DNA from: Actinomycetota bacterium
GTDB taxonomy: Bacteria; Actinomycetota; Nitriliruptoria; Nitriliruptorales; JAHWKO01
Direction of reading: 5' to 3'
DNA: 64,000 nt
NCBI GenBank assembly: GCA_019347675.1
Contig: JAHWKW010000005.1
Span: forward strand, 1 to 64,000
The notes under the pieces were generated by a model that was given only the letters and a program-made list of their open reading frames with translations, searched no databases and had not been told where the DNA came from. The translations under genes were made by a program, and so were the position numbers. Shown here in pieces: positions 1-64,000 of the stretch (positions are counted from its first letter, which is position 1; every line of letters begins with the position of its first letter).

Positions 1-594
1 TAGATGCGGACCCACCCGATGGCCTCGCGCAGCCAATTCACCGACGTCAGCTCCCCGTTCGTCGTATCTACAACCGTGCCAGACCGTCGTCCCCGGCGCC
101 ACGGAAAAGGTGCGTCGTTGATCGCGGCCCGCGGCGGGCTTCCTCCGCCGGCGGGCGGTGTCAGCGCGGAGCGCCGCGGCCGCGAGGAGAGGCACTCCTC
201 GAGCAGGCCGGGGCTGAACTAGCCGACTCGCAATGCGGCTCACTCACGCTCACCCAGTGCTGGGCCGCCGATCGTGACCGTTCGGCGAGCCGCCAACCGC
301 CTACTCAGCCAGCCAAAACAGCTGGGTTGCAGCCGGCGCAGGGGCTGCCTGAACGCCACGGCACAGCACTCGACCGCGGCTCCGGCCAACCGCGGCCCTC
401 CCGCCATACACCGGTGGGCCGTTGTGCGGCGTCGGTCCGCTCACGCTGGGTTCAAGTTGTGCGACACCACGGCTTCCGCTCCAGCGGTGTGGTACGCGAA
501 TTCGCTAGGGCCCCAAGCGAACCCTTTCGTTACGCTCAACGAAACGACGAAGGCCCCCGGTGGACGATGCTGCACCAATTCGGGGACCTCAGGC
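1..594. other. No supported gene
   Basis: No open frame here has protein-like composition or recognisable motifs. The frames that exist are Arg/Pro/Ala-rich, as expected for GC-rich non-coding DNA. The left edge may hold the eroded end of a gene outside the window. Confidence 0.5.
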
Positions 595-1158
595 TCAGTC
601 GGTTGCGGCACCGGAAGGCGGCACCACTTCGACCACCACCTGCCCGCTGGTGCTCCCGGCCTCAAGCCGTAGTTCCCAACACCCAGGCTCTGGGATGTCG
701 ACAACCGAGGGAAATTGCTGCGCAGAGGCGATACGGTCGACGGCGCTAGGAAAACCGAACTCGACGCTCCTTCGTCCTCGGCTCAGGTTGATCGCCGTCA
801 CCTCAAGCGTGTCCATGTTCTGGTCGCCATCGACGAGCCACAACACTTTCACTTTGTTGCCGGATAGAGTTCGCCCCCCCGGTGGCATCTTCAGGGCACC
901 GCTGTATCCGAGAGCCTCGTCGGCTGAATAGTAGAAGAGATGGCCAGTGATCCTGCCACCTGAACGCTCTGACCGGATCCATGGGATGCGCGGGCTGACG
1001 TCTCCACCCACGTAGTGGACCCGGCTCGAACGGCAGCGTTCATCTTCGAAGCCGAGCTGGCTGGCCGTGCCATCGTGACCACTGTGGTTCGCCCGAGAGC
1101 TCCGCTCGGCGGTGGAACAAGAGCCAACGACAACCACCATGGCAAGCAAGACACTCAT
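595..1158 (-). CDS. Putative lipoprotein, unknown function
   Basis: A 187-residue protein starting at the ATG at 1158, with a purine-rich GGCGAGGCG about 8 to 10 bases upstream. It opens with a short hydrophobic stretch ending in a lipobox-like VVGSC (Cys near residue 14), so it is probably a lipoprotein anchored on the outer face of the membrane. The C-terminal third contains PEPGCWELRLEAG followed by a beta-rich tail. That GCW pattern is common in small uncharacterised extracytoplasmic proteins of actinobacteria. The frame stays open upstream to 1653, but that part is antisense to the HesB-like gene and is not protein-like. No enzymatic function can be assigned. Confidence 0.6.
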   Translation of the reverse strand: MSVLLAMVVVVGSCSTAERSSRANHSGHDGTASQLGFEDERCRSSRVHYVGGDVSPRIPWIRSERSGGRITGHLFYYSADEALGYSGALKMPPGGRTLSGNKVKVLWLVDGDQNMDTLEVTAINLSRGRRSVEFGFPSAVDRIASAQQFPSVVDIPEPGCWELRLEAGSTSGQVVVEVVPPSGAATD

Positions 1159-1356
1159 TGACGCAACGCCTCGCCAGGTCAGTGCCCGCGACGGGCTAGA
1201 GGCGCGACAGCAGTGATCATCGTCTCCCTGACTCTCCGAGAGGATATCCACGCGGGAAATGAGGGTGAGACGGGTGCTACTGACCGAGCTTCCACCACTC
1301 GCGCTGTCGTCCGTTCGTCGCGTTGTCCCCGTCGCCTGTAGGGTTGTTGGTACGCG

Positions 1357-1662
1357 ATGTGCGAGGTCACTGTGCTCCAACTCTCCCAGTCCGCCGCCGA
1401 CGTGTTGCACCAAGCCCGAGACGAGCAGGACATCCCCGACGGCTACGGCGTCCGGGTGTCCGCCCAGGCCGGACCGGGCGGCCAGACCAGCCTCGCCGTG
1501 GGGTTCGCCGAGGCTCCCGCCGAAGGCGATGAGGTCACCGAGGAGGCCGGCATGGAACTCTACGTCTCCCAGGAGGTCGCCGGACCGCTCGCCGAGAGCA
1601 TGATCGACGTGGAGAACACCGGCCAAGGTGCACAGCTCGTGGTGAAGCCCCAACAGGAGTGA
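1357..1662 (+). CDS. IscA/HesB-like protein without cluster cysteines
   Basis: A 101-residue protein (96 if the GTG at 1372 is used) of the HesB/IscA/A-type carrier fold: an N-terminal helix (SAADVLHQARDE), then the GYGVRVSAQAG and LAVGFAEAP strands. A-type carriers pass Fe-S clusters to apoproteins through three conserved cysteines. None is present: the only Cys is residue 2, which disappears with the GTG start. The protein is therefore unlikely to carry a cluster and may be a structural or regulatory relative. It is divergent from the lipoprotein gene. The family call rests on overall pattern and length. Confidence 0.65.
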   Translation: MCEVTVLQLSQSAADVLHQARDEQDIPDGYGVRVSAQAGPGGQTSLAVGFAEAPAEGDEVTEEAGMELYVSQEVAGPLAESMIDVENTGQGAQLVVKPQQE

Positions 1663-1887
1663 TTGGGCGCACGTCGGTGCCTAGCTCGTGGCGACGTCCT
1701 TGCCCAACGGCAACCGAACGTGCCGCAGATGGTGTGACGGCCGGCCCAAGGGGCCCGGTCGGAGAGCATCACGACACGGCCTCCGGCCCCGGCGACCACG
1801 GCCGCGACGTGTGCGGGTCCCAGGAACCCATCCGCGCCAGGCGGCCGGGGCACGTGCCGCGGCGAGGGGCGACGCGGTGGCCTGCCG

Positions 1888-2061
1888 TCAGGGCCGGCGT
1901 CCAGCTCGACCTCGCGGCCATCCGCGGAAGCGCTCGATCCCGATGTCGAACACGAAGTGGAGCGCCAGCAGCAGCAGGCCCAGCTCCAGGAAGTCGATGG
2001 CGCCGAGGCGCACGTCGAACAGCGCGAACAGGAAGCAGACGGCAGCGGCGAGCGCCAGCAT
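1888..2061 (-). CDS. Small membrane protein (57 aa)
   Basis: Starts at the ATG at 2061, which follows a strong AGAGGAGG ribosome-binding site 6 bases upstream. It encodes two hydrophobic segments (MLALAAAVCFLFALFDVRL and FLELGLLLLALHFVFDIGI) and a short Arg-rich tail. This is the layout of the small two-pass proteins frequent in actinobacteria. Function unknown. The long frame extending upstream to 2268 has no protein-like character and was left out. Confidence 0.65.
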   Translation of the reverse strand: MLALAAAVCFLFALFDVRLGAIDFLELGLLLLALHFVFDIGIERFRGWPRGRAGRRP

Positions 2062-2269
2062 GGTGCTCCTCCTCTGAGGTCGCCACCGCGGCCGCACGCC
2101 GACACTACGCAGCCTGCGCGCCCGCGGCCACGGCCGTCCGGGAACGCACCCCACGGGCGTCCGCGCCGCGGGCGGTCGCTCCGCCGGCAGGCCCGGGATG
2201 CCGCCGGAGGATGCGGGCGGGACGCCGTGGGGCCACGGGTACGCTCGGCGCCGTGCGACCTGGAGCAAG

Positions 2270-2770
2270 GTGAGCGAGGTCTCGATCGGTTACCGCACGA
2301 TCGACTCGCATCCCGAAGCCGACCAGATGATCGAGAGCATGCGTCAGACGGGGGCCTGGCCCGCGGTGCAGGAGCTGCGCGGGTGGACCCGGCCGTGGCT
2401 CGAGGTTTCCGCCGGAGGTGCGGTCCTCGACGTGGGCTGCGGACTCGGCGAGGTGCTGATCGACCTCGCCGGCACGGGGATCGGGGCGCGTCCGGTTGGT
2501 CGGTGTGGACGAAAGCGAGACGGACGTCTGCGAGGTCTGGCGCTCCGCGCCGGCTGCGAGGACGTGCGTGTCCGCGGAGCCACCGCGGCCATCCGGATGG
2601 TCGCCCGACCTGAGTGAGGCGCCGCCCGGCTGGATGCCGCCACGGATCGTCGGACAGACCCTCCTGAGGACTTCGGTCTCTCCCAGGGCGACGCGCAGGA
2701 GCAGGTCGATGCGCTGGTCGAGGCGGCCCGTCGGGGGCGTTTCGAGCTGGCCGTGTCGCTCATGCGGTGA
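2270..2770 (+). pseudogene. Frameshifted class I SAM methyltransferase
   Basis: The N-terminus is intact from a GTG at 2270 and carries motif I (AVLDVGCGLGEVLIDLA). After that the reading frame breaks. VGVDESE (motif II) lies in the frame starting near 2496, RAGCEDVRVR lies back in the first frame, and a methyltransferase-like C-terminus (EQVDALVEAARRGRFELAVS) ends at a TGA at 2768-2770 in another frame. At least two frameshifts and probably a deletion are needed to explain this. It once encoded a UbiE/ubiquinone-type small-molecule methyltransferase and is now non-functional. Confidence 0.7.
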
Positions 2771-3118
2771 CCACCAGACGACCGACGCCGGCCAAGGCGT
2801 CCTCCCGCGGGCCGCACGCCCGCGTGCACAGCCAGCGCACACCGCCGACCGGTGGCTGACGGCAGCGTCGTCGGGGATCCTCGGCTTCGACCTTCCTGCT
2901 AACACGACCGAGGGACCCGAGGCGGCGGTCAAAGGACGTCTCGGAGAGCTCTCCGCCGACGTGGAAACCCGGCTGTGCGCACTGTTGAGATGGGCAGCAA
3001 GCTCAACTGTTGCGCCACACCCGGACCCGCGGTGGCCAAGCCGGGGGAGGGGCCGTAGCCGCGTTTGTTTGCGGAGCCGCCCACGATCGCTGTCCCCGTG
3101 CGAGCAGCGTGGGCCTGC
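2771..3118. other. No supported gene
   Basis: Between the dead methyltransferase and the convergent VOC gene. A plus-strand stretch (GRLGELSADVETRLCALLRW, about 2937-2996) faintly resembles a MazF/PemK C-terminus but is too short and lacks the rest of the fold. Confidence 0.4.
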
Positions 3119-3574
3119 TCAGCTTCGGTCCCTCAGCTGAGCTGCTCGGCCCAGTGCGACGATGATGCCCTCGGGGCCGCGGACGTAACAGAGTCGATAG
3201 CTGTCCTCGTACTGCGCCACCTCGCCAACGAGTTCGGCACCGTGGGTGTGCAGGCGGGCAAGGACGTCCTCGATGTCTTCGACGGCGAACATGATGCGAC
3301 GTATGCCGAGCGTGTTCGCCGGCGGATTTTCCGGCTCAGCGCTGATCGCCGTCGGTGTGTGGAACTTCGTCAGCTCAATCCAGCCGTGGCCGTCCGGGGT
3401 CCGCATCATTGCGATGTCGACTCGGACGTCGTCGAGCCCGACGACACGGTCGACCCAACGTCCCTCGACTGGCGCCTCACCCTCTAGCTCCATACCAAGT
3501 TCGACGAAGAACGCAGTAGCAGCCTCAAGGTCGTCGACAACGACGCCGACGTGGTCCATCCGCTGAATCGTCAT
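3119..3574 (-). CDS. VOC (glyoxalase-fold) family protein
   Basis: A 151-residue vicinal-oxygen-chelate protein with two beta-alpha-beta-beta-beta repeats. Repeat one starts MDHVGVVVDDLEAATAFF, and repeat two starts GIRRIMFAVEDIEDVLARL. Candidate metal ligands are His8 of the first repeat, the Glu in WIELTKF, and the C-terminal RGPEGIIVALGRA region. Members include glyoxalase I, methylmalonyl-CoA epimerase, dioxygenases and resistance proteins; the substrate here cannot be told. The ATG at 3574 gives the expected family start. The gene is intact in a neighbourhood rich in relics. Confidence 0.85.
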   Translation of the reverse strand: MTIQRMDHVGVVVDDLEAATAFFVELGMELEGEAPVEGRWVDRVVGLDDVRVDIAMMRTPDGHGWIELTKFHTPTAISAEPENPPANTLGIRRIMFAVEDIEDVLARLHTHGAELVGEVAQYEDSYRLCYVRGPEGIIVALGRAAQLRDRS

Positions 3575-3790
3575 CTCCCCGACTGTAGGGGTCGGACGGC
3601 TCGGCTATGTCGGTGAGGGATGGCGTCCACACGGACTCGATGTCGCTCGCCCTGCTCCTGCGGCGCCCTGAATAGGTTCGTGGACAGCCTCAGTAAAGTA
3701 ATCCGAGGGTGGTGACGTGATCGGTCTGACCGATGGATTAGGCAACCGTCCGCCGTCGGAGAGTGTGGCGTGGGAAGCAAGGAGGAAGCC

Positions 3791-4225
3791 ATGCGCAGCG
3801 CCGCCCTGGAAGCCCTCGACGTGCTCGTCGGCGAATGGTCGCTCACGCTGACGGACGCGTGGTTTCTCGAATCCAGAGATATCCGCCAGAACGGCCACGC
3901 GGTTGTTCGCTGGATCGGTGACGCCTTCATCGAGCTCGAGGCCGAGATGGAAGGCGAGCCCGTATGGCACTTCATGTTCGGCCGCAGCGACGCCAACGAG
4001 CGACTCATCGCGCTGTACCACGATCCGCGGCCCACATCGCGCGTCTTTCACATGACCTTCGGCAACGGCGAGTGGACTCTTCTCCGCGAAGATCCCGACT
4101 TCCACCAGCGTTTCGTCGCCACCGTCGCGAACGATCGGATCCACGGGCGCTGGGACGCCTCCGAGGATGCCGGCGCTACCTGGCGCAAGGACTTCGACCT
4201 GATCTTCGAGCGACCCGATCGCTGA
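3791..4225 (+). CDS. DUF1579-like beta-barrel protein
   Basis: Starts at the ATG at 3791, preceded by AAGGAGG with 6-base spacing; an in-frame GTG at 3770 is less likely. The 144 residues show the pattern of small calycin-like proteins: an N-terminal LDVLVGEWSLTLT, then GDAFIELEAEMEG, WHFMFGRSDANERLIALYHD, and a final WRKDFDLIFERP. Such proteins are uncharacterised single-domain barrels often found near VOC or RibD_C genes in actinobacteria. No catalytic residues are recognisable. Function unknown. Confidence 0.7.
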   Translation: MRSAALEALDVLVGEWSLTLTDAWFLESRDIRQNGHAVVRWIGDAFIELEAEMEGEPVWHFMFGRSDANERLIALYHDPRPTSRVFHMTFGNGEWTLLREDPDFHQRFVATVANDRIHGRWDASEDAGATWRKDFDLIFERPDR

Positions 4226-4481
4226 CGTCCACTCACGAAGGGTTGCAGACGGGGGAACTCCTCGACCACAGCTATGTGCGGATGATCTCGGCGACGGGCA
4301 CGACCAGAACCACGGCTTCCGCGACGTGGGTGGCCGGTGATACGTGCCCTGGTGTAGCGGGGCGTCGGGCGTCGGCTTCCGGGCGTAGGCGACCGGCGGC
4401 ATGAGACCGTTGCCTCTAGCGTCCGCCAGGGCTTCCGACAAGGTGATCCGATCGCGCCGGCCGGCGTGATCCGAGGGAAGT

Positions 4482-5954
4482 GTGGCGATGATCGACCATG
4501 CAGTGGTGATCGCGGGTGGAAGTCCGACCGGGCTGATGTTGGCGGGCGAGCTGGCGTTGGCGGAGATCGACGTCGTCATCGTCGAACGACGCGCCAGTCA
4601 GGATCTCGACGGATCGCGCGCCGGGGGTCTGCACTCCCGCACCATCGAGGTGCTCGATCAGCGTGGCATCGCGGAGCGGTTCCTCTCCGCGGGACAGGCG
4701 ATGCAGGTCCAGGCGTTCGCCGGGATCCCGCTGGACATCAGCGACTTCCCCACCCGCCACAACTACGGGCTTGCGCTGTGGCAGAGCCACTTCGAGCGCA
4801 TCCTGGCTGACTGGGTCGATGAGGTCGGAGTGCCGATCCTTCGTGGCCGGGAGGTCGTGGGCTTCGCTCAAGACGACACCGGCGTCGATGTCGAGCTGTC
4901 CGGCGACACGTCGCTCCGAGCGCAGTACCTCGTCGGGTGCGACGGAGGACGCAGCCTGATCCGTAAGGCAGCCGGCATCGACTTCCCCGGGTTGGATCCC
5001 TCGACCAGCTGGCTGATCGCCGAGGTCGAGATGGAGGAGGCGCCGGAGGTCGGCATGCGCCGCGAGGGTGGCGGCATCGGTCCCGTCAACCGGTTGGAGG
5101 GCGGAGGGCCGTACCGGGTCGTGCTGAAGGAGCAGCCCGACGAGAACGCCAGCGAGCCCACCCTGCAGGATCTTCGCGAGGCACTCATCGGCGCCTACGG
5201 GACGGACTACGGGGTGCACAGCCCGACCTGGATCTCCAGGTTCACTGATATGACGCGGCAGGCGGTGTCCTACCGCCACGGCCGTGTCCTGTTGGCTGGG
5301 GACGCCGCACACGTGCATCCCCCGCACGGCGGCCAGGGCCTCAACACCGGCGTGCAGGATGCCGTGAACCTGGGATGGAAGCTGGCGCAGGTGGTCAACG
5401 AGACATCACCCGAGAGCCTTCTGGACACCTACCACGCCGAACGGCATCCGGTCGGTGCCCGGGTGTTGCACAACACCATGGCGCAGGTCGCGCTCAGCAG
5501 CCCCGGCGACCGTCACGCAGCCCTGCGCGACATCATGACGGAACTGCTGAGCATGGACGGGCCGCGCAGGCGCATCGCCGCGATGCTCTCCGGTCTCGAC
5601 ATCCACTACGACCTCGGAGACGGACACCCGCTGCTCGGGCGGCGCATGCCCGACCTCGACCTGCACACCGCCGACGGTCCCAAGCGCGTGTACACCCTGC
5701 TGCACGACGCCCGGCCCGTGCTCCTCAACCTCGGTGAACCCGGCGACCGCGATATCACGCCATGGGCAGATCGAGTCCAGATGATCGACGCCGAACATGT
5801 CGGCACGTGGGAGCTCCCGGTGGTCGGCGAGGTCACAGCACCCGCAGCCGTGTTGATTCGCGCCGACGGCTACGTGGCCTGGGTGGGAGACCTCACCGAC
5901 CCCGGGCTTCCCGACGCGCTGTCCACCTGGTTCGGAGCGCCAACGGCGGCGTAG
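4482..5954 (+). CDS. FAD-dependent aromatic monooxygenase (PheA/TfdB type)
   Basis: A 490-residue group A flavoprotein hydroxylase. It shows the N-terminal dinucleotide-binding motif in variant form (VVIAGGSPTGLMLAGELA, first residues), the DG motif (LVGCDGGRSLIRKAAG, about residues 150-165) and the GD motif (VLLAGDAAHVHPPHGGQGLN, about 270-290) that binds the ribityl phosphate. The C-terminal 120 residues form the thioredoxin-like lid seen in phenol and polyketide hydroxylases. Such enzymes use NAD(P)H and O2 to hydroxylate aromatic rings. It may start at the GTG at 4482 or the ATG at 4488, both downstream of GAGGGAAG. It stands alone, so the substrate is not inferable. Confidence 0.9.
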   Translation: MAMIDHAVVIAGGSPTGLMLAGELALAEIDVVIVERRASQDLDGSRAGGLHSRTIEVLDQRGIAERFLSAGQAMQVQAFAGIPLDISDFPTRHNYGLALWQSHFERILADWVDEVGVPILRGREVVGFAQDDTGVDVELSGDTSLRAQYLVGCDGGRSLIRKAAGIDFPGLDPSTSWLIAEVEMEEAPEVGMRREGGGIGPVNRLEGGGPYRVVLKEQPDENASEPTLQDLREALIGAYGTDYGVHSPTWISRFTDMTRQAVSYRHGRVLLAGDAAHVHPPHGGQGLNTGVQDAVNLGWKLAQVVNETSPESLLDTYHAERHPVGARVLHNTMAQVALSSPGDRHAALRDIMTELLSMDGPRRRIAAMLSGLDIHYDLGDGHPLLGRRMPDLDLHTADGPKRVYTLLHDARPVLLNLGEPGDRDITPWADRVQMIDAEHVGTWELPVVGEVTAPAAVLIRADGYVAWVGDLTDPGLPDALSTWFGAPTAA

Positions 5955-6381
5955 CGCGAAGGGGACCTTGACCGGACCCCGTGGACCCATCCGTCTCGCG
6001 TGGGAGTCGGTCATTGGTGGGTGCAGGCATCAGGTTATACCGCTGGTTCCTGGTAACCCGAGGGCGTTGTCTCCTTGAGCCCCACCTCGATGAGGGGACG
6101 GGCCACTGTGCACGATTTGTGGGTGTTCGCCGGCTGGTTTGGTTTGCCGAACGAGTCGCAGACGGCGCTGGAGACCTTCCGCAGCAGCGGCCCTGACACG
6201 GAACAGCGCCCGGCGATGCTCACGGTGTCCGTTCAGAGTACGACATCGCCGACGTTCGGCCCGTGGCCGGGAAGGTGCCGAATGAATCGGCCGGACGGAC
6301 TCTGCTGCGACCGATGAGATCGGCGCCGCGATCCCGTCGAATCGAACGACGACAAAACCCAGCGAGACGGGAACTGCGACC
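5955..6381. other. No supported gene
   Basis: The space between the monooxygenase and the RibD_C gene. A minus-strand snippet near 6035-6065 (TTPSGYQEPAV) weakly recalls the C-terminal end of IS3 OrfB proteins, so this may be a transposon scar. No complete element is visible. Confidence 0.35.
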
Positions 6382-6998
6382 ATGAAACTGACGACCATCA
6401 CGATCGTCTCCGTCGACGGAGTGATGCAGGGACTCGGCGGGCCGGACGAGGACCGCAGCGGCGGATTCGAGCGCGGCGGATGGGTCACGCCGCTGTTCGA
6501 CAACGAGGCCATGGCGTTTCTCAACCAGGCCTACCAGCGCGCCGACGCGTTCCTGTTCGGCCGGCGGACCTACGAGATCTTCGCCGGCTCCTGGGGCGCG
6601 GTGAAAGATCCGGGCATAAACCCCATCGCAGGTGCCTTGAACACGCAGCCGAAGTACGTCGCATCGACCACGCTCACCGAACCGCGCTGGGCGAACACGA
6701 CTGTCCTCTCCGGTGACGTCGCGGCGGCCATCGGCGAGCTGAAAGCCAAGCCGGCGGGTGAGCTGCAGGTGCACGGCAGCGGCAGCCTGATCCGCTGGCT
6801 GTTCGACATCCAGCTTGTCGACGAGATCACCCTGCTCACCGTCCCGGTGGTCGTCGGCCAGGGCACGCGGCTATTCCCCGACACCGGCCCGGACACAGCC
6901 CTGACCTGGTCGACTCGCGAGCCACCCCGAAGGGGGTAACGATCTAGGTGTACCGGCCCAGCGGGCGCCCGCATATGCAACCGCCACCACCGACGTGA
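6382..6998 (+). pseudogene. RibD_C / dihydrofolate-reductase-family protein, broken 3' end
   Basis: The first 170 codons are intact and typical of the RibD C-terminal/DHFR-like family: MKLTTITIVSVDGVMQG, FLFGRRTYEIFAGSW, LQVHGSGSLIRWLF and LLTVPVVVGQGTRLF. Near 6905 the frame shifts. The expected continuation (DLVDSRATPKGVTI) is read in the next frame and is then cut by a TAG before VYRPSGRPH. The current reading frame ends at 6939 with a short foreign tail. Because the core domain is complete, partial function is possible. The break lies just outside the left end of an IS3 element. Confidence 0.75.
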
Positions 6999-7035
6999 AG
7001 CACGTGACATAGGTGCCGCAGTCAGTGAGAGTCGA

Positions 7036-7857
7036 TCATGGATGGGTGCGGCCTGCAGCGTAGACAGCTGGCGCCTGGTAGCCGAGCGCGGAGTGTCGCC
7101 GGGGTGGTTGTAGTCCCCTTCCATTCGCTGATCACCACCCGCGACTGAACCAGTGACGGAGTACATGTTGATGTTGAGGCATTCGTCGCGCACCCGGCTG
7201 TTAGCCGTTGCGCCAGGGCTGGCCGGGTGGGATGAAGTGCAGGCCGACGCGTTCGCCGGCCCAGTCGGCCACCGCGGCGCAGGCGAACTCGGGCCGTTGT
7301 CGCAGCGCAGCACGGCCGGATAGCCCCGGTCCACGGCGAGGCGGTCGAGTTCGTCGATCAGGTGTCGTCCGGTGATGTTGCGCTCGACCAGGCCGCCGAG
7401 GCATCCACGGGTGTGTTCATCCACAATAGACACGATCTTGATCGGTCGGCCGTCGGTGGTGGCGTCGAACTGGAAGTCCACCGCCCACACCACGTTCCGT
7501 GCATCTGCGGTCGGCGGGTTCGGTGTCCTTGAGGCGCCAGGCGCTTGCGTCGGCGCCGTTGTGGCACGCGCAGGCCCTCGTCGCGCCACAGCCGCTGGAT
7601 CTTCTTGTGGTTGATCTTCCAACCCTCGGTGCGGGCGTCGTGATAGGCAGGACGAAACCCACGCCGGGGATGATCCTTGGCCCACGCCCGCAGCCAGGCC
7701 CGTAGTCCGGCGTCCGGGTCAGCCGGCGTGGTCGTGGCTGGACGCCGCCGCTGGGTGGATCGGTTCTGCCCGGTCACGCGGCAGGCGAACCGCTCCCTCA
7801 CCTTCATCGTCCTCATCAGGTGGTGCACGGCCGCCCGCCACCGTTCCGGGCTCAGAA
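7036..7857 (-). pseudogene. IS3-family transposase OrfB, several frameshifts
   Basis: The integrase is spread over different frames. The N-terminal region (LLSPERWRAAVHHLMRTMKV, then YHDARTEGWKINHKKIQRLW) lies in one frame. The DDE core (VVWAVDFQFDATTDGRPIKI, RCDNGP) lies in a second. VGLHFIPPGQPWRNG follows in another, and the end ALGYQAPAVYAAGRTHP, stopping at 7036, in yet another. At least three indels are required, so no active transposase can be made. Confidence 0.8.
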
Positions 7858-8133
7858 GTTTCCCCGGGAAATCTCCCTGAGTGCGGCCTTCTCCAGCTCC
7901 GCGTCGGCCAGCAGCCGCTTGAGCGTGGCGTTCTCCCGCTCCAGGTCCTTGAGCCGCTTGGCGTCGTCGGCGTTCATCCCGCCGAACTGGGTGCGCCACC
8001 GGTAGTACGTCTGCGCGGAGACCTGCAGCTCACGGCAGACGTCAGCGACGCCCTTGCCCTCGTTCAGCATCCGATCAGCGGTCGCCAGCTTGCGCACGAC
8101 CTGCTCCGGCGTGTGCTCCTTCCTCGTAGCCAT
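7852..8133 (-). CDS. IS3-family transposase OrfA (helix-turn-helix)
   Basis: A 93-residue protein from the ATG at 8133. It has the HTH_Tnp_1 domain (EQVVRKLATADRMLNEGKG, VSAQTYYRWRTQFGG) followed by a leucine-zipper coiled coil (DAKRLKDLERENATLKRLLAD). OrfA binds the terminal repeats and is normally joined to OrfB by programmed frameshifting. It is intact although its partner is not. The frame upstream of 8133 lies outside the element and was not used. Confidence 0.85.
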   Translation of the reverse strand: MATRKEHTPEQVVRKLATADRMLNEGKGVADVCRELQVSAQTYYRWRTQFGGMNADDAKRLKDLERENATLKRLLADAELEKAALREISRGNF

Positions 8134-8240
8134 GTTGATGTCGAGCCTTCCTGTCCGCAACGTGGGCCGCAAGACTCTCAAACGACCTGGACTGAGGAGG
8201 TCAGCCGGCGCCAGGCGGTGACCGGGCCGGCCGTCCCCGA

Positions 8241-9047
8241 TCATCCCTGCGTAGCACATACCAGTGCGATCATCGCCTCGCGCGCCCGTGAGCCATCGGT
8301 GAGCGGCTCGCCGAAACCGATGCGCCCGAAGGCCACCGCCGGCTCGTCATCGGCAGCCGCCAGATCCAGCCGCAGCTCGAACCCGTAACGGTCACAGGAC
8401 AACATCGTGACGTCGGTGACCTCCCCGTCGACATCGAGATAGTGGCCCACCATGGCACGCATGTGGCCTCGGTGATCGTCGTTCATGTGCGCGACGATGC
8501 CGTCCTCCGCGGGCGCGATCGGATCCGGCTCCGCGGTCCGGTAGGCCTGCGCGTCAACCCAGCTCATCTCCCCGAAGCCGCGTACGTACCGAACGGCGAC
8601 GACCTCCAGGCGGTGCACGCCGAAGTCGGGGAACTCCGCCCAGTACGCTCCCGGATGGGCCGTGAGGTAGGTCGCCGTGGCCGCGTCCTGGTTGTCCTCC
8701 CCGACCGCAACCATCTCCCCGAGCAGGGTGGCCCGAGCCCCGGCCAGCCGGCTGGTGCCACTCGGCTCCGGTGCGGCCACCATCAGCGAGCAGCGGCGGT
8801 CCTCAGCCAGGTTGCGGGCGTGCTCGGCCATGGTGCTCATCAGCACCAGCGGGGTCCCCTCCTCGTCCAGCGCGTAGGTCGCCACGGACCCGAACGGGTA
8901 GCCGGCGGGCTCCACCGCCACCGTGCTCAGCGTCCCGCTGTCGCAGGTTGCGACCAGCGTCCGCGTGCGCTCCGCGTGGGTCGGGGCCCGGGCGCCGGGC
9001 TGGGTGTACGTCGGCGGTCCGCCGTGGGAATGCGGATCCTCGCTCAT
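8241..9047 (-). CDS. HugZ-like PPOX-fold protein with DUF2470 domain
   Basis: A 268-residue protein starting at the ATG at 9047 behind GAGGAG. The first 150 residues form a split-barrel flavin/heme-binding domain (TLVATCDSGTLSTVAVEPAGYPFGSVATY, residues about 29-57). The C-terminal 80 residues are a DUF2470 domain (IVAHMNDDHRGHMRAMVGHY). This two-domain layout is that of HugZ/HutZ heme-utilisation proteins and plant GluTR-binding-like proteins. In actinobacteria the role is usually unproven and may involve heme or F420. It is intact and next to an IS3 element, whose right end lies about 60 bp beyond its stop. Confidence 0.85.
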   Translation of the reverse strand: MSEDPHSHGGPPTYTQPGARAPTHAERTRTLVATCDSGTLSTVAVEPAGYPFGSVATYALDEEGTPLVLMSTMAEHARNLAEDRRCSLMVAAPEPSGTSRLAGARATLLGEMVAVGEDNQDAATATYLTAHPGAYWAEFPDFGVHRLEVVAVRYVRGFGEMSWVDAQAYRTAEPDPIAPAEDGIVAHMNDDHRGHMRAMVGHYLDVDGEVTDVTMLSCDRYGFELRLDLAAADDEPAVAFGRIGFGEPLTDGSRAREAMIALVCATQG

Positions 9048-9341
9048 GGCTCCTCGCCGGTCGTCGTCCTCGGGGCGGGAACCCTACGCCCCGCCGGCTA
9101 GGCGGCCCGTACTCGGTGCGGGACCGACCCGCAAGCCGCGGTCGTCCGGCGCGGCGGACAGCACGCGTCATCGGACCGGATTACGTCGTGTAGGCCGCCC
9201 ACAACGGCAGGTGAACGAGCGACGCAGCTTCCCGGCGACCCGGCCATCGCTTGCGTCGACTCCCGCATCAGGTGAGGGGTGTCAAGACCCGAACGGTGAC
9301 GGCCGCTGCCGACGCGGCCGCTCGACCGGAAGGCTGCAGTG

Positions 9342-10210
9342 ATGTCCGCCCGTCCTCGGCTCTTCCGGTCTCGACGTCTCCGACGACGTGCTCGACGATC
9401 TTCGGGACCGGCTCGTGCGCACGCGGTGGCCCGACGAGATCTCGGGGTCGGGCTGGGAGTACGGCTCGAGTCTCGGGTTCATGCAGCGCCTGACGTCGCA
9501 TTGGCGGGCGGCTTCGACTGGCGGGCACAGGAGGCCAAGCTCAACGCGTACGAGCAGTACCGCATCCCGCTCGACGGCATCGACCTGCACTTCATCCACC
9601 AGCCGGGCGTCGGGCCGCGACCGTTGCTGCTGCTGCACGGGTGGCCGGGGTCGGTGTGGGAGTTCCGCGACCTGATCCCGAGGCTCACCGACCCCGGCCG
9701 TTTCGGAGGCGACCCGGCGGACGCCTTCACGGTGGTCGCTCCGTCACTTCCCGGTTTCACGCTCTCGTTCACCCCGGGCCAGCCGCGGCCGGGCATCGTC
9801 GAGATGGCCGAGCTGTTCGCACCTCTGATGGTCGCGGTTCTCGACTACCGCCAGTTCGCCGCTCAAGGCGGCGACCGGGGCGGTTACGTCGTCGGCCGGC
9901 TCCGCACACGCCCATGCGGACAAGGTGGTCGGCGTCCACCTGAACTTCCTGCCGGTTCCGTTGGACCTGCGGTTCCCCGAAGCTCACCGACGAAGTTCGC
10001 GCCTACCAGGACGAGACCGTCACTGGCAGACCGAAAAGACTGGCTACAGCCGGGTCCAGGGGACGCGCCCGCCCCGCTCGTTGGCTGAGCAGATGTTCAA
10101 CATCCAGCGATGGACGCAGATGCCGCGCGGCGGACACTTCGCAGCACTCGACGCACCGGGTGCTCGCCTCAGACATCGCCGAGTTCTTCCGTTCACTCCC
10201 AGAGCGCTGA
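9342..10210 (+). pseudogene. Epoxide hydrolase (alpha/beta fold), multiply frameshifted and deleted
   Basis: Pieces of an EHN-type epoxide hydrolase occur in order but in different frames. They are LDDLRDRLVRTRWPDEISGS (near 9388-9447), WRAQEAKLNAYEQYRIPLDG and LLLLHGWPGSVWEFRDLIPR (oxyanion HGWP motif, about 9520-9680), HADKVVGVHLNFLPVP (near 9915-9960), SLAEQMFNIQRWTQMPRGGH (near 10077-10140), and a final LASDIAEFFRSLPER ending at 10210. The segment between HLNFLPVP and SLAEQMFN is too short, so the lid domain and one catalytic region are deleted. It is clearly non-functional. Confidence 0.8.
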
Positions 10211-10256
10211 CCAGCCGAGCGCCGAGAACAACGAAGTCCGGCAACGGTCCCGTGCA

Positions 10257-10277
10257 GGCGTTACAGCAGGTAACGCC
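10257..10277. terminator. Perfect 8-bp inverted repeat, terminator-like
   Basis: GGCGTTAC and GTAACGCC separated by 5 bases (AGCAG). It lies between the 3' ends of two convergent genes (the dead epoxide hydrolase and the secreted protein). There is no U-tract, as is common in high-GC actinobacteria, so a termination role is inferred from position. Confidence 0.45.
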
Positions 10278-10317
10278 CAGCGATGTTCCGAACAGCGGGC
10301 CTCGGCGTCGTCAAGCA

Positions 10318-10896
10318 TCACTGGCTTACTCTCCCCTGACGCCGAATGTGCCGATACGCGAACCAACTGCCACCCGACAGCAGAGCGACCAACGCGAGCG
10401 CGACCGCCATGCCAGCCGCCCCTTCGAGTGCCCTCCGATCCGCACCTGCATTCCCAGTCGCGACAGGTCCTCGCGTGGAGTCGGGTCTGAGTCGGGCGAC
10501 GAGAGGTTCGGCCGCCTCAGCCACAAGGCAGTCGTTGGTTCGAAACCCGCCTTCCTCCGTGGCGATGATGTAGCGAGTCCCCGGCACAAGTTGGGCGTCG
10601 ACGGATGTGTAGCTCTTGGAGATCACGTTGAGCGGCCACCACGGAGGGTCGGCGTGTCTCGTCTGTACCACGACCGACGGTGCAAGGTCGGGACCACGCC
10701 ATGTCTCCTCAACGTCCACGCGGGCGTAGTAGTGATTCCTCTCAACGACGGTACCTACGAAAACCATCTGCTTGCCCGCGATTAGCTTCACCGGGTCCGC
10801 CGCGCACGAAGCGCCGGCGGAAGCCGTCGTCATGGTGCTGAGCAGCACGGCGATTATCGCGACGGCCGGATACATCCGAAGCCGAGAACCTGCCAT
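10318..10896 (-). CDS. Secreted/membrane-anchored protein with TIMP/OB-like domain
   Basis: 192 residues. A signal peptide (AVAIIAVLLSTMTTASAGASC) is followed by an extracellular domain beginning CAADPVKLIAGKQMVFVGTVVERN and VDVEETWRG. It ends with a C-terminal hydrophobic segment (GMAVALALVALLSGGSWFAY) and basic residues. The VFVGTV...VEETWRG pattern is typical of actinobacterial surface proteins resembling the tissue-inhibitor-of-metalloproteinase OB fold. It probably sits on the outer face of the membrane, anchored at its C-terminus. Two cysteines (the first mature residue and NDCLV) could form a disulfide. Function unknown. Confidence 0.7.
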   Translation of the reverse strand: MAGSRLRMYPAVAIIAVLLSTMTTASAGASCAADPVKLIAGKQMVFVGTVVERNHYYARVDVEETWRGPDLAPSVVVQTRHADPPWWPLNVISKSYTSVDAQLVPGTRYIIATEEGGFRTNDCLVAEAAEPLVARLRPDSTRGPVATGNAGADRRALEGAAGMAVALALVALLSGGSWFAYRHIRRQGRVSQ

Positions 10897-11292
10897 CGGA
10901 CTTTTCCTCGCGATGATGCGCCGATGCTAGACGAGAAACTCTCTCTTGCTATGACGTCAGCCGCTGGCTCCTGGTTCCGCGGCCCACCGGTTGCCGTGAC
11001 CCACTCCGATTCCGGGAAGAGTGCCAAGCATCGATGCAACCGGCGATACCGCGTTGAAGAGTTGCGCCATATCCGCTGCCATGGCGAGGCCGTTCCGGCG
11101 TCCGCCCACGCGAAACCACTGCGATGCTGACAGCGGCTGTTCGTCCTGCCAGGGTGAGCGCCCGAGATGTCCGTCGCCGGTCTGGCTCGCGTCACCACTG
11201 ACCGCGTGTCTGGGAACCGATCCGTCGTCCGGTGGGCGGCATTTCGCAGGCACAGCGAGGGCCGGGCCTCCGTGACCTGATAGCGTCCTATG
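10897..11292. other. No supported gene
   Basis: Upstream region of the secreted protein and a spacer up to an IS110 relic. It probably contains the promoter of the minus-strand gene, but no clear -35/-10 pair can be defended. Confidence 0.35.
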
Positions 11293-11458
11293 TCAAGCGG
11301 CAGCCGGGATGGCGGGTGCTGGGGCTCGGTCAACGTCGTCTCGGATGCGCCGGTAGACGACCTTGGCGAGCTGTCGCTTCAAGCAGCGCATGGCCTCCTT
11401 ACGGCTCTTACCCTTGTTGATCTTGCAGCGGCAGTAGTCCCGACCAGGACCTGGGTGG
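11293..11458 (-). pseudogene. IS110-family transposase C-terminal remnant
   Basis: A minus-strand reading without a start: GRDYCRCKINKGKSRKEAMR, then CLKRQLAKVVYRRI and an Ala/Pro tail ending at 11293. The K-x-R-K-E-A-M-R-C-L-K-R motif is characteristic of the C-terminal Transposase_20 domain of IS110-family enzymes. The catalytic DEDD and serine parts are absent, so this is a scar of an old insertion. Confidence 0.6.
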
Positions 11459-11559
11459 ATGCGCCAATGTGCCGGGAGCGCGCTGCACGTGACCGTGGCA
11501 CGTCGGCCTGTACCCGGTGGCGAAGGATTCGATCGCTCTGGGACCGGCGGGAGCCGTCG

Positions 11560-12148
11560 TCACACCGCTGCTGGCTCGACGGCGTACTGGGCGAGAACGA
11601 TCCCGGAGCCGTCCCAGGTACGGGTGCCGACGAGCCGCAACGAGATCGGGGGCCGGCCTTCGAACGCGGGCGTGCCTGCGCCGAGTACGCCGGCGCCGAT
11701 CATCAGGTGCAGCTCATCGACCAGATCGTTGGCCAGCAGGTCGTTCCACAGTGTGTGGCTGCCGAAGATCAGGATGTCACGGCCTGCCCCCCCTTGAGCT
11801 CCCGGATCCGTTCGTGCGCGTCGGCCAGCCTCACGATGCGAGTGTTCTGCCACGGTGCGGTCTGGTCAGACGTCAGGCGATCTGAGACGACCACCTCTCG
11901 ATCGCGTTGTTGAGCCGTGAGATCTCTCTGACCACCGGTCGCGCGTCGGGGTCGTCGGCGATGGGCGGCCAGTAGTCCTTGAACCCTTCGTAGGACTTCC
12001 GGCAGAGCAGCAGCGTGTCGGCGGTCCGCAGCCGCTCGGCGTTGTAGACGTCGAACGCCTCGTCGAACGGCAGGGCCATGACGTTGCCGCCCGGACCTTC
12101 GTCGTAGCCGTCGAGCGAGACGATGTTGCAGACGATCACCTGACGCAT
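11560..12148 (-). pseudogene. RibD_C / dihydrofolate-reductase-family protein, frameshifted
   Basis: The N-terminal half is intact from the ATG at 12148 (MRQVIVCNIVSLDGYDEGPG, TLLLCRKSYEGFKDYW). It is followed by LTSDQTAPWQNTRIVRLADA in a second frame, and RDILIFGSHTLWNDLLANDL, VDELHLMIGAGVLGAG in a third, ending at 11560. Two indels, near 11880 and 11800, split the protein. When whole it would be a reductase-like protein of unknown substrate, the same family as the broken gene at 6.4 kb. Confidence 0.8.
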
Positions 12149-12431
12149 CCTGAGGCCTTCCCGGACGTGCTCCGTGGGCGCGTCTCATTGGTTGAGACGC
12201 CGCGCTCTCCGCGAACTCATCGATGGAAGACGTGGCCGGCAGAACGCAGTCGCGCCGATGAACCTAGAGAACGGCGTTCTTCGACGCTGTCGGAACGCGG
12301 CAGTTGCAGTTCGCGTGACGCGATCCTGCACCAAGTTCAACCCTCGCGCCATTGTCTCGTAGGAGACGGGGTCGGTGTCTGCCAGGACCAGAGTTGGTTC
12401 TGGCGCCGATGACTGACGCGTCCCTCGTATC

Positions 12432-13043
12432 ATGCGGGGCAACCGCGAATCGGCGCATGCTGTGTCCAGGGACAGCAACCGTGAGCAGGACCCCGGGGAC
12501 GTCCGGGTGGTCTTTCGTCGTCTGACCGACGACGACCTTCCGCTGCTGTACCGGTGGCTCAACGAGCCAGGCGTGGTTCGCTGGTGGGAAGGCGACGACG
12601 TCACTTGGCCCGCTGTCGTGCGCGACTACGGCTCGGCGTCGACGGACGCCGCCGAGCGCTGGCTCGCGCTCCTCGAAGGCCGGCCGATCGGGTGGATTCA
12701 GTGTTACCTCGCTGCCCACTACGTCGGGGAGGCCGAACCCGAGGCGTGGTGGGGGCTCGGCGTCGACCGCACTGCCGCAGGGATCGACTACCTCATCGGG
12801 GAGCCCACCGAGCGAGGTAAGGGACTCGGCACGAGGATGATCGGGGGTTTCGTCCAGGACGTCGTAGTCCTGCGACACCCGGACTGGACGCAGGTTTGCG
12901 CATCGCCGGTGTCGGCGAACGTCGCGTCGTGGCGGGCGCTCGAGAAGTCGGGCTTCACCTTCCGCGGCGAGTTCGCGAGCGAGCACGGACGCTGCCGGCT
13001 CATGGTCTTGGAGAGGGCAGCGATCGAGCGTCGGTCACCGTGA
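12432..13043 (+). CDS. GNAT acetyltransferase, AAC(6')-like
   Basis: A 203-residue GNAT protein. The domain starts VVFRRLTDDDLPLLYRWLNE, with VRWWEGDD, then the acetyl-CoA binding motif A region (GIDYLIGEPTERGKGLGTRM, containing R-G-K-G-L-G) and ANVASWRALEKSGFTFRGEF near the end. The layout is close to the AAC(6')-Ib/IucB branch, which acetylates aminoglycosides or hydroxylysine-type substrates. A chromosomal homologue cannot be called a resistance enzyme from sequence alone. A GTG at 12459 could be the true start, trimming 9 residues. Confidence 0.8.
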   Translation: MRGNRESAHAVSRDSNREQDPGDVRVVFRRLTDDDLPLLYRWLNEPGVVRWWEGDDVTWPAVVRDYGSASTDAAERWLALLEGRPIGWIQCYLAAHYVGEAEPEAWWGLGVDRTAAGIDYLIGEPTERGKGLGTRMIGGFVQDVVVLRHPDWTQVCASPVSANVASWRALEKSGFTFRGEFASEHGRCRLMVLERAAIERRSP

Positions 13044-13243
13044 AGAATCCGAGGGAGCACCTGTCGTATCCACTGCTCCAGGGGGTGCAGACGCGGCACA
13101 GAGTTCTCCGCCGGGTGTCCTTGATTTCAAGATTTGCGCCCGAGGGCCGAGCGGGCATTACTCCCGCATCGGCGTTTCGATTGCACCTCGCGCGTAGGGT
13201 TCAATTCGTCGGTGTTCGATTTGCGCGGGCCATGGCGTGCTCA

Positions 13244-13280
13244 CTACACGATCCGTGTCATGACGTGTATCCTTGAGGGC
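13244..13280 (+). promoter_or_regulatory. Candidate operator/promoter of the toxin-antitoxin pair
   Basis: The 40 bases upstream of the antitoxin contain a perfect palindrome GTCATGAC (13257-13264), an ACACG-atc-CGTGT inverted repeat (13246-13258) and a further CGTGT just after. RHH antitoxins bind such short repeats to autoregulate their operon. The assignment is by position and symmetry only. Confidence 0.4.
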
Positions 13281-13532
13281 ATGGCATCGCAGCGGCTGAA
13301 CATAACCCTCGACGACGAACACGCCAGCAAGCTGGCACGCCTGGCGTCACGGGTCCACGTCAACGAGGGCACACTGGCACGATCGTTGCTCTCCTCAGCG
13401 ATCGACGACGCCGACCCAGATCCTGACACGGTCGTCGCTGTGCTTGACGGCATCGACGGGGCGTGGGAACGCGCGCAGCTCGGTCGCCGCCAGGCAGCCG
13501 AAGGTGACACGGTCGATCTCGACGACCTGTAG
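13281..13532 (+). CDS. RHH-type antitoxin
   Basis: An 83-residue protein from the ATG at 13281. The N-terminal ribbon-helix-helix reads MASQRLNITLDDEHASKLAR, followed by ARSLLSSAIDD. The acidic C-terminal tail (DPDPDTVVAVLDGI, DTVDLDDL) would wrap the toxin. The stop is 3 bases before the GTG of the toxin, so the two are translationally coupled. Antitoxins of this kind neutralise a ParE/RelE toxin and repress their own promoter. Confidence 0.85.
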   Translation: MASQRLNITLDDEHASKLARLASRVHVNEGTLARSLLSSAIDDADPDPDTVVAVLDGIDGAWERAQLGRRQAAEGDTVDLDDL

Positions 13533-13535
13533 CCG

Positions 13536-13823
13536 GTGGCGCGAGTCGAATTCAGCCGGGCGGCCGTCGAGGATCTCGATCGACTCATCGCTGTGCTCAG
13601 CTTGCCTGCGGACACGCGCGGCCGGGTCCGTCGCAGCCTCAGGCCCCTGACCGAGTTCCCACGCCTCGGCCCCGAACTGACCGGCCGCTGGCAAGGGACC
13701 CGGTTCCTGCTCGGCCCCTGGCGATGGATGGTGCTCGTCCACGAATACGTCGAGGACCAGGACAGGGTGGTTGTCCTCACCGTCCAAGACGCCCGATCAT
13801 CGTCATCAGCAGCGCGCGAGTAG
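13536..13823 (+). CDS. ParE/RelE-family toxin
   Basis: 95 residues from a GTG at 13536. The ParE/RelE fold is recognisable: VEFSRAAVEDLDRLIAVL at the N-terminus, RRSLRPLTEFPRLGPELTGR in the middle and VLVHEYVEDQDRVVVLTVQDAR at the C-terminus. ParE toxins inhibit DNA gyrase and RelE toxins cut mRNA on the ribosome; sequence inspection alone does not separate them here. It is paired with the RHH antitoxin directly upstream and appears intact. Confidence 0.85.
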   Translation: MARVEFSRAAVEDLDRLIAVLSLPADTRGRVRRSLRPLTEFPRLGPELTGRWQGTRFLLGPWRWMVLVHEYVEDQDRVVVLTVQDARSSSSAARE

Positions 13824-14063
13824 CCAACGGGACAACCGGACGTGGAGACCCCGCCCGATCGGCGAGCACGGAACCGCGCGTCCGATGCAACATCGCGGAC
13901 TACAGGCCTCGCGGCGGATGGCCGTAGAGGCACGGGGTCGAGTTGCTTTCATCGGTTCTCAGGATGCTGTTCGACGCGCCCTTGAGCGCTCGCCCTTCGC
14001 ACTCGTGCCGAGTGTTCGCCGAGTGCCCGATCGTCGAGTCCCATCCAGTGCAGCCCCTCAGCC

Positions 14064-14351
14064 TCAAGGGTTTCCCAGGAAGCTGTAGCGGACAACGCCG
14101 TCACCGAGGGGCTGAGGGTCCGCGTACTGGGTGCCCGTGACGTTACGGAAGGTGCACGTGGTCACGTTCACGGCGTCGACGAGAACCGCGGGGCACTCCT
14201 GGTTCCCAAAGTGCAGGAGTATCCGCACGTCGGCTGGTGCACCAGGACGGTGCAGCGCATAGGACGGGTCCACGTAGGACTGACCCGTCAGGTCCAGTAA
14301 GACGACTGTGCCCTTGTGGAAGCCAGCCGTCGCCTCGGGTAGCCCACCCAT
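14064..14351 (-). CDS. Possible small hypothetical protein or gene remnant
   Basis: A minus-strand frame with moderately protein-like composition (TVVLLDLTGQSYVDPSYALH, ADVRILLHFGNQECPAVLVD, RYSFLGNP at the end). It could be the C-terminal part of an exported protein whose N-terminus has been lost. No signal peptide is present and no family is recognised. The start at 14351 is arbitrary. Confidence 0.3.
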   Translation of the reverse strand: MGGLPEATAGFHKGTVVLLDLTGQSYVDPSYALHRPGAPADVRILLHFGNQECPAVLVDAVNVTTCTFRNVTGTQYADPQPLGDGVVRYSFLGNP

Positions 14352-14739
14352 CCTGTCGTCCAGCTGCGATCCACGGATGCCCCTTTCACACAAGCAGCGT
14401 AGGGAGTGACGGGCTTGCCGGTCGCCATCCGTGTCCGCGATACGGCACAAACACCGTCAAACACGGTCGTTCGTGCGCCGGTGACGGTCGGCGACTTTCA
14501 AGTTAGTTCTCCATGCCCGCGCTGGACGGCACCCATGACCGGCTGGCCCATCGGGTGGCGTAGGTGCGACGCAGGGTCTCCTCCGCGCTCCCACAGGAGG
14601 ATCGCTTCACCCTCATGCGGTTGCTCTCGCGGCTCGTCGCAACGTTCGAGTACACGGGCCTGTGAGTGCTACCTACTCACGGCCCGTCGAGAGCCACCTG
14701 GTTCGCAACCGATCGGGTACGTCGGGGTCCTGCGAGCGG
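14352..14739. other. No supported gene
   Basis: Only low-complexity Arg/Pro frames are seen between the doubtful small protein and the dienelactone-hydrolase gene. Confidence 0.35.
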
Positions 14740-15312
14740 TCAGCGTCTCATCAGCCAGGTGATGATCGTGTCGAGCATGGCGGTCGTGGCCTGGGCGTCG
14801 TGCTCGTGCCAGTCGGAGTCGGCGAACAGGTGCGCGTCGATCGGGTACTCGTGGTAGTCGAGCAGGTCGTCGGGGATGCCGGCGGTGGCTTGTATGGCGT
14901 CGTCTCGGTCGAACCAGGGGTCGTCGGCTGCGACGTGCAGCTGCACGGGGACGCGGGCCGGCCAGGCGTCGAGTCCCAGATGCTCCAGGCCGAGGGCTCC
15001 TTGGATCAGCACCGCGCCGCGGGCTCCGGGTCGGGTCGCTGCGAGTAGCTGTGCCGGGGCGGTACCCATCGAGAACCCTGCGTAGACCAGTTGTTCGGGC
15101 AGGTCATCGACGGCGTCCTGGGCCCGGCCGATCAGGATGGGGATACCGATCGTGTCGCGGTGGGCCACCGCGGCGTCGAGGTCGTCGAAGACCTCGCCGT
15201 CGAACAGGTCGGGGGTGTGCACCACGTGCCCGTGGTCGCGCAGGTGCTCGGCGAACCGGCCGATGGCCGGCCGCAGCCCCAGAGCGGAGTGGAAGACGAC
15301 GATCTCGGCCAT
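14740..15312 (-). CDS. Dienelactone hydrolase family protein
   Basis: 190 residues from the ATG at 15312, with TTGGAGG upstream. It is an alpha/beta hydrolase of the DLH family: MAEIVVFHSALGLRPAIGRF, HVVHTPDLFDGEVFDDLD, then YAGFSMGTAPAQLLAA. The nucleophile elbow is G-F-S-M-G, with Ser instead of the Cys of classical dienelactone hydrolase. The later Asp (AADDPWF) and His (DAHLFAD) complete a triad. The substrate is unknown. It is divergent from a WYL regulator 81 bp away, a pairing common in actinobacteria that suggests the regulator controls it. Confidence 0.85.
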   Translation of the reverse strand: MAEIVVFHSALGLRPAIGRFAEHLRDHGHVVHTPDLFDGEVFDDLDAAVAHRDTIGIPILIGRAQDAVDDLPEQLVYAGFSMGTAPAQLLAATRPGARGAVLIQGALGLEHLGLDAWPARVPVQLHVAADDPWFDRDDAIQATAGIPDDLLDYHEYPIDAHLFADSDWHEHDAQATTAMLDTIITWLMRR

Positions 15313-15393
15313 GACGAGCCTCCAAGATGTGTTGACCGCCGCCACCCTACGGACCACGATGGCACCGTCCTGTCACCGTTTCTGAGGGCGCTG

Positions 15394-16158
15394 GTGAACC
15401 GCACGGAGCGGCTGTACGCCATCGTCGAGGAGCTGCGGGTCGCGGGCCCCAGCGGTCGCACCGCGGGGTGGCTCGCCGACCGGTTCGAGGTCTCGACCCG
15501 CACGATCAAACGGGATGTGCGCGCGCTGGAACAGGCCGACGTGCCCATCTGGTCGGTGGACGGGCGCGGGGGCGGCTACCGGCTCCAGCGCAGCGCCGCC
15601 CTGCCTCCACTGAGCTTCACCGCCGGAGAGGCCACCGCGATCGCCGTCGCACTCGCTGCAGAACCGAGCCTGCCGTTCGGACCGGACGGGCGGACCGCCC
15701 TGGCCAAGGTGCTCGGCGCCATGGACGACACCCAGCGGCGACGAACCGACGACCTGGCATCACGCATCTGGATGGGAACGACGGCCGGCGACGGCCGACC
15801 TGCCGCCGCCAGGATCCTCGACGAGGCGCTGCGCGCTTCTCTGGTGGTCCACCTCGACTACCGGGATGCCGAGGGCCGGGGGACCAGGTCGCGTCCGGTC
15901 GAACCGCTGGCGTTCGCTCGGACCGGTGGCCACTGGTACCTGCTGGGGTGGTGCCGGGAACGCGAGGCCGGGCGCTGGTTCCGGATGGACCGCATCCAAG
16001 ACGCCCGAGCCACCCGCGAGCAGTTCCCCCCGAGGGATCTCCACGAGGTGTTCGGGGCGGCACCTGACGACGCCCACCCGGTTGACATCCAGCCGAGGAC
16101 CGGCACACCTCGAACACCCACGGGATCGCGAGGTCACGTCCGACGCGCCGCAACGTAG
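15394..16158 (+). CDS. HTH-WYL transcriptional regulator
   Basis: 254 residues from a GTG at 15394. The N-terminal DeoR-like winged helix (RTERLYAIVEELRVAGPSGR, WLADRFEVSTRTIKRDVRAL) is followed by the typical GRGGGYRLQ wing and a WYL sensor domain (VEPLAFARTGGHWYLLGWCR, WFRMDRIQDA). WYL domains bind ligands such as nucleic acids or small molecules. The divergent neighbour is a DLH hydrolase, its likely target. The long in-frame extension back to 15091 is antisense to that hydrolase and is rejected. Confidence 0.85.
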   Translation: MNRTERLYAIVEELRVAGPSGRTAGWLADRFEVSTRTIKRDVRALEQADVPIWSVDGRGGGYRLQRSAALPPLSFTAGEATAIAVALAAEPSLPFGPDGRTALAKVLGAMDDTQRRRTDDLASRIWMGTTAGDGRPAAARILDEALRASLVVHLDYRDAEGRGTRSRPVEPLAFARTGGHWYLLGWCREREAGRWFRMDRIQDARATREQFPPRDLHEVFGAAPDDAHPVDIQPRTGTPRTPTGSRGHVRRAAT

Positions 16159-16381
16159 GTGCCGGAGTGTGTGGACGGACGCCATCCCAGGTAGGTCGTT
16201 CGCACGCCGGGCAGCAGCAGGAGCGCCAACACGATCACGCTGATGAGCGTTCCGGGAACCAGGTACAGAGCGAGCCGATCGCGAGAACCGCCATGGCCCA
16301 CCAGGCCCACACCTGGCGCAAGGCGAAGGCGGCGATCGCCACCAGCCACGTCATGCCGTAGACGACGAAGAACCACTTCAT
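16134..16381 (-). pseudogene. Small membrane protein with a single frameshift
   Basis: From the ATG at 16381 the frame encodes MKWFFVVYGMTWLVAIAAFA and LRQVWAWWAMAVLAIGSL. A one-base shift near 16275 then moves the protein to the next frame, which continues YLVPGTLISVIVLALLLLPG and ends VRTTYLGWRP at 16134. The rejoined protein would be about 82 residues with three membrane segments. Its 3' end overlaps that of the WYL regulator by 25 bases. Function unknown. Confidence 0.55.
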
Positions 16382-16534
16382 CGTCGTCGACCGCGGATCG
16401 ACCACGAGGCTTCGACCAGGCTCGCCAGGGTCCCAGTTGGTCCGCGTGCCCACCGGATGACGGCGTGAAGTAGTCGCCGACGATGAGTGCCCGAAGTTCG
16501 GTCTCGGGCGGCGCAACGAACAACATCACCCCAC

Positions 16535-16555
16535 CCCACCTTGGGTGGGTAGGAT
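16535..16555 (+). promoter_or_regulatory. Candidate CsoR operator and -10 element
   Basis: Perfect inverted repeat CCCACC-TTG-GGTGGG (16535-16549) immediately followed by TAGGAT, a good -10 hexamer (16550-16555), 29 bases before the csoR start. CsoR repressors bind G/C-tract pseudo-palindromes overlapping the promoter, so binding here would block RNA polymerase until copper is sensed. Confidence 0.65.
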
Positions 16556-16583
16556 GGACGGCATATCGACCGAGGAGACGCCG

Positions 16584-16898
16584 GTGCGCGCGGAACACGA
16601 ACGGACGGTGCTGAACCGGCTGAAGACGGCCAGGGGTCAGCTCGACGGCGTGGTGCGGATGGTGGAGGACGGCGCCTACTGCCCCGACATGATGAAGCAG
16701 CTCGCCGCGGTGCAGGGGCTGCTGGAGGCGGCCAGCCGGACGGTGCTGCGCAACCACCTCGAGACCTGCGTGGCGGACGCGGTCCGCGCCGGCCGCACCG
16801 AGGAGATCGTGGACGAGCTGATGGAGACCCTGAAGTTCGACAAGCGGGCGCTGCGTCCCTCGCTCAGCGCGAGCGAGCTCGACGGCGCGCCGGCCTGA
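16584..16898 (+). CDS. csoR: Copper-sensing transcriptional repressor CsoR
   Basis: 104 residues from a GTG at 16584, behind GAGGAG. It is an all-helical DUF156 protein with the Cu(I) ligands Cys33 (AYCPDM), His58 and Cys62 (RNHLETC), matching the C-H-C set of M. tuberculosis CsoR. Binding of Cu(I) releases the operator. The upstream ATG at 16554 overlaps the -10 element, which favours the GTG start and puts the ligands at the usual positions. It is the first gene of the csoR-copA-copZ unit, 17 bases before copA. Confidence 0.92.
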
Positions 16899-16915
16899 CC
16901 GGGAGGACGCCCACC

Positions 16916-19336
16916 GTGACCGACACCACCACGTCGCCGCAGGAGCGCGCCCTCGACTTCCAGGTCGACGGGATGACCTGCGGCTCCTGCGCTGCTCGCG
17001 TGCAGAAGGTCCTCGGTGCCCAGCCGGGCGTCAGCGAGGCCGAGGTCAACTTCGCGACCGGCAAGGCGCGCGTGCGCCTCACCGAGGACGTCGACGAGCA
17101 GGCGCTCACGGACGCGGTGCAGCGCATCGGCTACGACCTGCGCCGCGCCGGCGTCACCACGCTCGACTTCGAGGTCGAGGGCATGACGTGCGGCTCGTGC
17201 GCTGCGCGGGTGCAGAACGCGCTGGCCGGCCAGCCGGGCGTGGCCCGCGCCGACGTCAACTTCGCGACCGCCCGAGCGCGTGTCGAGCTCGACCCCGGCG
17301 TCGCGAGCACGGAAGCCCTGCAGGCCGCCGTCGAGCGCGTGGGGTACGGCCTGTCGCCCGCCGCCGAGCTGTCGCGCGAGGTCGCCGGCGCGGAGGATCC
17401 CGAGGAAGCCGCGAAGCGCGCGTGGCTGCGCCGGGTGCTCATCGCCTGGCCGCTGGGTCTGGCGGTGATGGCCATCGCGATGCTGACCGGCGACTTCGGC
17501 GAGAGCGCTGCCGGCCGGTGGTGGCAGTTCGCGCTGACCACGCCGGTGCAGTTCTACGTCGGGTGGCCGTTCCTGCGCGAAGCCGGCAAGCGCGCCCGCC
17601 GGCTCACCGCGAACATGGACACGCTGATCGCGATCGGCACGCTCGCCGCCTTCCTCTACTCCACGGTGGTGCTGTTCACCGGCGGCGACGTGTACTTCGA
17701 CACCGCCGCGCTGATCATCGCCTTCCTCGTACTGGGCCGCTACTTCGAGGCGCGCGCGAAGGGACGTGCGGGACGCGCCATCCGCGCGCTGCTCGAGCTG
17801 GGCGCCAAGGAAGCGACCGTCATCCGCGACGGCCGGGAGGTCACCATCCCGGTCGACCAGGTGGTCGTCGGCGATCTGCTGCGTGTCCGGCCCGGCGAGA
17901 AGATCCCCACCGACGGCGAGGTGGTGGACGGCGCCTCCGCCGTGGACGAGTCCATGCTGACCGGCGAGTCCGTCCCGGTCGAGAAGGCCGAGGGTTCCGC
18001 GGTGGCCGGTGCGACGGTCAACGCCAATGGCGTGCTGACCGTGCGCGCCAGCGCCGTCGGCGCCGACACCGCCCTGTCCCAGATCGTGCGCATGGTCGAG
18101 GAAGCCCAGGCCGGCAAGGCCGACGTGCAACGGCTGGCCGACCGCATCTCCGCGGTCTTCGTGCCGGTGGTCATGGTGGTCGCCGCGCTGACCTTCGTCG
18201 CCTGGTGGCTGCTCGCCGGCGAGGCGGTGGCCGGTCTGGTGGCCGCGGTAGCGGTGCTGATCATCGCCTGCCCCTGCGCGCTCGGGCTCGCGACGCCGAC
18301 CGCCATCATGGTCGGCACCGGTCGCGCCGCGTCGCTCGGCGTGCTCGTCAAGGGCGTCGAAATGCTCGAACGCACCCGCACCATCACCACCGTCGTGTTC
18401 GACAAGACCGGCACCCTGACGAGGGGCGAGATGGCGCTCACCGACGTCGTCGCCGACGACGAGGACACGCTGCTACGGCTGGCCGGTGCCGTGGAGGACG
18501 CCAGCGAGCATCCGATCGGTCGCGCGATCGCCGGCGGTGCCCGGGACCGTGGCGTCGACCTGCCGACCGTGAGCGCGTTCGAGGCCGTCGCCGGCCACGG
18601 GGTCCGCGCCACCGTCGACGCCACCGAGATCATCGTCGGAAGCCGCAAGCTCGCTGCGGAGGGCGGGCTCGTGCTGCCCGAGCGGCTCGAGGACGCGGCG
18701 ACGGCCCTCGAGGAGCAGGGGAGGACGGCCGTGTTCGCCGGTTGGGACGGCGAGGTCCGCGGTGTGCTGGCGGTCGCCGACACCCTCAAGGACGGTGCCG
18801 CCGCGGTCGTCGAGCGCCTCCACGGCATGGGCCTGGAGGTCGCGATGATCACCGGCGACAACGCCCGCACCGCCACCGCGATCGGCGACCAGGTCCGCAT
18901 CGACCGGGTGCTGGCCGAGGTCCTGCCCGGGGACAAGAAGAGCGAGGTCGAGCGCCTCCAGGCCGAGGGACAGGTCGTGGCCATGGTCGGCGACGGCGTC
19001 AACGACGCCCCGGCGCTGGTCCAGGCCGACCTCGGCATCGCCATCGGCACCGGCACGGACGTCGCGATCGAGTCCAGCGACCTGACACTCATGCGCGGCG
19101 ACCTGGACGGCGTGGTCACCGCCATCCAGCTGTCGCGGCGCACCTACCGCACCATCCTCCAGAACCTCGGCTGGGCGTTCGGTTACAACACGCTCGCGAT
19201 CCCGCTCGCTGCCGTCGGCCTGCTCAACCCGATCATCGCCGGCGCTGCCATGGCGTTCTCGTCCGTCAGCGTCGTCACCAACTCCCTCCGGCTGCGCCGC
19301 TTCGGCCGCCGGACCGAAGCAGGAGGAGCAACATGA
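16916..19336 (+). CDS. copA: P1B-type copper-transporting ATPase CopA
   Basis: 806 residues from a GTG at 16916, with GGGAGGA upstream. Two N-terminal heavy-metal-associated domains each carry [11 protein letters not shown] (Cys22/25 and Cys92/95). These are followed by membrane helices, the actuator TGES motif, the Cu(I) channel motif CPC (Cys452-Pro-Cys454 in IIACPCALG), the phosphorylated Asp496 in DKTGTLT, the HP motif (SEHPIG) and [12 protein letters not shown]. These identify a P1B-1 pump that exports Cu(I) from the cytoplasm at the cost of ATP. Expression should be relieved from CsoR by copper. Its ATGA stop overlaps copZ. Confidence 0.96.
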
Positions 19337-19545
19337 CACAGGAGCACACCATCACCGTGGAGGGCATGACCTGCACCGGCTGCGAGCAGTCGGTCCAGCG
19401 CGCGGTCGGCGGGCTCGACGGCGTCGAGACGGTCAGCGCCGACCACGCCGCGGGCCGCGTCACGGTGCGCTTCGACGGAGACGCCGTCAGTGAGGACGCG
19501 ATCGCCGCACGCATCCAGGAAGCGGGCTACACCATCCCCGCCTGA
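19333..19545 (+). CDS. copZ: Copper chaperone CopZ (HMA domain)
   Basis: 70 residues, a single heavy-metal-associated domain with [20 protein letters not shown] (CxxC at residues 13 and 16). The start codon overlaps the copA stop (ATGA), and AGGAGGAGC lies just upstream. CopZ binds Cu(I) and hands it to CopA or CsoR, so the three genes form a complete cytoplasmic copper-detoxification unit. Confidence 0.92.
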
Positions 19546-19552
19546 CCCGCTC

Positions 19553-19579
19553 CGCGGTCGGTCGGTGGCCGTGACCGCG
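19553..19579 (+). terminator. Inverted repeat after copZ, possible terminator
   Basis: CGCGGTC (19553-19559) and GACCGCG (19573-19579) can form a 7-bp stem with a 13-base loop, starting 8 bases after the copZ stop. There is no U-tract. It is placed where the copper operon would end. Confidence 0.35.
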
Positions 19580-19609
19580 AGCCGTCACCACCGCCGTTGA
19601 CTGGGGCTG

Positions 19610-19955
19610 CTTTGGCCTGCGTACGAGCTGAAGTTAGCTCGGCCGAGGTTGCGGTCGCGACGGCATGGCCGTCATGGCGCATAGCCACTTCGTGGTCGAT
19701 CATGATGGCGGCGGTCGTTCATTCGGCTGAGGCGATCCCACTTGCGCGCCCGGAAGGGCGCCCGGCCGGTGGCACAATGTCACCGGCGCCGTAAACCCCT
19801 GGCAGAAAAGTCCCCGAAGTCGTCGACCTCCACGGATCCGTCATCCAGCAGGTTGGATCCGGGCTGCTGCGGCAGGGCGCTTCCCTGGCGCGTGTGCGGA
19901 TGGCCGAACAGGGCCCACTTTCCTGCCCGAGCCGTTCGTCGGCGAGGATCACCCG
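19610..19955 (-). pseudogene. Thioredoxin-reductase-like flavoprotein, C-terminal relic
   Basis: Minus-strand pieces in shifting frames match the C-terminus of small TrxR-like FAD oxidoreductases. They are LLDDGSVEVDDFG, then the FAD-binding PGVYGAGDIVPPAG (near 19790), then a frameshift and AAIMIDHEVAMRHDGHAVA. The upstream FAD and NAD(P)H domains are missing. It is a dead fragment, convergent with the copper operon. Confidence 0.65.
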
Positions 19956-20681
19956 TTCGAGGTCGCGGTCGGACGCTCACCGACCGACGGAGGAGAGTCC
20001 GCGGGTCCGGAGGGACGCTCCCCCTCCCGCGATGACGGGGCCGTACCGCCGTCCGATGCGCCCCGCCGTTCGTTGGATGCATCCCGGTGGCCCTCATCCG
20101 CCATGCTCGTGCGATCGAACCTGGATTCTCGTTCATGACGTTCGGTTGATGTTTCAGGCGAACGTGAACCGCCGTGGGTCCCGCTGTTTCCACTGACGAT
20201 GGCCCTTCGCAGAGGTCGCAGACCAACGCTGGTGCGTCGCGGACAACGATCGCGCTGACGGTGCCGTCGTCATGCCCATACATCCCCATACATCTTCGTC
20301 GGCGCATCGCGGGCGACTCGCGGGCTGCGACGTCGAGGCGGCGCCCTTCACGCCGCAGCCGAATGAGCGGTATCCCGGCATAGGGGTGCGTCGTCGGGGC
20401 GGGTGGTCCCGGCGTGTTGGCGGTTTGAGGTTGCTCGGTGAGGCGCACGGGCTGCAAGCCTTCCGGTTTCTCGCTTCCACACCGAGAACCGGAGGTCCGC
20501 CCGTGGCCCGCCAAGACGGAAGTCGAACGGGCGATACGAACTGCGACAAGATCCTCGCCCCGGCTGACCTCCTGCGTCGTATGCTTCCGCCGGCGGGGCG
20601 TTCCCGCGGGGCGACGAGGACGGCCGCCGCCGATCGGCTCGACCCCTCATCTCGACAGAGCAACCGGCTGGAGAGGCTGTC
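19956..20681. other. No supported intact gene; possible zinc-finger remnant
   Basis: A minus-strand stretch near 20200-20285 (DGTVSAIVVRDAPALVCDLC) resembles the core of YgiT-type zinc-finger antitoxins, but the first Cys pair and the C-terminal part are missing. The rest holds only arginine-rich frames. The promoter of the secreted protein at 20682 must lie at the right end. Confidence 0.4.
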
Positions 20682-22955
20682 ATGAAGCCGTCGAAGAAGT
20701 CGTCGCGGGCGGCTGCCGTCCCGTTTGTGGTCGCCGCGCTCGTCGTGGCGCTGACCACGCCTGCGGCCGCCCATCCCGAAGGTCCGTCCCACCACGCTCC
20801 CGCGCCTCCGCACGCGACCGAGGTGATGAAGGCGTTCGCCGCCGACCAGCAGGAGCCGGCGAGCCTGGAGGCCACGGGCAGCGCGACCTGCACCGACGGC
20901 TTCGCCGCCGGCTATCCGTGCAGCAACGTCGACCTGCTGGCGTTCCTGCCGCTGTCCGACATCGGCGGGACGCGCAGCAACAGCGCTGCGAATGACATCT
21001 GGGGCTGGACCGACACGGCGAGCGGCAAGGAGTACGCCATAGTCGGCCGTGTGTTCGGCACGTCCTTCGTCGACATCAGCGACCCCTCCAACCCCGTCTA
21101 CCTCGGCGAGCTGCCGACCCACGGTGCGTTCGGGTCGTCGTGGCGCGACATCAAGGTCTACGCCGACCACGCTTTCATCGTCAGCGAAGCCTTGAACCAC
21201 GGCATGCAGGTCTTCGACCTGACGCAGCTGCGCAACGTGACGAGCCCACCGGTCACCTTCGCCGAGACCGCCTACTACAGCAGCGTCGGCTCGGCGCACA
21301 ATGTCGCTATCAACGAAGCCAGCGGCTTCGCCTACGTCGTCGGCGCCAGCGGTAAGAACAGCTGCAGCGGCGGCCTGCACATGGTGGACATCCGGACCCC
21401 GACGAGCCCGTCGTTCGCGGGCTGCTTCAGCGCCGACGGCTACACCCACGACACGCAGTGCGTCATCTACGCCGGGCCGGACGCGGCGCGTGACGGCCGC
21501 GAGATCTGCTTCAACTCCAATGAGGACACCGTCACCATCGTCGACGTGACCGACAAGGCGACCCCGCTGATGCTGGCCCGCGTCGGCTACGCCGGTTCCG
21601 GCTACACCCATCAGGGGTGGCTCACCGACGACCAGACGTACTTCCTGCTCGACGACGAGCTCGACGAGCGGAACCTGGGGCACAACACGCGCACCCGGGT
21701 CTGGGACGTCTCCGACCTCGACGCGCCGACGCTCGTGGGGTCCTTCGACGGGGCGACGACGGCGATCGACCACAACCAGTACGTCCAGGGCCGGTTCAGC
21801 TACCAGGCGAACTACCGCGCCGGGCTGCGGATCCTCGAGCTGGTCGACGTGACGACGGCGAACCTGTCGGAGGTCGGCTACTTCGACGTCTACCCGACGG
21901 ACGACAAGGCCGACTTCAACGGCGCGTGGAGCAACTACCCGTACTTCGCCAGCGGCGTGGTCGTTGTCAGCGGGATCGAGCAGGGTCTGTTCGTTCTGCG
22001 TCCGAACCTGGCCACAACCGGCAGCCCGCCGACCGCGACCGACATCGCGACGAACACCGACGAGGACACGTCGGTCATCGTGACCCTGAGCGGATCCGAC
22101 GCCGAGACGTGTGAGCTCGGTTTCTCGATCGTCTCCGGGCCTGCGCACGGCAGCTTGAGCAGCCTCGACAACGCGGCCTGCATCAGCGGGACGCCCAACA
22201 CCGACGCGGCGGCAATCGCCTACACGCCCGACGCCGACTACAACGGCCCGGACTCGTTCGCCTACCGCGTCACCGACGAGCACGGCAACAGCGGCGACGC
22301 CAGCGTGTCGATCACCGTCGCCCCGGAGAACGATGCGCCGATCGCCAGCAACGACAGCGCGAGCACGACCAAGAACACGAGCGTGACCGTCGACGTCCTC
22401 GCCAACGACAGCGACATCGACGGTGACACGCTGTCGGTGACCGAGGTGACGAACGTCAACAGCGGTGCCACCGTGACGATCAACGAGGACAACACGCTCA
22501 CGTACACGCCGCCGACCGACTTCGTCGGTCCCGACGCGTTCGGCTACACCGTCAGCGACGGCAACGGGGGCACCGATTCCGCCGCCGTCGAGATGAGCGT
22601 CACCGAGGCGTTCATCCTGCACGTCGGCGACCTGGACGGCGCGAGTGTCAGCGAGGGCTCGACGTGGAACGCGCTGGTCACGGTGGAGGTGCACGACTCC
22701 AACGACGCGCTCGTCGACGGCGCCACGGTCTCGTTCTCGTGGAGGACCGAACGCGGGAGCGAGGGCGATGCCACCTGCGACACCGGCGCGACCGGGCGCT
22801 GCACGGTGTCGGTCAACGGCCTGCCGAAGCGTGACGGCAGCGTCACCTTCACCGTGACCGGCGTCACGAAGACGGACTACGCGTACGACGGCACCGCCAA
22901 CCACGACCTCGACGGCGACAGCGACGGCACGTCGATAACCGTTCGCAAGCAGTAG
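20682..22955 (+). CDS. Secreted choice-of-anchor-B protein with tandem Ig-like repeats
   Basis: 757 residues. A signal peptide (SSRAAAVPFVVAALVVALTT, cut after PAAAHP) precedes an LVIVD/choice-of-anchor-B beta-propeller of about 400 residues (DIWGWTDTASGKEYAIVGRV, FVDISDPSNPVYLGELPTHG, SWRDIKVYADHAFIVSEALN, GYTHQGWLTDDQTYFLLDDE). Two cadherin-like tandem-95 domains follow (ATDIATNTDEDTSVIVTLSG; APIASNDSASTTKNTSVTVD), then a final Ig-like domain ending at the stop. There is no LPxTG or C-terminal membrane anchor, so it is probably released or loosely cell-wall bound. Its ligand is unknown. It stands alone and intact at the edge of the eroded region. Confidence 0.85.
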   Translation: MKPSKKSSRAAAVPFVVAALVVALTTPAAAHPEGPSHHAPAPPHATEVMKAFAADQQEPASLEATGSATCTDGFAAGYPCSNVDLLAFLPLSDIGGTRSNSAANDIWGWTDTASGKEYAIVGRVFGTSFVDISDPSNPVYLGELPTHGAFGSSWRDIKVYADHAFIVSEALNHGMQVFDLTQLRNVTSPPVTFAETAYYSSVGSAHNVAINEASGFAYVVGASGKNSCSGGLHMVDIRTPTSPSFAGCFSADGYTHDTQCVIYAGPDAARDGREICFNSNEDTVTIVDVTDKATPLMLARVGYAGSGYTHQGWLTDDQTYFLLDDELDERNLGHNTRTRVWDVSDLDAPTLVGSFDGATTAIDHNQYVQGRFSYQANYRAGLRILELVDVTTANLSEVGYFDVYPTDDKADFNGAWSNYPYFASGVVVVSGIEQGLFVLRPNLATTGSPPTATDIATNTDEDTSVIVTLSGSDAETCELGFSIVSGPAHGSLSSLDNAACISGTPNTDAAAIAYTPDADYNGPDSFAYRVTDEHGNSGDASVSITVAPENDAPIASNDSASTTKNTSVTVDVLANDSDIDGDTLSVTEVTNVNSGATVTINEDNTLTYTPPTDFVGPDAFGYTVSDGNGGTDSAAVEMSVTEAFILHVGDLDGASVSEGSTWNALVTVEVHDSNDALVDGATVSFSWRTERGSEGDATCDTGATGRCTVSVNGLPKRDGSVTFTVTGVTKTDYAYDGTANHDLDGDSDGTSITVRKQ

Positions 22956-23478
22956 ACGCGCCGCCGCGAATGAGGCCGGCAGCATCCGCGCGAGTGCCGG
23001 CTCCTGCACCCCGGGGACCAACCGGCGCGCCGCACTTCGTCGCGCGACCCAACCGGCAGTACCCGCGAAACGCGGCAGGAACGGGAGCGTCCGCTGCCGT
23101 AGGAACGGTGGCGCGAATGCGTCCGCGACCGCAGCCGTCCAAGGCAACCGCATGCGCACGCGCGCAAGCTCGGGGTTCGCGATCGCGCAGCCCGCATGAT
23201 CTACGCCTACGAGCATGGCCTCGTTACGGGGTGGTAGCCGAGCTCACGGATCGTGAGAGCCGTGAGGAGTCCGCGGACAGCGATCCCACAGCAGCTCGGA
23301 TATCTGCGCGGGACCGGTCCACCGTCCGCGACGCCCTTTCGCGCCGTGCCGGGTGGCGCACGGTCGGCAAAGCCGCGTCCCGGTCGCCCGCGCGGGTGAG
23401 GCACGGGCGGGTGAGGCACGGGCGGGTGAGGGCATGGGCGAAAACGACACGATCCGCGCGCAGCGCGATCGCCGATCA
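22956..23478. other. No supported gene
   Basis: Spacer after the secreted protein. It contains a short tandem repeat (listed separately) and no frame with protein character. Confidence 0.4.
23392..23437. repeat. 15-bp tandem repeat, about three copies
   Basis: GCGGGTGAGGCACGG occurs at 23392-23406 and 23407-23421, followed by a third copy with one inserted and one changed base (GCGGGTGAGGGCATGG). Short tandem duplication in non-coding DNA. Confidence 0.8.
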
Positions 23479-23890
23479 AACGTCTACGACCCGCTCCACC
23501 AGTTCGCGGTTGATCGACTCATCGCTGCTGGTCGCCTCGTCACATCGGCTCGAGTCACCTTGGCCTGTCGGAGGGTGTCGTCTCGGAACCGTCTCTCCCT
23601 CATGGCATGATCGGCCGGTTGTCGACGAGACGGTCGAGTCCCTGGCGTCTGAGCATGGCGACCGCCCCCCGCAACATGAACAAGGAGGCCAATGCCAACG
23701 AATCTGCCGGGAGCCCGACGGCTCCTGCAGCGGTCGACCCGACGATCGCACCGAGCGCGACCGTCACCGCAAAGTCGAACGCGGTCATCTACGAGAACGC
23801 CCGCAGACCGATCACTCGGCTGAACGCGATCAACAGTAGGTAGATGGCGAAGGCTGATGCCACGGTCCCGGCTGCGAACGACCGGTCCAT
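23479..23890 (-). pseudogene. DUF421 (YetF-type) membrane protein, frameshifted
   Basis: The N-terminal membrane helix (MDRSFAAGTVASAFAIYLLL, IAFSRVIGLRAFS) runs from the ATG at 23890 to a stop at 23789. The next part (MTAFDFAVTVALGAIVGSTA, LVDNRPIMP) follows from 23788 without the usual linker. The C-terminal cytoplasmic domain (RFRDDTLRQAKVTRADVTRR, then ESINRELVERVVDV) is in yet another frame. DUF421 proteins are three-helix membrane proteins of unknown function with a cytosolic domain. This copy cannot make the full protein. Confidence 0.65.
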
Positions 23891-24053
23891 CGACCACGAC
23901 GACGGCACGACACCCCCCACGTTGTGCGCGGCCTCGGTGAACGGGATGCTCCGGCGACGTCGCCGCGGCCGGGCGCAACGCCGTCCGAGCGGCCGCATGC
24001 TCGGTTCCTGGACCGCTTACCGTCGCCGTGCGTCGTCATCCGGTGGAGGCACG

Positions 24054-25013
24054 GTGGATTGGTGGATGCTTGCTGTCGGCGCCGTCCTCGTCGTGGTCGC
24101 CGCGGTAGACGCGGTGTCGACGAGTTTGTCGCCGAGCACACGCGCCGGCCCGCTGACCGGCGCCACGACTGCGGCGGTGTGGGCGGCGATATCGCGCATA
24201 CCGGGCGGCATCCCTCGTGTCACCGCGGGACCGCTCATCCTGACCCTCACCGCCGGTTCTTGGCTGCTGCTGTGGGTCGGATGGGCGCTCATCTTCTCTG
24301 CCGACCCGTCGGCGGTCGTCGAGGCGTCGACCGGTCAACCGGCGGACCTGTCGGGCCGGTTCTTCTTCGCTGCCTACACCGTCTTCACGCTCGGGCTGGG
24401 CAACTACGTCCCCGCAGGCTCGTGGGAGAACATCGCATCTCTCGCCCTCATCAACGGACTCGGGTTGGCGACGCTCGCGATCACCTACCTGGTACCCGTC
24501 GTCACGGCCGTGACCGACCGACGCCGGCAGGCGGCGTTCATCGCGTGTCTTGGCAGCGGCCCGTCCGACATCGTGCGGAACACCGCTGAGGGTGGTTTCG
24601 CCGCGATCGGATCGTCGCTGCCAGCCCTCACCCGCGACATCCTGCTGACCGGCGAACGCCACCTCACGTACCCGGTGATGCACTACTTCCGAGGGATCGA
24701 CGAGCGCAGCGCTCTCCCGGTCCAGCTGGCGGCGCTTGACGACGCCCTGTTTCTGATCCAGGCATCCGAGCACCGCCTCGATCCCGGATTGGTTCGTCAG
24801 TTCAGGGCGGCCGTCGACAGCCTGCTCGACCTACGCGCCACCGAGGACCGCGACATCGACGCGCCGCCCGTCCCTGACTTCGGCCTTCTCGATGACCTGG
24901 GCATCGCAAACGACGCCGAACGCCTGAGCCGCGACCTGAAAGCGAATAGGCCCCGGCGACTTCGACTGCAGGCCTACCTGGAACGGACGGACTGGCGTTG
25001 GCCACAGCACTGA
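24054..25013 (+). CDS. Ion-channel-like membrane protein (two-TM potassium channel type)
   Basis: 319 residues from a GTG at 24054, with GGAGG 5 bases upstream. Membrane segments lie at residues about 3-20 (MLAVGAVLVVVAAVDAV), 60-80 (GPLILTLTAGSWLLLWVGWA), a re-entrant pore region and a third helix (LALINGLGLATLAITYLVPV). The pore loop reads FFFAAYTVFTLGLGNYVPAG, where canonical K+ channels have T-x-G-Y-G-D. The signature is therefore G-L-G-N. A soluble C-terminal half of about 170 residues follows. The altered filter may change selectivity or indicate a non-channel role. Confidence 0.7.
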   Translation: MDWWMLAVGAVLVVVAAVDAVSTSLSPSTRAGPLTGATTAAVWAAISRIPGGIPRVTAGPLILTLTAGSWLLLWVGWALIFSADPSAVVEASTGQPADLSGRFFFAAYTVFTLGLGNYVPAGSWENIASLALINGLGLATLAITYLVPVVTAVTDRRRQAAFIACLGSGPSDIVRNTAEGGFAAIGSSLPALTRDILLTGERHLTYPVMHYFRGIDERSALPVQLAALDDALFLIQASEHRLDPGLVRQFRAAVDSLLDLRATEDRDIDAPPVPDFGLLDDLGIANDAERLSRDLKANRPRRLRLQAYLERTDWRWPQH

Positions 25014-25252
25014 TCGGTGATCAGCTTCGTCGAGGTCGTCGGCACCGGCCGAGGGCAGGACCCAAGCCTCCACGCTCCAGGCGGTCAGGGCGCCCGCCGG
25101 GACGAGGTTGCGCCGGACGTGCCGGAGTCCTGACGCCGTCGTGCGTCTTCGAGGTCGCTGCGATCCGCGACCGGCATGGCATCGAGGCGGCCTGGACGCC
25201 GGCGAACGCCTCCGTGTCGTACCGGCCTCTGAACGACCGCTGAGAGCACGCG

Positions 25253-25999
25253 GTGGAGAGCCTGATCGCGGCGCTGGGCCTCGGCCTGCTGCACGCCGGG
25301 GCATCGGCTCTGCGGTTCCTCGATCGGGTCCCCCGCAGCCGCTGGCTGTCGGCAGCCGGCGGGATCGCCCTCGCGTATGTGTTCGTGCACCTGCTGCCCG
25401 AACTCGCCAAGATCCAGGCGGCGGTGAACGAGTCGGGCGTCCTCGCCGGCCTCGAGCGGCACACGTACCTGGTGGCGCTGGCCGGGATCGTCACTTTCTA
25501 CGTGCTCGAAAACGTGGCCCGCCGCCCGAGAGGACGTCCCGTCGAGGGAGCCGCGACCTCGGGCGGCTTCCTACCTGACCGTCCGGATCGGGCGGCGCAT
25601 GCGATCGGCTGGATCCACCTCGCGTCGTACGGCCTGTACAACGCGATCATCGGGTACGTGCTCGTCGAGCGCCAGCACGTCGAGGACGCCTCGCTGTGGC
25701 CCTTCGCCTTCGCGATGGGCGTCCACTTCCTCGTCAACGACCACGCCCTGCGCCAGCACCACGGGGCGCTGTACCACCGGGTCGGCCGGTGGCTCGTATC
25801 GGCCGCTGTCCTCAGCGGCTGGGCGCTTGGGCAGGTGGCGAGGCTGGATGAAGCCGCGCTCGGCCTTCCGCTTGCGTTCATCGCCGGTGGCGTCATCCTC
25901 AACGTGCTGAAGGAGGAACTCCCCGCGGACCGGCAGAGCCGGCTGCTGCCCTTCATCGGCGCGGCTATGGCCTACGCCGTCGTCCTGCTCGCGGTGTGA
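25253..25999 (+). CDS. ZIP-like integral membrane protein
   Basis: 248 residues from a GTG at 25253. It has about seven or eight hydrophobic segments, with conserved-looking polar pieces FVHLLPELAKIQAAV, AIGWIHLASYGLYNAIIGYV, GVHFLVNDHALRQHHG and IAGGVILNVLKEELPADR. The pattern of His and Glu in helices, including H-L-L-P-E-L near the N-terminus, is similar to ZIP-type metal permeases, although the family is usually listed as uncharacterised. Metal transport is a hypothesis only. Confidence 0.65.
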   Translation: MESLIAALGLGLLHAGASALRFLDRVPRSRWLSAAGGIALAYVFVHLLPELAKIQAAVNESGVLAGLERHTYLVALAGIVTFYVLENVARRPRGRPVEGAATSGGFLPDRPDRAAHAIGWIHLASYGLYNAIIGYVLVERQHVEDASLWPFAFAMGVHFLVNDHALRQHHGALYHRVGRWLVSAAVLSGWALGQVARLDEAALGLPLAFIAGGVILNVLKEELPADRQSRLLPFIGAAMAYAVVLLAV

Positions 26000-26181
26000 C
26001 CATGCCCTCAGATGTAAAGGGCGAGCCGCCGCTTGGGCCGGCACCCAGTTGGAGTCCATTTCCGAGGCTGCACGGCCTTACTGCAGCGGGGAAGGCGCAG
26101 GTGGAGGACGCGTTCGGCCGATCGTCGTGCCGTCCGGGGCGCGCGGGCGTTGCTCGGCGCATGCGGTCGTGCCTTCCATGC

Positions 26182-26808
26182 TCAGGTCTCCAGGTCACGG
26201 CGGCGTTGGAGGTACTCGTCGCGGCTCAGCTCGCCGGTCGCGTAGCGCCGATCCAGCTCGTCGCGCGCGGGGGACCCCGGCGCGGAGACGGAGCGGCCGC
26301 CGCTGCCCTGGTGGATGACCCACACGATGGCAGCCACCGCCAGCACGACGAGGGCGAGCACCAGCAGCGTGGCGAGCAGCATCACGATCCCGCCCTGCAT
26401 CATCCCGCCGTCCATCCTGTCTCTTCGCCCCCCCATACCGTCGTTGCGAGGACCGAAGTTGCGGGGACCGACCGGCAGGGAGTCGAGGTAGGCGATGACG
26501 TCGGCGATGTCCTGGTCGGTCAGTCGGTCCCCGAAGGCCGGCATGGGCGGCTGGGTGGCGCGCCCGTTGCGGATGGTGAGCTGGACCCCTTCCCGGGTGA
26601 GGCGTTCGACGGCTCCGCGCAGCGAGGGATGCATCCCCATCATCCCGGACGCGTCGCGACCGTGGCACATCGCGCAGTTCCGCTCGAAGACCTCGCGTCC
26701 GGAGGTCTCGCTGTCCTGCGTGCCTGCCGAAGCGATCGCGGGCTGTAGAGCCACCACCGCCAGCACCATGAGGGCGAACGGCGTGAGCATCGACTGTCGT
26801 GCGTGCAC
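26182..26808 (-). CDS. Membrane c-type cytochrome with SHOCT tail
   Basis: 208 residues from a GTG at 26808 (GGGAGG about 8 bases upstream); the ATG at 26790 is an alternative. A signal peptide (MLTPFALMVLAVVALQPAIA) is followed by a class I cytochrome c domain with heme motif CAMCH and distal Met candidates around PPMPAFGDRLTDQDIADVIA. A Gly/Met/Arg linker, a transmembrane helix (VMLLATLLVLALVVLAVAAI) and a C-terminal SHOCT helix pair (DELDRRYATGELSRDEYLQR) complete it. It lies at the end of the caa3 oxidase operon, 131 bases beyond ctaG, and probably donates or relays electrons at the membrane. Confidence 0.82.
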   Translation of the reverse strand: MHARQSMLTPFALMVLAVVALQPAIASAGTQDSETSGREVFERNCAMCHGRDASGMMGMHPSLRGAVERLTREGVQLTIRNGRATQPPMPAFGDRLTDQDIADVIAYLDSLPVGPRNFGPRNDGMGGRRDRMDGGMMQGGIVMLLATLLVLALVVLAVAAIVWVIHQGSGGRSVSAPGSPARDELDRRYATGELSRDEYLQRRRDLET

Positions 26809-26938
26809 GGCCCACCCTCCCCGGCACCGCCGACCGTCGACGGTACGACCGCATGGTAGGAGTGGCGTCCGGACGCTCGTCAGCGCCGCGCAAGGCTCAT
26901 TTCGGTAAGTCGCCCCGCGCGGCGTGGAACGGCTGCCG

Positions 26939-27778
26939 TCACCCGGTGGCTCGTTCACTGCGGTGGATCCACGACACGAACAGTGACAGGCCGATCCCCA
27001 TGTAGATCATCCCCGCCGGTACCCACATCAGCACCCCCGCGAGTTGCTGGTCGGCCAAGGGATCCAGGCCCCACACCCCGGTCGTGGTCGTGTACGCGTC
27101 GTACCACGGCTCGGTCGCGAACGTGAGCAAGACGGAGAGCAGCACGCTCGCCATCGCGGTGCCGAAGATCAGCAGCAGCGCGAGACCTCCCGGGACGTTG
27201 CCCCCGCGGCCGCCGATCATCACCCGCCAGAGCAGGATCGCGGTCGCGAGGAAAGTCACGTGCTCGATCGCGTGCACGGCCCCGCTGCGCACGGCCGCGT
27301 CGTAGGCCGCGGCACTGTGCCACGTCCACAGTGTCGCAACATGCAGCAGCCAGACGGTCGCCGGGTTCGTCGGTAGAGCGGCGCGCGACGAACCGAGCCA
27401 CAGCCGCCGCAGGTGGCTAGGAGCACGCCGCACCAGGAGAGGGCTGCCTCGCAGCAGGCGGCTGCCCGGGGCGCTCGCGGCGAACAGCGGGGCAGCGACC
27501 AACACGATCAGCACGTGCTGCACCATGTGCGCCGAGGCCAGCGCTGCGGCCATGCGCTCCAGGGGGGAGACCAGCGCCACCGCGAGCACCGCAACCGCGC
27601 TCATGAACGCCCTCGCCCGCCAAACGTCGGCCGGTCGGCCACTGCCCACGGAACCCTTGCGGTGCAGCCAGACGGCGCCGACCAGCGCGAACAGCAGCAC
27701 CGGATGAAGGTGCCATGCTGTCCACACGTCGTGGGGAGCTGCAGGCTGCCCGGTGTGTGCGAGGAGGTTGTTCAACAT
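26939..27778 (-). CDS. ctaG: Caa3-type oxidase assembly factor CtaG
   Basis: 279 residues, a multi-pass membrane protein of the Caa3_CtaG family: HLHPVLLFALVGAVWLH, MVQHVLIVLVAAPLFAAS, LLHVATLWTWHSAAAYDAAV and AIEHVTFLATAILLWRVMIG. The periodic His residues in helices are typical. CtaG of this kind, first described in Bacillus, is needed for insertion of copper or maturation of caa3 oxidase. The start codon overlaps the upstream gene's stop by 7 bases, so it is in the oxidase operon. Confidence 0.88.
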   Translation of the reverse strand: MLNNLLAHTGQPAAPHDVWTAWHLHPVLLFALVGAVWLHRKGSVGSGRPADVWRARAFMSAVAVLAVALVSPLERMAAALASAHMVQHVLIVLVAAPLFAASAPGSRLLRGSPLLVRRAPSHLRRLWLGSSRAALPTNPATVWLLHVATLWTWHSAAAYDAAVRSGAVHAIEHVTFLATAILLWRVMIGGRGGNVPGGLALLLIFGTAMASVLLSVLLTFATEPWYDAYTTTTGVWGLDPLADQQLAGVLMWVPAGMIYMGIGLSLFVSWIHRSERATG

Positions 27779-28263
27779 GGACCGAGGACCATCGCCGGTG
27801 CCGCCGTGAAGGCCACCGCAACGATCGAGAAGAGGCTGAGCAGGAGACCCGCGAACGCCAACGATCCTCGCCGCCGATCGTCGTCGAGCTCGCCCGACAG
27901 CTCGGACGCGTCATCGGGGGCCCCCTTCAGGACGTCGACGCTCGCGCGCCACCGCCGCCACGCCCACCACGCGGCGGCCGCACACAGCGGCACGGCGATC
28001 ACGGTTGACACCCACGTCACGACCACCGGTACCGGCGGGTTGAACACCACGAGGCCGGGTCCACCGCCCGTGCATCCCGCCTCGGCGACGAGGTAGACGA
28101 CCATGAAATGGCTGAACCAGATGACCGGGCCGGCGAGCAACACGGCCCATGTGCGTCGGACCGACCGATCCGCGGACAGATCGACCGGCACGGGGGTGCC
28201 ACGGGTCGGTGACCGGGCTCCCGCCTGCGTCGAGTCGTCTGCGTGGTTCTCGGGCGGTGTCAT
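27772..28263 (-). CDS. Small membrane protein of the caa3 operon
   Basis: 163 residues with three hydrophobic segments: TWAVLLAGPVIWFSHFMVVY, VVVTWVSTVIAVPLCAAAAW and GSLAFAGLLLSLFSIVAVAF. Long acidic-basic loops lie between, and there is an N-terminal His/Asp-rich segment. Its start overlaps the ctaDE stop (ATGA) and its end overlaps ctaG, so it is co-transcribed and coupled with the oxidase. Small hydrophobic proteins in this place are often called subunit IV or assembly helpers; no specific family is recognised. Confidence 0.7.
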   Translation of the reverse strand: MTPPENHADDSTQAGARSPTRGTPVPVDLSADRSVRRTWAVLLAGPVIWFSHFMVVYLVAEAGCTGGGPGLVVFNPPVPVVVTWVSTVIAVPLCAAAAWWAWRRWRASVDVLKGAPDDASELSGELDDDRRRGSLAFAGLLLSLFSIVAVAFTAAPAMVLGPC

Positions 28264-30815
28264 GTCAGGTGCGGCCCGAGGTAGAGCGTGCCGAAGCCCA
28301 CGAGCCAGACGACGACCATGGCGACCCAGAACCGGGCGACGTTCGTGACCGGTGCGTACCGTCGGCTCGTGTAGATGCCGCGCACGGCCCAGTACAGCGT
28401 GGCCGCGACCATGATCACCGCCGCGGAGAAGACCGTCACGACGAAGCCGGTCACCGTGAAGAAGATGGATCCGTAGGCGTGGTCGCGCAGGCCGAAGCCG
28501 ACACGCGAGATGTCCCAGATCTGTACGGACGCCGCTGCGATCGCCAGCGCCAGCCCGGTGGCCAGACGCGCCATGAACGCCGACTGCTCGCTGCGGGCCA
28601 AACGACGGACCGCCGCCTGGACAGCGCCTGCGCTGCTGAGGACCAGCGCCGCCGCGACGATCGGCCAGGTGAGCGAGGGAGCGGTGACGCCGTCCGGTGG
28701 CCAGTCCGGGTTCTCGAGCCGGAGGTAAAAGTAGCTCAACAGCAGGCTCGCGAACGCGATGGCGACGAAGAGGATGGCGAGGCCCATACCCCACCGGGCG
28801 ATGACGACGCTGCCACCGGCGTTCACCGCGACGTCGTGCTGTCGTTCGAACTCCGATTCGTCTTCAACGGTCATCGGCGGTTCCGACGGCCAGTTCCAGC
28901 CGATCGCGGCGATGACGACGATCGCTGCGGCGAACGCGGCGCCCCAACGCAGCTTGACGAGTTCGCTGAGGAAGATGAGCGCGACGCCTCCGCCCGCGAT
29001 GAGCGGCCACAGCGACGGGTCGGAGACGCGGAACACCTCCTGCGGTCGGGCGTCGGCGGTCCCCACGACGACCGCTGCTCGCCACCTCAACGGCCATTGG
29101 GATAGGGCGTGGACGAAGCGTTCGAGGCGTTCCTCGCCGCGATCGAGCTCCCGCTGCTCCCACAGCGGGTGACGGCTGCGGACGATCGGGACGACCGACC
29201 AGCCGTGCTCGAGTGGCGGTGACCGGACCGCCCACTCCAACGTGTCGGCGCCCCAGGGGTTGTGGCCGGCGGGTTCGTCACGGCGCCAGCTGAGTACCAG
29301 GTTGAGGATGAAGACGCCGATGCCGGCGAAGGTGATCAGGACACCGATGGAGGCGATGAGGTTGGGGATCTCCCAGCCCAGCCCGCTGTCGTACGTGTAG
29401 ACCCGCCGCGGCATCCCCATCAGCCCCACACGGTGCATCGGCCAGAACGTGACGTTGACGCCGACGAAGAGCAGCCAGAAGTTCCAGCGGCCGAGTCGGT
29501 CGTCGAGCATCTTGCCGGTCAGTTTCGGCCACCAGTAGTAGACGCCTGCGAAGATGGGGAACGCGACACCGCCGATCAGGACGTAGTGCAGGTGCCCGAC
29601 GACGAAGTACGTGTCGTGCGCCTGGAGGTCGAACGGAACAGCGGCCACCATCACGCCGGTGATACCGCCGATGACGAAGATCACCAGGAAGCCGAGGACG
29701 AACAGGAACGGTGTTTCCCAGACCGGCCGGCCGGCCCAGATGGTGGCGAGCCAGGAGAAGATCTGGACACCGGCCGGTATCGCGATCGCCATGCTTGCGG
29801 CGGCGAAGAAGCTGAGGACCAAGGGTGACAGGCCACTGGTGAACATGTGATGTGCCCACAGCGCGAACGACAGGAAGCCGATCGCGATCATCGCGGCGAC
29901 GAGCCAGGTGTAGCCGACGATCCGGTGCCTCGTGAAGGCCGGCAGGACCATCGAGACGATCCCCGTTGCGGGGAGGAACTGGATGTACACCTCCGGGTGA
30001 CCGAAGATCCAGAACAGGTGCTGCCAGAGCAGCGAGCTGCCGCCCTGCTCGACGTCGAAGAACTGGGTGCCGAAGCCGCGGTCGAGCTCGAGCAGCAGGC
30101 TGCCGATGATCAGCGGCGTGAACGCGAACAGGATCATGAACGAGGTCACGAGCATCGCCCACGCGAACAGCGGCAGCCGGCTGATCGTCATCCCCGGCGC
30201 CCGCATCTTGCAGATGCCGATGATGATCTCGACCGCGGCCGCGATCGCCCCGACCTCGGCGACCCCCAACCCGAGCACCCAGAAGTCCATCGCGAGACCG
30301 GGCGAGAACTCCGGACCGCTGAGTGGGGTGTAGGCGAACCAACCGTTGTCGGGGACGAGCTGGAACAACGTGCTGCTGTAGTACATCAAGCCGCCGAAGA
30401 GGAACGTCCAGTACGCGAACGCCCCGAGCCGCGGGAACGGCATCTCGCGCGTCCCGAGCATGAGCGGGAGCAGCAGGATCGCGAACCCCTCGAAGATCGG
30501 CAGGATGACCAGGAACATCGTCACGGTGCCGTGGTTGGTGAACAGCTCGTTGTACAGCTGGGGACTCACGAGCGAGTTGTTGGGTACAGCCAGCTGCGCA
30601 CGCATGACCAACGAGTCGAAGCTGCCGCCGAGCAGCAGGAAGAAGAACCCGGTCAGCATCAGCCGGGAGCCGATCTTGTCGTTCTGCACGCCCGTGAGCT
30701 GACCCCAGATGCCGGGCGGGTCGGCCCAGAGGCGATCGAGCTCCTCGTCGGTGCGTGGCTCGTCGACGACCGGCATCTCGGATGTCGGCGGTGGTGCTCC
30801 GGAGGTTGCGCTCAT
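28260..30815 (-). CDS. ctaD: Cytochrome c oxidase subunit I-III fusion
   Basis: 851 residues from the ATG at 30815. The first 560 or so residues are subunit I: heme-ligand region NELFTNHGTVTMF, the CuB site FGHPEVYIQFLPATG with Tyr and Glu (A1-type D-channel Glu), WAHHMFTSG, and the heme a3/a ligands HDTYFVVGHLHYVLIGG. From about residue 630 a five- or six-helix subunit III-like segment follows (FLSELVKLRWGAAFAAAIVV, AILFVAIAFASLLLSYFYLR, LYWAVRGIYTSRR). A fused I+III is known from several caa3 oxidases. It performs proton-pumping O2 reduction. Its start overlaps the ctaC stop by 4 bases. Confidence 0.93.
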   Translation of the reverse strand: MSATSGAPPPTSEMPVVDEPRTDEELDRLWADPPGIWGQLTGVQNDKIGSRLMLTGFFFLLLGGSFDSLVMRAQLAVPNNSLVSPQLYNELFTNHGTVTMFLVILPIFEGFAILLLPLMLGTREMPFPRLGAFAYWTFLFGGLMYYSSTLFQLVPDNGWFAYTPLSGPEFSPGLAMDFWVLGLGVAEVGAIAAAVEIIIGICKMRAPGMTISRLPLFAWAMLVTSFMILFAFTPLIIGSLLLELDRGFGTQFFDVEQGGSSLLWQHLFWIFGHPEVYIQFLPATGIVSMVLPAFTRHRIVGYTWLVAAMIAIGFLSFALWAHHMFTSGLSPLVLSFFAAASMAIAIPAGVQIFSWLATIWAGRPVWETPFLFVLGFLVIFVIGGITGVMVAAVPFDLQAHDTYFVVGHLHYVLIGGVAFPIFAGVYYWWPKLTGKMLDDRLGRWNFWLLFVGVNVTFWPMHRVGLMGMPRRVYTYDSGLGWEIPNLIASIGVLITFAGIGVFILNLVLSWRRDEPAGHNPWGADTLEWAVRSPPLEHGWSVVPIVRSRHPLWEQRELDRGEERLERFVHALSQWPLRWRAAVVVGTADARPQEVFRVSDPSLWPLIAGGGVALIFLSELVKLRWGAAFAAAIVVIAAIGWNWPSEPPMTVEDESEFERQHDVAVNAGGSVVIARWGMGLAILFVAIAFASLLLSYFYLRLENPDWPPDGVTAPSLTWPIVAAALVLSSAGAVQAAVRRLARSEQSAFMARLATGLALAIAAASVQIWDISRVGFGLRDHAYGSIFFTVTGFVVTVFSAAVIMVAATLYWAVRGIYTSRRYAPVTNVARFWVAMVVVWLVGFGTLYLGPHLT

Positions 30816-31849
30816 CGGGTGGCGGTCAGGTAGGTGATGAGCGCGTCGAGCTGTTCGTCGCTCAACGCGGTACCGGGCATCGCGACGCCCTCTTTGATGG
30901 CGTGCGGATCGGTGATCCATCGCGCGAGGTTCTCGCGGGTGTTCGGCAGCGTGGCGGCTCCCAGCGTCCGCCTCAGTGGCAGGTCGGTCAGGTCCGGAGC
31001 CGGCGTCCCGCCACCCGACGCGCCGCGCAGCGCATGGCAGTTGACACAGCCAGCGCCGACGAAGACCTGGCGGCCCCCTCGCGCGTCCGCAGTGGTCGGT
31101 TCAGTGAACGTCTGCTGGCTCGAGATCCACGATCGGAAGCTGTCGGCATCCTCCGCAACGACGACCAGACCCATCTTGGTGTGTTGCAGGCCGCAGAACT
31201 CGGCGCACCTGCTGCGGAACTCGCCCGGCACGTCCGCTCGCACGACCAGGGTGTTGGTGCGGTCCGGCATCATGTCGAGTTTCCCGCCGAGCTCCGGCAC
31301 CCAGAAGCTGTGGATGACATCGGCAGATGTGAGGCTGATGGCGATGTCGCGTCCGACCGGCAGGTGCAACTCGTTCGCTGTCACGACGCCTTCCCCCGGA
31401 TAACGGATCTCGTACCAGAACTGGTGCCCGGTCATCTCGATCTTGAGCGCGTCGGCGGGTGCGCTCGACGGGACATCGGCCATCGTCTGCAGCGTGGCGG
31501 CGAACACGACGACGATGATGACCGCCGGCATCGCGACGCCGCCCACGCCGATCCAGCGAGTGACCAGCTGCCTGTGGCGTGCCATGTCGGGTGCGTCGTC
31601 GGACGCCTGGCGACCGAGACCCGCCAGCAGCAGCGCAGCGAAGATGACGAAGACGACCACGCCGAGCGCGAGCATCAACCACCAGAGGTCAGCGATCGCC
31701 TCCGCCACGGGACCCCGCGGATCCAGCGCGCCTGCGCCGGCCGGCGCCATCGCCGTCTCGAACTCGCCCCATGTCCGCAAGAGACCATCCTCCCGCCGGA
31801 CGCGACACCCCCCAGCCAGCGCTGGAGCGTCCCCGATCCATCGCCGCAC
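30812..31849 (-). CDS. ctaC: Cytochrome c oxidase subunit II with fused cytochrome c (caa3 type)
   Basis: 345 residues as drawn; the ATG at 31750 (312 residues) is possible. Two membrane helices (WWLMLALGVVVFVIFAALLL; VGGVAMPAVIIVVVFAATL) precede the cupredoxin domain with the CuA ligands CAEFCGLQHTKMG (Cys, Cys, His, Met), WYEIRYPGEGVVTANELHLP and HSFWVPELGGKLDM. A C-terminal cytochrome c domain has heme site CVNCHALRG and a later Met in GVAMPGTALSDEQLDALI. This arrangement defines a caa3 oxidase that accepts electrons directly into its own cytochrome. The predicted N-terminus lacks a good signal sequence. Confidence 0.92.
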   Translation of the reverse strand: MRRWIGDAPALAGGCRVRREDGLLRTWGEFETAMAPAGAGALDPRGPVAEAIADLWWLMLALGVVVFVIFAALLLAGLGRQASDDAPDMARHRQLVTRWIGVGGVAMPAVIIVVVFAATLQTMADVPSSAPADALKIEMTGHQFWYEIRYPGEGVVTANELHLPVGRDIAISLTSADVIHSFWVPELGGKLDMMPDRTNTLVVRADVPGEFRSRCAEFCGLQHTKMGLVVVAEDADSFRSWISSQQTFTEPTTADARGGRQVFVGAGCVNCHALRGASGGGTPAPDLTDLPLRRTLGAATLPNTRENLARWITDPHAIKEGVAMPGTALSDEQLDALITYLTATR

Positions 31850-31917
31850 GCTAGCTGGCTGTCACGCCCGCTCGTCGTCGATCCCGACGAGCGACGCCGG
31901 CGCCGCGGAGCCGGCGC

Positions 31918-33039
31918 TCAGCCCGGGGTGGGGAGCAGGGGGAGGTCGAAGTGGAACGCGGTGCCGCCGTCGATCCCGTCATCGATGCGGATGTGGCCCC
32001 GGTGGCGCATCACGATCCGTCGGCAGGTGGCCAGCCCGACGCCCGTGCCGGGGCGGTCAGTGTCGCCCCGTGCGAACAGGTCGAACAGCCGCTGACGGTC
32101 GTGGGCGGCGATCCCCATGCCGTTGTCGGCCACGGTGATGTGCACGCGACCGCCGTCGACCACCGCGCGGACGCGCATCCGTAGCGGTCGGTCGAGGCGG
32201 CGGAACTTCACGGCGTTCTCGACGAGGTTCTGGAACAGCTGAACGAGCTCCACCTCGCTGACCATGACGGCCGGCAGCTCGTCGACCTGCAACTCCGCGT
32301 CAACTTCGACCAGCCTGGCGTCCAGTCTCGCGCGGACCTCGGCGAGGGCACGGTTGAGTTCCACCGGGGTGTGGGGTGGGTGGGCGCTGCCGAACCGGGC
32401 GACCGCGAGGATCGCCTCGACCTGCTGGTGCAGCTGGTCGGCGTTCCGGACGATCGCCTCGACCAGCGCGCGGGAGTCCTCGTCGAGGTCGCTGTCGGCG
32501 AGCAGACCGGCCAGACCGGCGATCACCGCGAGCGGCGTACGCAGGTCGTGGGACACCACAGACGCGAACCGGTCGAGCTCCTCGTTGGACGACGCCAGCG
32601 CTGTGTTCGCCTCGCCCAGCGCGCGAAGGGCGACCCGCAGACGCTGCTTGGTGTGCTCCAGTCGGTGGATGTCGACCGTTCGGGTCAACTCCGCGAAGGC
32701 CCGGGTCGTGTCGCGGCGCGGAGCGAACCGGATGACCGCGGACTCGCGGCCAGGTAGGCGCGCACCGTCACCGCGGTGGGCGACGCCCCCGAAGCTCAGC
32801 GCGCCCGGCACAGGAGAGCTGCTTGCGAACCAGCTGGCGACCCGCCGCTCGACCGTGTCGGGGTCGTCGTCAGCGAGCGCCTCCAGCGAATCTCCGCCCC
32901 GCTGCGCCCGGACCTCGCGGTCGAACCGGCGGCTCGTCGCGATCAACTTGCCGGCGCGGTCGATCAGCGCGGCCGGCTGCCCCAGTGCGTCGGCGATCGC
33001 AGCGAACGACGCGACGACCGCGACGTCGTCGTCGCTCAT
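31918..33039 (-). CDS. Sensor histidine kinase, soluble PAS-like sensor
   Basis: 373 residues. An N-terminal PAS-like region ([20 protein letters not shown]) without membrane helices is followed by a coiled coil ([30 protein letters not shown]), the H-box [20 protein letters not shown] and HATPase_c motifs: N-box LVENAVKF, G1 [16 protein letters not shown]2 [13 protein letters not shown]. It should autophosphorylate on the His of SHDLRTP. There is no response regulator next to it. The start overlaps by 4 bases the stop of a methanogen-output-domain gene, so the two are translated together and probably form one signalling route. Confidence 0.88.
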
Positions 33040-33638
33040 GAAGTGTCCAGACCCACACGAGCAACCGGGAAGTACTCGCGGCCCTCGGCCATCTCCGCGT
33101 CATCGGTCTCACGGAGGTACACGACGACACGGCATCCGGCGTCACCCCGTGCGATGGCCTCCTGTAGATCGACCTTGGCGTAGCCGAGGTTCTCCGCGGC
33201 GATCGCGCCGAACACGTTCGACGTCATCATGCACAGCGAGGGCCGTCCGTGGACCTTGTCCCCGAAGGGGCACGCACGGTTTCCGAGGACGATCCGGTCG
33301 TCGTCCTGCGAGATGACGAAGAAATCGCCCTGGATGCGGCGCTTGAGGTCGACGAGCACAGCGGCGACCTGTTCACGGTCCAGGCGTGCCACGCCCAGCG
33401 CTCGCCGGTAGTCAGCGTCGAGCTCACGACCCATCGTGCCACCGACGACGCTCACGAACCCGGACGCATCGTCCAGGCCGACGACGTCCTGCAACGCCCC
33501 CGTGAGATGACGAAGGAGGCTTCGCATGAAGCCGTCGCGCTCCAGGGTGATCGCTGCGGCATCGAGCGGACGGGCGCCCGCCTCGATGCCCGCCGGTTCG
33601 CGATCTCGACTTTCCGGATCGGGCGATGACGGGCCCAC
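33036..33638 (-). CDS. MetOD1 (methanogen output domain 1) protein
   Basis: 200 residues from a GTG at 33638 with GGGGAGG upstream. Key segments are [60 protein letters not shown], and a cysteine-containing core [20 protein letters not shown]. The domain is best known as an output or sensor module attached to histidine kinases, response regulators or phosphatase-like proteins; a metal or cluster role for the Cys residues is not proved. Here it stands alone and is coupled (ATGA) to a histidine kinase. It is divergent from the selenoprotein-like peroxiredoxin 165 bp away. Confidence 0.75.
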
Positions 33639-33803
33639 CGATGACCTCCCCGTCGGGGACTCCAGGAGGATACTCCCGATCCTCCCGTCGGTTCGGTGAC
33701 AGTCCATGCAGACGACCACGGCGGCTGGTTGACGGCGGGCGTCGCCTGGTGGAAGCTGGAAGGTGGCGCAAGGGACCCCGCAGCCAACGAGACGGGAGCT
33801 GCC

Positions 33804-34490
33804 GTGACGGTGCCTGACTTCGCGCTCACCGACCAGGCCGGCCAACCCTGGACGCTGTCGGAGCACCGCGGGGACGTGGTGGTCATGGTGTTCTACCGTG
33901 GCGACTGGTGACCGTTCTGCAACGGGCAGCTCGCCGGTCTGGCTGAGCATCACGGGGATCTGACCGACGCTGGGGCCCGCGTGGTGGCGATCAGCGTGGA
34001 TGAGCCGACCACCAACGCCGCGCTTGTGGACAAGCTCGACCTTCCTTTCCCGATCTTGAGCGACCCCGACGGCGAGGGGGTCATCCGACCCTACGGGCTG
34101 TGGCACGAGGACAAGGGCGTGGCTCGGCCAGCGGTCGTGGTGGTGGGTCCCGACGGTGAGGAGCTGCTCCGCCAGGTTGGTGGGGAGTTCTCGGACCGCT
34201 TGAGCGAAGCGGAGCTGGTCGAGCGGGTCCGGGCCTTCGCCGAGGACCGCGACGTGCAGCCGGTCGACCAGCCACCTCCGGCGAGCGAGGAGCCCGATCC
34301 CAGCGACGGCGCGTTCCCCCCCGATGCCATGACGCCGTACTTCAAAGGCGTGAAGTTCGCCGCGATCGCCCTCGGGATGCGCGCGCCGCAGGCCAAGGAA
34401 CAGGCCGACGCCCTGCGGGCGGAGGCGGAGCGCTACCTCGAGGCGACCCGCCACCGCACGGAAAGCGCTCGACGAGAAACAGGCGAGTAG
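33804..34490 (+). CDS. Peroxiredoxin-like protein with in-frame UGA at the catalytic Cys (putative selenoprotein)
   Basis: 228 residues if the UGA at 33909-33911 is read as selenocysteine. The GTG at 33804 follows GGGAG. The thioredoxin fold begins [20 protein letters not shown], then [14 protein letters not shown]36[13 protein letters not shown]. In relatives the motif is YRGDWCPFC, so UGA replaces the peroxidatic Cys and Cys39 is the resolving partner (UxxC). The frame resumes without other defect through [20 protein letters not shown] and [20 protein letters not shown] to 34490, with an extra C-terminal extension ending [15 protein letters not shown] and a charged helix. Without Sec insertion only 35 residues would be made. 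It probably reduces peroxides or disulfides in the cytoplasm. Convergent with senB. Confidence 0.75.
33929..33948 (+). promoter_or_regulatory. SECIS-like hairpin after UGA
   Basis: Bases 33929-33948 can fold as GCUC-GCC-[GGUCU]-GGC-(bulged U)-GAGC, seven paired bases with a 5-base apical loop. The loop GGUCU is that of the E. coli fdhF SECIS. Its first G is 25 nt after the last base of the UGA, within the range reported for bacterial SECIS elements (about 16-37 nt). Unlike fdhF, the bulged U is on the 3' strand. Folding was done by eye. Confidence 0.6.
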
Positions 34491-34556
34491 TCTCGCCATG
34501 TCACCGGGTCCGACAGGGCCCGCTGCCGCGTGCCACCTCTGTCGCCGTTGCGATCG

Positions 34557-35507
34557 TCAGAGGCTGGCGAGGAGCTGCTGCCAGCTTGCGCGCTCCGTCG
34601 CGGGGTCGACCAGCGGGGCGAGTCGGGCGCACGCGTGGCGCAGCGACCGCTGCAGATCGGCGTCGGTCTCGACGCGGTACAGGATCGCCGCGAGGTCGGC
34701 GGTGTCGCCTGGGGTGAAGTACCCGGGGTAGTCCTCTCCGAGGATGCCCACCGACCCGGGGATCCGCGACGCGATGATCGGGACCCGGCAGGCAAGTGCT
34801 TCGGAGACGACGTTGGCACCGCCCTCGGAGGTCGATGAGAGCACCATGCACCGCGAGCGGGCCAGGATCTGAAGCGCGTGCCGGCGCGGCAGTTCGCCGA
34901 GCCAGGCGTAGCGCGGGTTGGTCGCCATCTCCTCCTTGGCGGCGCGGCCCAGCTCCTCGTCGAGCACCCCACCGGCGTGCACGACCCGTATCCGTGATCG
35001 GGCCGGCAGCAGCCGGGCGGCGCGCCCGGTGCGCAGCGGGTCCTTGACCTTGCGCAGGTGGGCCAGGACCGACACCTCGAACAGGTCCGGAAGCGGGCGG
35101 CGCGGACCCGGCGGTGGGACGGCGGACTGCACCACGACCTGAGCGCGGGGTTGCAGCTGCGCCGGTAGTTGTTGGACAGCGAGGGGCTGCAGGACCACGT
35201 AGCGGTCGGCGAGTTCCAGCGACCGGCGCGCCTCCGCGTCGGTGTGGATGTCGCGGTAGACGTCGGTGCCGGTCAGGGCCAGCACGATCGGCCGCTGGGG
35301 ATGGCGCTCGTGGAAGCGGGCGATCGATGTTGCGCTACGGCGGGCGTGAAGGGCGACCAGGACATCACAGGGCTCGTCGTCGTACGACTCGCCCACCTGC
35401 ACGCGGTGACCCAGGTCGCGCAGGATCCGTGCCCACCGTTGGGCGGTGACGCGGTTGCCCCGCGTCGACTGTGGCGGGGCGGGAGTGACGACACAGATCC
35501 TGTGCAC
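34557..35507 (-). CDS. senB: Selenosugar synthase SenB family glycosyltransferase (TIGR04348)
   Basis: 316 residues from the ATG at 35507. It is a GT-B glycosyltransferase of the TIGR04348 branch: ICVVTPAPPQSTRGNRVTAQ at the N-terminus, VALHARRSATSIARFHERHP, LALTGTDVYRDIHTDAEARR, HAGGVLDEELGRAAKEEM and SEGGANVVSEALACRVPIIA near the C-terminus. These segments match the diagnostic pattern of SenB, which makes a selenosugar from selenophosphate and a UDP-sugar in selenoneine synthesis. senA (EgtB-like) and senC (SelD-like) are not in the window. It is convergent with the UGA-containing peroxiredoxin, 66 bp apart, which supports a selenium-related neighbourhood. Confidence 0.85.
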   Translation of the reverse strand: MHRICVVTPAPPQSTRGNRVTAQRWARILRDLGHRVQVGESYDDEPCDVLVALHARRSATSIARFHERHPQRPIVLALTGTDVYRDIHTDAEARRSLELADRYVVLQPLAVQQLPAQLQPRAQVVVQSAVPPPGPRRPLPDLFEVSVLAHLRKVKDPLRTGRAARLLPARSRIRVVHAGGVLDEELGRAAKEEMATNPRYAWLGELPRRHALQILARSRCMVLSSTSEGGANVVSEALACRVPIIASRIPGSVGILGEDYPGYFTPGDTADLAAILYRVETDADLQRSLRHACARLAPLVDPATERASWQQLLASL

Positions 35508-35757
35508 GGGCAGGCATCCTCATGGCAGGTCACGGCTTTGCGCCAGCAGTGTCGTGGTCGGAACCAGCGACGAGGTCGCCGACCGCGCACGAAGGTCCGG
35601 GTACGACTGCACCTTGTTCGATCGCGGATCCGCGCAACCCCGTTGACGCGAGATCGACGAACCGCCAACTTCACGAGCGTGTCGGAGACTACCGGCAACC
35701 CATGGGAAGAAAGGGCGCGCTCGCGGGTTGCCCTGACAGAACGAAGGAGTCGCCACA

Positions 35758-37584
35758 GTGAGCCACCACCCGATCGGTGAGCACGCGTTCCTCTCGGATC
35801 TGCACTCGGCAGCGCTGGTGGACCGTGATGGCACGGTCGACTGGCTCTGCTTCCCCCGGTTCGACTCGGCGTCGGTGTTCGGCGCGCTCCTCGATGACAC
35901 GGCCGGGGAGTGGCGACTGGGTCCACGGCAGCAGGCCGACATCTCGCGCCGCTACCTCGACCGGTCGCTGGCGCTCGAGACGACGTTCACCACCCGCGGC
36001 GGCACGGTGACGGTGACGGATGCTCTGACGCTCGGGGAGGACCCTGGCGGGCACCTGCTCGGGCGCGACGCGCCGCACACGCTGATCCGGATCGCCAGGT
36101 GCGTGGAAGGTGAGGTAGGGATGCAGATGTCGTTCCGGCCGCGACCCGAGTACGGACTGGCCGTCCCGCTGCTGCGGCGGACCGAGACCGGCGTCGCCAC
36201 GTGGGGCGGCCCCGACCAGCTGACGTTGTCCACGCCGGTACCGGTGGAGACCTCCGACGGGCAGGCGACGGCGACCTGGATGATGGCCGCAGGACAGGAG
36301 GCGTGTTTCACGGTGCAGTGGACGCGCTCATGGGAGAACGATCCGGAGGTGTGGACGGCGGAGACGGTCCGCCAGCAGCTGCAGATGACGGTGGAGCGGT
36401 GGCAGGCATGGTCCCGCCAGCATCAGGCTTACGACGGTCCGTGGTCCGACCTGGTGCACCTGTCGGGACGGGTTCTGCAGGGACTGACGTTCGAACCCAC
36501 CGGTGCCGTGGTCGCCGCGGCGACCACGTCGCTGCCCGAGTCGGTCGGCGGGGAGCGCAACTGGGACTACCGCTACGCGTGGGTACGGGATGCGAGCCTA
36601 ACGATGAACGCGCTGTGGGTCGCGGCCTGTCCCGACGAGGCCGACGCGTTCCTGCGGTGGATGGTGGGGTCGGCCGCCGCCGATCTGCGTGACGGCGGGC
36701 AACTGCAGATCATGTACGGGGTCGGTGGTGAACACGACCTGACGGAGCGCGAGCTCACGCACCTCAGGGGGTGGAGAGACAGTCGACCGGTGCGGGTGGG
36801 CAACGCCGCTTGGGGTCAGCGCCAGTTCGACGTCTTCGGTGAGCTACTCGACGCCACCCACCGGCTGCGAGAACAGATCGGCGACCTCGACCAGCCCAGC
36901 CGGCGCTTCCTCACCGACTGCGCTGACGCTGCGGCGCAGTGGTGGCCAGAGCCCGATCAGGGGATCTGGGAGATGCGCTCCCCCCCGCAGCACTTCCTGT
37001 ACTCCAAGCTGATGTGCTGGGTCGCCCTCGACCGGGCCATCGACCTCGCCTCGTGGCTGGACGCCGACGACAAGGTCGCGGGGTGGGAGCAGGTCCGTGA
37101 GCAGATCCGCGACGCGATCCTGTCCGACGGGTGGAACGAGCGCGCGGGAGCGTTCACCCAGTCGTTCGGCTCCGAGGTCCTGGACGCCTCCGCGTTGATG
37201 CTGGCGATCACAGGGTTCCTCCCGGCCGGCGATCAGCGGATGCAGGCGACGATCGCGGCGATCGAGGAGCACCTCACGGACCAGCGTGGGCTGGTGTACC
37301 GCTACGAACACGCAACCGATGACGGCCAGGAGGGACGAGAGGGCACGTTCCTGCTGTGCAGCTTCTGGCTGGCGCACTGCCACGCGCTCGCAGGTGACGT
37401 TGCCCGCGCCCGGGACGTCTTCGAACGGGCGATCGCGCCCCGCAACGATCTCGGGTTGCTCGCAGAGCAGGTCGATCCGACGTCGGGGGAACTGCTCGGC
37501 AACTTCCCGCAAGCCTTCAGCCACGTCGGCCTGGTCAACGCCGCGTGGGCGATCAGCCGCGCGGAGCGTGAGAATCGCCCGTAA
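35758..37584 (+). CDS. GH15 glycoside hydrolase (trehalase or glucoamylase)
   Basis: 608 residues from a GTG at 35758, with AAGGAG upstream. The N-terminal super-beta-sandwich (GEHAFLSDLHSAALVDRDGT, VDWLCFPRFDSASVFGALLD) precedes an (alpha/alpha)6 barrel with signatures VGGERNWDYRYAWVRDASLT (first catalytic Glu region), EGREGTFLLCSFWLAHCHAL and LAEQVDPTSGELLGNFPQAF (second Glu region). In actinobacteria this subfamily includes the GH15 trehalase (M. smegmatis type), whose substrate is trehalose; glucoamylase activity on maltodextrin is the alternative. The trehalose phosphorylase/phosphatase genes at 45-49 kb favour the trehalase reading. It is divergent from senB. Confidence 0.85.
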   Translation: MSHHPIGEHAFLSDLHSAALVDRDGTVDWLCFPRFDSASVFGALLDDTAGEWRLGPRQQADISRRYLDRSLALETTFTTRGGTVTVTDALTLGEDPGGHLLGRDAPHTLIRIARCVEGEVGMQMSFRPRPEYGLAVPLLRRTETGVATWGGPDQLTLSTPVPVETSDGQATATWMMAAGQEACFTVQWTRSWENDPEVWTAETVRQQLQMTVERWQAWSRQHQAYDGPWSDLVHLSGRVLQGLTFEPTGAVVAAATTSLPESVGGERNWDYRYAWVRDASLTMNALWVAACPDEADAFLRWMVGSAAADLRDGGQLQIMYGVGGEHDLTERELTHLRGWRDSRPVRVGNAAWGQRQFDVFGELLDATHRLREQIGDLDQPSRRFLTDCADAAAQWWPEPDQGIWEMRSPPQHFLYSKLMCWVALDRAIDLASWLDADDKVAGWEQVREQIRDAILSDGWNERAGAFTQSFGSEVLDASALMLAITGFLPAGDQRMQATIAAIEEHLTDQRGLVYRYEHATDDGQEGREGTFLLCSFWLAHCHALAGDVARARDVFERAIAPRNDLGLLAEQVDPTSGELLGNFPQAFSHVGLVNAAWAISRAERENRP

Positions 37585-37617
37585 CCCGGCATCGACGCGC
37601 CCGGTCGGCGGACCGGT

Positions 37618-37812
37618 TCATTCAACGATGCCGATGGACGAACGGTTGATCAGTCGTTGAAGTTCGATGGCGGCTTGCGGGGTTGTCGATGGTGAGCCCA
37701 GTCCGACCGGACCGGGCATCACCGTGATCCGGCTGTTCGCGGGCGCCGAGGAGACGATCGCGTCGACGACGTCCCGAAGGCGCCGGGAGTTGCCTGACCG
37801 CGCGACAGTCAC
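37618..37812 (-). CDS. Doubtful small ORF (64 aa)
   Basis: A minus-strand frame reading RSGNSRRLRDVVDAIVSSAP and AIELQRLINRSSIGIVE. Composition is protein-like but no family is recognised. It could be a remnant of a larger gene. Confidence 0.25.
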   Translation of the reverse strand: MTVARSGNSRRLRDVVDAIVSSAPANSRITVMPGPVGLGSPSTTPQAAIELQRLINRSSIGIVE

Positions 37813-37830
37813 CTGCCGCCGGTGCGCTGG

Positions 37831-38348
37831 CTAGCCGACGACGGCCGCGTAGACGATGCCGACGACGAGACCGAACACGGCGTGGCCCATCAGCAAACCG
37901 ACCGGGGTCATCGCCCCGTAGTTCTTCGCGAACAGTCCCGGTTGCGCGATGTGGATGCCGTCAGCGTCGTGGCGCCAGCTCTGTCCCCCGGTGAACTGCG
38001 CGGCGGCCTCCATGCGCGGGTGGGTGTGGCCCATCATCTTCATGACGACCCCGGCGACGACGCCGTGGATCAGGCCGACGATGAGGCCGGTGATCCAACC
38101 GGCGGTTCCCAGCAGCCCCGCGAAGATCACGGCGTAGAGCAACCCGAACACGATCGTGCCCATAGCCACGTGGGCGAACATCCCGACCTTCCTGGCGGTG
38201 TCGGGGTCGTCGCTACCATCGCGTCCTGGATCAGGGGCATAGGCGGCATGTTCGTCATCCCCATCGCGATGGACATGCGCATCAGCGCGGTCATCGCGAT
38301 CGTGCCGGCGAAACCCGCCAGCAAGCCAGCCCAAATGTTGAACGCCAT
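37831..38348 (-). pseudogene. Four-helix membrane protein with a frameshift
   Basis: The ATG at 38348 opens NIWAGLLAGFAGTIAMTALM, ISMGMTNMPPMPL-like residues up to QDAMVA. Near 38210 the frame then shifts by one base, and the remainder (ARKVGMFAHVAMGTIVFGLL, AGWITGLIVGLIHGVVAGVV, YGAMTPVGLLMGHAVFGLVV) runs to 37831. The rejoined product of about 170 residues is a glycine-rich membrane protein with conserved Met/His. It has the same general style as the intact one at 39736-40176. As drawn it is broken by a single indel, so sequencing error is a real possibility. Confidence 0.6.
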
Positions 38349-38465
38349 ACGAACCTTTCCAGAAGCCTTGCTTCGTTGGTAAGCCTTCGGGTGCCTGGGC
38401 GCAGGCGCGCAACACGGTCGAACGAATGTCGGATCACCGTGGAATAAGCCGTGCCGGCTGCCGGG

Positions 38466-39098
38466 TTACCGGCGGTGCGTATCCATACCGGCTCGCACGA
38501 GCGCCGCCGCGAGTCCCGCCGCGAGCTCCGTGCGGTTGCGCATCCTGAGCCGAGACAGGATCCGGCTGAGGTAGTTGCGGACCGTGTGCGGCGAGATGTT
38601 GAGCCGCGCCGCGATCTCGCTGTTGGTCGCTCCCGATACGACCAGGAGGGCCACGTCGCGCTGTTGCGGGGTCAGCTCCGCGAACAGATCATCAGGATCG
38701 CGGCTGCCGTAGGTCTCCAGGATGTGTGTGGCCCGCTCGAGCAGTTCCCTGTCCTCGTCGCGTAGCGTCGCGACCAGCCGTTCCCGACGGACGATGCCCG
38801 CCGCGCCGGCGAGGACCGCCTGGACGAAAGCTTCCTCCTCGCTGGTGGTGGCGACCACCAGGCATCGGATCCGCCGACGGGCGTCGAGCATACGTCGACA
38901 CAGGTCGATGGCCTCGTTCGAGGTCGGCATCCGCACGACCACGGCATCCGGGTTCGTGGACAGGATCTGCAGGAGACCGTCGTCATCGGTCGCCGCCGCT
39001 CCTGCGAGAGCGAGCCCGCGGGCTTGCTCGACGTCGCCGACGAGATCATCGCGTCCCTGCTGATCGGTGTCGGCGATGAAGACACGGATGTCGGACAT
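38466..39098 (-). CDS. LuxR-family response regulator lacking the phospho-acceptor Asp
   Basis: 210 residues. A receiver-like domain starts MSDIRVFIADTDQQGRDDLV but reads NPDAVVVRMPTS where the phosphorylated Asp is expected (usually V-x-x-D). The acceptor position is therefore Val-Arg. The C-terminal LuxR helix-turn-helix is canonical: FAELTPQQRDVALLVVSGAT, NSEIAARLNISPHTVRNYLS, RILSRLRMRNRTELAAG. It likely works without phosphorylation or through another input. The ATG at 39098 has better spacing to GGGAG than 39104. It is divergent from a sigma-like gene 169 bp away. Confidence 0.8.
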   Translation of the reverse strand: MSDIRVFIADTDQQGRDDLVGDVEQARGLALAGAAATDDDGLLQILSTNPDAVVVRMPTSNEAIDLCRRMLDARRRIRCLVVATTSEEEAFVQAVLAGAAGIVRRERLVATLRDEDRELLERATHILETYGSRDPDDLFAELTPQQRDVALLVVSGATNSEIAARLNISPHTVRNYLSRILSRLRMRNRTELAAGLAAALVRAGMDTHRR

Positions 39099-39267
39099 GA
39101 CCATCCGCTCCCTTCGTCGGATCGCGGCATTGACGGTCCGACCCTAGGCCAGGCGTCGCGCGCGTGACGGTCCTCGGGGCGGTCCGGTACATCCGTCCCC
39201 CGACGTTCGGCATGCTGTTCGCCCGGATGCGCCGGCAGACTCCACAGCGAACGCACAGGAGGCAGCG

Positions 39268-39729
39268 GTGCAGCGAGACCGTGCCGAGTCCGACGTCTCC
39301 TCGCGGGGCTCGGGCGCGACCGTCCCCGCCGCGTCGCACCTCGAAGAGTTGTACGCCGCATGCTGTCTGTACGCCGGTGGCGACCGGGCCGGGGAGTCGC
39401 TGCTCGTCAGCGTCCTGCCGTCTCTCGTCGCGTGCCCTGCCGGCACGGACCCGAGCACGCTGCACCGCCTGACCTACCAGGCGGCGGCCGATCTCGGCCG
39501 GATGCCTCCCGAGGAGCCGACGCGGGGTTCGGACCTGCACCGGGCGATGGCGGGGTTGCCACTGCCCGCTCGTGCCGCCGTGTACCTCGTCGATGCGGTC
39601 GGGATGCGCTACGTGGAGGTCGCCGCCGTGCTGGGCATCGATGCCCGAGACGTGTCCGGCCTCGTCGCATCCGGCCGCCGGCAGCTGCGTTCGTTCCTGT
39701 CGACGGGCGCACCCGACTCGTTGCGCTGA
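39268..39729 (+). CDS. Sigma-70 region-4 domain protein
   Basis: 153 residues from a GTG at 39268, behind AGGAGG. The C-terminal part is a sigma region 4-like helix-turn-helix (LPLPARAAVYLVDAVGMRYV, EVAAVLGIDARDVSGLVASG, RRQLR). The N-terminal 90 residues do not show a clear region 2 (core-binding and -10 melting). It may be a very divergent ECF factor or a DNA-binding anti-/co-factor. It is divergent from the atypical LuxR regulator, which suggests they are regulated together. Confidence 0.65.
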   Translation: MQRDRAESDVSSRGSGATVPAASHLEELYAACCLYAGGDRAGESLLVSVLPSLVACPAGTDPSTLHRLTYQAAADLGRMPPEEPTRGSDLHRAMAGLPLPARAAVYLVDAVGMRYVEVAAVLGIDARDVSGLVASGRRQLRSFLSTGAPDSLR

Positions 39730-39735
39730 CGGGGG

Positions 39736-40176
39736 TCAAGCCGTCCGTGTCCGGTCCGTGACGAGTTCCTCGGTCGTCGCCTTCGCCACCGCGACGTACA
39801 CCGCTCCGAGGACGACGCCGAACATCAGGTGCCCGACGAGGCTCATCAGCGATGTCTCGTTGATCTGGAACGGCGGCATACCCATCCGCAGCGGCATGAT
39901 CAGCAGCGGGCCGAGCACCCACCAGATCGCCCCGTAGACGACTCCGAGACCCAGCCCCGAGCCCCAGCCGGAGACGCCGCGGGCGAGCGTGAGCCCGAAG
40001 CCCGCGCCGATGATCGCCGAGATGATCAGGTGAACGGTCCACCCCAGTGCGGCACCGTCGCCGCCGACGAGTCCGGCGATCATCCCGATCATGCCTTGCA
40101 TGTGCATCATCGCGCCGAAGACGACGCCGCCGACGACGCCGGCGACGACGCTCGTTCCGATCCTCTGCGTGGCCAT
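39736..40176 (-). CDS. Glycine-rich four-helix membrane protein
   Basis: 146 residues from the ATG at 40176, with ACGGAGGG upstream. Helices are TSVVAGVVGGVVFGAMMHMQ, TVHLIISAIIGAGFGLTLAR, VVYGAIWWVLGPLLIMPLRM and LVGHLMFGVVLGAVYVAVAK. The Met/His-rich residues within helices and the GMPPFQ loop resemble YagU-like or DUF6789-like proteins. Function unknown. It lies convergent with the sigma-like gene, 6 bp from its stop. Confidence 0.7.
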   Translation of the reverse strand: MATQRIGTSVVAGVVGGVVFGAMMHMQGMIGMIAGLVGGDGAALGWTVHLIISAIIGAGFGLTLARGVSGWGSGLGLGVVYGAIWWVLGPLLIMPLRMGMPPFQINETSLMSLVGHLMFGVVLGAVYVAVAKATTEELVTDRTRTA

Positions 40177-40326
40177 GTGGTGTCCCTCCGTCTCGAGGGC
40201 CGGTCCGGGCCCTCGAGACTGGGTAACCCGCCGCGTCGCCACGCCATTCACTGTCGTGGCTCGTGCCCGACACGACCTGCGTTTGTCCATCGCCGTCGGC
40301 GAATGGAACGGCGCACCGATTGAGCG

Positions 40327-40740
40327 TCAGCTCTGAGCGCGCCAGCCGGCCAGGTCGGTCACGCGAAGCACGATCAGCCGGTCGATCGCGTCCGGATCGC
40401 GGTAGGCCTGGTACCTGGCGGCCAGGGCGGCCACCGCATCGGGCGCCCGTTCGGGCGCGGTCACCGACGCCCGGCAGTGTGCCCGGACCCACCAGAGCCC
40501 CGTCCAGTCGTCGCTGTAGTGATCGGCGAGCAGCACGCAGCGAGGATCAGCCTCGATGTTGCGGACGCGTTGCAGAGTGGTGTTGGCCTTGGCTTTCACC
40601 CGGTCGACGGGTGTGACGAGGTCGTCTCCCCGCTCGGCGAAGACGACCGGCACCGCGTCGACGCCACGCTGCTCATGCACCGTGCCGAGCACGGCGGACC
40701 TGGCCGAGTTGAGCAGCTGCCAGCACTCCTGCTCGTTCAT
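40327..40740 (-). CDS. F420-dependent PPOX-class protein (TIGR03668-like)
   Basis: 137 residues. It is a split-barrel PPOX/FDOR protein: ECWQLLNSARSAVLGTVHEQ, DAVPVVFAERGDDLVTPVDR, VKAKANTTLQRVRNIEADPR, LLADHYSDDWTGLWWVRAHC. The R-V-x-N-I-E-x-D-P-R and SDDWTGLWWVR signatures match actinobacterial TIGR03668 proteins, which are expected to use the deazaflavin F420. The substrate is unknown. A complete and compact single-domain enzyme. Confidence 0.82.
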   Translation of the reverse strand: MNEQECWQLLNSARSAVLGTVHEQRGVDAVPVVFAERGDDLVTPVDRVKAKANTTLQRVRNIEADPRCVLLADHYSDDWTGLWWVRAHCRASVTAPERAPDAVAALAARYQAYRDPDAIDRLIVLRVTDLAGWRAQS

Positions 40741-40777
40741 GTGTGCTCGGCCCCGACGACAAGCCAGATCGAGAGAC

Positions 40778-41494
40778 CTACCGCGGGACTTCTCCCTCCC
40801 CCAGGAAGTCCTTGAACTTCTGCTTGATCTGTTCGAGCATGTCGGTTGCGATGATCGACTCGTCGGGGTCGGCGGTGTCCCCGGCGGGGATGTCGAACTG
40901 CAGTTCCTCGGCGTACGGGGCGTCGCGTCCCATCACGAACGCGGCGGCGGTGTCGCCGTAGAGATCCCGCGCCTCCTGGATCGTCCGGCGACCTTCCATG
41001 ATCTCCACCGCCAAGTTGAGCGTCAGCATGTTGAACGGCTCATGGTCGCAACGTGAGCCGATCTGCCCGGCGGTCCGGTCGACGATTGCGCTGCCGTCGA
41101 ACGTCACCACGTCGGTCGCTCGTCTGGGGTCGATCGGGTAGTCGATGTACTGGGTCAGGAAATCGGTGTGCGGCGTTGGGAAGTTGTGCACCACCTCGTC
41201 CGCGCTGAGCTCCATCCGAGCCCACGGGCCGGCGCGGTACCAGAACAGCTTGGTCGGTGTCGCCTCGTTGGGGGGACCGTAGTGTTCGAGGAGCTTCTCA
41301 CCCACGGTCCTCGGCGCATCCGGCCAGTCCTCGATGATCGCCCTGGCGTCAGCCATCAGGACCGACTGCTTGTGGCCCAACTCTGACGCGGACGCCCCTT
41401 GCGCCTTCAGCCGTTGCGCACTGGCCTGCGTCTTCATGAGCGCGGCCAGCCGCTCTCGTGTCTGCGTCCTGAGGTTGTCGTCCCCGGATCCCAT
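40778..41494 (-). CDS. Conserved hypothetical protein (238 aa)
   Basis: Starts at the ATG at 41494 after GAAGGAGG. It is a soluble protein with an N-terminal helical part (TQTRERLAALMKTQASAQRL, KSVLMADARAII-like helices) and a mixed core: LFWYRAGPWARMELSADEVV, HNFPTPHTDFLTQYIDYPID, PFNMLTLNLAVEIMEGRRTI. The C-terminal end has KQKFKDFLGEGE. No known motif or catalytic site is recognisable. No operon partner is evident. Confidence 0.65.
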   Translation of the reverse strand: MGSGDDNLRTQTRERLAALMKTQASAQRLKAQGASASELGHKQSVLMADARAIIEDWPDAPRTVGEKLLEHYGPPNEATPTKLFWYRAGPWARMELSADEVVHNFPTPHTDFLTQYIDYPIDPRRATDVVTFDGSAIVDRTAGQIGSRCDHEPFNMLTLNLAVEIMEGRRTIQEARDLYGDTAAAFVMGRDAPYAEELQFDIPAGDTADPDESIIATDMLEQIKQKFKDFLGEGEVPR

Positions 41495-41800
41495 GACGTT
41501 CCTCCTTCGCCGAGATGTTGGGCTGTCCACGTGCGCTCACGGGCCAGCGAACACCTGCGTGCAGCAACCCACAACCGGATCGCGTGTCACAACGTCCAGC
41601 CGATCCGATCCGGCCTCCGCAGCCTGTCGGGCATGTGCGAGGTTCCCGCCACAGCGATGGCGTTCGTCGGTCGGGATGCCAAGGCGGCCGCGCTCGAGTT
41701 CCCCACTGCGAACTCGTCCGGTAGGCGACGCCTGTCGAACCGACCTGGCCGGTCTGACCGGACACGGTGGACGGCGTCGGATGGCGCGTAGCCTGCCGAC

Positions 41801-42127
41801 ATGCGCATCTACTTGGTTCACTGGAACGCTCAGGAGGCCGAACAGCTGGCCGGCGACCTGCGGGAGCAAGGCCACGAGGTGGCGGTCGAGGCTGAGGATG
41901 GCGCCCGCGCCGCCCACCGGATCTTCGAAGAGCCCCCCGACGCGGTCGTCATTTCCCTGCGGCGCCTGGCATCCCACGGTCGTGAGGTTGCCGTGCACGT
42001 CCGAAGCCGCAGCGACGCCCCGATCATCTTCGTCGACGGCGACCCCGAGAAGGTCGACGCCGCCGCCGACGCCGTCCCCGGCGCCGTTCACGTCAGCTGG
42101 GACCGGTTGTCGTCACAGCTGCGCTGA
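41801..42127 (+). CDS. Receiver-like protein without phospho-Asp
   Basis: 108 residues with a CheY-like layout (MRIYLVHWNAQEAEQLAGDL, HEVAVEAEDGARAAHRIFEE, PDAVVISLRRLASHGREVAV, DAPIIFVDGDPEKV). The acidic pocket at the N-terminus and the acceptor Asp are missing (VISLRR at that place). Such pseudo-receivers act as protein-interaction modules. A GT9 enzyme lies 71 bases downstream. Confidence 0.65.
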   Translation: MRIYLVHWNAQEAEQLAGDLREQGHEVAVEAEDGARAAHRIFEEPPDAVVISLRRLASHGREVAVHVRSRSDAPIIFVDGDPEKVDAAADAVPGAVHVSWDRLSSQLR

Positions 42128-42198
42128 TCCGTTGACGTCGATGTGAGCGCTGAACGTCGCTGTCCTGGTGCCGGCGACGGCTGTCCGGCGGGGGCACC

Positions 42199-43188
42199 GT
42201 GACGGGAGCCGTCCTCGCCTACCGAACGCTGGGTCTCGGAGACCTCTTCACCGCCGTCCCAGCGCTTCGCGGACTGCGCCGCGCTTTCCCCGATCGCGAC
42301 CTCGTGCTCGCCACCCCAAGTTGGCTCGCGCCGCTGGTCGACCTCATCGACGCCGTCGACCGCCTCCGCGTCACCCCGGAGCGGGGATCCGTCACGGGCC
42401 GCTTCGACGTCGCGGTCAACCTCCACGGGCGTGGACCGCAGAGCACGCAGATCGTGGCGGACGTCGAGCCCGGCCGACTGATCGCATTCGACGCCAGCGG
42501 GGTCGAGTGGCGCGCCGACGAACACGAGGTGCACCGTTGGTGTCGCTTGTTGCAAGAGCACGGCATCGCGTGCGACCCCACAGATCTGGACGTCCCGATC
42601 CCGCACGCTGATGTGGCGCGGGGCGTCACGGTCGTCCACGTGGGCGCCAAGGCGCCTGCACGCCGATGGGTTCCTGCACGGTTCGCCGCCGTCGCCCGCG
42701 CGCTCCCGGATGTCGTGATCACCGGCGACGATGACGAGCGTCCCACCGCCGAACGCGTGGCCGCAGAAGCCGGCCTGTCCGACGATCGGGTGCTGGCGGG
42801 GCGCGTCGACCTGCGGGAGTTCGCGGCCCTGGTCGGCCACGCCCGTGCGGTGGTCACGGGCGACACGGGGGTGCAGCACCTCGCCACGGCGTTCCGCACA
42901 CCGTCCGTGGTGCTGTTCGGACCGGTCCCGCCGAGCGAGTGGGGACCACCCCCCGAACGCACCGAGCACATCGCGTTGTGGGCGGGGCGGCGCGGAGATC
43001 CCCATGGCCGTCGCACCGATCCGGGGTTGCTCGCGATCGGTGTCGAAGACGTGCTCGCGGCGTACGAGACCCTCGCCGATCGGGGGCACGTGCGAGACCG
43101 GTTCGTTCACCGTGCACGCATGCGCGATGACGGGGTCAGGCGCACCTTCGACGCGAACGACGGGGAGCGCCCCCGCGGGAAGCAGTGA
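42199..43188 (+). CDS. Glycosyltransferase family 9 (heptosyltransferase-like)
   Basis: 329 residues from a GTG at 42199 following GGGGG. Features of GT9 are VLAYRTLGLGDLFTAVPALR, FDVAVNLHGRGPQSTQIVAD, VTVVHVGAKAPARRWVPARF and AVVTGDTGVQHLATAFRTPS, with VLFGPVPPSEWGPP near the C-terminus. GT9 enzymes move ADP-activated heptose or related sugars to LPS or, in actinobacteria, to other cell-surface glycans. The acceptor is unknown, and no LPS genes are nearby. Confidence 0.85.
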   Translation: MTGAVLAYRTLGLGDLFTAVPALRGLRRAFPDRDLVLATPSWLAPLVDLIDAVDRLRVTPERGSVTGRFDVAVNLHGRGPQSTQIVADVEPGRLIAFDASGVEWRADEHEVHRWCRLLQEHGIACDPTDLDVPIPHADVARGVTVVHVGAKAPARRWVPARFAAVARALPDVVITGDDDERPTAERVAAEAGLSDDRVLAGRVDLREFAALVGHARAVVTGDTGVQHLATAFRTPSVVLFGPVPPSEWGPPPERTEHIALWAGRRGDPHGRRTDPGLLAIGVEDVLAAYETLADRGHVRDRFVHRARMRDDGVRRTFDANDGERPRGKQ

Positions 43189-43291
43189 CGACCTCGCGGA
43201 CGCGACGTGGGCCGAGCGTGAGGTCGCCGCGATCATGGGACGCACGAAGGGCGATCTCGACGAGCAGGCCCTGTCGTCGAGATCCGGCCGT

Positions 43292-44539
43292 TCAGCGTCG
43301 GCAGGTCCGCACGAGCAGATCGGCGAGGAGGGCTGAGCCTTCGCCGAGGACCTCGGTCATGACCTCGCCAGTGTGCTCACCGAGCTCCGGAGCCGGTCGC
43401 GGCGGTCCGCCGGCGCGCAAGGAGCCCTGCACGACCCGGTACGAGGCGCCGCCCATCGCGACGTCGGCCACGAGCCCGCGGTCGCGGACGTAGGGAGCGT
43501 CCAACGCTGCGAGGACGGTGTTCACCGGTGCGCTCGGTACGCCGACCGCTTGGAGGCGGCTCAGGGCCTCGTCGTTGGTCAGGGTCGCGAGCTGGCGTGC
43601 GACCGCTTCGTCGACCTGCTGACGTGCGGCAGCCCGCTGCTCGTTGCTGCGCAGGTCCTCGCGGCTGGCGAGGCTGTCCAGATCGAGCGCTCGACACAGC
43701 AGCGGCCAGAACTTGTCGCCGATGACGGCGACGGTGATCCATCCGTCCGCTGTGGGGTAGGCCCCGTACGGCACGACCGAGTGGTGCCCGGAACCGACCT
43801 GCGCCGGTTCGTCGCCGGTGGCGGCAGCGGCCGTCGCGACGTAGGACAGCAGCGTCATCGCCGCATCCAGGAGCGGCACCTCGACGTGACGGCCGCGACC
43901 GTCGCGAAGTCGAGCCGCGTACCCGGCGGTCGCACCCAGCGCACCCCACAGTCCGGCCGCCAGGTCGCCGACGGGCACGCCGGCACGCACCGGCGGTCTG
44001 CCGGGTTCCCCGGTGACGGACATGATCCCGCTCTCCGCCTGGACGGTCAGATCGAGCGCCGGGGACGACGCACGCTCGGAGTCGCGCGCGTACCCCGAGA
44101 CGGTGACCACGGTCAGGTTGGGGTGGGCCTGGTGCAGGGTGCCAGGGTCGCAGCCGAGGCCTCGTGCCGCGTCGGGACGGAAATTTTCGACCACGATGTC
44201 CGCGGTCGCCAGCAACGCGTCCAGCGCTGCCCGGCCCGATGTGTCTGCGAGGTCCAGGACCACGCCGCGCTTCCCGGTGTTGAGCGCCGAGAAGTACAGC
44301 GACCGTCCGTCGACGTACGGGCCGATCCCCCGAGCTGGGTCACCGGAGGGGTGCTCGACCTTGATCACGTCCGCGCCCATCTCGGCCAGGACCTGTGCGG
44401 CGAACGGACCGGCCAGGACCCGGGACAGGTCCACCACCCGGACCCCGGTCAGCAACCCTTGCCCACGCCCGGCCGCGCCGGCGCCACCGTCTGCGCGATC
44501 GTGAACGACGTGTCCACGGCCACGATCACGTCGCGTCAC
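43292..44539 (-). CDS. CoA-transferase family III (CaiB/BaiF)
   Basis: 415 residues if the GTG at 44539 is used; the core begins at about 44452 (TGVRVVDLSRVLAGPFAAQV). Family signatures include AQVLAEMGADVIKVEHPSGD, the Asp region for the acyl intermediate (ALDLTVQAESGIMSVTGEPG), and RHVEVPLLDAAMTLL. Type III enzymes transfer CoA between carboxylic acids (for example formyl-, carnitine- or alpha-methylacyl-CoA). The substrate cannot be told. The GTG at 44539 overlaps the zinc-ribbon gene stop (GTGA), so the 29-residue extension might be real or the TTG at 44455 may start it. Confidence 0.85.
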   Translation of the reverse strand: MTRRDRGRGHVVHDRADGGAGAAGRGQGLLTGVRVVDLSRVLAGPFAAQVLAEMGADVIKVEHPSGDPARGIGPYVDGRSLYFSALNTGKRGVVLDLADTSGRAALDALLATADIVVENFRPDAARGLGCDPGTLHQAHPNLTVVTVSGYARDSERASSPALDLTVQAESGIMSVTGEPGRPPVRAGVPVGDLAAGLWGALGATAGYAARLRDGRGRHVEVPLLDAAMTLLSYVATAAAATGDEPAQVGSGHHSVVPYGAYPTADGWITVAVIGDKFWPLLCRALDLDSLASREDLRSNEQRAAARQQVDEAVARQLATLTNDEALSRLQAVGVPSAPVNTVLAALDAPYVRDRGLVADVAMGGASYRVVQGSLRAGGPPRPAPELGEHTGEVMTEVLGEGSALLADLLVRTCRR

Positions 44540-44793
44540 GCGCTCGTCTCGTCCTGCCGGAGCGGCACGGCGGTGAAGTCCTTGCGGACCGTGGCGCCTT
44601 CGACGTCCTGCGCCAGTTCGATGACGGCTTCCAGCTGTGGCCGGACGTGCTCTGCGGGGACGGTGAACCCACACGCCTTGCAGCGCAGCGACGGAACCTC
44701 CTCGGCGAGCACACGACCGGCGGGGACGGGGATATCGAACCGGGCGCGCACGTACTCGGTGCCCGAGCCACAGCGAGAGCAATCCGATGCCAT
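44536..44793 (-). CDS. Small zinc-ribbon protein (YgiT-like)
   Basis: 85 residues from the ATG at 44793. Two CxxC pairs (SDCSRCGS and LRCKACGF, near residues 5-8 and 39-42) form a treble-clef zinc ribbon. They are followed by HVRPQLEAVIELAQDVEGAT. Many YgiT-type proteins are antitoxins or regulators, but no toxin is adjacent. The stop overlaps the CoA-transferase start. Confidence 0.65.
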   Translation of the reverse strand: MASDCSRCGSGTEYVRARFDIPVPAGRVLAEEVPSLRCKACGFTVPAEHVRPQLEAVIELAQDVEGATVRKDFTAVPLRQDETSA

Positions 44794-44833
44794 GGCCACA
44801 TCATGGCCTCTCCGCCCCGAGCGGTCCACCGTG

Positions 44834-47230
44834 CTACAGGTCGAACTGCAGGACGGTGCCGGCCTCCAGGTCGTGGAGTTCACCGTTGATCCCGATGGGG
44901 ATGGCAGTCGCGCCGGTCTGGCGACTGGCGACCCGCAGCCGCTCGGGGGTGATCGTCACCTCCAGGCGGTGACCGCGGTAGTGCAGCGTGAACGCCAGCC
45001 GCGCCAGCTCCTTGGGCAGGGCCGGGTCGAACCACAACGCTTCCTCGCGCGTCACGAACCCGCCGTACGCCCGCTGGGCCAGGTCGACCGTCCCGGCCAT
45101 CGCCCCCAGGTGGATGCCCTCGGCAGTTGTGCCGCCCTGAATATCCGAGATGTCGCTGTCGAGCGCCTCGAGGAAGAGATCCCATGACCGCGCCCGGTCG
45201 CGGCGGGCGAGGACCCACGAGTGCACCACGCGGCTCAGCGTCGAGCCGTGCGTCGTGCGTCGCAGGTAGTACTCGACGTTCCGACGGATCAGATCATCGT
45301 CGAAGGGGTAGTCCAACCGATCGAAGAGCTCACTCAAGTTCTGTTCGGACAACAGGAAGAACAGCATCAGCACGTCCGCCTGCTTCGAGACCTGGTAGCG
45401 GTTGGCGGTGTCGCCCTCGGCCTCGAGGATCCGGTCCACGCGCTGGATGTCGCCGTATCGCTCGAGGTAAGCCTCGCGGTCGAACTCCTGCAACTTCTCG
45501 TAGCCTTCGAACTGGCTGATGATCCGGTCGCCATGGAACGGGATCTTCATCTTCCGCGAGATCTCCTCCCAGTGGTCGACCTCCTCCCGTCGGAGATCGA
45601 GGTTCTCGCGCATCTCCGATGCGTGCGGCGGGGCGAGGATCTCCAACAGCTCCATGGCCCGCAGCAGCACCCACACCGTCATCACGTTGGTGTAGGCGTT
45701 GTTGTCGATGCCCGGCTCGTCACGGTCGGGATAACCCTCGTGGAACTCGTCGGGGCCCATCACGCCCCGGATCTCGAAGCGGTCGAGTCCGTGGTTGTAG
45801 GTCGCCAGGCTGGCGAGCAGGCGCGCGATCTCGATGATCAGCTCAGCGCCGCAGAAGCGCAGGAACTCGAGGTCCCCCGTGACCTCCCAGTACTGCCAGG
45901 CGTTGTAGGCGACCGCGATGTTGATGTGCCGCTGCAGGCGCGTGGGGTCGGGCACCCATCGCCCCGACCGAGGGTTCAGATGCAGGCGTTGGGCTTCCTC
46001 CCGGCCGCTGCTCCCGCTGGTCCACGGGAACATCGCGCCGTCGTAGCCCGCCCGCTTCGCCGACCAACGCGCCTCGGGCAGGCGCCGGTGGCGGTACCGC
46101 AGCAGCGCCCGGGTCAGTGCCGGCAGGCGCAGGCTGAGGAACGGGAACACGAACAGCTCGTCCCAGAAGATGTGGCCCCGGTAGGCCTCGCCGTGGAGGC
46201 CACGCGCGGGGGCGCCCGCGTCCAGGTCGATGATGTGCGGTGACACCGTCTGCAGTAGGTGGAACACGTGCAGGTGCAGGATGCGCTGAGCGCGTTCCTC
46301 GCCGTTGTCCATCGCGATGGCGAACCGGTCCCACAGGTGGTCCCACGCAAGCACATGGGCGTCGAGGAGCGTTGTGAAGTCACCTGCGCGCTGCGCCCAC
46401 TTGCGCGCTTCGAGAGCCGGTTCCGAGATGGCACGGTCGCGCGAGGTGAACAGCGCCACGACCTTCTCCAGGGTCACCGACTGGCCCGGCTGCAGGTCCA
46501 CCTTCAACTCGTGACCGATGTAGCCGTCGGGTTCTGTCACCACCTGCCGGTCGGCCGCCGGCGCCCCGTCGGAGGACCACATCCGGTTGCGTGCCGCCTC
46601 GGCGACGTAGATGCGCGACTGGTTGGTCTGGACCAGCAGCTGCACGATCTCGTCGCCCACCTGGTCCATCGCGACGACGTCGAGGTGGCGGTCGGCGAGC
46701 TGCCGGTAGCGCTCCACTCCGGTGTTGCGGACCCGACCGTCGAGGCCCGAGCGCACGGTCAGCGTCCCCGACCAGTTGCCGGGCACGAACGTCGACTCGA
46801 GGCCCGCCACGTGCGGGTTGCGCATGTGCACCAACCGCCGCTGCGACAGGGTCGTCTCGCGGCCAGCGTCGTCGCGGAACTTGACGGTCCGGACGAGGAC
46901 CGCGCGGCGCATGTCGAGCTCCTGGCGGAAGGACAGCAGCTCGACATCGCGCAGGTCGAACCAGTCCCCGTCATCGATGCGGAAGGTGACCGACAGCCAG
47001 TTGGGTTGGTTGACGATGCTTTCGTTCTCGATGGTCCGGCCAGCCACCTCGGACGTCAGCCGGTTGTAGATCCCGGCCGCGTAGGTCCCCGGGTAGTGCA
47101 CATCGTCCGCGCGCGCCTCGGGTGCCGCGCCGCGGGTGGCGAAGTAGCCGTTGCCCAGCGTGCACAACGCCTCCCGTGTTGACTCCTTGCCAGGGTCGAA
47201 CCGGTCGTAGACCAGGCTCCACCGGCTCAC
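44834..47230 (-). CDS. GH65 family phosphorylase (trehalose/kojibiose/maltose type)
   Basis: 798 residues. The N-terminal beta-sandwich (ESTREALCTLGNGYFATRGA) and helical barrel lead to the catalytic acid Glu in FEIRGVMGPDEFHEGYPDRD. The C-terminal part ends with QGGTTAEGIHLGAMAGTVDL and HGSTLSRVVHSWVLARRDRA, the phosphate-binding region of inverting GH65 phosphorylases (T-x-E-G-I-H-L). Trehalose phosphorylase would give glucose and beta-glucose 1-phosphate. The start (GTG, 47230) overlaps by 4 bases the stop of the PGM-TPP gene, which supplies the next enzyme. Together they mirror mycobacterial OtsB1. Confidence 0.92.
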   Translation of the reverse strand: MSRWSLVYDRFDPGKESTREALCTLGNGYFATRGAAPEARADDVHYPGTYAAGIYNRLTSEVAGRTIENESIVNQPNWLSVTFRIDDGDWFDLRDVELLSFRQELDMRRAVLVRTVKFRDDAGRETTLSQRRLVHMRNPHVAGLESTFVPGNWSGTLTVRSGLDGRVRNTGVERYRQLADRHLDVVAMDQVGDEIVQLLVQTNQSRIYVAEAARNRMWSSDGAPAADRQVVTEPDGYIGHELKVDLQPGQSVTLEKVVALFTSRDRAISEPALEARKWAQRAGDFTTLLDAHVLAWDHLWDRFAIAMDNGEERAQRILHLHVFHLLQTVSPHIIDLDAGAPARGLHGEAYRGHIFWDELFVFPFLSLRLPALTRALLRYRHRRLPEARWSAKRAGYDGAMFPWTSGSSGREEAQRLHLNPRSGRWVPDPTRLQRHINIAVAYNAWQYWEVTGDLEFLRFCGAELIIEIARLLASLATYNHGLDRFEIRGVMGPDEFHEGYPDRDEPGIDNNAYTNVMTVWVLLRAMELLEILAPPHASEMRENLDLRREEVDHWEEISRKMKIPFHGDRIISQFEGYEKLQEFDREAYLERYGDIQRVDRILEAEGDTANRYQVSKQADVLMLFFLLSEQNLSELFDRLDYPFDDDLIRRNVEYYLRRTTHGSTLSRVVHSWVLARRDRARSWDLFLEALDSDISDIQGGTTAEGIHLGAMAGTVDLAQRAYGGFVTREEALWFDPALPKELARLAFTLHYRGHRLEVTITPERLRVASRQTGATAIPIGINGELHDLEAGTVLQFDL

Positions 47231-48783
47231 TGGGCGTCCTCGAGCCGGTCGACCAGCTGCTGCAGGAAGGTGCGGACCTCCCCGGGATCCCGCAGCGCGT
47301 AGTCCGCGGCGGTCGGGCGCTGGTCGTCCTCGCCGCGGACCACCAGCGCCAGCCCGCGGTCCCGCAGCTCCCGGAAGGCGTCCTCGTCGGTGACGTCGTC
47401 GCCGACGTACAACGGGACCACGTCGTCGCGGTCGAGGTCGAGTTCATCCAGCAGCCACCGCAGAGCGCGGCCCTTGTCCCAATCCATGTCCGGTCGCAGC
47501 TCGAAGATGCGCTTGCCCCCGGCCTTGCGCAGCTGCGACTGGTCGGTGACGACCGCGTCGACCGCCGCCTCGACCTGGTCCACGTGCTCGTCGGACACCC
47601 GCCGGTAGTGCACCGCGACCGCGAAACGCTTGCGCTCGACGACCGCGCCGTCGATGCTGCTCAAACGCCCGCGCAGATCCTGCTCGGCGGCTTCGAGTGC
47701 CGGGAGGAACTCGCGCCCGTGCTCGTGGCGCTCACCGTGGGGGGTCAGGATCTCGAAACCGTGGCTGCCCGCGTAGTGGAGCTCGTCCAAGCCCACCATG
47801 CTTCGGACGTCGTCCAGGTCGCGGCCACTGACCACCGCCACGAAGCAGCGGTGCGCCAGCCGCCGGATCGCCGCCCGGGTCTCGTCCTGCAACGTGGCGT
47901 CCGCGGCGTCCTCCACGATCGGGGTGAGCGTCCCGTCGTAGTCCAGGAACACCGCCGGTTCGCGGCCCTCCAGTGCCGCCTCCACGTCTTCAGGACGGTC
48001 GACCGCCAGCGGTAGCTCGCCGATCGCCACCCGCTCGTCCTCGTCTGGAACCACGCCCACCTCCTGCAGGTCGTCAACCACCACGTCCGCCCCGTGCGCC
48101 TCCAGATCGGTCCGCTGGTCGGCACGGTCCACCCCGATCACGAGCGCGAACCCGCCCCGGCTCCCCGCCTTCACGCCGGCCTGAGCGTCCTCCACCACGG
48201 CGGCGCGGCCAGGTTCGACGCCCAGGCGCCGAGCAGCCTCCAGGAAGATTGCGGGGTCCGGTTTGCCGGCTAGGTCCAGCCGCATCGCGTCGGTCCCGTC
48301 GACCTGCACCTCGAACAGCTCGCGGACGCCCGCCGAATCCAGCACCTGCGTGGCGTTGCGGCTCGACGAGATCACAGCGGTACGCACCCCTGCCCGGTGC
48401 AACCCGCGGATCAGCTCGACGGTGGAGTCATACCGCTGGGCGCCGTGGTCGCGCAGCAGCTCCAGGAACGCCCGGTTCTTGCGGTTGCCGACGCCGCACA
48501 CGGTCTCGCGCTCGGGGGGATCGTCCGGGTCGCCGTACGGCAGCTGGATGTCGCGCGCCTCCAGGAAACTGGCCACACCGTCGTAGCGCGGCTTGCCATC
48601 GACGTAGCGCAGGTAATCCTCGTCGGTGAACGGTTGGAAGGGCTGTCCGCGCCGCTCGGCGACCTCGCGCAGGTACCCGTCGAACGTGCGCTTCCACGCG
48701 GCGGTGTGCAGGCCCGTGGACTCGGTCACCACGCCATCCATGTCGAATATGACGGCGTCGATCCGTTCCCGTGAGATCCGCAT
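47227..48783 (-). CDS. otsB: Beta-phosphoglucomutase-like / trehalose-6-phosphatase fusion
   Basis: 518 residues from the ATG at 48783. Residues about 1-250 are a HAD-IA beta-phosphoglucomutase-like domain (AVIFDMDGVVTESTGLHTAA with nucleophile Asp; VISSSRNATQVLDSAGV; GKPDPAIFLEA). From about residue 270 a trehalose-phosphatase domain follows (REPAVFLDYDGTLTPIVEDA, VVSGRDLDDVRSM, PLYVGDDVTDEDAFRELRDR). The first part turns beta-glucose 1-phosphate into glucose 6-phosphate, and the second removes phosphate from trehalose 6-phosphate. M. tuberculosis Rv2006 carries the same domains plus GH65 in one chain; here the GH65 is a separate coupled gene. Confidence 0.9.
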   Translation of the reverse strand: MRISRERIDAVIFDMDGVVTESTGLHTAAWKRTFDGYLREVAERRGQPFQPFTDEDYLRYVDGKPRYDGVASFLEARDIQLPYGDPDDPPERETVCGVGNRKNRAFLELLRDHGAQRYDSTVELIRGLHRAGVRTAVISSSRNATQVLDSAGVRELFEVQVDGTDAMRLDLAGKPDPAIFLEAARRLGVEPGRAAVVEDAQAGVKAGSRGGFALVIGVDRADQRTDLEAHGADVVVDDLQEVGVVPDEDERVAIGELPLAVDRPEDVEAALEGREPAVFLDYDGTLTPIVEDAADATLQDETRAAIRRLAHRCFVAVVSGRDLDDVRSMVGLDELHYAGSHGFEILTPHGERHEHGREFLPALEAAEQDLRGRLSSIDGAVVERKRFAVAVHYRRVSDEHVDQVEAAVDAVVTDQSQLRKAGGKRIFELRPDMDWDKGRALRWLLDELDLDRDDVVPLYVGDDVTDEDAFRELRDRGLALVVRGEDDQRPTAADYALRDPGEVRTFLQQLVDRLEDAQ

Positions 48784-49047
48784 CGCCGTCCGCACCTCGC
48801 CTGGCGTGAAGAACCTACGGGCGCGAACGGTAGTGCAGTCGGCTGTCACAGCAACCAACTCGCGACCGACCGATCAGGTGGCGTCGGTCGACCCTTCAGG
48901 ACGTGGCGGTCTGGCGCGGACGATGGCAGGGTGGTCGACTGTCCGACGTGATCCGCAGGATCTTGACCCACGGCGACCCGAGACGCGATGCTCGTGGGCC
49001 CGCGAGTCAGGACAGGCGTGATGCACTCGTCGAACCGTGAGGGGGCC

Positions 49048-49419
49048 ATGCGGGGAGTACTGATCCGGGTGGTGGCGGGCGTTGCGGTGCTGGGCGGCGT
49101 GCTGGCCAGCTGCCAGGCTGTCGGCGCCGAGGATGAGACGTTGCAGGAGGGCCGTGAGCTGATCACCGAGTACGGCTGCGGCACCTGTCACGCCATCCCC
49201 GGGGTGCGGGGCGCCAACGGTCTCGTCGGTCCCCCGCTGACCAAATATCACTGGCGGGTGTGGGTGGCGGGGCAGCGTGACATGCCCAACACCATCGACA
49301 ACACCACCCGTTGGATCGTTGAGCCGCAGCGACACGATCCCAGCACCGACATGCCGGACCTGGGCGTGTCCGAGGAACACGCCCACAAGATCGCTCAGTA
49401 CCTCGACTCGTTGCGGTGA
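49048..49419 (+). CDS. Secreted c-type cytochrome lipoprotein
   Basis: 123 residues from the ATG at 49048 (GAGGGGG upstream). A lipoprotein signal ends GVLASC, followed by a class I cytochrome c: EGRELITEYGCGTCHAIPGV with heme CxxCH, GLVGPPLTKYHWRVWVAGQR and DMPDLGVSEEHAHKIAQYL, where Met in D-M-P-D is a ligand candidate. It should sit on the outer membrane face and carry electrons, perhaps to the caa3 oxidase. The region between otsB and this gene (48784-49047) holds no supported feature. Confidence 0.85.
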   Translation: MRGVLIRVVAGVAVLGGVLASCQAVGAEDETLQEGRELITEYGCGTCHAIPGVRGANGLVGPPLTKYHWRVWVAGQRDMPNTIDNTTRWIVEPQRHDPSTDMPDLGVSEEHAHKIAQYLDSLR

Positions 49420-49441
49420 CCTCGCGAGCTCAGGGCCAGCG

Positions 49442-50431
49442 TCAACCCTTGTAGCCGATCACGGCCTCATCCGGTCGTGCCCTCAACACCAGCCAGTTGC
49501 TGGCGAAGAGGACCGTGATCGTGGCGGCGAAGACGCCGCGTTCCGCCTCGGTCGCCCCCCGTCCGCCCAGCGCGAGCCACCCCAGCACCAGCAGCAGCAA
49601 GCCGTTGCCCAGCTGCGCTCCGAGGCCGATCGCGACCTGCTCGGACCGGGCATCGCTGGCGCGCCACAACGTGTGCAGCATCGCCGCGATCGCGGCGACG
49701 AAACCTTCGAGGAGGATCCCGAACAGTAACGCGGGGCGGAGCGCCAGGACCAGCATCACGTTGCCGGCCACGAGCGCCGCGAAGCTGACGACGCACGTCG
49801 CGGACTTCCCGAAGCGCAGCAGCAACGTTGGTTTGCCGTACCGGGCGTCGCCCTCCCGGTCGCGGAAGTCCTTGAGGGTGATGCGAGCGACGAACAACGC
49901 GTACAGGGCCGCGGCGAGGAGCGCCACGTCGCCACGGATCCCGTCCCCGCCCGCCACCACCAGCCCGAGCGAGAACGGCATCGCCACGTACGCGACCCCC
50001 AGGGCCAGCGGCGCCAGGTAGGTCCGGTACGACAGGCGGATCGGGCCCAGCGAGTACACGTAGCCCACCAGCAGCGACGCCACCACGATGGCCGACGCGG
50101 CGCGACCCACGACACCTGCGGACAGCAGCGCCACCGTCGCCCCGACGGCGTGGACCGCCACCAGGTCGCCGACCGTGGCGGTGCCGGCGACCAGGGGCCT
50201 GCCGCGGTCGCGTGGATGGTTGACGAGGTCGATGTCGCGGTCGGCGATGTCGTTGACGGTCGTGGCGGCAACGTAGCTCCCGGCCAGGGCCAACGCCGCC
50301 CACGCGTACCGCGCATCGAGGGCCGCCAGCCCGTCGAACGATGCGGCCCCCAGCAGCAGGAAGGTCCAGATCATCGCCGCGACGCGGTAGCGCAGCATGT
50401 CCAGACACAGTCGTGCGTACCGGGCGATCAC
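49442..50431 (-). CDS. UbiA family prenyltransferase
   Basis: 329 residues from a GTG at 50431. It has eight or nine membrane helices and the two Asp-rich motifs NDIADRDIDLVNHPRDRGRP and KDFRDREGDARYGKPT, used to bind Mg-prenyl-diphosphate. UbiA enzymes prenylate aromatic or sugar substrates (quinones, hemes, decaprenyl-phosphoribose); the exact acceptor is unclear. The start overlaps the upstream membrane gene's stop by 4 bases, so the two form an operon. Confidence 0.85.
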   Translation of the reverse strand: MIARYARLCLDMLRYRVAAMIWTFLLLGAASFDGLAALDARYAWAALALAGSYVAATTVNDIADRDIDLVNHPRDRGRPLVAGTATVGDLVAVHAVGATVALLSAGVVGRAASAIVVASLLVGYVYSLGPIRLSYRTYLAPLALGVAYVAMPFSLGLVVAGGDGIRGDVALLAAALYALFVARITLKDFRDREGDARYGKPTLLLRFGKSATCVVSFAALVAGNVMLVLALRPALLFGILLEGFVAAIAAMLHTLWRASDARSEQVAIGLGAQLGNGLLLLVLGWLALGGRGATEAERGVFAATITVLFASNWLVLRARPDEAVIGYKG

Positions 50432-51294
50432 TTGGGGATCACCACCTTCAGTGGCCACAGTGCGGTGAGGACCAGCACGTAGACGACCCACAGCACGTGG
50501 TAGAGCACCAGCACGTAGATACCGAGCCAGAAGAAGCTGACGAGGACGGCAGCGTCACCCACCACACGCGCCCGGTCGGCGGCTGACCCCACGGCGCCCA
50601 CAGCCAGTGCCGTCGCGCCACCCAGGACCACCGCGACGGCCAGGGACGCTGCCGACGAGAACACCCACCCCAGGTAGCTACCCCCAGCCAGGACGGGGAT
50701 GAGCAGGGCCACCCCGACACCTGAACCGGTGGAGCCCAGGATCACGGCGGCGATCAGGATCGTCTTCTGGCGTCGTGTCAACCGCTGCGCCGGGCGTCGC
50801 AGGAGATCCTTCCCCAGCCGGCGACGTGCCCGCAGGTAGATCAGCATGTACACGCCTGCGTACAGCGCCAGGACCGTCGCCGCGGTCAGCACCGCGCCGT
50901 CCACCCGCTCGATGGGGAAGAACGACTCGAGCGTCGTCCGTTGGCTCAGCTCGTACAGCCCCCACGGGGCGAGGCCGAACTTGGCTGCGACCACCAGCGC
51001 GTTGTACGCCACCGCCAGCACCGCGACACGCGCCGGCAGGTCCAGGTCCCACCGGACGACCACGTAGACGGCGCCGGTGGTGGCCACCGAGATCACCAGG
51101 CCGGCACCCAGCAGCAGGGAGAGCGGCGGCGTCGGGCCGCGGGCTGTGACGGTCGTCGCGAGCGCGGCGGGGACCACCGCGGCCGCGGCGAACCCGAGCA
51201 GCAACTTCCCCCAGGCGGGCCGTGTCAGCAGCCAGGCGCGGCGCGGGGCGGATGTCGCCGGTTGTTCCGCGTCGGGTGCGGGCGTGGACGTCAT
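50428..51294 (-). CDS. Integral membrane protein in operon with UbiA
   Basis: 288 residues from the ATG at 51294, with about eight hydrophobic segments (LLLGFAAAAVVPAALATTVT, PLSLLLGAGLVISVATTGAV, VAVLAVAYNALVVAAKFGLA, and others) and an Arg-rich cytoplasmic loop (RRRLGKDLLRRPAQRLTRRQ). It is co-transcribed and overlapping with the prenyltransferase. No known family is recognised. A role in handling the lipid substrate or product is a guess from context. Confidence 0.6.
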   Translation of the reverse strand: MTSTPAPDAEQPATSAPRRAWLLTRPAWGKLLLGFAAAAVVPAALATTVTARGPTPPLSLLLGAGLVISVATTGAVYVVVRWDLDLPARVAVLAVAYNALVVAAKFGLAPWGLYELSQRTTLESFFPIERVDGAVLTAATVLALYAGVYMLIYLRARRRLGKDLLRRPAQRLTRRQKTILIAAVILGSTGSGVGVALLIPVLAGGSYLGWVFSSAASLAVAVVLGGATALAVGAVGSAADRARVVGDAAVLVSFFWLGIYVLVLYHVLWVVYVLVLTALWPLKVVIPK

Positions 51295-51354
51295 GGCTAC
51301 CTTCCGCGGTCCATCGGGGCGCGAACCGTAGTCCTTGTGGTCGGGGACCGTTGA

Positions 51355-51573
51355 TCCACGGCGGCAGACGGGTACGTCGCGCTGCGCGCGACGACGTCCG
51401 GCGGTCCGTACAGCGAGGTCGGTCGCGTCAGCGGTGCAGCGGTGACCACCTACACCGACACGGCGGTGGCGACGAACACCACCTACTTCTACGTCGTGCG
51501 GACGACGGCCGGCGGGTGGATCTCTGCCAACAGCAACGAAGCGTCGGTCACGACCCCGTTGCTGTGCCCGTGA
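51355..51573 (+). pseudogene. Fibronectin type III domain fragment
   Basis: A start-less stretch reading DGYVALRATTSGGPYSEVGR, TYTDTAVATNTTYFYVVRTT and ANSNEASVTTP, up to a TGA at 51573. This is the C-terminal half of an FN3 domain of a secreted protein. There is a stop immediately upstream and no start codon, so it is a remnant. Confidence 0.55.
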
Positions 51574-51631
51574 GCTCCCCCGGTCGGGGTGCGACGCCGG
51601 TATCGCGCCGGTCGCGCCGACCGCGGATGTC

Positions 51632-52654
51632 GTGCACCATCGTGGTGTGCCCGTCATCCCTCCCGTGCTGTCGCCGCTCCGCCTGGTCGGCTGCCTCGCG
51701 CCGCGCGGCGTGCCACTGCTTGGCCACGCGGTCCGGGTCGGGCTGCACCGCGTCTTCGGTGGTCCGACGTTCGACCCCGCCGCCGCCCCGGGCGACCCTG
51801 GCCTGTTCGGGCCCGGATCGGCGTCGTGGCGGGTCATCGCCGATCCGGCTGCGATCGTCGGTGGGCTGCGTGCGCTCCTGTTGCAGCTACTGCACCCGCT
51901 GGCGATGGCGGGGGTCGCCGACCACTCCCGCTTCCGCGAGGATCCACTGGGGCGGCTGCAGCGCACGTCGGCGTACGTGACCGTGACCACGTTCGGGTCC
52001 ACCGGTGAGGTGCTGCAGGCCGCTCGGGCGGTGCGCCGGGTGCACCGGAGTGTCACCGGCACGGCGCCCGACGGGCGCGCCTACCGCGCCGACGACCCGC
52101 ACCTGCTCGGCTGGGTCGGGGTCACCATGATGTCGAGCTTTCTCGCCACCGACCGGGTCTACGCCCGGCACCCGGTCGAGCGATCCAGCGCCGACGCGTT
52201 CGTGGCGGAGCAGGCGCGAGCGGCGGCGTTGCTCGATCCCCGCGTCGACCTCGACGCGGTCTCGGCCCGGCCGGACGCGTTGCGACGCGGCGAGATCCGG
52301 CTTCCCATGGTCGACGACGGCACGCTGCCGACGTCGGTCGATGCGCTCCACAACCGGTTCGCCGCCTACCGGCCGGAGCTGGCCGTCACCGACCAGAGCC
52401 GCGAGGCGCTGCGGTTCCTGTTGTGGCCGGCGTTCGACCCGCCGGTCAAGGCGGCGTACCTGCCCGTGCTCGCGGGCGCCCTCGCGACGGTCGCACCCGC
52501 CGAGCGACGTCTGCTGGGCGTGCCCATGGGGCGTGTCGTCGCCGCGGCCGCGATCGCTCAGACCCGCGCCACGATGACGGCGCTGCGCCTGGCGGTCGGG
52601 TCCTCGCCGGCGGTGCGGGCGGCCAGGGCGCGGGCCACGGCCGACGCCGCCTGA
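51632..52654 (+). CDS. DUF2236 (MpaB/Lcp rubber-oxygenase-like) protein
   Basis: 340 residues from a GTG at 51632 (51647 also possible). Mostly helical and of the DUF2236 family, with SWRVIADPAAIVGGLRALLL, QLLHPLAMAGVADHSRFRED, RTSAYVTVTTFGSTGEVLQA and ADDPHLLGWVGVTMMSSFLA. The family includes latex-clearing protein (rubber oxygenase) and MpaB oxygenases, which bind heme through a conserved His, perhaps here in H-P-L-A-M or ADDPHLLGW. Its biological substrate is unknown. Confidence 0.82.
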   Translation: MHHRGVPVIPPVLSPLRLVGCLAPRGVPLLGHAVRVGLHRVFGGPTFDPAAAPGDPGLFGPGSASWRVIADPAAIVGGLRALLLQLLHPLAMAGVADHSRFREDPLGRLQRTSAYVTVTTFGSTGEVLQAARAVRRVHRSVTGTAPDGRAYRADDPHLLGWVGVTMMSSFLATDRVYARHPVERSSADAFVAEQARAAALLDPRVDLDAVSARPDALRRGEIRLPMVDDGTLPTSVDALHNRFAAYRPELAVTDQSREALRFLLWPAFDPPVKAAYLPVLAGALATVAPAERRLLGVPMGRVVAAAAIAQTRATMTALRLAVGSSPAVRAARARATADAA

Positions 52655-52669
52655 GCCACGGTCAGCCGG

Positions 52670-54328
52670 TCAGATCCACGCGTCGAACCACCACCGCTGG
52701 CGGACGGCCGCCTCGGGTAGCTCGACGCCGGCCAGCACCGGGTAGAAGTAGACGAACAGGGCGACCGCCACGAGTCCCACCAACCCCCCGACCACGGCTC
52801 CCGGCGTGACCGACGTGCGCGGCAGCGTCCCCGTCCGGCGGGCGGCGACCCGCTCGACCGTCTCGTCGAGCCACACCAGGCCGTAGGCGACGGCCAGCGC
52901 CAAGAACGGCACGATCGGGGTCATGTAGAAGAAGAACAACGGTCGGCTGAACGGCACGCCAGGCAGGCTCACCACCAGCCACGGCAGGAACTGCGCGCCC
53001 CAGAACGCCACCACGAACCACGCCCGCCCGTCGCGGCGAGCGGCGCCGGCGGTCAGCGGCAGCAACGCGCCCAGGGCCACCCACCACAGCCCCGGGTTGC
53101 CCAGCGCGATAATCTCCCCGGCGTTGCCGGGGGCGACCCGGCACGGGTCGGGTTCGACCAGTTCACCCTCGTCGGTGCGGGTGGCGATCCCTGCGGCGCG
53201 CTGCCGGTCGCAGTTCTCCCAGTAGTAGACCATCGGTCGGCCGATCACCGGCCAGGTGTAGGCCGACGCACGGTAGGGGTGTTCGGCATCCAGGTCGGTG
53301 TGGAAATTTGCGATCGCGAGCTGGTAGCGCCACAGCCCGGCGAGGCGCCCAGGGATCGAAACCTGGCACGGTCGCTCGCCCCGACAGACGTCCCTCCCCT
53401 CGGTGGTGTGCTCGTAGTTGATCAGCCACGGCACGTAGGACGCCACGTACACCCCGGCAGGGACCAGCACGAACGCCACCGCAAGCGATGCGACCAGGCG
53501 CCCCAGCGCCGTCGTCGACCGCCCGGTGAGCCGCCGCCGCCAAGCCAGCTCCCATCCCGCGGTGACCAGCACGCCGGCGGCCAGAGCAAGGACGGCCGAC
53601 CACTTCGTCGCCACGGCCAGGCCGAGCGCGGCGCCGGCCGCGACCCGGAACAGGTGGCCGCGGCGCGGCAGGTGCGCGACGTCGGACGGTGGCTGCTGGG
53701 CGGCCGTCTGGCCGCCGGCGGTCGACCGGTCTGAGGCGACGGTCGTCGCCCACCCCGCCGCGACCGTGCGGTCGTCCGCTGGCGGCTCGTCCACGCTCCC
53801 GCCAGCGGGGACGGGGCGATCGCCCACGGTCCGCATGGCTCGACCGTCGCGGCCGCGTGCGAGGCCGCTGCGGTCGCGATCCACCAGGAGCAGCCACGCG
53901 CCGAGCGCGACGAACATCGCCAGGAAGATGTCGAGCATCGACGTGCGCGACTGCACGAACAGCAGCCCGTCGACGGCCGCCAGCAGACCGGCCAGCGCCG
54001 CGGCGCCCCGCCACCGCAGCAGCCGCAGGCCGATCAGGTAGGTCAACAGCACCAGCAACGTGCCGGCGACCGCGGTGGAGATGCGCCAGCCGAAGGGGGC
54101 GTCACCAGCGGCCGCGATCCCCGCCGCGATCAGCCACTTGCCGACCGGCGGGTGCACGGCGAAGCCGTCCTCCACACCTTGGTCGAGGTAGGAGCGGGCG
54201 TCTTCGACGTAGTAGGTCTCGTCGAAGATGATCCGGTCGGGGTGGCCCAGCAGGATGACGCGGACGGTCAACGCCGCCACGACCAGCAGGACGGGGACCA
54301 CGACGGCGACGATGCGGCTGCGGTGCAC
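52670..54328 (-). CDS. Protein O-mannosyltransferase (PMT, GT39)
   Basis: 552 residues. The N-terminal catalytic loop reads HPDRIIFDETYYVEDARSYL with the D-E pair that binds the metal and dolichyl/polyprenyl phosphate-mannose, then AVHPPVGKWLIAAGIAAAGD. About ten membrane segments follow, with an extended hydrophilic insert (about residues 155-225) between them. Actinobacterial PMTs transfer mannose to Ser/Thr of secreted proteins. It is divergently paired with rsmI 34 bp away, as in many actinobacteria. Confidence 0.88.
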   Translation of the reverse strand: MHRSRIVAVVVPVLLVVAALTVRVILLGHPDRIIFDETYYVEDARSYLDQGVEDGFAVHPPVGKWLIAAGIAAAGDAPFGWRISTAVAGTLLVLLTYLIGLRLLRWRGAAALAGLLAAVDGLLFVQSRTSMLDIFLAMFVALGAWLLLVDRDRSGLARGRDGRAMRTVGDRPVPAGGSVDEPPADDRTVAAGWATTVASDRSTAGGQTAAQQPPSDVAHLPRRGHLFRVAAGAALGLAVATKWSAVLALAAGVLVTAGWELAWRRRLTGRSTTALGRLVASLAVAFVLVPAGVYVASYVPWLINYEHTTEGRDVCRGERPCQVSIPGRLAGLWRYQLAIANFHTDLDAEHPYRASAYTWPVIGRPMVYYWENCDRQRAAGIATRTDEGELVEPDPCRVAPGNAGEIIALGNPGLWWVALGALLPLTAGAARRDGRAWFVVAFWGAQFLPWLVVSLPGVPFSRPLFFFYMTPIVPFLALAVAYGLVWLDETVERVAARRTGTLPRTSVTPGAVVGGLVGLVAVALFVYFYPVLAGVELPEAAVRQRWWFDAWI

Positions 54329-54362
54329 GGCGGGGGAGCGTACCGGTGGCTACCGTCGGGGC

Positions 54363-55223
54363 GTGGGATCCCCGCGGGCGGCGGCAGGCGGCCGGCTGGT
54401 GGTGGTCGCGACCCCCATCGGCAACCTCGGCGACCTCTCCCCACGAGCCGCCGACGTCCTGCGCGGTGCCGACCTGGTCGCGGCCGAGGACACCCGACGC
54501 ACGGGCAGGTTGCTGGCGCACGTCGGGGCGGACGTCGCGCAGCTGTCCTACCACGACCACAACGAGGAGCAGCGCCTCCCGCAGCTGGTCGACCGCATCC
54601 GCGCCGGGGCGACCGTGGCGCTGGTGACCGACGCCGGTACCCCGGCCGTCTCCGACCCGGGCTACCGGCTGGTGCGCGCCTGCATCGACGCGGGACTCGC
54701 CGTGGAGGCTGTGCCCGGGCCGTCGGCGCTGCTGCACGCGCTGGTCGTGTCGGGGCTACCCACCGACCGGTTCACGTTCGAGGGTTTCCTGCCACGGCGG
54801 GGCGGGGCGCGTGCCGACCGGCTGGCGGAACTGGCCGACGAGCCCAGGACGATGGTGCTGTACCTGTCACCGCACCGGGCAGCTGCCGACCTCGCCGACC
54901 TGGTCTCGGCTCTCGGCGACGACCGGCCGGGGGCCCTGTGCCGGGAGCTCACCAAGCTCCACGAGGAGGTGGTCCGCGCCCCGCTGGCCGAACTGCTCGG
55001 GCTGGCCCGCGTGGGGGTGCGCGGCGAGGCCACGCTGGTCGTTGGCGGGGCGCCGGCCGAGCCGGTCGCTGCGCGCAGCGCCGAGGAGCTCGCCGAGGAC
55101 GTGGCACGCCGGGTGGCCGTGGGCGTGTCGAAGAAGGCCGCGATCGCCGAGGTCGCCGCCGAAGCCCGCGTGCCGAAGCGGGAGGTCTACCAGGCGGTGG
55201 TCGACGCGGGAGGCGCCGCGTGA
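54363..55223 (+). CDS. rsmI: 16S rRNA 2'-O-methyltransferase RsmI
   Basis: 286 residues from a GTG at 54363. Signatures are RLVVVATPIGNLGDLSPRAA, DLVAAEDTRRTGRLLAHVGA, SYHDHNEEQRLPQLVDRIRA, ALVTDAGTPAVSDPGYRLVR and VPGPSALLHALVVSGLP. The C-terminal helix ends VSKKAAIAEVAAEARVPKRE. RsmI methylates the 2'-O of C1402 in 16S rRNA. Its last 37 bases overlap the 3' end of the convergent AbrB-like gene. Confidence 0.95.
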   Translation: MGSPRAAAGGRLVVVATPIGNLGDLSPRAADVLRGADLVAAEDTRRTGRLLAHVGADVAQLSYHDHNEEQRLPQLVDRIRAGATVALVTDAGTPAVSDPGYRLVRACIDAGLAVEAVPGPSALLHALVVSGLPTDRFTFEGFLPRRGGARADRLAELADEPRTMVLYLSPHRAAADLADLVSALGDDRPGALCRELTKLHEEVVRAPLAELLGLARVGVRGEATLVVGGAPAEPVAARSAEELAEDVARRVAVGVSKKAAIAEVAAEARVPKREVYQAVVDAGGAA

Positions 55224-55525
55224 TCGCGGGCGGCGTCGAACGCGCCCGGCGGTGCCGGCTCAGGCTGGGCGCTGGGCACGCCCTCCGCGAGCACCCCGAC
55301 CGCCGCGATGCAGGCTCGGCACACGTTCTTCCCGCGGAACGGTCGCAGCCCTTGCTCCGAGCGGCAGAACACGCACTGGTCGGTCGGCTTGGACAGGATC
55401 ACGTGCTCGCCCTCGACGTGCACCTCCATGGCGTCACCCTCGCGGATGTTCAGCGAGCGCCGGATCCCGGCGGGGATGACGACCCGGCCGAGGTCGTCGA
55501 CCTTGCGGTGGATGCCGGTCTTCAT
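55187..55525 (-). CDS. AbrB-like DNA-binding protein with zinc ribbon
   Basis: 112 residues from the ATG at 55525. The N-terminal SpoVT/AbrB swapped-hairpin domain (MKTGIHRKVDDLGRVVIPAG, IRRSLNIREGDAMEVHVEGE) is followed by a two-CxxC zinc ribbon (DQCVFCRSEQGLRPFRGKNV, CRACI). This domain pair is widespread in actinobacteria as a transition-state-type regulator. A Pro/Ala-rich tail overlaps rsmI's 3' end on the opposite strand. Confidence 0.85.
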   Translation of the reverse strand: MKTGIHRKVDDLGRVVIPAGIRRSLNIREGDAMEVHVEGEHVILSKPTDQCVFCRSEQGLRPFRGKNVCRACIAAVGVLAEGVPSAQPEPAPPGAFDAARDHAAPPASTTAW

Positions 55526-55614
55526 GGGCGTGGCTCCGTCGGTCTGGGCATGTCGGCCACGTTCGGTGAGCGGCGGCCGAGGGTACGCCCACGGCGACCG
55601 CCGCGTCCACGTGG

Positions 55615-57318
55615 TCAGCCCGCGGCGGCGCCGGCCTCGTCGTTCCCTTCCACCTCGGCGGCGTCGACCTTGCGGTACAGCGGGCCCCGCGGCGACAGCG
55701 GTGTTCCCGGGTACAGCGCCACCCGCCGCCATCCGCCGTCCTGGATCGTTGCGGGCTGACCCAGCATCGCGTGCAGCTCGGTCGAGGTGAACGGGAGGTA
55801 GGGGTACAGAGCCACCTTCAAGCCGTTGATGGCATTGAGCGCGACGAACAGCGTGGTGGCCGTGCGTTGTCGATCGGTGTTGGCGGTGCGCCACGGCTCC
55901 TTGCGGTTGAGGTAGGCGTTGGTTTCCTGCGCGGCGCGCATCGCGGCCCGCAACCCCGCCCGTAGCTCCACCCGCTCCAGGAGGATGGCCTCGTCTTCGA
56001 GGGCGGCCTCGACGTGGTCGAGGAGCGCGGCATCGTCGTCGTCGAGGTCCCCCGGCTGCGGGACCTGATCGCCGAAGTTCCGCGACGTCATGGTCAGCAC
56101 CCGGTGGACGAGGTTCCCCCAGGTGGCGACCAGCTCGTCGTTGATGCGACGCACGATCTCGTCGTCGGTCAGGTCGGTGTCCTGCTGTTCGGGCAGGTTG
56201 GCGGCCAGGGCGTAGCGCAGGGCGTCGGGTTCGAACTGATCGAGGTACGCCAGCGCCGACCGACCCACCCCGCGGCTCTTGGAGGCCTTCGCGCCCCGGA
56301 ACGTGACGTACTGGTTGGCGGGCACGTCGGTGGGCAGGTTCAAGCCGCCGCAGCCGATCAGCATCGCCGGCCAGACCACCGTGTGGAACGGGATGTTGTC
56401 CTTCCCGATGAAGTAGTAGGAGGCCGCGTCGGGACCCTGCCAGAAGTCCTTCCAGGCGTCGGGTTCGCCGCGCTCGTGCGCCCATTCCCGCGACGCGGAC
56501 AGGTACCCGATCACCGCCTCGAACCAGACGTAGATCCGCTTGTCACCGTCCAGGTCGGTGCCCGCCGGCAGGGGAACGCCCCAGGTCAGGTCGCGGGTGA
56601 TGGCGCGGTCGCGGAGGCCGTCGCGGACAAACTGGATCGACCAGTTCAGGACGTGGGCACGCCATCCCTCCCGGGTCTGGAGCCACTCCAGCAGGGGCTG
56701 CTCGAGTTGCGCCAGCTGGAGGAAGTAGTGCTCGCTCTCGCGGGAGACCGGGGTGGCACCCGTCAGCCTGCTGCGTGGCTCGATCAGATCCTGCGGGTCG
56801 AGAGTGCGTCCGCACTGGTCGCACTGGTCGCCACGGGCCGAGGCGTAGCCGCAGTGGGGACAGGTGCCTTCCACGTAGCGGTCGGGGAGGAAGCGCTTGG
56901 CCTGCGGGTCGAAGAACTGGTCGCTGCTGCCACGGGTGATGTAGCCGTTGTCGCCGAGGATGTTGAACACCTCGTGCACCACCGCGCGGTGATTGTCGGT
57001 CATGGTGGTGGTGAACGTGTCGAAGGAGATCCCCAGCCGGTCCCACTGCTCCAGGAACTTGGGGTGGTAGCGGTTGACGATCCCGACCGGGTCGACGCCT
57101 TCCTGATCGGCCTTCACCGTGATCGGGGTCCCGTGGGCGTCACTGCCCGAGACCATCAGCACCCGGTTGCCGGCGACACGGTGGTAGCGGGCGAAGATGT
57201 CGGCGGGGAGGTAGGCGCCGGCGATGTGTCCCAGGTGCTGCAACCCGTTGGCGTAGGGCCAGGCGACCGCGACGAGGATGGGCCGCGGCGCGCGGCGGGG
57301 CGCGGTGGTGGTGCTCAC
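55615..57318 (-). CDS. metG: Methionyl-tRNA synthetase
   Basis: 567 residues from a GTG at 57318. It has the class I signature HLGH (VAWPYANGLQHLGHIAGAYL), the zinc-binding insert CPHCGYASARGDQCDQCG and the KMSKS-region variant RGAKASKSRGVG. An anticodon-binding helix bundle (DALRYALAANLPEQQDTDLT) and a C-terminal domain follow. It charges tRNA-Met. The first residue of the KMSKS motif reads K-A-S-K-S, a common natural variant. It has no C-terminal tRBD domain. Confidence 0.95.
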   Translation of the reverse strand: MSTTTAPRRAPRPILVAVAWPYANGLQHLGHIAGAYLPADIFARYHRVAGNRVLMVSGSDAHGTPITVKADQEGVDPVGIVNRYHPKFLEQWDRLGISFDTFTTTMTDNHRAVVHEVFNILGDNGYITRGSSDQFFDPQAKRFLPDRYVEGTCPHCGYASARGDQCDQCGRTLDPQDLIEPRSRLTGATPVSRESEHYFLQLAQLEQPLLEWLQTREGWRAHVLNWSIQFVRDGLRDRAITRDLTWGVPLPAGTDLDGDKRIYVWFEAVIGYLSASREWAHERGEPDAWKDFWQGPDAASYYFIGKDNIPFHTVVWPAMLIGCGGLNLPTDVPANQYVTFRGAKASKSRGVGRSALAYLDQFEPDALRYALAANLPEQQDTDLTDDEIVRRINDELVATWGNLVHRVLTMTSRNFGDQVPQPGDLDDDDAALLDHVEAALEDEAILLERVELRAGLRAAMRAAQETNAYLNRKEPWRTANTDRQRTATTLFVALNAINGLKVALYPYLPFTSTELHAMLGQPATIQDGGWRRVALYPGTPLSPRGPLYRKVDAAEVEGNDEAGAAAG

Positions 57319-57482
57319 ACCGGCGAGCCTACCGGCGGTGTCTGTTCGGTCACTCGGTGCTGACGAACGGGACGCCGCCCAAGGACTGTCCGATCGCAGC
57401 GGTCGGGCCACCCACCTTGATACGGTCGCGGCCTACGACATCGGGCTGTCCAAGACGGCGGCCCGCGGACGGGACCCTCACC

Positions 57483-58247
57483 GTGCCGGAGTACGTCGAC
57501 ACCCACTGCCATCTCGATCACCACGAACAGCTGCGGTCCGCTGAGCAGGTCGAGCGCGCCCGCGCGCGAGGCGTCACAGCGCTCGTCACGGTCGGGACCG
57601 ACCTGGCGTCTTCGACCGAGGCGGTGCAGACCGCCGCTCGCCACGACGAGGTCTGGGCGACCGTCGGAGTGCACCCCAACGACACCATGGAAGCAACCCC
57701 GCACGTCATGGAGTGCATCCAGCGGCTCGCCACCCAGCCACGTGTTGTGGGGATCGGCGAATCCGGTCTGGACTACTACCGCGACTGGGCCCCTGCGGAG
57801 CGCCAGCAGTGGGCGTTCCGGCGCCACATCGACCTGGCCAAAACGGTCGACAAGACGCTCGTGATCCACTGCCGCGACGCGTGGGACGACACCCTCGGCA
57901 TCCTGGAAGACGAGGGGCCGCCCGCGCGGGTCGTGCTGCACTGCTTCTCGGGTGACGCCGATCTCGCCGAGCGCTGCGCCGCAGACGGGTACTTCCTGTC
58001 GTTCGCGGGGAACGTCACCTTCGCCAACGCGCCCGCCCTGCGGGAAGCCGCCGCCGCCACCCCGCTGGATCGGTTGCTGACCGAGACCGACAGCCCGTAC
58101 CTCACACCCCACCCACACCGCGGTGAGCCCAACGAGCCGGCGATGGTCCCGTTGGTGGCGGCGTGCTTGGCGCGGGTGCACGGCCGTGACCTGGAGGAGG
58201 TGGCAGCAGCCACGGTGACCAACGCCCGCCGCGCGTTCGCGCTGTGA
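57483..58247 (+). CDS. tatD: TatD-family hydrolase
   Basis: 254 residues from a GTG at 57483. The TIM-barrel metal hydrolase motifs are present: YVDTHCHLDHHEQLRSAEQV (two His), GIGESGLDYYRD (Glu ligand), VIHCRDAWDDTLGI, VVLHCFSGDADLAERCAADG and LTETDSPYLTPHPHRG. TatD enzymes are metal-dependent DNases/exonucleases. It is separated from metG by 164 bases in divergent orientation and followed by ksgA. Confidence 0.93.
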   Translation: MPEYVDTHCHLDHHEQLRSAEQVERARARGVTALVTVGTDLASSTEAVQTAARHDEVWATVGVHPNDTMEATPHVMECIQRLATQPRVVGIGESGLDYYRDWAPAERQQWAFRRHIDLAKTVDKTLVIHCRDAWDDTLGILEDEGPPARVVLHCFSGDADLAERCAADGYFLSFAGNVTFANAPALREAAAATPLDRLLTETDSPYLTPHPHRGEPNEPAMVPLVAACLARVHGRDLEEVAAATVTNARRAFAL

Positions 58248-58305
58248 GGGCCGTCTCGCAGGCGCCGGTTGCTGGGCGCCGTGCCACCCGCTCTAGCCTC
58301 GAGCT

Positions 58306-59175
58306 GTGGCCACAGGGCGGGAGGCGCCGCTGCTGACGCCGGCGGACATCCGCCGGTTGCTGGACGAGCACGGGCTCGCGCCCCGGAAGGCCGCCGGCCA
58401 GAACTTCGTCGTCGACCCCAACACCGTCCGCAAGGTCGTCCGCGATGCGGGTGTCACCGCTGGCGACGTCGTCGTGGAGGTCGGGGCCGGACTGGGGTCG
58501 TTGACGTTGGCGCTGTCCGAGGTCGCCCACCGGATCGTGGCGGTGGAGGTCGACGCCGGCCTGGTGTCCGCGCTCCGCGACGTGGTCGGCGACCGCGACC
58601 ACGTCGAGATCGTTCACGCCGATGCGCTCCGGGTCGACCTCGACGCTCTGGTGGATGGGGAGCCCGCCCGCCTGGTCGCGAACCTGCCGTACAACATCGC
58701 GACGCCGGTGGTGTTCCACGCGCTCGACGGTCGGGCGATCACCGACCTGTTCGTGATGGTCCAACGCGAGGTCGGAGAACGGTGGGCTGCCCAGGTCGGT
58801 GATGCGCCGTACGGCGCGGTCAGCGTGAAGCTGCAGCTGGTCGCGGACGTCGAGGTGGTCGCACGCGTCCCGCCGACCGTCTTCTACCCGGTCCCCAAGG
58901 TCGACAGCGTTACGGTCCGCATCGTCCGCCGCCTCCCGGTGCCCGACCCGGCCGAGCACCGTGTGGTCGCCTCGGTGGTCGAGGCGGCGTTCGCCCAGCG
59001 GCGCAAGACGCTACGGAACGCGCTACGGGCGCGGGGCCCGACGCCCGCGGTGGAGCAGGCCCTGGAGGCGGCCGGCATCGACCCGGGGGCGCGTGCCGAG
59101 GAGCTCGACGCCGCCGCGTTCCGCCGCCTCGCAGGTCACCTCGCCGATCACCTCACGGCGGGGAGCGGATCATGA
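58306..59175 (+). CDS. ksgA: 16S rRNA dimethyladenosine transferase KsgA
   Basis: 289 residues from a GTG at 58306. The N-terminal AGQNFVVDPNTVRKVVRDA, motif I VVEVGAGLGSLTLALSEVAH, motif IV NLPYNI (Asn126) and VPPTVFYPVPKVDSVTVRIV are diagnostic. It dimethylates A1518 and A1519 of 16S rRNA. Its stop overlaps the ispE start (ATGA), so ksgA-ispE is one operon. Confidence 0.96.
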   Translation: MATGREAPLLTPADIRRLLDEHGLAPRKAAGQNFVVDPNTVRKVVRDAGVTAGDVVVEVGAGLGSLTLALSEVAHRIVAVEVDAGLVSALRDVVGDRDHVEIVHADALRVDLDALVDGEPARLVANLPYNIATPVVFHALDGRAITDLFVMVQREVGERWAAQVGDAPYGAVSVKLQLVADVEVVARVPPTVFYPVPKVDSVTVRIVRRLPVPDPAEHRVVASVVEAAFAQRRKTLRNALRARGPTPAVEQALEAAGIDPGARAEELDAAAFRRLAGHLADHLTAGSGS

Positions 59176-60164
59176 GCGAACGTCCGCTGCCGGCGCCGAC
59201 CGTGCGGGTGCGGGTCCCCGCCAAGGTCAACCTGTTCCTCGCCGTACGCGGGCCCCGGCCCGACGGGATGCACGACATCGTCTCGGTCATGCACACCATC
59301 GGGATCCACGACGTGGTCTCGGTGCGGTTCGAAGGACCGCGGGTTGCGTGCTACCACCCGGCGGCCCGACGGATGCTGGATGTCACGATCGAGCACGACG
59401 CCGGGATCGACGTGCCGCGAGACGCCTCCAACCTCGCCGTCCGGGCGGCGCGGGCGCTCGCCGACGCCCTGGTGCGCCGCGGTCCGGCGACCGATGACCA
59501 CGACCGCGTCCGTGCTGAGCCAGGCGCCCCGGTCACGCGGATCGAGCTCGCCAAACGCATCCCGGTGGGGGCCGGGATGGCAGGCGGGTCGGCCGACGCC
59601 GCCGCCACGCTGGTGGCGTTGAACGAGTTGTGGGATGCCCAGCTAAGCCGCGCAGAGATGCGAAGCGTCGCGGCGGAGGTCGGCGCCGACGTTCCCTTCT
59701 GTGTCGGGGGAGGCACCGCGTTGGCGACCGGGACCGGGACCGCGACCGCACAGGTCCTGTGCCGCAGCGCGCTCCACTGGGCCGTTGGGATCAGCGACCA
59801 GCCGCTGTCCACCGCCGAGGTCTACCGGATGTGGGACCGGGTCGCGGCGCCGAGCGCGGTGGAACCGGACGCCGTCCTGCAGGCGCTCCGCGCCCAGGAC
59901 ACCGAGGCGCTGGGTGCAGCGCTGCACAACGACCTGGAGCAGGCAGCGTTCCGCCTCCGCCCGCAGCTGCGCGACGCCAAGGAGTCGCTGCTCGACGCCG
60001 GGGCGTTGGGCGCGGTCATGAGCGGTTCGGGACCCACCGTGTTGGGTGTCGCCGGGGACCCCCAACACGCGCGGCGTCTCGCTGCCGCGGTTGCGCACCG
60101 CTTCGACCGCGTGGAGGTCGCCCGCTCACCCGCGGGCGGCCCCGAGATCATCAGCGGTTCTTGA
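59172..60164 (+). CDS. ispE: 4-diphosphocytidyl-2-C-methyl-D-erythritol kinase
   Basis: 330 residues. A GHMP kinase with VRVPAKVNLFLAVRGPRPDG at the N-terminus, the glycine-rich PVGAGMAGGSADAAATLVAL, and the C-terminal GAVMSGSGPTVLGVAG. It phosphorylates CDP-ME in the non-mevalonate isoprenoid pathway. It is coupled to ksgA. An in-frame insertion between the domains (near residues 100-120) is slightly longer than usual. Confidence 0.95.
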   Translation: MSERPLPAPTVRVRVPAKVNLFLAVRGPRPDGMHDIVSVMHTIGIHDVVSVRFEGPRVACYHPAARRMLDVTIEHDAGIDVPRDASNLAVRAARALADALVRRGPATDDHDRVRAEPGAPVTRIELAKRIPVGAGMAGGSADAAATLVALNELWDAQLSRAEMRSVAAEVGADVPFCVGGGTALATGTGTATAQVLCRSALHWAVGISDQPLSTAEVYRMWDRVAAPSAVEPDAVLQALRAQDTEALGAALHNDLEQAAFRLRPQLRDAKESLLDAGALGAVMSGSGPTVLGVAGDPQHARRLAAAVAHRFDRVEVARSPAGGPEIISGS

Positions 60165-60262
60165 CCGATCGCTTGTCTGGCGCGTCGGCGGGCAGGACGC
60201 CACGGCGTTTGCCGTCCGCGTCGGGCGGGTGCGTGGAGCGCCCGCCCGGTAGCCTCGTCCGG

Positions 60263-60281
60263 GCGGGCCGGCGCGACCGGC
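60263..60281. terminator. Strong hairpin between ispE and tRNA-Gln
   Basis: GGGCCGG-CGCGA-CCGGCCC, a perfect 7-bp GC stem, ends 8 bases before the tRNA. It could end ispE transcription or be part of the tRNA's 5' leader. No U-tract follows. Confidence 0.45.
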
Positions 60282-60288
60282 CCGTGTC

Positions 60289-60363
60289 CTTGGGAGGTGG
60301 TGTAACTGGCAACACGCCGTCCTTTGGAGTCGGTGTTCAGGGTTCGATCCCCTGCCTCCCAGC
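60289..60363 (+). tRNA. tRNA-Gln(TTG)
   Basis: A complete cloverleaf. Acceptor TGGGAGG pairs with CCTCCCA. The anticodon loop CTTTGGA carries TTG, and a T arm CAGGG-TTCGATC-CCCTG follows. Discriminator G and an encoded CCA end it. The anticodon stem has one U-U mismatch. Its 3' end is the target of an insertion: the last bases recur at 62421. Confidence 0.9.
60348..60361 (+). repeat. Direct repeat at the tRNA 3' end (candidate attL)
   Basis: CCCTGCCTCCCAGC, the last bases of tRNA-Gln, is repeated exactly at 62421-62434. It marks one border of the inserted DNA. Confidence 0.7.
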
Positions 60364-60431
60364 CACGAGAACCGCAGAATTGACGGTCTACACCGGCTTT
60401 TAGCCCAAGCTCGGCGTCAGCTACCGGGCCC

Positions 60432-60989
60432 TCACGGGCCGAGTTCCTCCGGGTGGCCGGCGACTGACTGACCCGGCCATCGGCTCGAGCCGAGCGCCGC
60501 CGCCAACCGCTCCCGCACCGCGGCAAGGTCCTCGGCGACGAACCGGCTGCCGACGAGGATCGACGACGCCCTCAGCCCCTCGGCCCGCGTCGTCGCCACC
60601 TCGAAGACGCGGTCGCCGAGGATCGCCCGCTGCGGTGCCTGCGTCATATCCCGGACCCGCCCCACGCCGCGGATCTCGTCGCGGCGCAGGACGATGCGGC
60701 GGCCGGGGTTCACGTGGAACAGCACCGTGTCACCGTCGAGGCGGATCGCGGGGTCGTCTGACCGCGCGCGTTCGAACGCCGCGTAGCCGAACCACAGGCC
60801 CATCACGACGGCGAGCACGCCGAGGGTGATCCGCAGCCACGGCGGGACCTCGACCCCGAGGAAGACGTACTCGGCCAGGAGCATGCCGATCCCGCCGAGG
60901 ACCGCCACCGCCGTCACGACCCAGAGCCGCACGAGCGCGGACCGGTCGAAGCCCACGTCCACCTGCGCTGTCTCCGTCCTGGCCGGCAT
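60432..60989 (-). CDS. Membrane protein with PH-like domain (possible immunity protein)
   Basis: 185 residues from the ATG at 60989. Two membrane segments (LWVVTAVAVLGGIGMLLAEY, WLRITLGVLAVVMGLWFGYA) precede a soluble beta-rich segment (ILGDRVFEVATTRAEGLRAS, GSRFVAEDLAAVRERLAAAL). The layout recalls small PH-domain membrane proteins. It directly follows and overlaps (TGATG) the C-terminal piece of a toxin-like reading frame inside the tRNA-Gln island, so an immunity role is possible but unproved. Confidence 0.6.
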   Translation of the reverse strand: MPARTETAQVDVGFDRSALVRLWVVTAVAVLGGIGMLLAEYVFLGVEVPPWLRITLGVLAVVMGLWFGYAAFERARSDDPAIRLDGDTVLFHVNPGRRIVLRRDEIRGVGRVRDMTQAPQRAILGDRVFEVATTRAEGLRASSILVGSRFVAEDLAAVRERLAAALGSSRWPGQSVAGHPEELGP

Positions 60990-61470
60990 CAGAACAGCCC
61001 TCCGAGGAAGGTATCGACCCTGTCGGCGGCCCATGAGGCATCGTCGTAGAGCTTGCCGCCGACGCACCCGCCGACCGTACCGCCGACGGCCGCGCACCCC
61101 GCCGCGACGACCGTGCCGATGCCGGTCGCCGCGCAGGCACCGGCCGCAGCGCCGCCGACGACGTACGTCCCGCCGATCTGCGCGGCCGACCGCCCCGCCG
61201 AGTTCGCCACCGCCCCGGCGGTCACGAGCGCCCGCTCGCCGCTCGACAGGTGACCGTTGCGGGTCTAGGCGTTCCGGCCGTCGGCGTACGCGTCGAGCAG
61301 GCTGAGGCCCGCCTCGAGGAGTGTGGTGCCGCGCGCGACCGTCGGGAGCGTGCCGGAGGAGACGTACCGGCTGAGGCCGCCGAGCCCGGCGCGGTACCGG
61401 GTGTACGCCGCGACGGTCGCGCCGTTGGCGGGCGTGTAGCCGCGGACATCCCGGACGGCGTAGCGCGGCC
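60989..61470 (-). pseudogene. C-terminal part of an Rhs-type protein, interrupted by TAG
   Basis: A single frame carries YAVRDVRGYTPANGATVAAY, YRAGLGGLSRYVSSGTLPTV and LEAGLSLLDAYADGRNA, then a TAG at 61265. It continues in the same frame NGHLSSGERALVTAGAVANS to a glycine/alanine-rich segment (GAAAGACAATGIGTVVAAGC) that ends DRVDTFLGGLF at 60989. The downstream 78 residues could be translated from a GTG at 61225. It looks like the variable C-terminal end of an Rhs/polymorphic-toxin protein, cut off from its repeats by the IS3 relic. Confidence 0.55.
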
Positions 61471-61863
61471 TTGTATGCGCACGCTGCGAGGGCTGTTGCT
61501 GGCGGGTCCGCCACTCGTAGAAGCCGGACGGTGACACGTCCACACGACCGGCGAAGCAGACCGGGAAATCAGCCTTCTCTCGCTCGATGAACGCGTCCCT
61601 CACGGCCGGGGAAGGACGTTCTCGCTGGCGAAGAAGGCCGCGGCTCGAGAGACCAGATCGCGCTCCATCTTCAGCACGCGGTTCTCGCGGCGCAGCCGCG
61701 ACAGCTCCTCGCGCTCGCCGGAGGTCACGCCCTCCTTGCGGCCGTGGTCGATGTCGTGGCGGTCCAGCCAGCGGCGCAGGCCGGACTCGGCGATGCCCAG
61801 CTCGCGCGCGACCTGCGCGACCGGACGACCTTCCCCGCGCCCTGCTGCTCTGCCATGATCCAC
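61470..61863 (-). mobile_element. IS3-family relic (orfA and start of orfB)
   Basis: orfA-like residues RPVAQVARELGIAESGLRRW and REELSRLRRENRVLKMERDL lie between 61863 and 61600. They are followed by the N-terminal start of orfB in another frame (FIEREKADFPVCFAGRVDVS, PSGFYEWRTRQQQ) that breaks off near 61500. The DDE catalytic core is missing. The relic sits between Rhs repeat sequence and the Rhs C-terminal frame. Confidence 0.65.
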
Positions 61864-61904
61864 CTCCGGTGGCCCTCACGGGCCTGCCGTTGGTGGGGAG
61901 TTTT

Positions 61905-62170
61905 CCATCCCGGTTTCCGTCACGAACCCAGACGCGGAACACGGGATCGGTGGTGGTGGCTTCGATCAGCCGGTTCAGCGCGTCGTAGCCGTAGCGGGTG
62001 GTGTTGCCGTCGGTGGCGATGCGGCTGACCCCGTCGTAGGTGATCGTGATCGTGCCCAGCGGGTCGCGCGGGTCGATCGACGTCAGCTGCCCTCGGTGTC
62101 GTAGCCGTACACGGTGGCAGGGTCGGAGCGTTCGTCGACCGCATGGAAGCCCCGGCTTGCTGCGCGCAGT
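61905..62170 (-). pseudogene. Rhs/YD-repeat protein fragment
   Basis: Minus-strand residues ATVYGYDTEG, then after a frameshift LTSIDPRDPLGTITITYDGV and ATDGNTTRYGYDALNRLIEA. The G-Y-D-x-x-x-R-L repeats are those of RHS/YD proteins, which form large shells carrying toxic C-termini. Only about two repeats are left. Confidence 0.7.
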
Positions 62171-62420
62171 TGGACCAGCCCACCGAGAGCCAACGACCGG
62201 TGTCGCGATTTCGGTCGGTGTGAGGTGTTCGGGTTGCAACCGGTGACGCCAGCTGCCCGCCCCGACCGCTCCTGACATCGCCGTGACACCGACCGGCCGG
62301 GTATGGTCCGCGACAGGAAAGAACGCCGGGGACAGCACGACCTTGCTTCCGCAGGTCAGCAGCACCACTATCCGCGACCAGCGGGGATCGGCCGCAACGC
62401 TCTTTCGTGGGATTCCCAGT

Positions 62421-62434
62421 CCCTGCCTCCCAGC
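62421..62434 (+). repeat. Direct repeat of the tRNA-Gln 3' end (candidate attR)
   Basis: Exact 14-base copy of the tRNA end, located 25 bp upstream of glmU. In many actinobacteria tRNA-Gln lies directly before glmU, so this position is where the sequence would have been joined before insertion. Confidence 0.65.
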
Positions 62435-62458
62435 TGTGATGCGCCGCATGGAGGCGCC

Positions 62459-63865
62459 ATGACCTCTCCCGCCCGCGACGATCTCGCCGCCGTCGTCCTC
62501 GCCGCCGGCCTCGGCACCCGCTTCCGGTCCGATCGGGCCAAGGTGATGCACCCGGTGACGGGTCGAACGATGCTGCGCCACGTGTTGGAGGCGCTCCGTC
62601 CGCTCGGTCTCGGACAGGTCGTTGTGGTCGTCGGCCACCAAGCCGACGCGGTCACGCAGGAGGCCGACGCGGCCGACTTCCACCGCCTGATGACGGTCAC
62701 ACAGGAGGAGCAGCGAGGCACCGGCCACGCCGCTCGCCAGGCGCTACCGGCGCTCGACGCTTCGATCCGCCGAGTGCTCGTGCTGCCCGGTGACACGCCG
62801 CTGGTGCGCCCCTCGACGCTCGAGCGGCTCGCCGACGCCGACATCGACTCCGATGCGGTGCTGCTGTCGGTGCAGCTCGACGACCCGACCGGGTACGGGC
62901 GACTGTTGCACGACGACACGGGTCGGGTCGTGGGCATCGTCGAGGAGACCGACGCGACCGACCAGCAGCGCCAACTGCGCCACGTCAACGCCGGGATGTA
63001 CCGCTTCGACCGCCACGTACTCGCGGACGTGCTCGGAGCCCTGGATGCTGACAACGTCCAGGGCGAGCAGTACCTCACCGACGTGGTCGGGATCCTGGCG
63101 GAACGTGGCCATACCGTCCGGACGGTCGAGGCCGACATCGACGAGGTCCGCGGGGTCAACGACCGGGTCGAGCTCGCGGCCGCCGCCGCCGTCCTGCGTC
63201 GCCGTTGCCTCGAGGAACTGATGCGCTCGGGGGTGACGGTCGTGGACCCGGCCACGACGTACATCGACGTCGGCGTCACGGTGGGGCGCGACACCGTCGT
63301 GCTGCCCGGCAGCATCCTGCAGGGCCGGACTCGGGTCGGCGACGGCGCAACGGTGGGACCGTTCACGAGGCTGGTCGACGCCGAGGTTGCCGACGGCGCG
63401 CACGTGGAGCAGTCCACCGTCGTGGCAGCGTCGATCGGTCCCGACGTGTCGGTCGGCCCCTACGCGTACCTGCGCCCCGGCACTCGCCTGGAGCGCGGCG
63501 CCAAGGCGGGGACGTTCGTCGAGATCAAGAACTCCACCGTGGGAGAGGGCTCGAAGGTCCCGCATCTGTCGTACGTCGGTGACGCCACCATCGGTGACGA
63601 CGTCAACGTCGGCGCGGGGACGGTCACGGTCAACTACGACGGGTACGGCAAGTACGAGACGCTGATCGGCGACGGGGCGTTCATCGGCTCGGATTCGATG
63701 CTGATCGCGCCGGTGCGGATCGGGGACGGGGCGGTCACCGGCGCCGGGTCGACCATCACCAACGACGTCCCTTCCGACGCTTTGGCGGTCGCGCGGGCGC
63801 GGCAACGCAACATCGACGGGTGGGCCGCACGACGGCGGCAACGCGAGGAGGGCCGCGGGCGCTAG
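62459..63865 (+). CDS. glmU: Bifunctional UDP-GlcNAc pyrophosphorylase/GlcN-1-P acetyltransferase
   Basis: 468 residues from the ATG at 62459. The pyrophosphorylase half has AAVVLAAGLGTRFRSDRAKV, EEQRGTGHAARQALPALDAS and the sugar-binding VNAGMYRFDRHVLADVLGAL. The C-terminal left-handed beta-helix (VGPFTRLVDAEVADGAHVEQ, YAYLRPGTRLERGAKAGTFV, PHLSYVGDATIGDDVNVGAG) carries the acetyltransferase. It makes UDP-GlcNAc for the cell wall. prs follows, a usual partner. Confidence 0.96.
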   Translation: MTSPARDDLAAVVLAAGLGTRFRSDRAKVMHPVTGRTMLRHVLEALRPLGLGQVVVVVGHQADAVTQEADAADFHRLMTVTQEEQRGTGHAARQALPALDASIRRVLVLPGDTPLVRPSTLERLADADIDSDAVLLSVQLDDPTGYGRLLHDDTGRVVGIVEETDATDQQRQLRHVNAGMYRFDRHVLADVLGALDADNVQGEQYLTDVVGILAERGHTVRTVEADIDEVRGVNDRVELAAAAAVLRRRCLEELMRSGVTVVDPATTYIDVGVTVGRDTVVLPGSILQGRTRVGDGATVGPFTRLVDAEVADGAHVEQSTVVAASIGPDVSVGPYAYLRPGTRLERGAKAGTFVEIKNSTVGEGSKVPHLSYVGDATIGDDVNVGAGTVTVNYDGYGKYETLIGDGAFIGSDSMLIAPVRIGDGAVTGAGSTITNDVPSDALAVARARQRNIDGWAARRRQREEGRGR

Positions 63866-63957
63866 GTCCCCATGTCGTGATCGCAGACGACGGTGGCGGC
63901 GCACGCTTGTACGCTGGGTGACGCGGGGGCGCACGGTCCGCCAAGGCGGAGGGGACG

Positions 63958-64000
63958 GTGGAAGTCGTCACCAAGAAGCGCATGATGATCTTCTCCGGGT
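63958..64000 (+). CDS. prs: Ribose-phosphate pyrophosphokinase, 5' end only
   Basis: A GTG at 63958, behind GGCGGAGGGG, opens a frame reading EVVTKKRMMIFSG, which matches the N-terminus of PRPP synthetase in actinobacteria. The gene runs off the right edge of the window. The glmU-prs pairing is common in bacteria. Confidence 0.8.
   Translation, partial: MEVVTKKRMMIFSG

Follow-up and report, generated by a model that had tools for sequence, protein, structure and literature searches.

Within the 64,000-nucleotide stretch of actinobacterial DNA analysed here (the window), a gene for a protein of the peroxiredoxin (Prx) fold carries an in-frame TGA at codon 36. This raises the question of whether the codon is read as selenocysteine (Sec) and, if so, what kind of redox protein results. 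From the sequence we conclude that the gene very probably encodes a Prx-like selenoprotein with a UxxC motif, in which UGA 36 would be read as Sec by SelB and tRNA-Sec(UCA), with a hairpin at 33929-33948 serving as the SECIS. An earlier note had proposed a putative selenoprotein here, and this is strongly supported by the complete Sec machinery of the genome, the conserved TGA column, selection downstream of the codon, and the hairpin, from which we infer Sec insertion. The features concerned are as follows.

33804..34490, + strand: putative Prx-like UxxC selenoprotein gene; GTG start, 228 codons, TGA as Sec, TAG stop
33794..33798, + strand: GGGAG, a probable ribosome-binding-like site, 5 nt upstream of the GTG, judged from sequence
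33909..33911, + strand: TGA predicted to encode Sec as residue 36, where UxxC begins; homologues have TGA at the same column
33918..33920, + strand: TGC encoding C39, which falls on the peroxidatic Cys in alignments with peroxiredoxins; invariant in the family alignment (A1, 21 members)
33929..33948, + strand: SECIS-like hairpin GCUC-GCC-[GGUCU]-GGC-U-GAGC, with a lower stem of 4 bp, an upper stem of 3 bp, a U bulged out between them on the 3' side, and a GGUC-type loop
34320..34481, + strand: C-terminal family extension, about residues 173-226, two predicted helices (alignment A1 and AlphaFold model)

An Intact Reading Frame around the TGA

U36 is the sole internal stop across the 228 codons, with the local reading YRGDW-U-PFCNGQL. 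The read-through product matches the Pfam family AhpC-TSA (PF00578; 9.1e-32, 110.1 bits vs a cut-off of 26), and because this match spans residues 3-118, the sequences flanking the TGA form one domain. The description of the TGA at 33909-33911 as lying inside an otherwise intact frame is thus borne out. GC content by codon position resembles that of coding sequence both before the TGA (0.71/0.43/0.91) and after it (0.79/0.47/0.85). A plain ORF caller sees the gene only from a GTG at 33981 (169 amino acids), and UGA-containing genes of this kind are easily misannotated in just this way, as truncated proteins beginning past the TGA.

Fold and Active Site

AlphaFold models residues 1-150 with confidence as a Prx-type domain (pLDDT about 95); the C-terminal helical part that follows is less certain (pLDDT mostly 60-83). 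The best solved relatives in the PDB are Bcp4 and AhpE (TM-score 0.86-0.87, normalized by target). The UxxC motif (U36-P-F-C39) lies at the first active-site helix, which spans residues 37-48 in the model.

These relationships would also suit a true Sec peroxidase of the TxxU type, with Sec at the peroxidatic position: the fold is that of a peroxiredoxin, the closest structures are Bcp4 and AhpE, and peroxiredoxin families match the protein, though below their cut-offs. The details of the site make such an enzyme highly improbable. Profile alignments with solved peroxiredoxins (Bcp, AhpE) put C39 on the peroxidatic Cys and U36 on Thr/Ser, so that the UGA does not stand exactly at the peroxidatic cysteine, as the earlier note had it, but at the Thr of PxxxTxxC, the column of the first CxxC residue. 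The Pro of PxxxTxxC is replaced by R32, and P109, invariant in the family (alignment A1), is aligned with the catalytic Arg of AhpE (R116; an R116A mutant has Ala there) and of the Aeropyrum enzyme. Of the classical peroxiredoxin signature (PxxxTxxC plus catalytic Arg), C39 alone is kept. We take the position of P109 to be the cis-proline place of thioredoxin-like oxidoreductases, and these alignments together argue for a thioredoxin-like active site (UxxC plus Pro) set in a Prx frame. With U36 at the Thr of PxxxTxxC, C39 at the peroxidatic place and Pro in place of the catalytic Arg, the predicted product is not a classical peroxiredoxin and is best described as a "Prx-like" redox protein of the UxxC kind.

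As a UxxC Prx-like protein, the product would have U36 at the beginning of the first active-site helix, where a thioredoxin CxxC has its first Cys, with C39 as its partner. U36 would most likely be the nucleophile attacking a peroxide or a disulfide; a U36-C39 selenenylsulfide would then form, to be reduced by the cellular thiol system. We regard peroxide and disulfide as about equally probable substrates, and peroxidase activity via U36 in another geometry is possible.

Conservation of the TGA Column

Within the same order, one genome from a different family carries a gene that is 45% identical and likewise has TGA at this column. Relatives (E <= 1e-22) are present in 38 genomes of a draw of 397 made evenly across the phylum. 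The Sec column could be typed in 41 genes, comprising 30 with TGA (window included), nine with Cys, one with Asp and one with Ser, so the Cys/Sec exchange that had been suggested as a check does occur among homologues. TGA at the U36 column is found in 29 other actinobacterial genomes, one of them (G325) with a damaged gene, and since it falls at exactly the same column in homologues of many genera, the in-frame TGA at 33909 is not a chance occurrence.

A maximum-likelihood tree places the window in an all-Sec branch (support 100/100), and the Cys, Asp and Ser forms are grouped in one part of the Rubrobacteraceae branch; Sec is the commoner state of the family and, with the root of the tree arbitrary, probably the older one. 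Two Rubrobacteraceae homologues (L079, L081), whose Sec column is occupied by Asp (GAC) or Ser (TCC), retain C39, which suggests that C39 may have a function of its own. With Sec, Cys, Asp and Ser forms so close together, the family is suited to studies of Sec/Cys exchange; two metagenome-assembled genomes hold both a Cys and a Sec copy.

The same picture in the window could have arisen if a Cys gene had acquired the TGA as a nonsense change, either truly, by pseudogene formation, or only apparently, by sequencing error, with nothing made past codon 35. A one-base change from TGC to TGA would suffice, and the source genome is a draft in 76 contigs (97% complete). Against this, the same TGA recurs in independent assemblies from many genera and several families, and the part past it is conserved and under purifying selection. 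Between the window and a near homologue (L054), dN and dS are 0.20/0.61 before the TGA and 0.42/0.93 after it, and among the nearest homologues generally dN is below dS on either side, dS being high and the values rough. Unrelated stops or frameshifts, named in the earlier note as a sign against a selenoprotein, are absent from most homologues and occur in a few draft genomes: the G325 gene contains a duplication along with more stops, G389 has a second copy that carries TAA, and three genes in draft assemblies (L057, L078, L080) appear frameshifted or shortened. An error or pseudogene is thus largely refuted, and we give it only a very slight chance.

Carriage of the gene as a Sec form also goes with the means of decoding it. 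Of 28 genomes with a TGA gene, 24 gave a tRNA-Sec match, vs 181 of 369 others (Fisher test, p = 1e-4, kinship ignored). Among the four TGA-gene genomes with no tRNA-Sec match, selA is present in two (G148, G374); searches for selA and tRNA-Sec in the other two, drafts 82% and 88% complete, found neither. These last two hold a Cys copy as well as the TGA copy (L181 and L182, with L072 and L071).

Several other sequences show further variation at this site. Two divergent paralogues have lost active-site Cys residues: L188, outside the 41 typed genes, reads GGDWSAYD and has lost both, and L189 reads RGDWCAYD, with Asp at the C39 position and the second Cys lost. In L191, from one draft genome, a short stretch at the Sec site is repeated in tandem (RGDW*PDW*PDC), and another stop lies farther downstream.

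Against a genome contig collection, a single-protein query gave no match and an alignment query retrieved Cys forms alone; because the pattern, GDWCPYC, admits only Cys forms, this result is uninformative on Sec frequency. The Cys relatives with GDWCPYC are presumably members of the broad cd02970 family.

Selenocysteine Machinery

All the components that the earlier note had listed for checking (selA, selB, selD and tRNA-Sec) are present in the source genome, selD in two copies. On contig 16, selA (498.7 bits) is directly followed by selB (251.2 bits, above cut-off), and contig 10 carries tRNA-Sec (77.2 bits vs a cut-off of 47), to which ARAGORN assigns the anticodon UCA. SelB and this tRNA would decode UGA codon 36 as selenocysteine. 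Both selD genes (L018, L019) score above cut-off, and each has a TGA within HGAG-U-ACK, where SelD usually carries its Sec; the genome thus has two selenocysteine-containing selenophosphate synthetases.

Across the phylum draw, tRNA-Sec was found in 205 of the 397 genomes, so the Sec trait is common in this phylum.

A SECIS-Like Hairpin Downstream of the UGA

Nearly every Sec homologue has a small hairpin whose loop is placed exactly 20 nt past the UGA. The loops at +20 are GGUC, AGUU or CGUG, with GU invariant and the first and last loop bases around it covarying (G-C in 15, A-U in three, C-G in two). In several homologues (L055-L059), three apical pairs sit on about four lower ones, with a U bulged out on the 3' side. 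The window hairpin has the same layout with other stem bases and is shifted by 4 nt, its loop starting 24 nt after the UGA, with no GU at +20.

In the bSECIS model the apical loop is small, carries G in its first two positions and lies 16-37 nt downstream of the UGA (PMC13188914). The window has a GGUCU loop at +24 on a 3+4 bp stem with a bulged U, in agreement with this model (PMC13188914), and an alternative fold competes with it. An RGUY-capped hairpin is found in 28 of 30 Sec-type genes vs three of 11 others, the remaining two Sec-type genes having CGUG at the +20 place. When the same residues of the window are recoded synonymously 200,000 times, a strict form of the hairpin appears in 269 of the recoded sequences. 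It follows only one of the window's 1,352 TGAs, namely that at 33909-33911. Because the window and its homologues helped to shape the descriptor, the resulting 0.13% is not a clean probability, and both counts somewhat favour the window because the descriptor permits one extra loop base that the window needs. The best fold of a 48-nt segment is a competing pairing with the loop CGCC, and free folding of the 61 nt downstream of the UGA shows no extra stability relative to shuffled sequences (z 0.00); hairpin shape and loop are informative here, and folding energy is not. On the evidence of shape and loop, the hairpin at 33929-33948 would direct UGA decoding as a SECIS. Its shifted place allows a direct test of how freely bacterial SECIS elements can be positioned.

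Reading of the UGA as something other than Sec, by reassignment to Trp or by a near-cognate suppressor, would open the frame as any TGA-reading code does, but it is scarcely credible, given that the sole UCA-anticodon tRNA found (by a general tRNA finder run on part of the contigs) is a tRNA-Sec of typical shape, that the U36 column exchanges with Cys and not Trp, and that the hairpin, selA and selB are present.

Comparison with Known Selenoprotein Families

UxxC Prx-like selenoproteins are established, their thiol:disulfide oxidoreductase activity itself being only predicted (PMC1794560, PMC2398784, PMC13188914). The window protein resembles this Prx-like thiol:disulfide oxidoreductase, or "Prx-like 1" (PF00578; PMC1794560, PMC2398784, PMC13188914), in its AhpC-TSA fold, in a UxxC Sec at the thioredoxin-type position and in the existence of Cys forms; what sets the actinobacterial subfamily apart is the motif RGDWUP[YF]C together with a helical extension, about 60 residues long, at the C-terminus. 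The peroxiredoxin-like family cd02970 shares the Prx-like fold, but its selenoprotein form has a UxxS motif (PMC13188914, Table 1) where the window protein has UxxC. PrxU (TxxU; NF040737) likewise has an AhpC/TSA fold with Sec in the active site and is the best NCBIfam match by E-value (1.7e-14), at 54.1 bits vs a cut-off of 270; its Sec is at the peroxidatic place, whereas that of the window protein is at the Thr place. The SelL-related redox protein model (NF040769) is matched weakly by all 21 family members, the window protein scoring about 42 bits vs a cut-off of 120.

No NCBIfam model reaches its cut-off with the window protein, and the UxxC Prx-like kind is already known; the protein is therefore an addition to that kind, distinguished by its extension and its actinobacterial distribution. 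In the literature on UxxC Prx-like selenoproteins, supplements aside, we found no naming of an actinobacterial RGDWUPYC group. We give even chances to a fuller proposal: that this is a previously unrecognised actinobacterial subfamily with its own C-terminal helical domain, mostly Sec-containing, with Cys (and Asp/Ser) forms nested in the Rubrobacteraceae, in which the SECIS slid by 4 nt in the window lineage and kept its shape. If true, the slide would be a natural example of how a recoding signal can shift inside a conserved coding sequence.

Neighbouring senB and Probable Selenoneine Synthesis

The gene has a selenium-related neighbour:

34557-35507, - strand: senB (selenosugar synthase; 394.8 bits), beside the selenoprotein gene

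The earlier note found this adjacency noteworthy. No senB homologue was found near the Sec gene in 15 other genomes examined, the adjacency has no evident meaning, and we rejected a functional link by neighbourhood since it is not conserved. The source genome also has senA, on another contig (L180), and with senB and senA both present the organism probably produces selenoneine in addition to selenoproteins.
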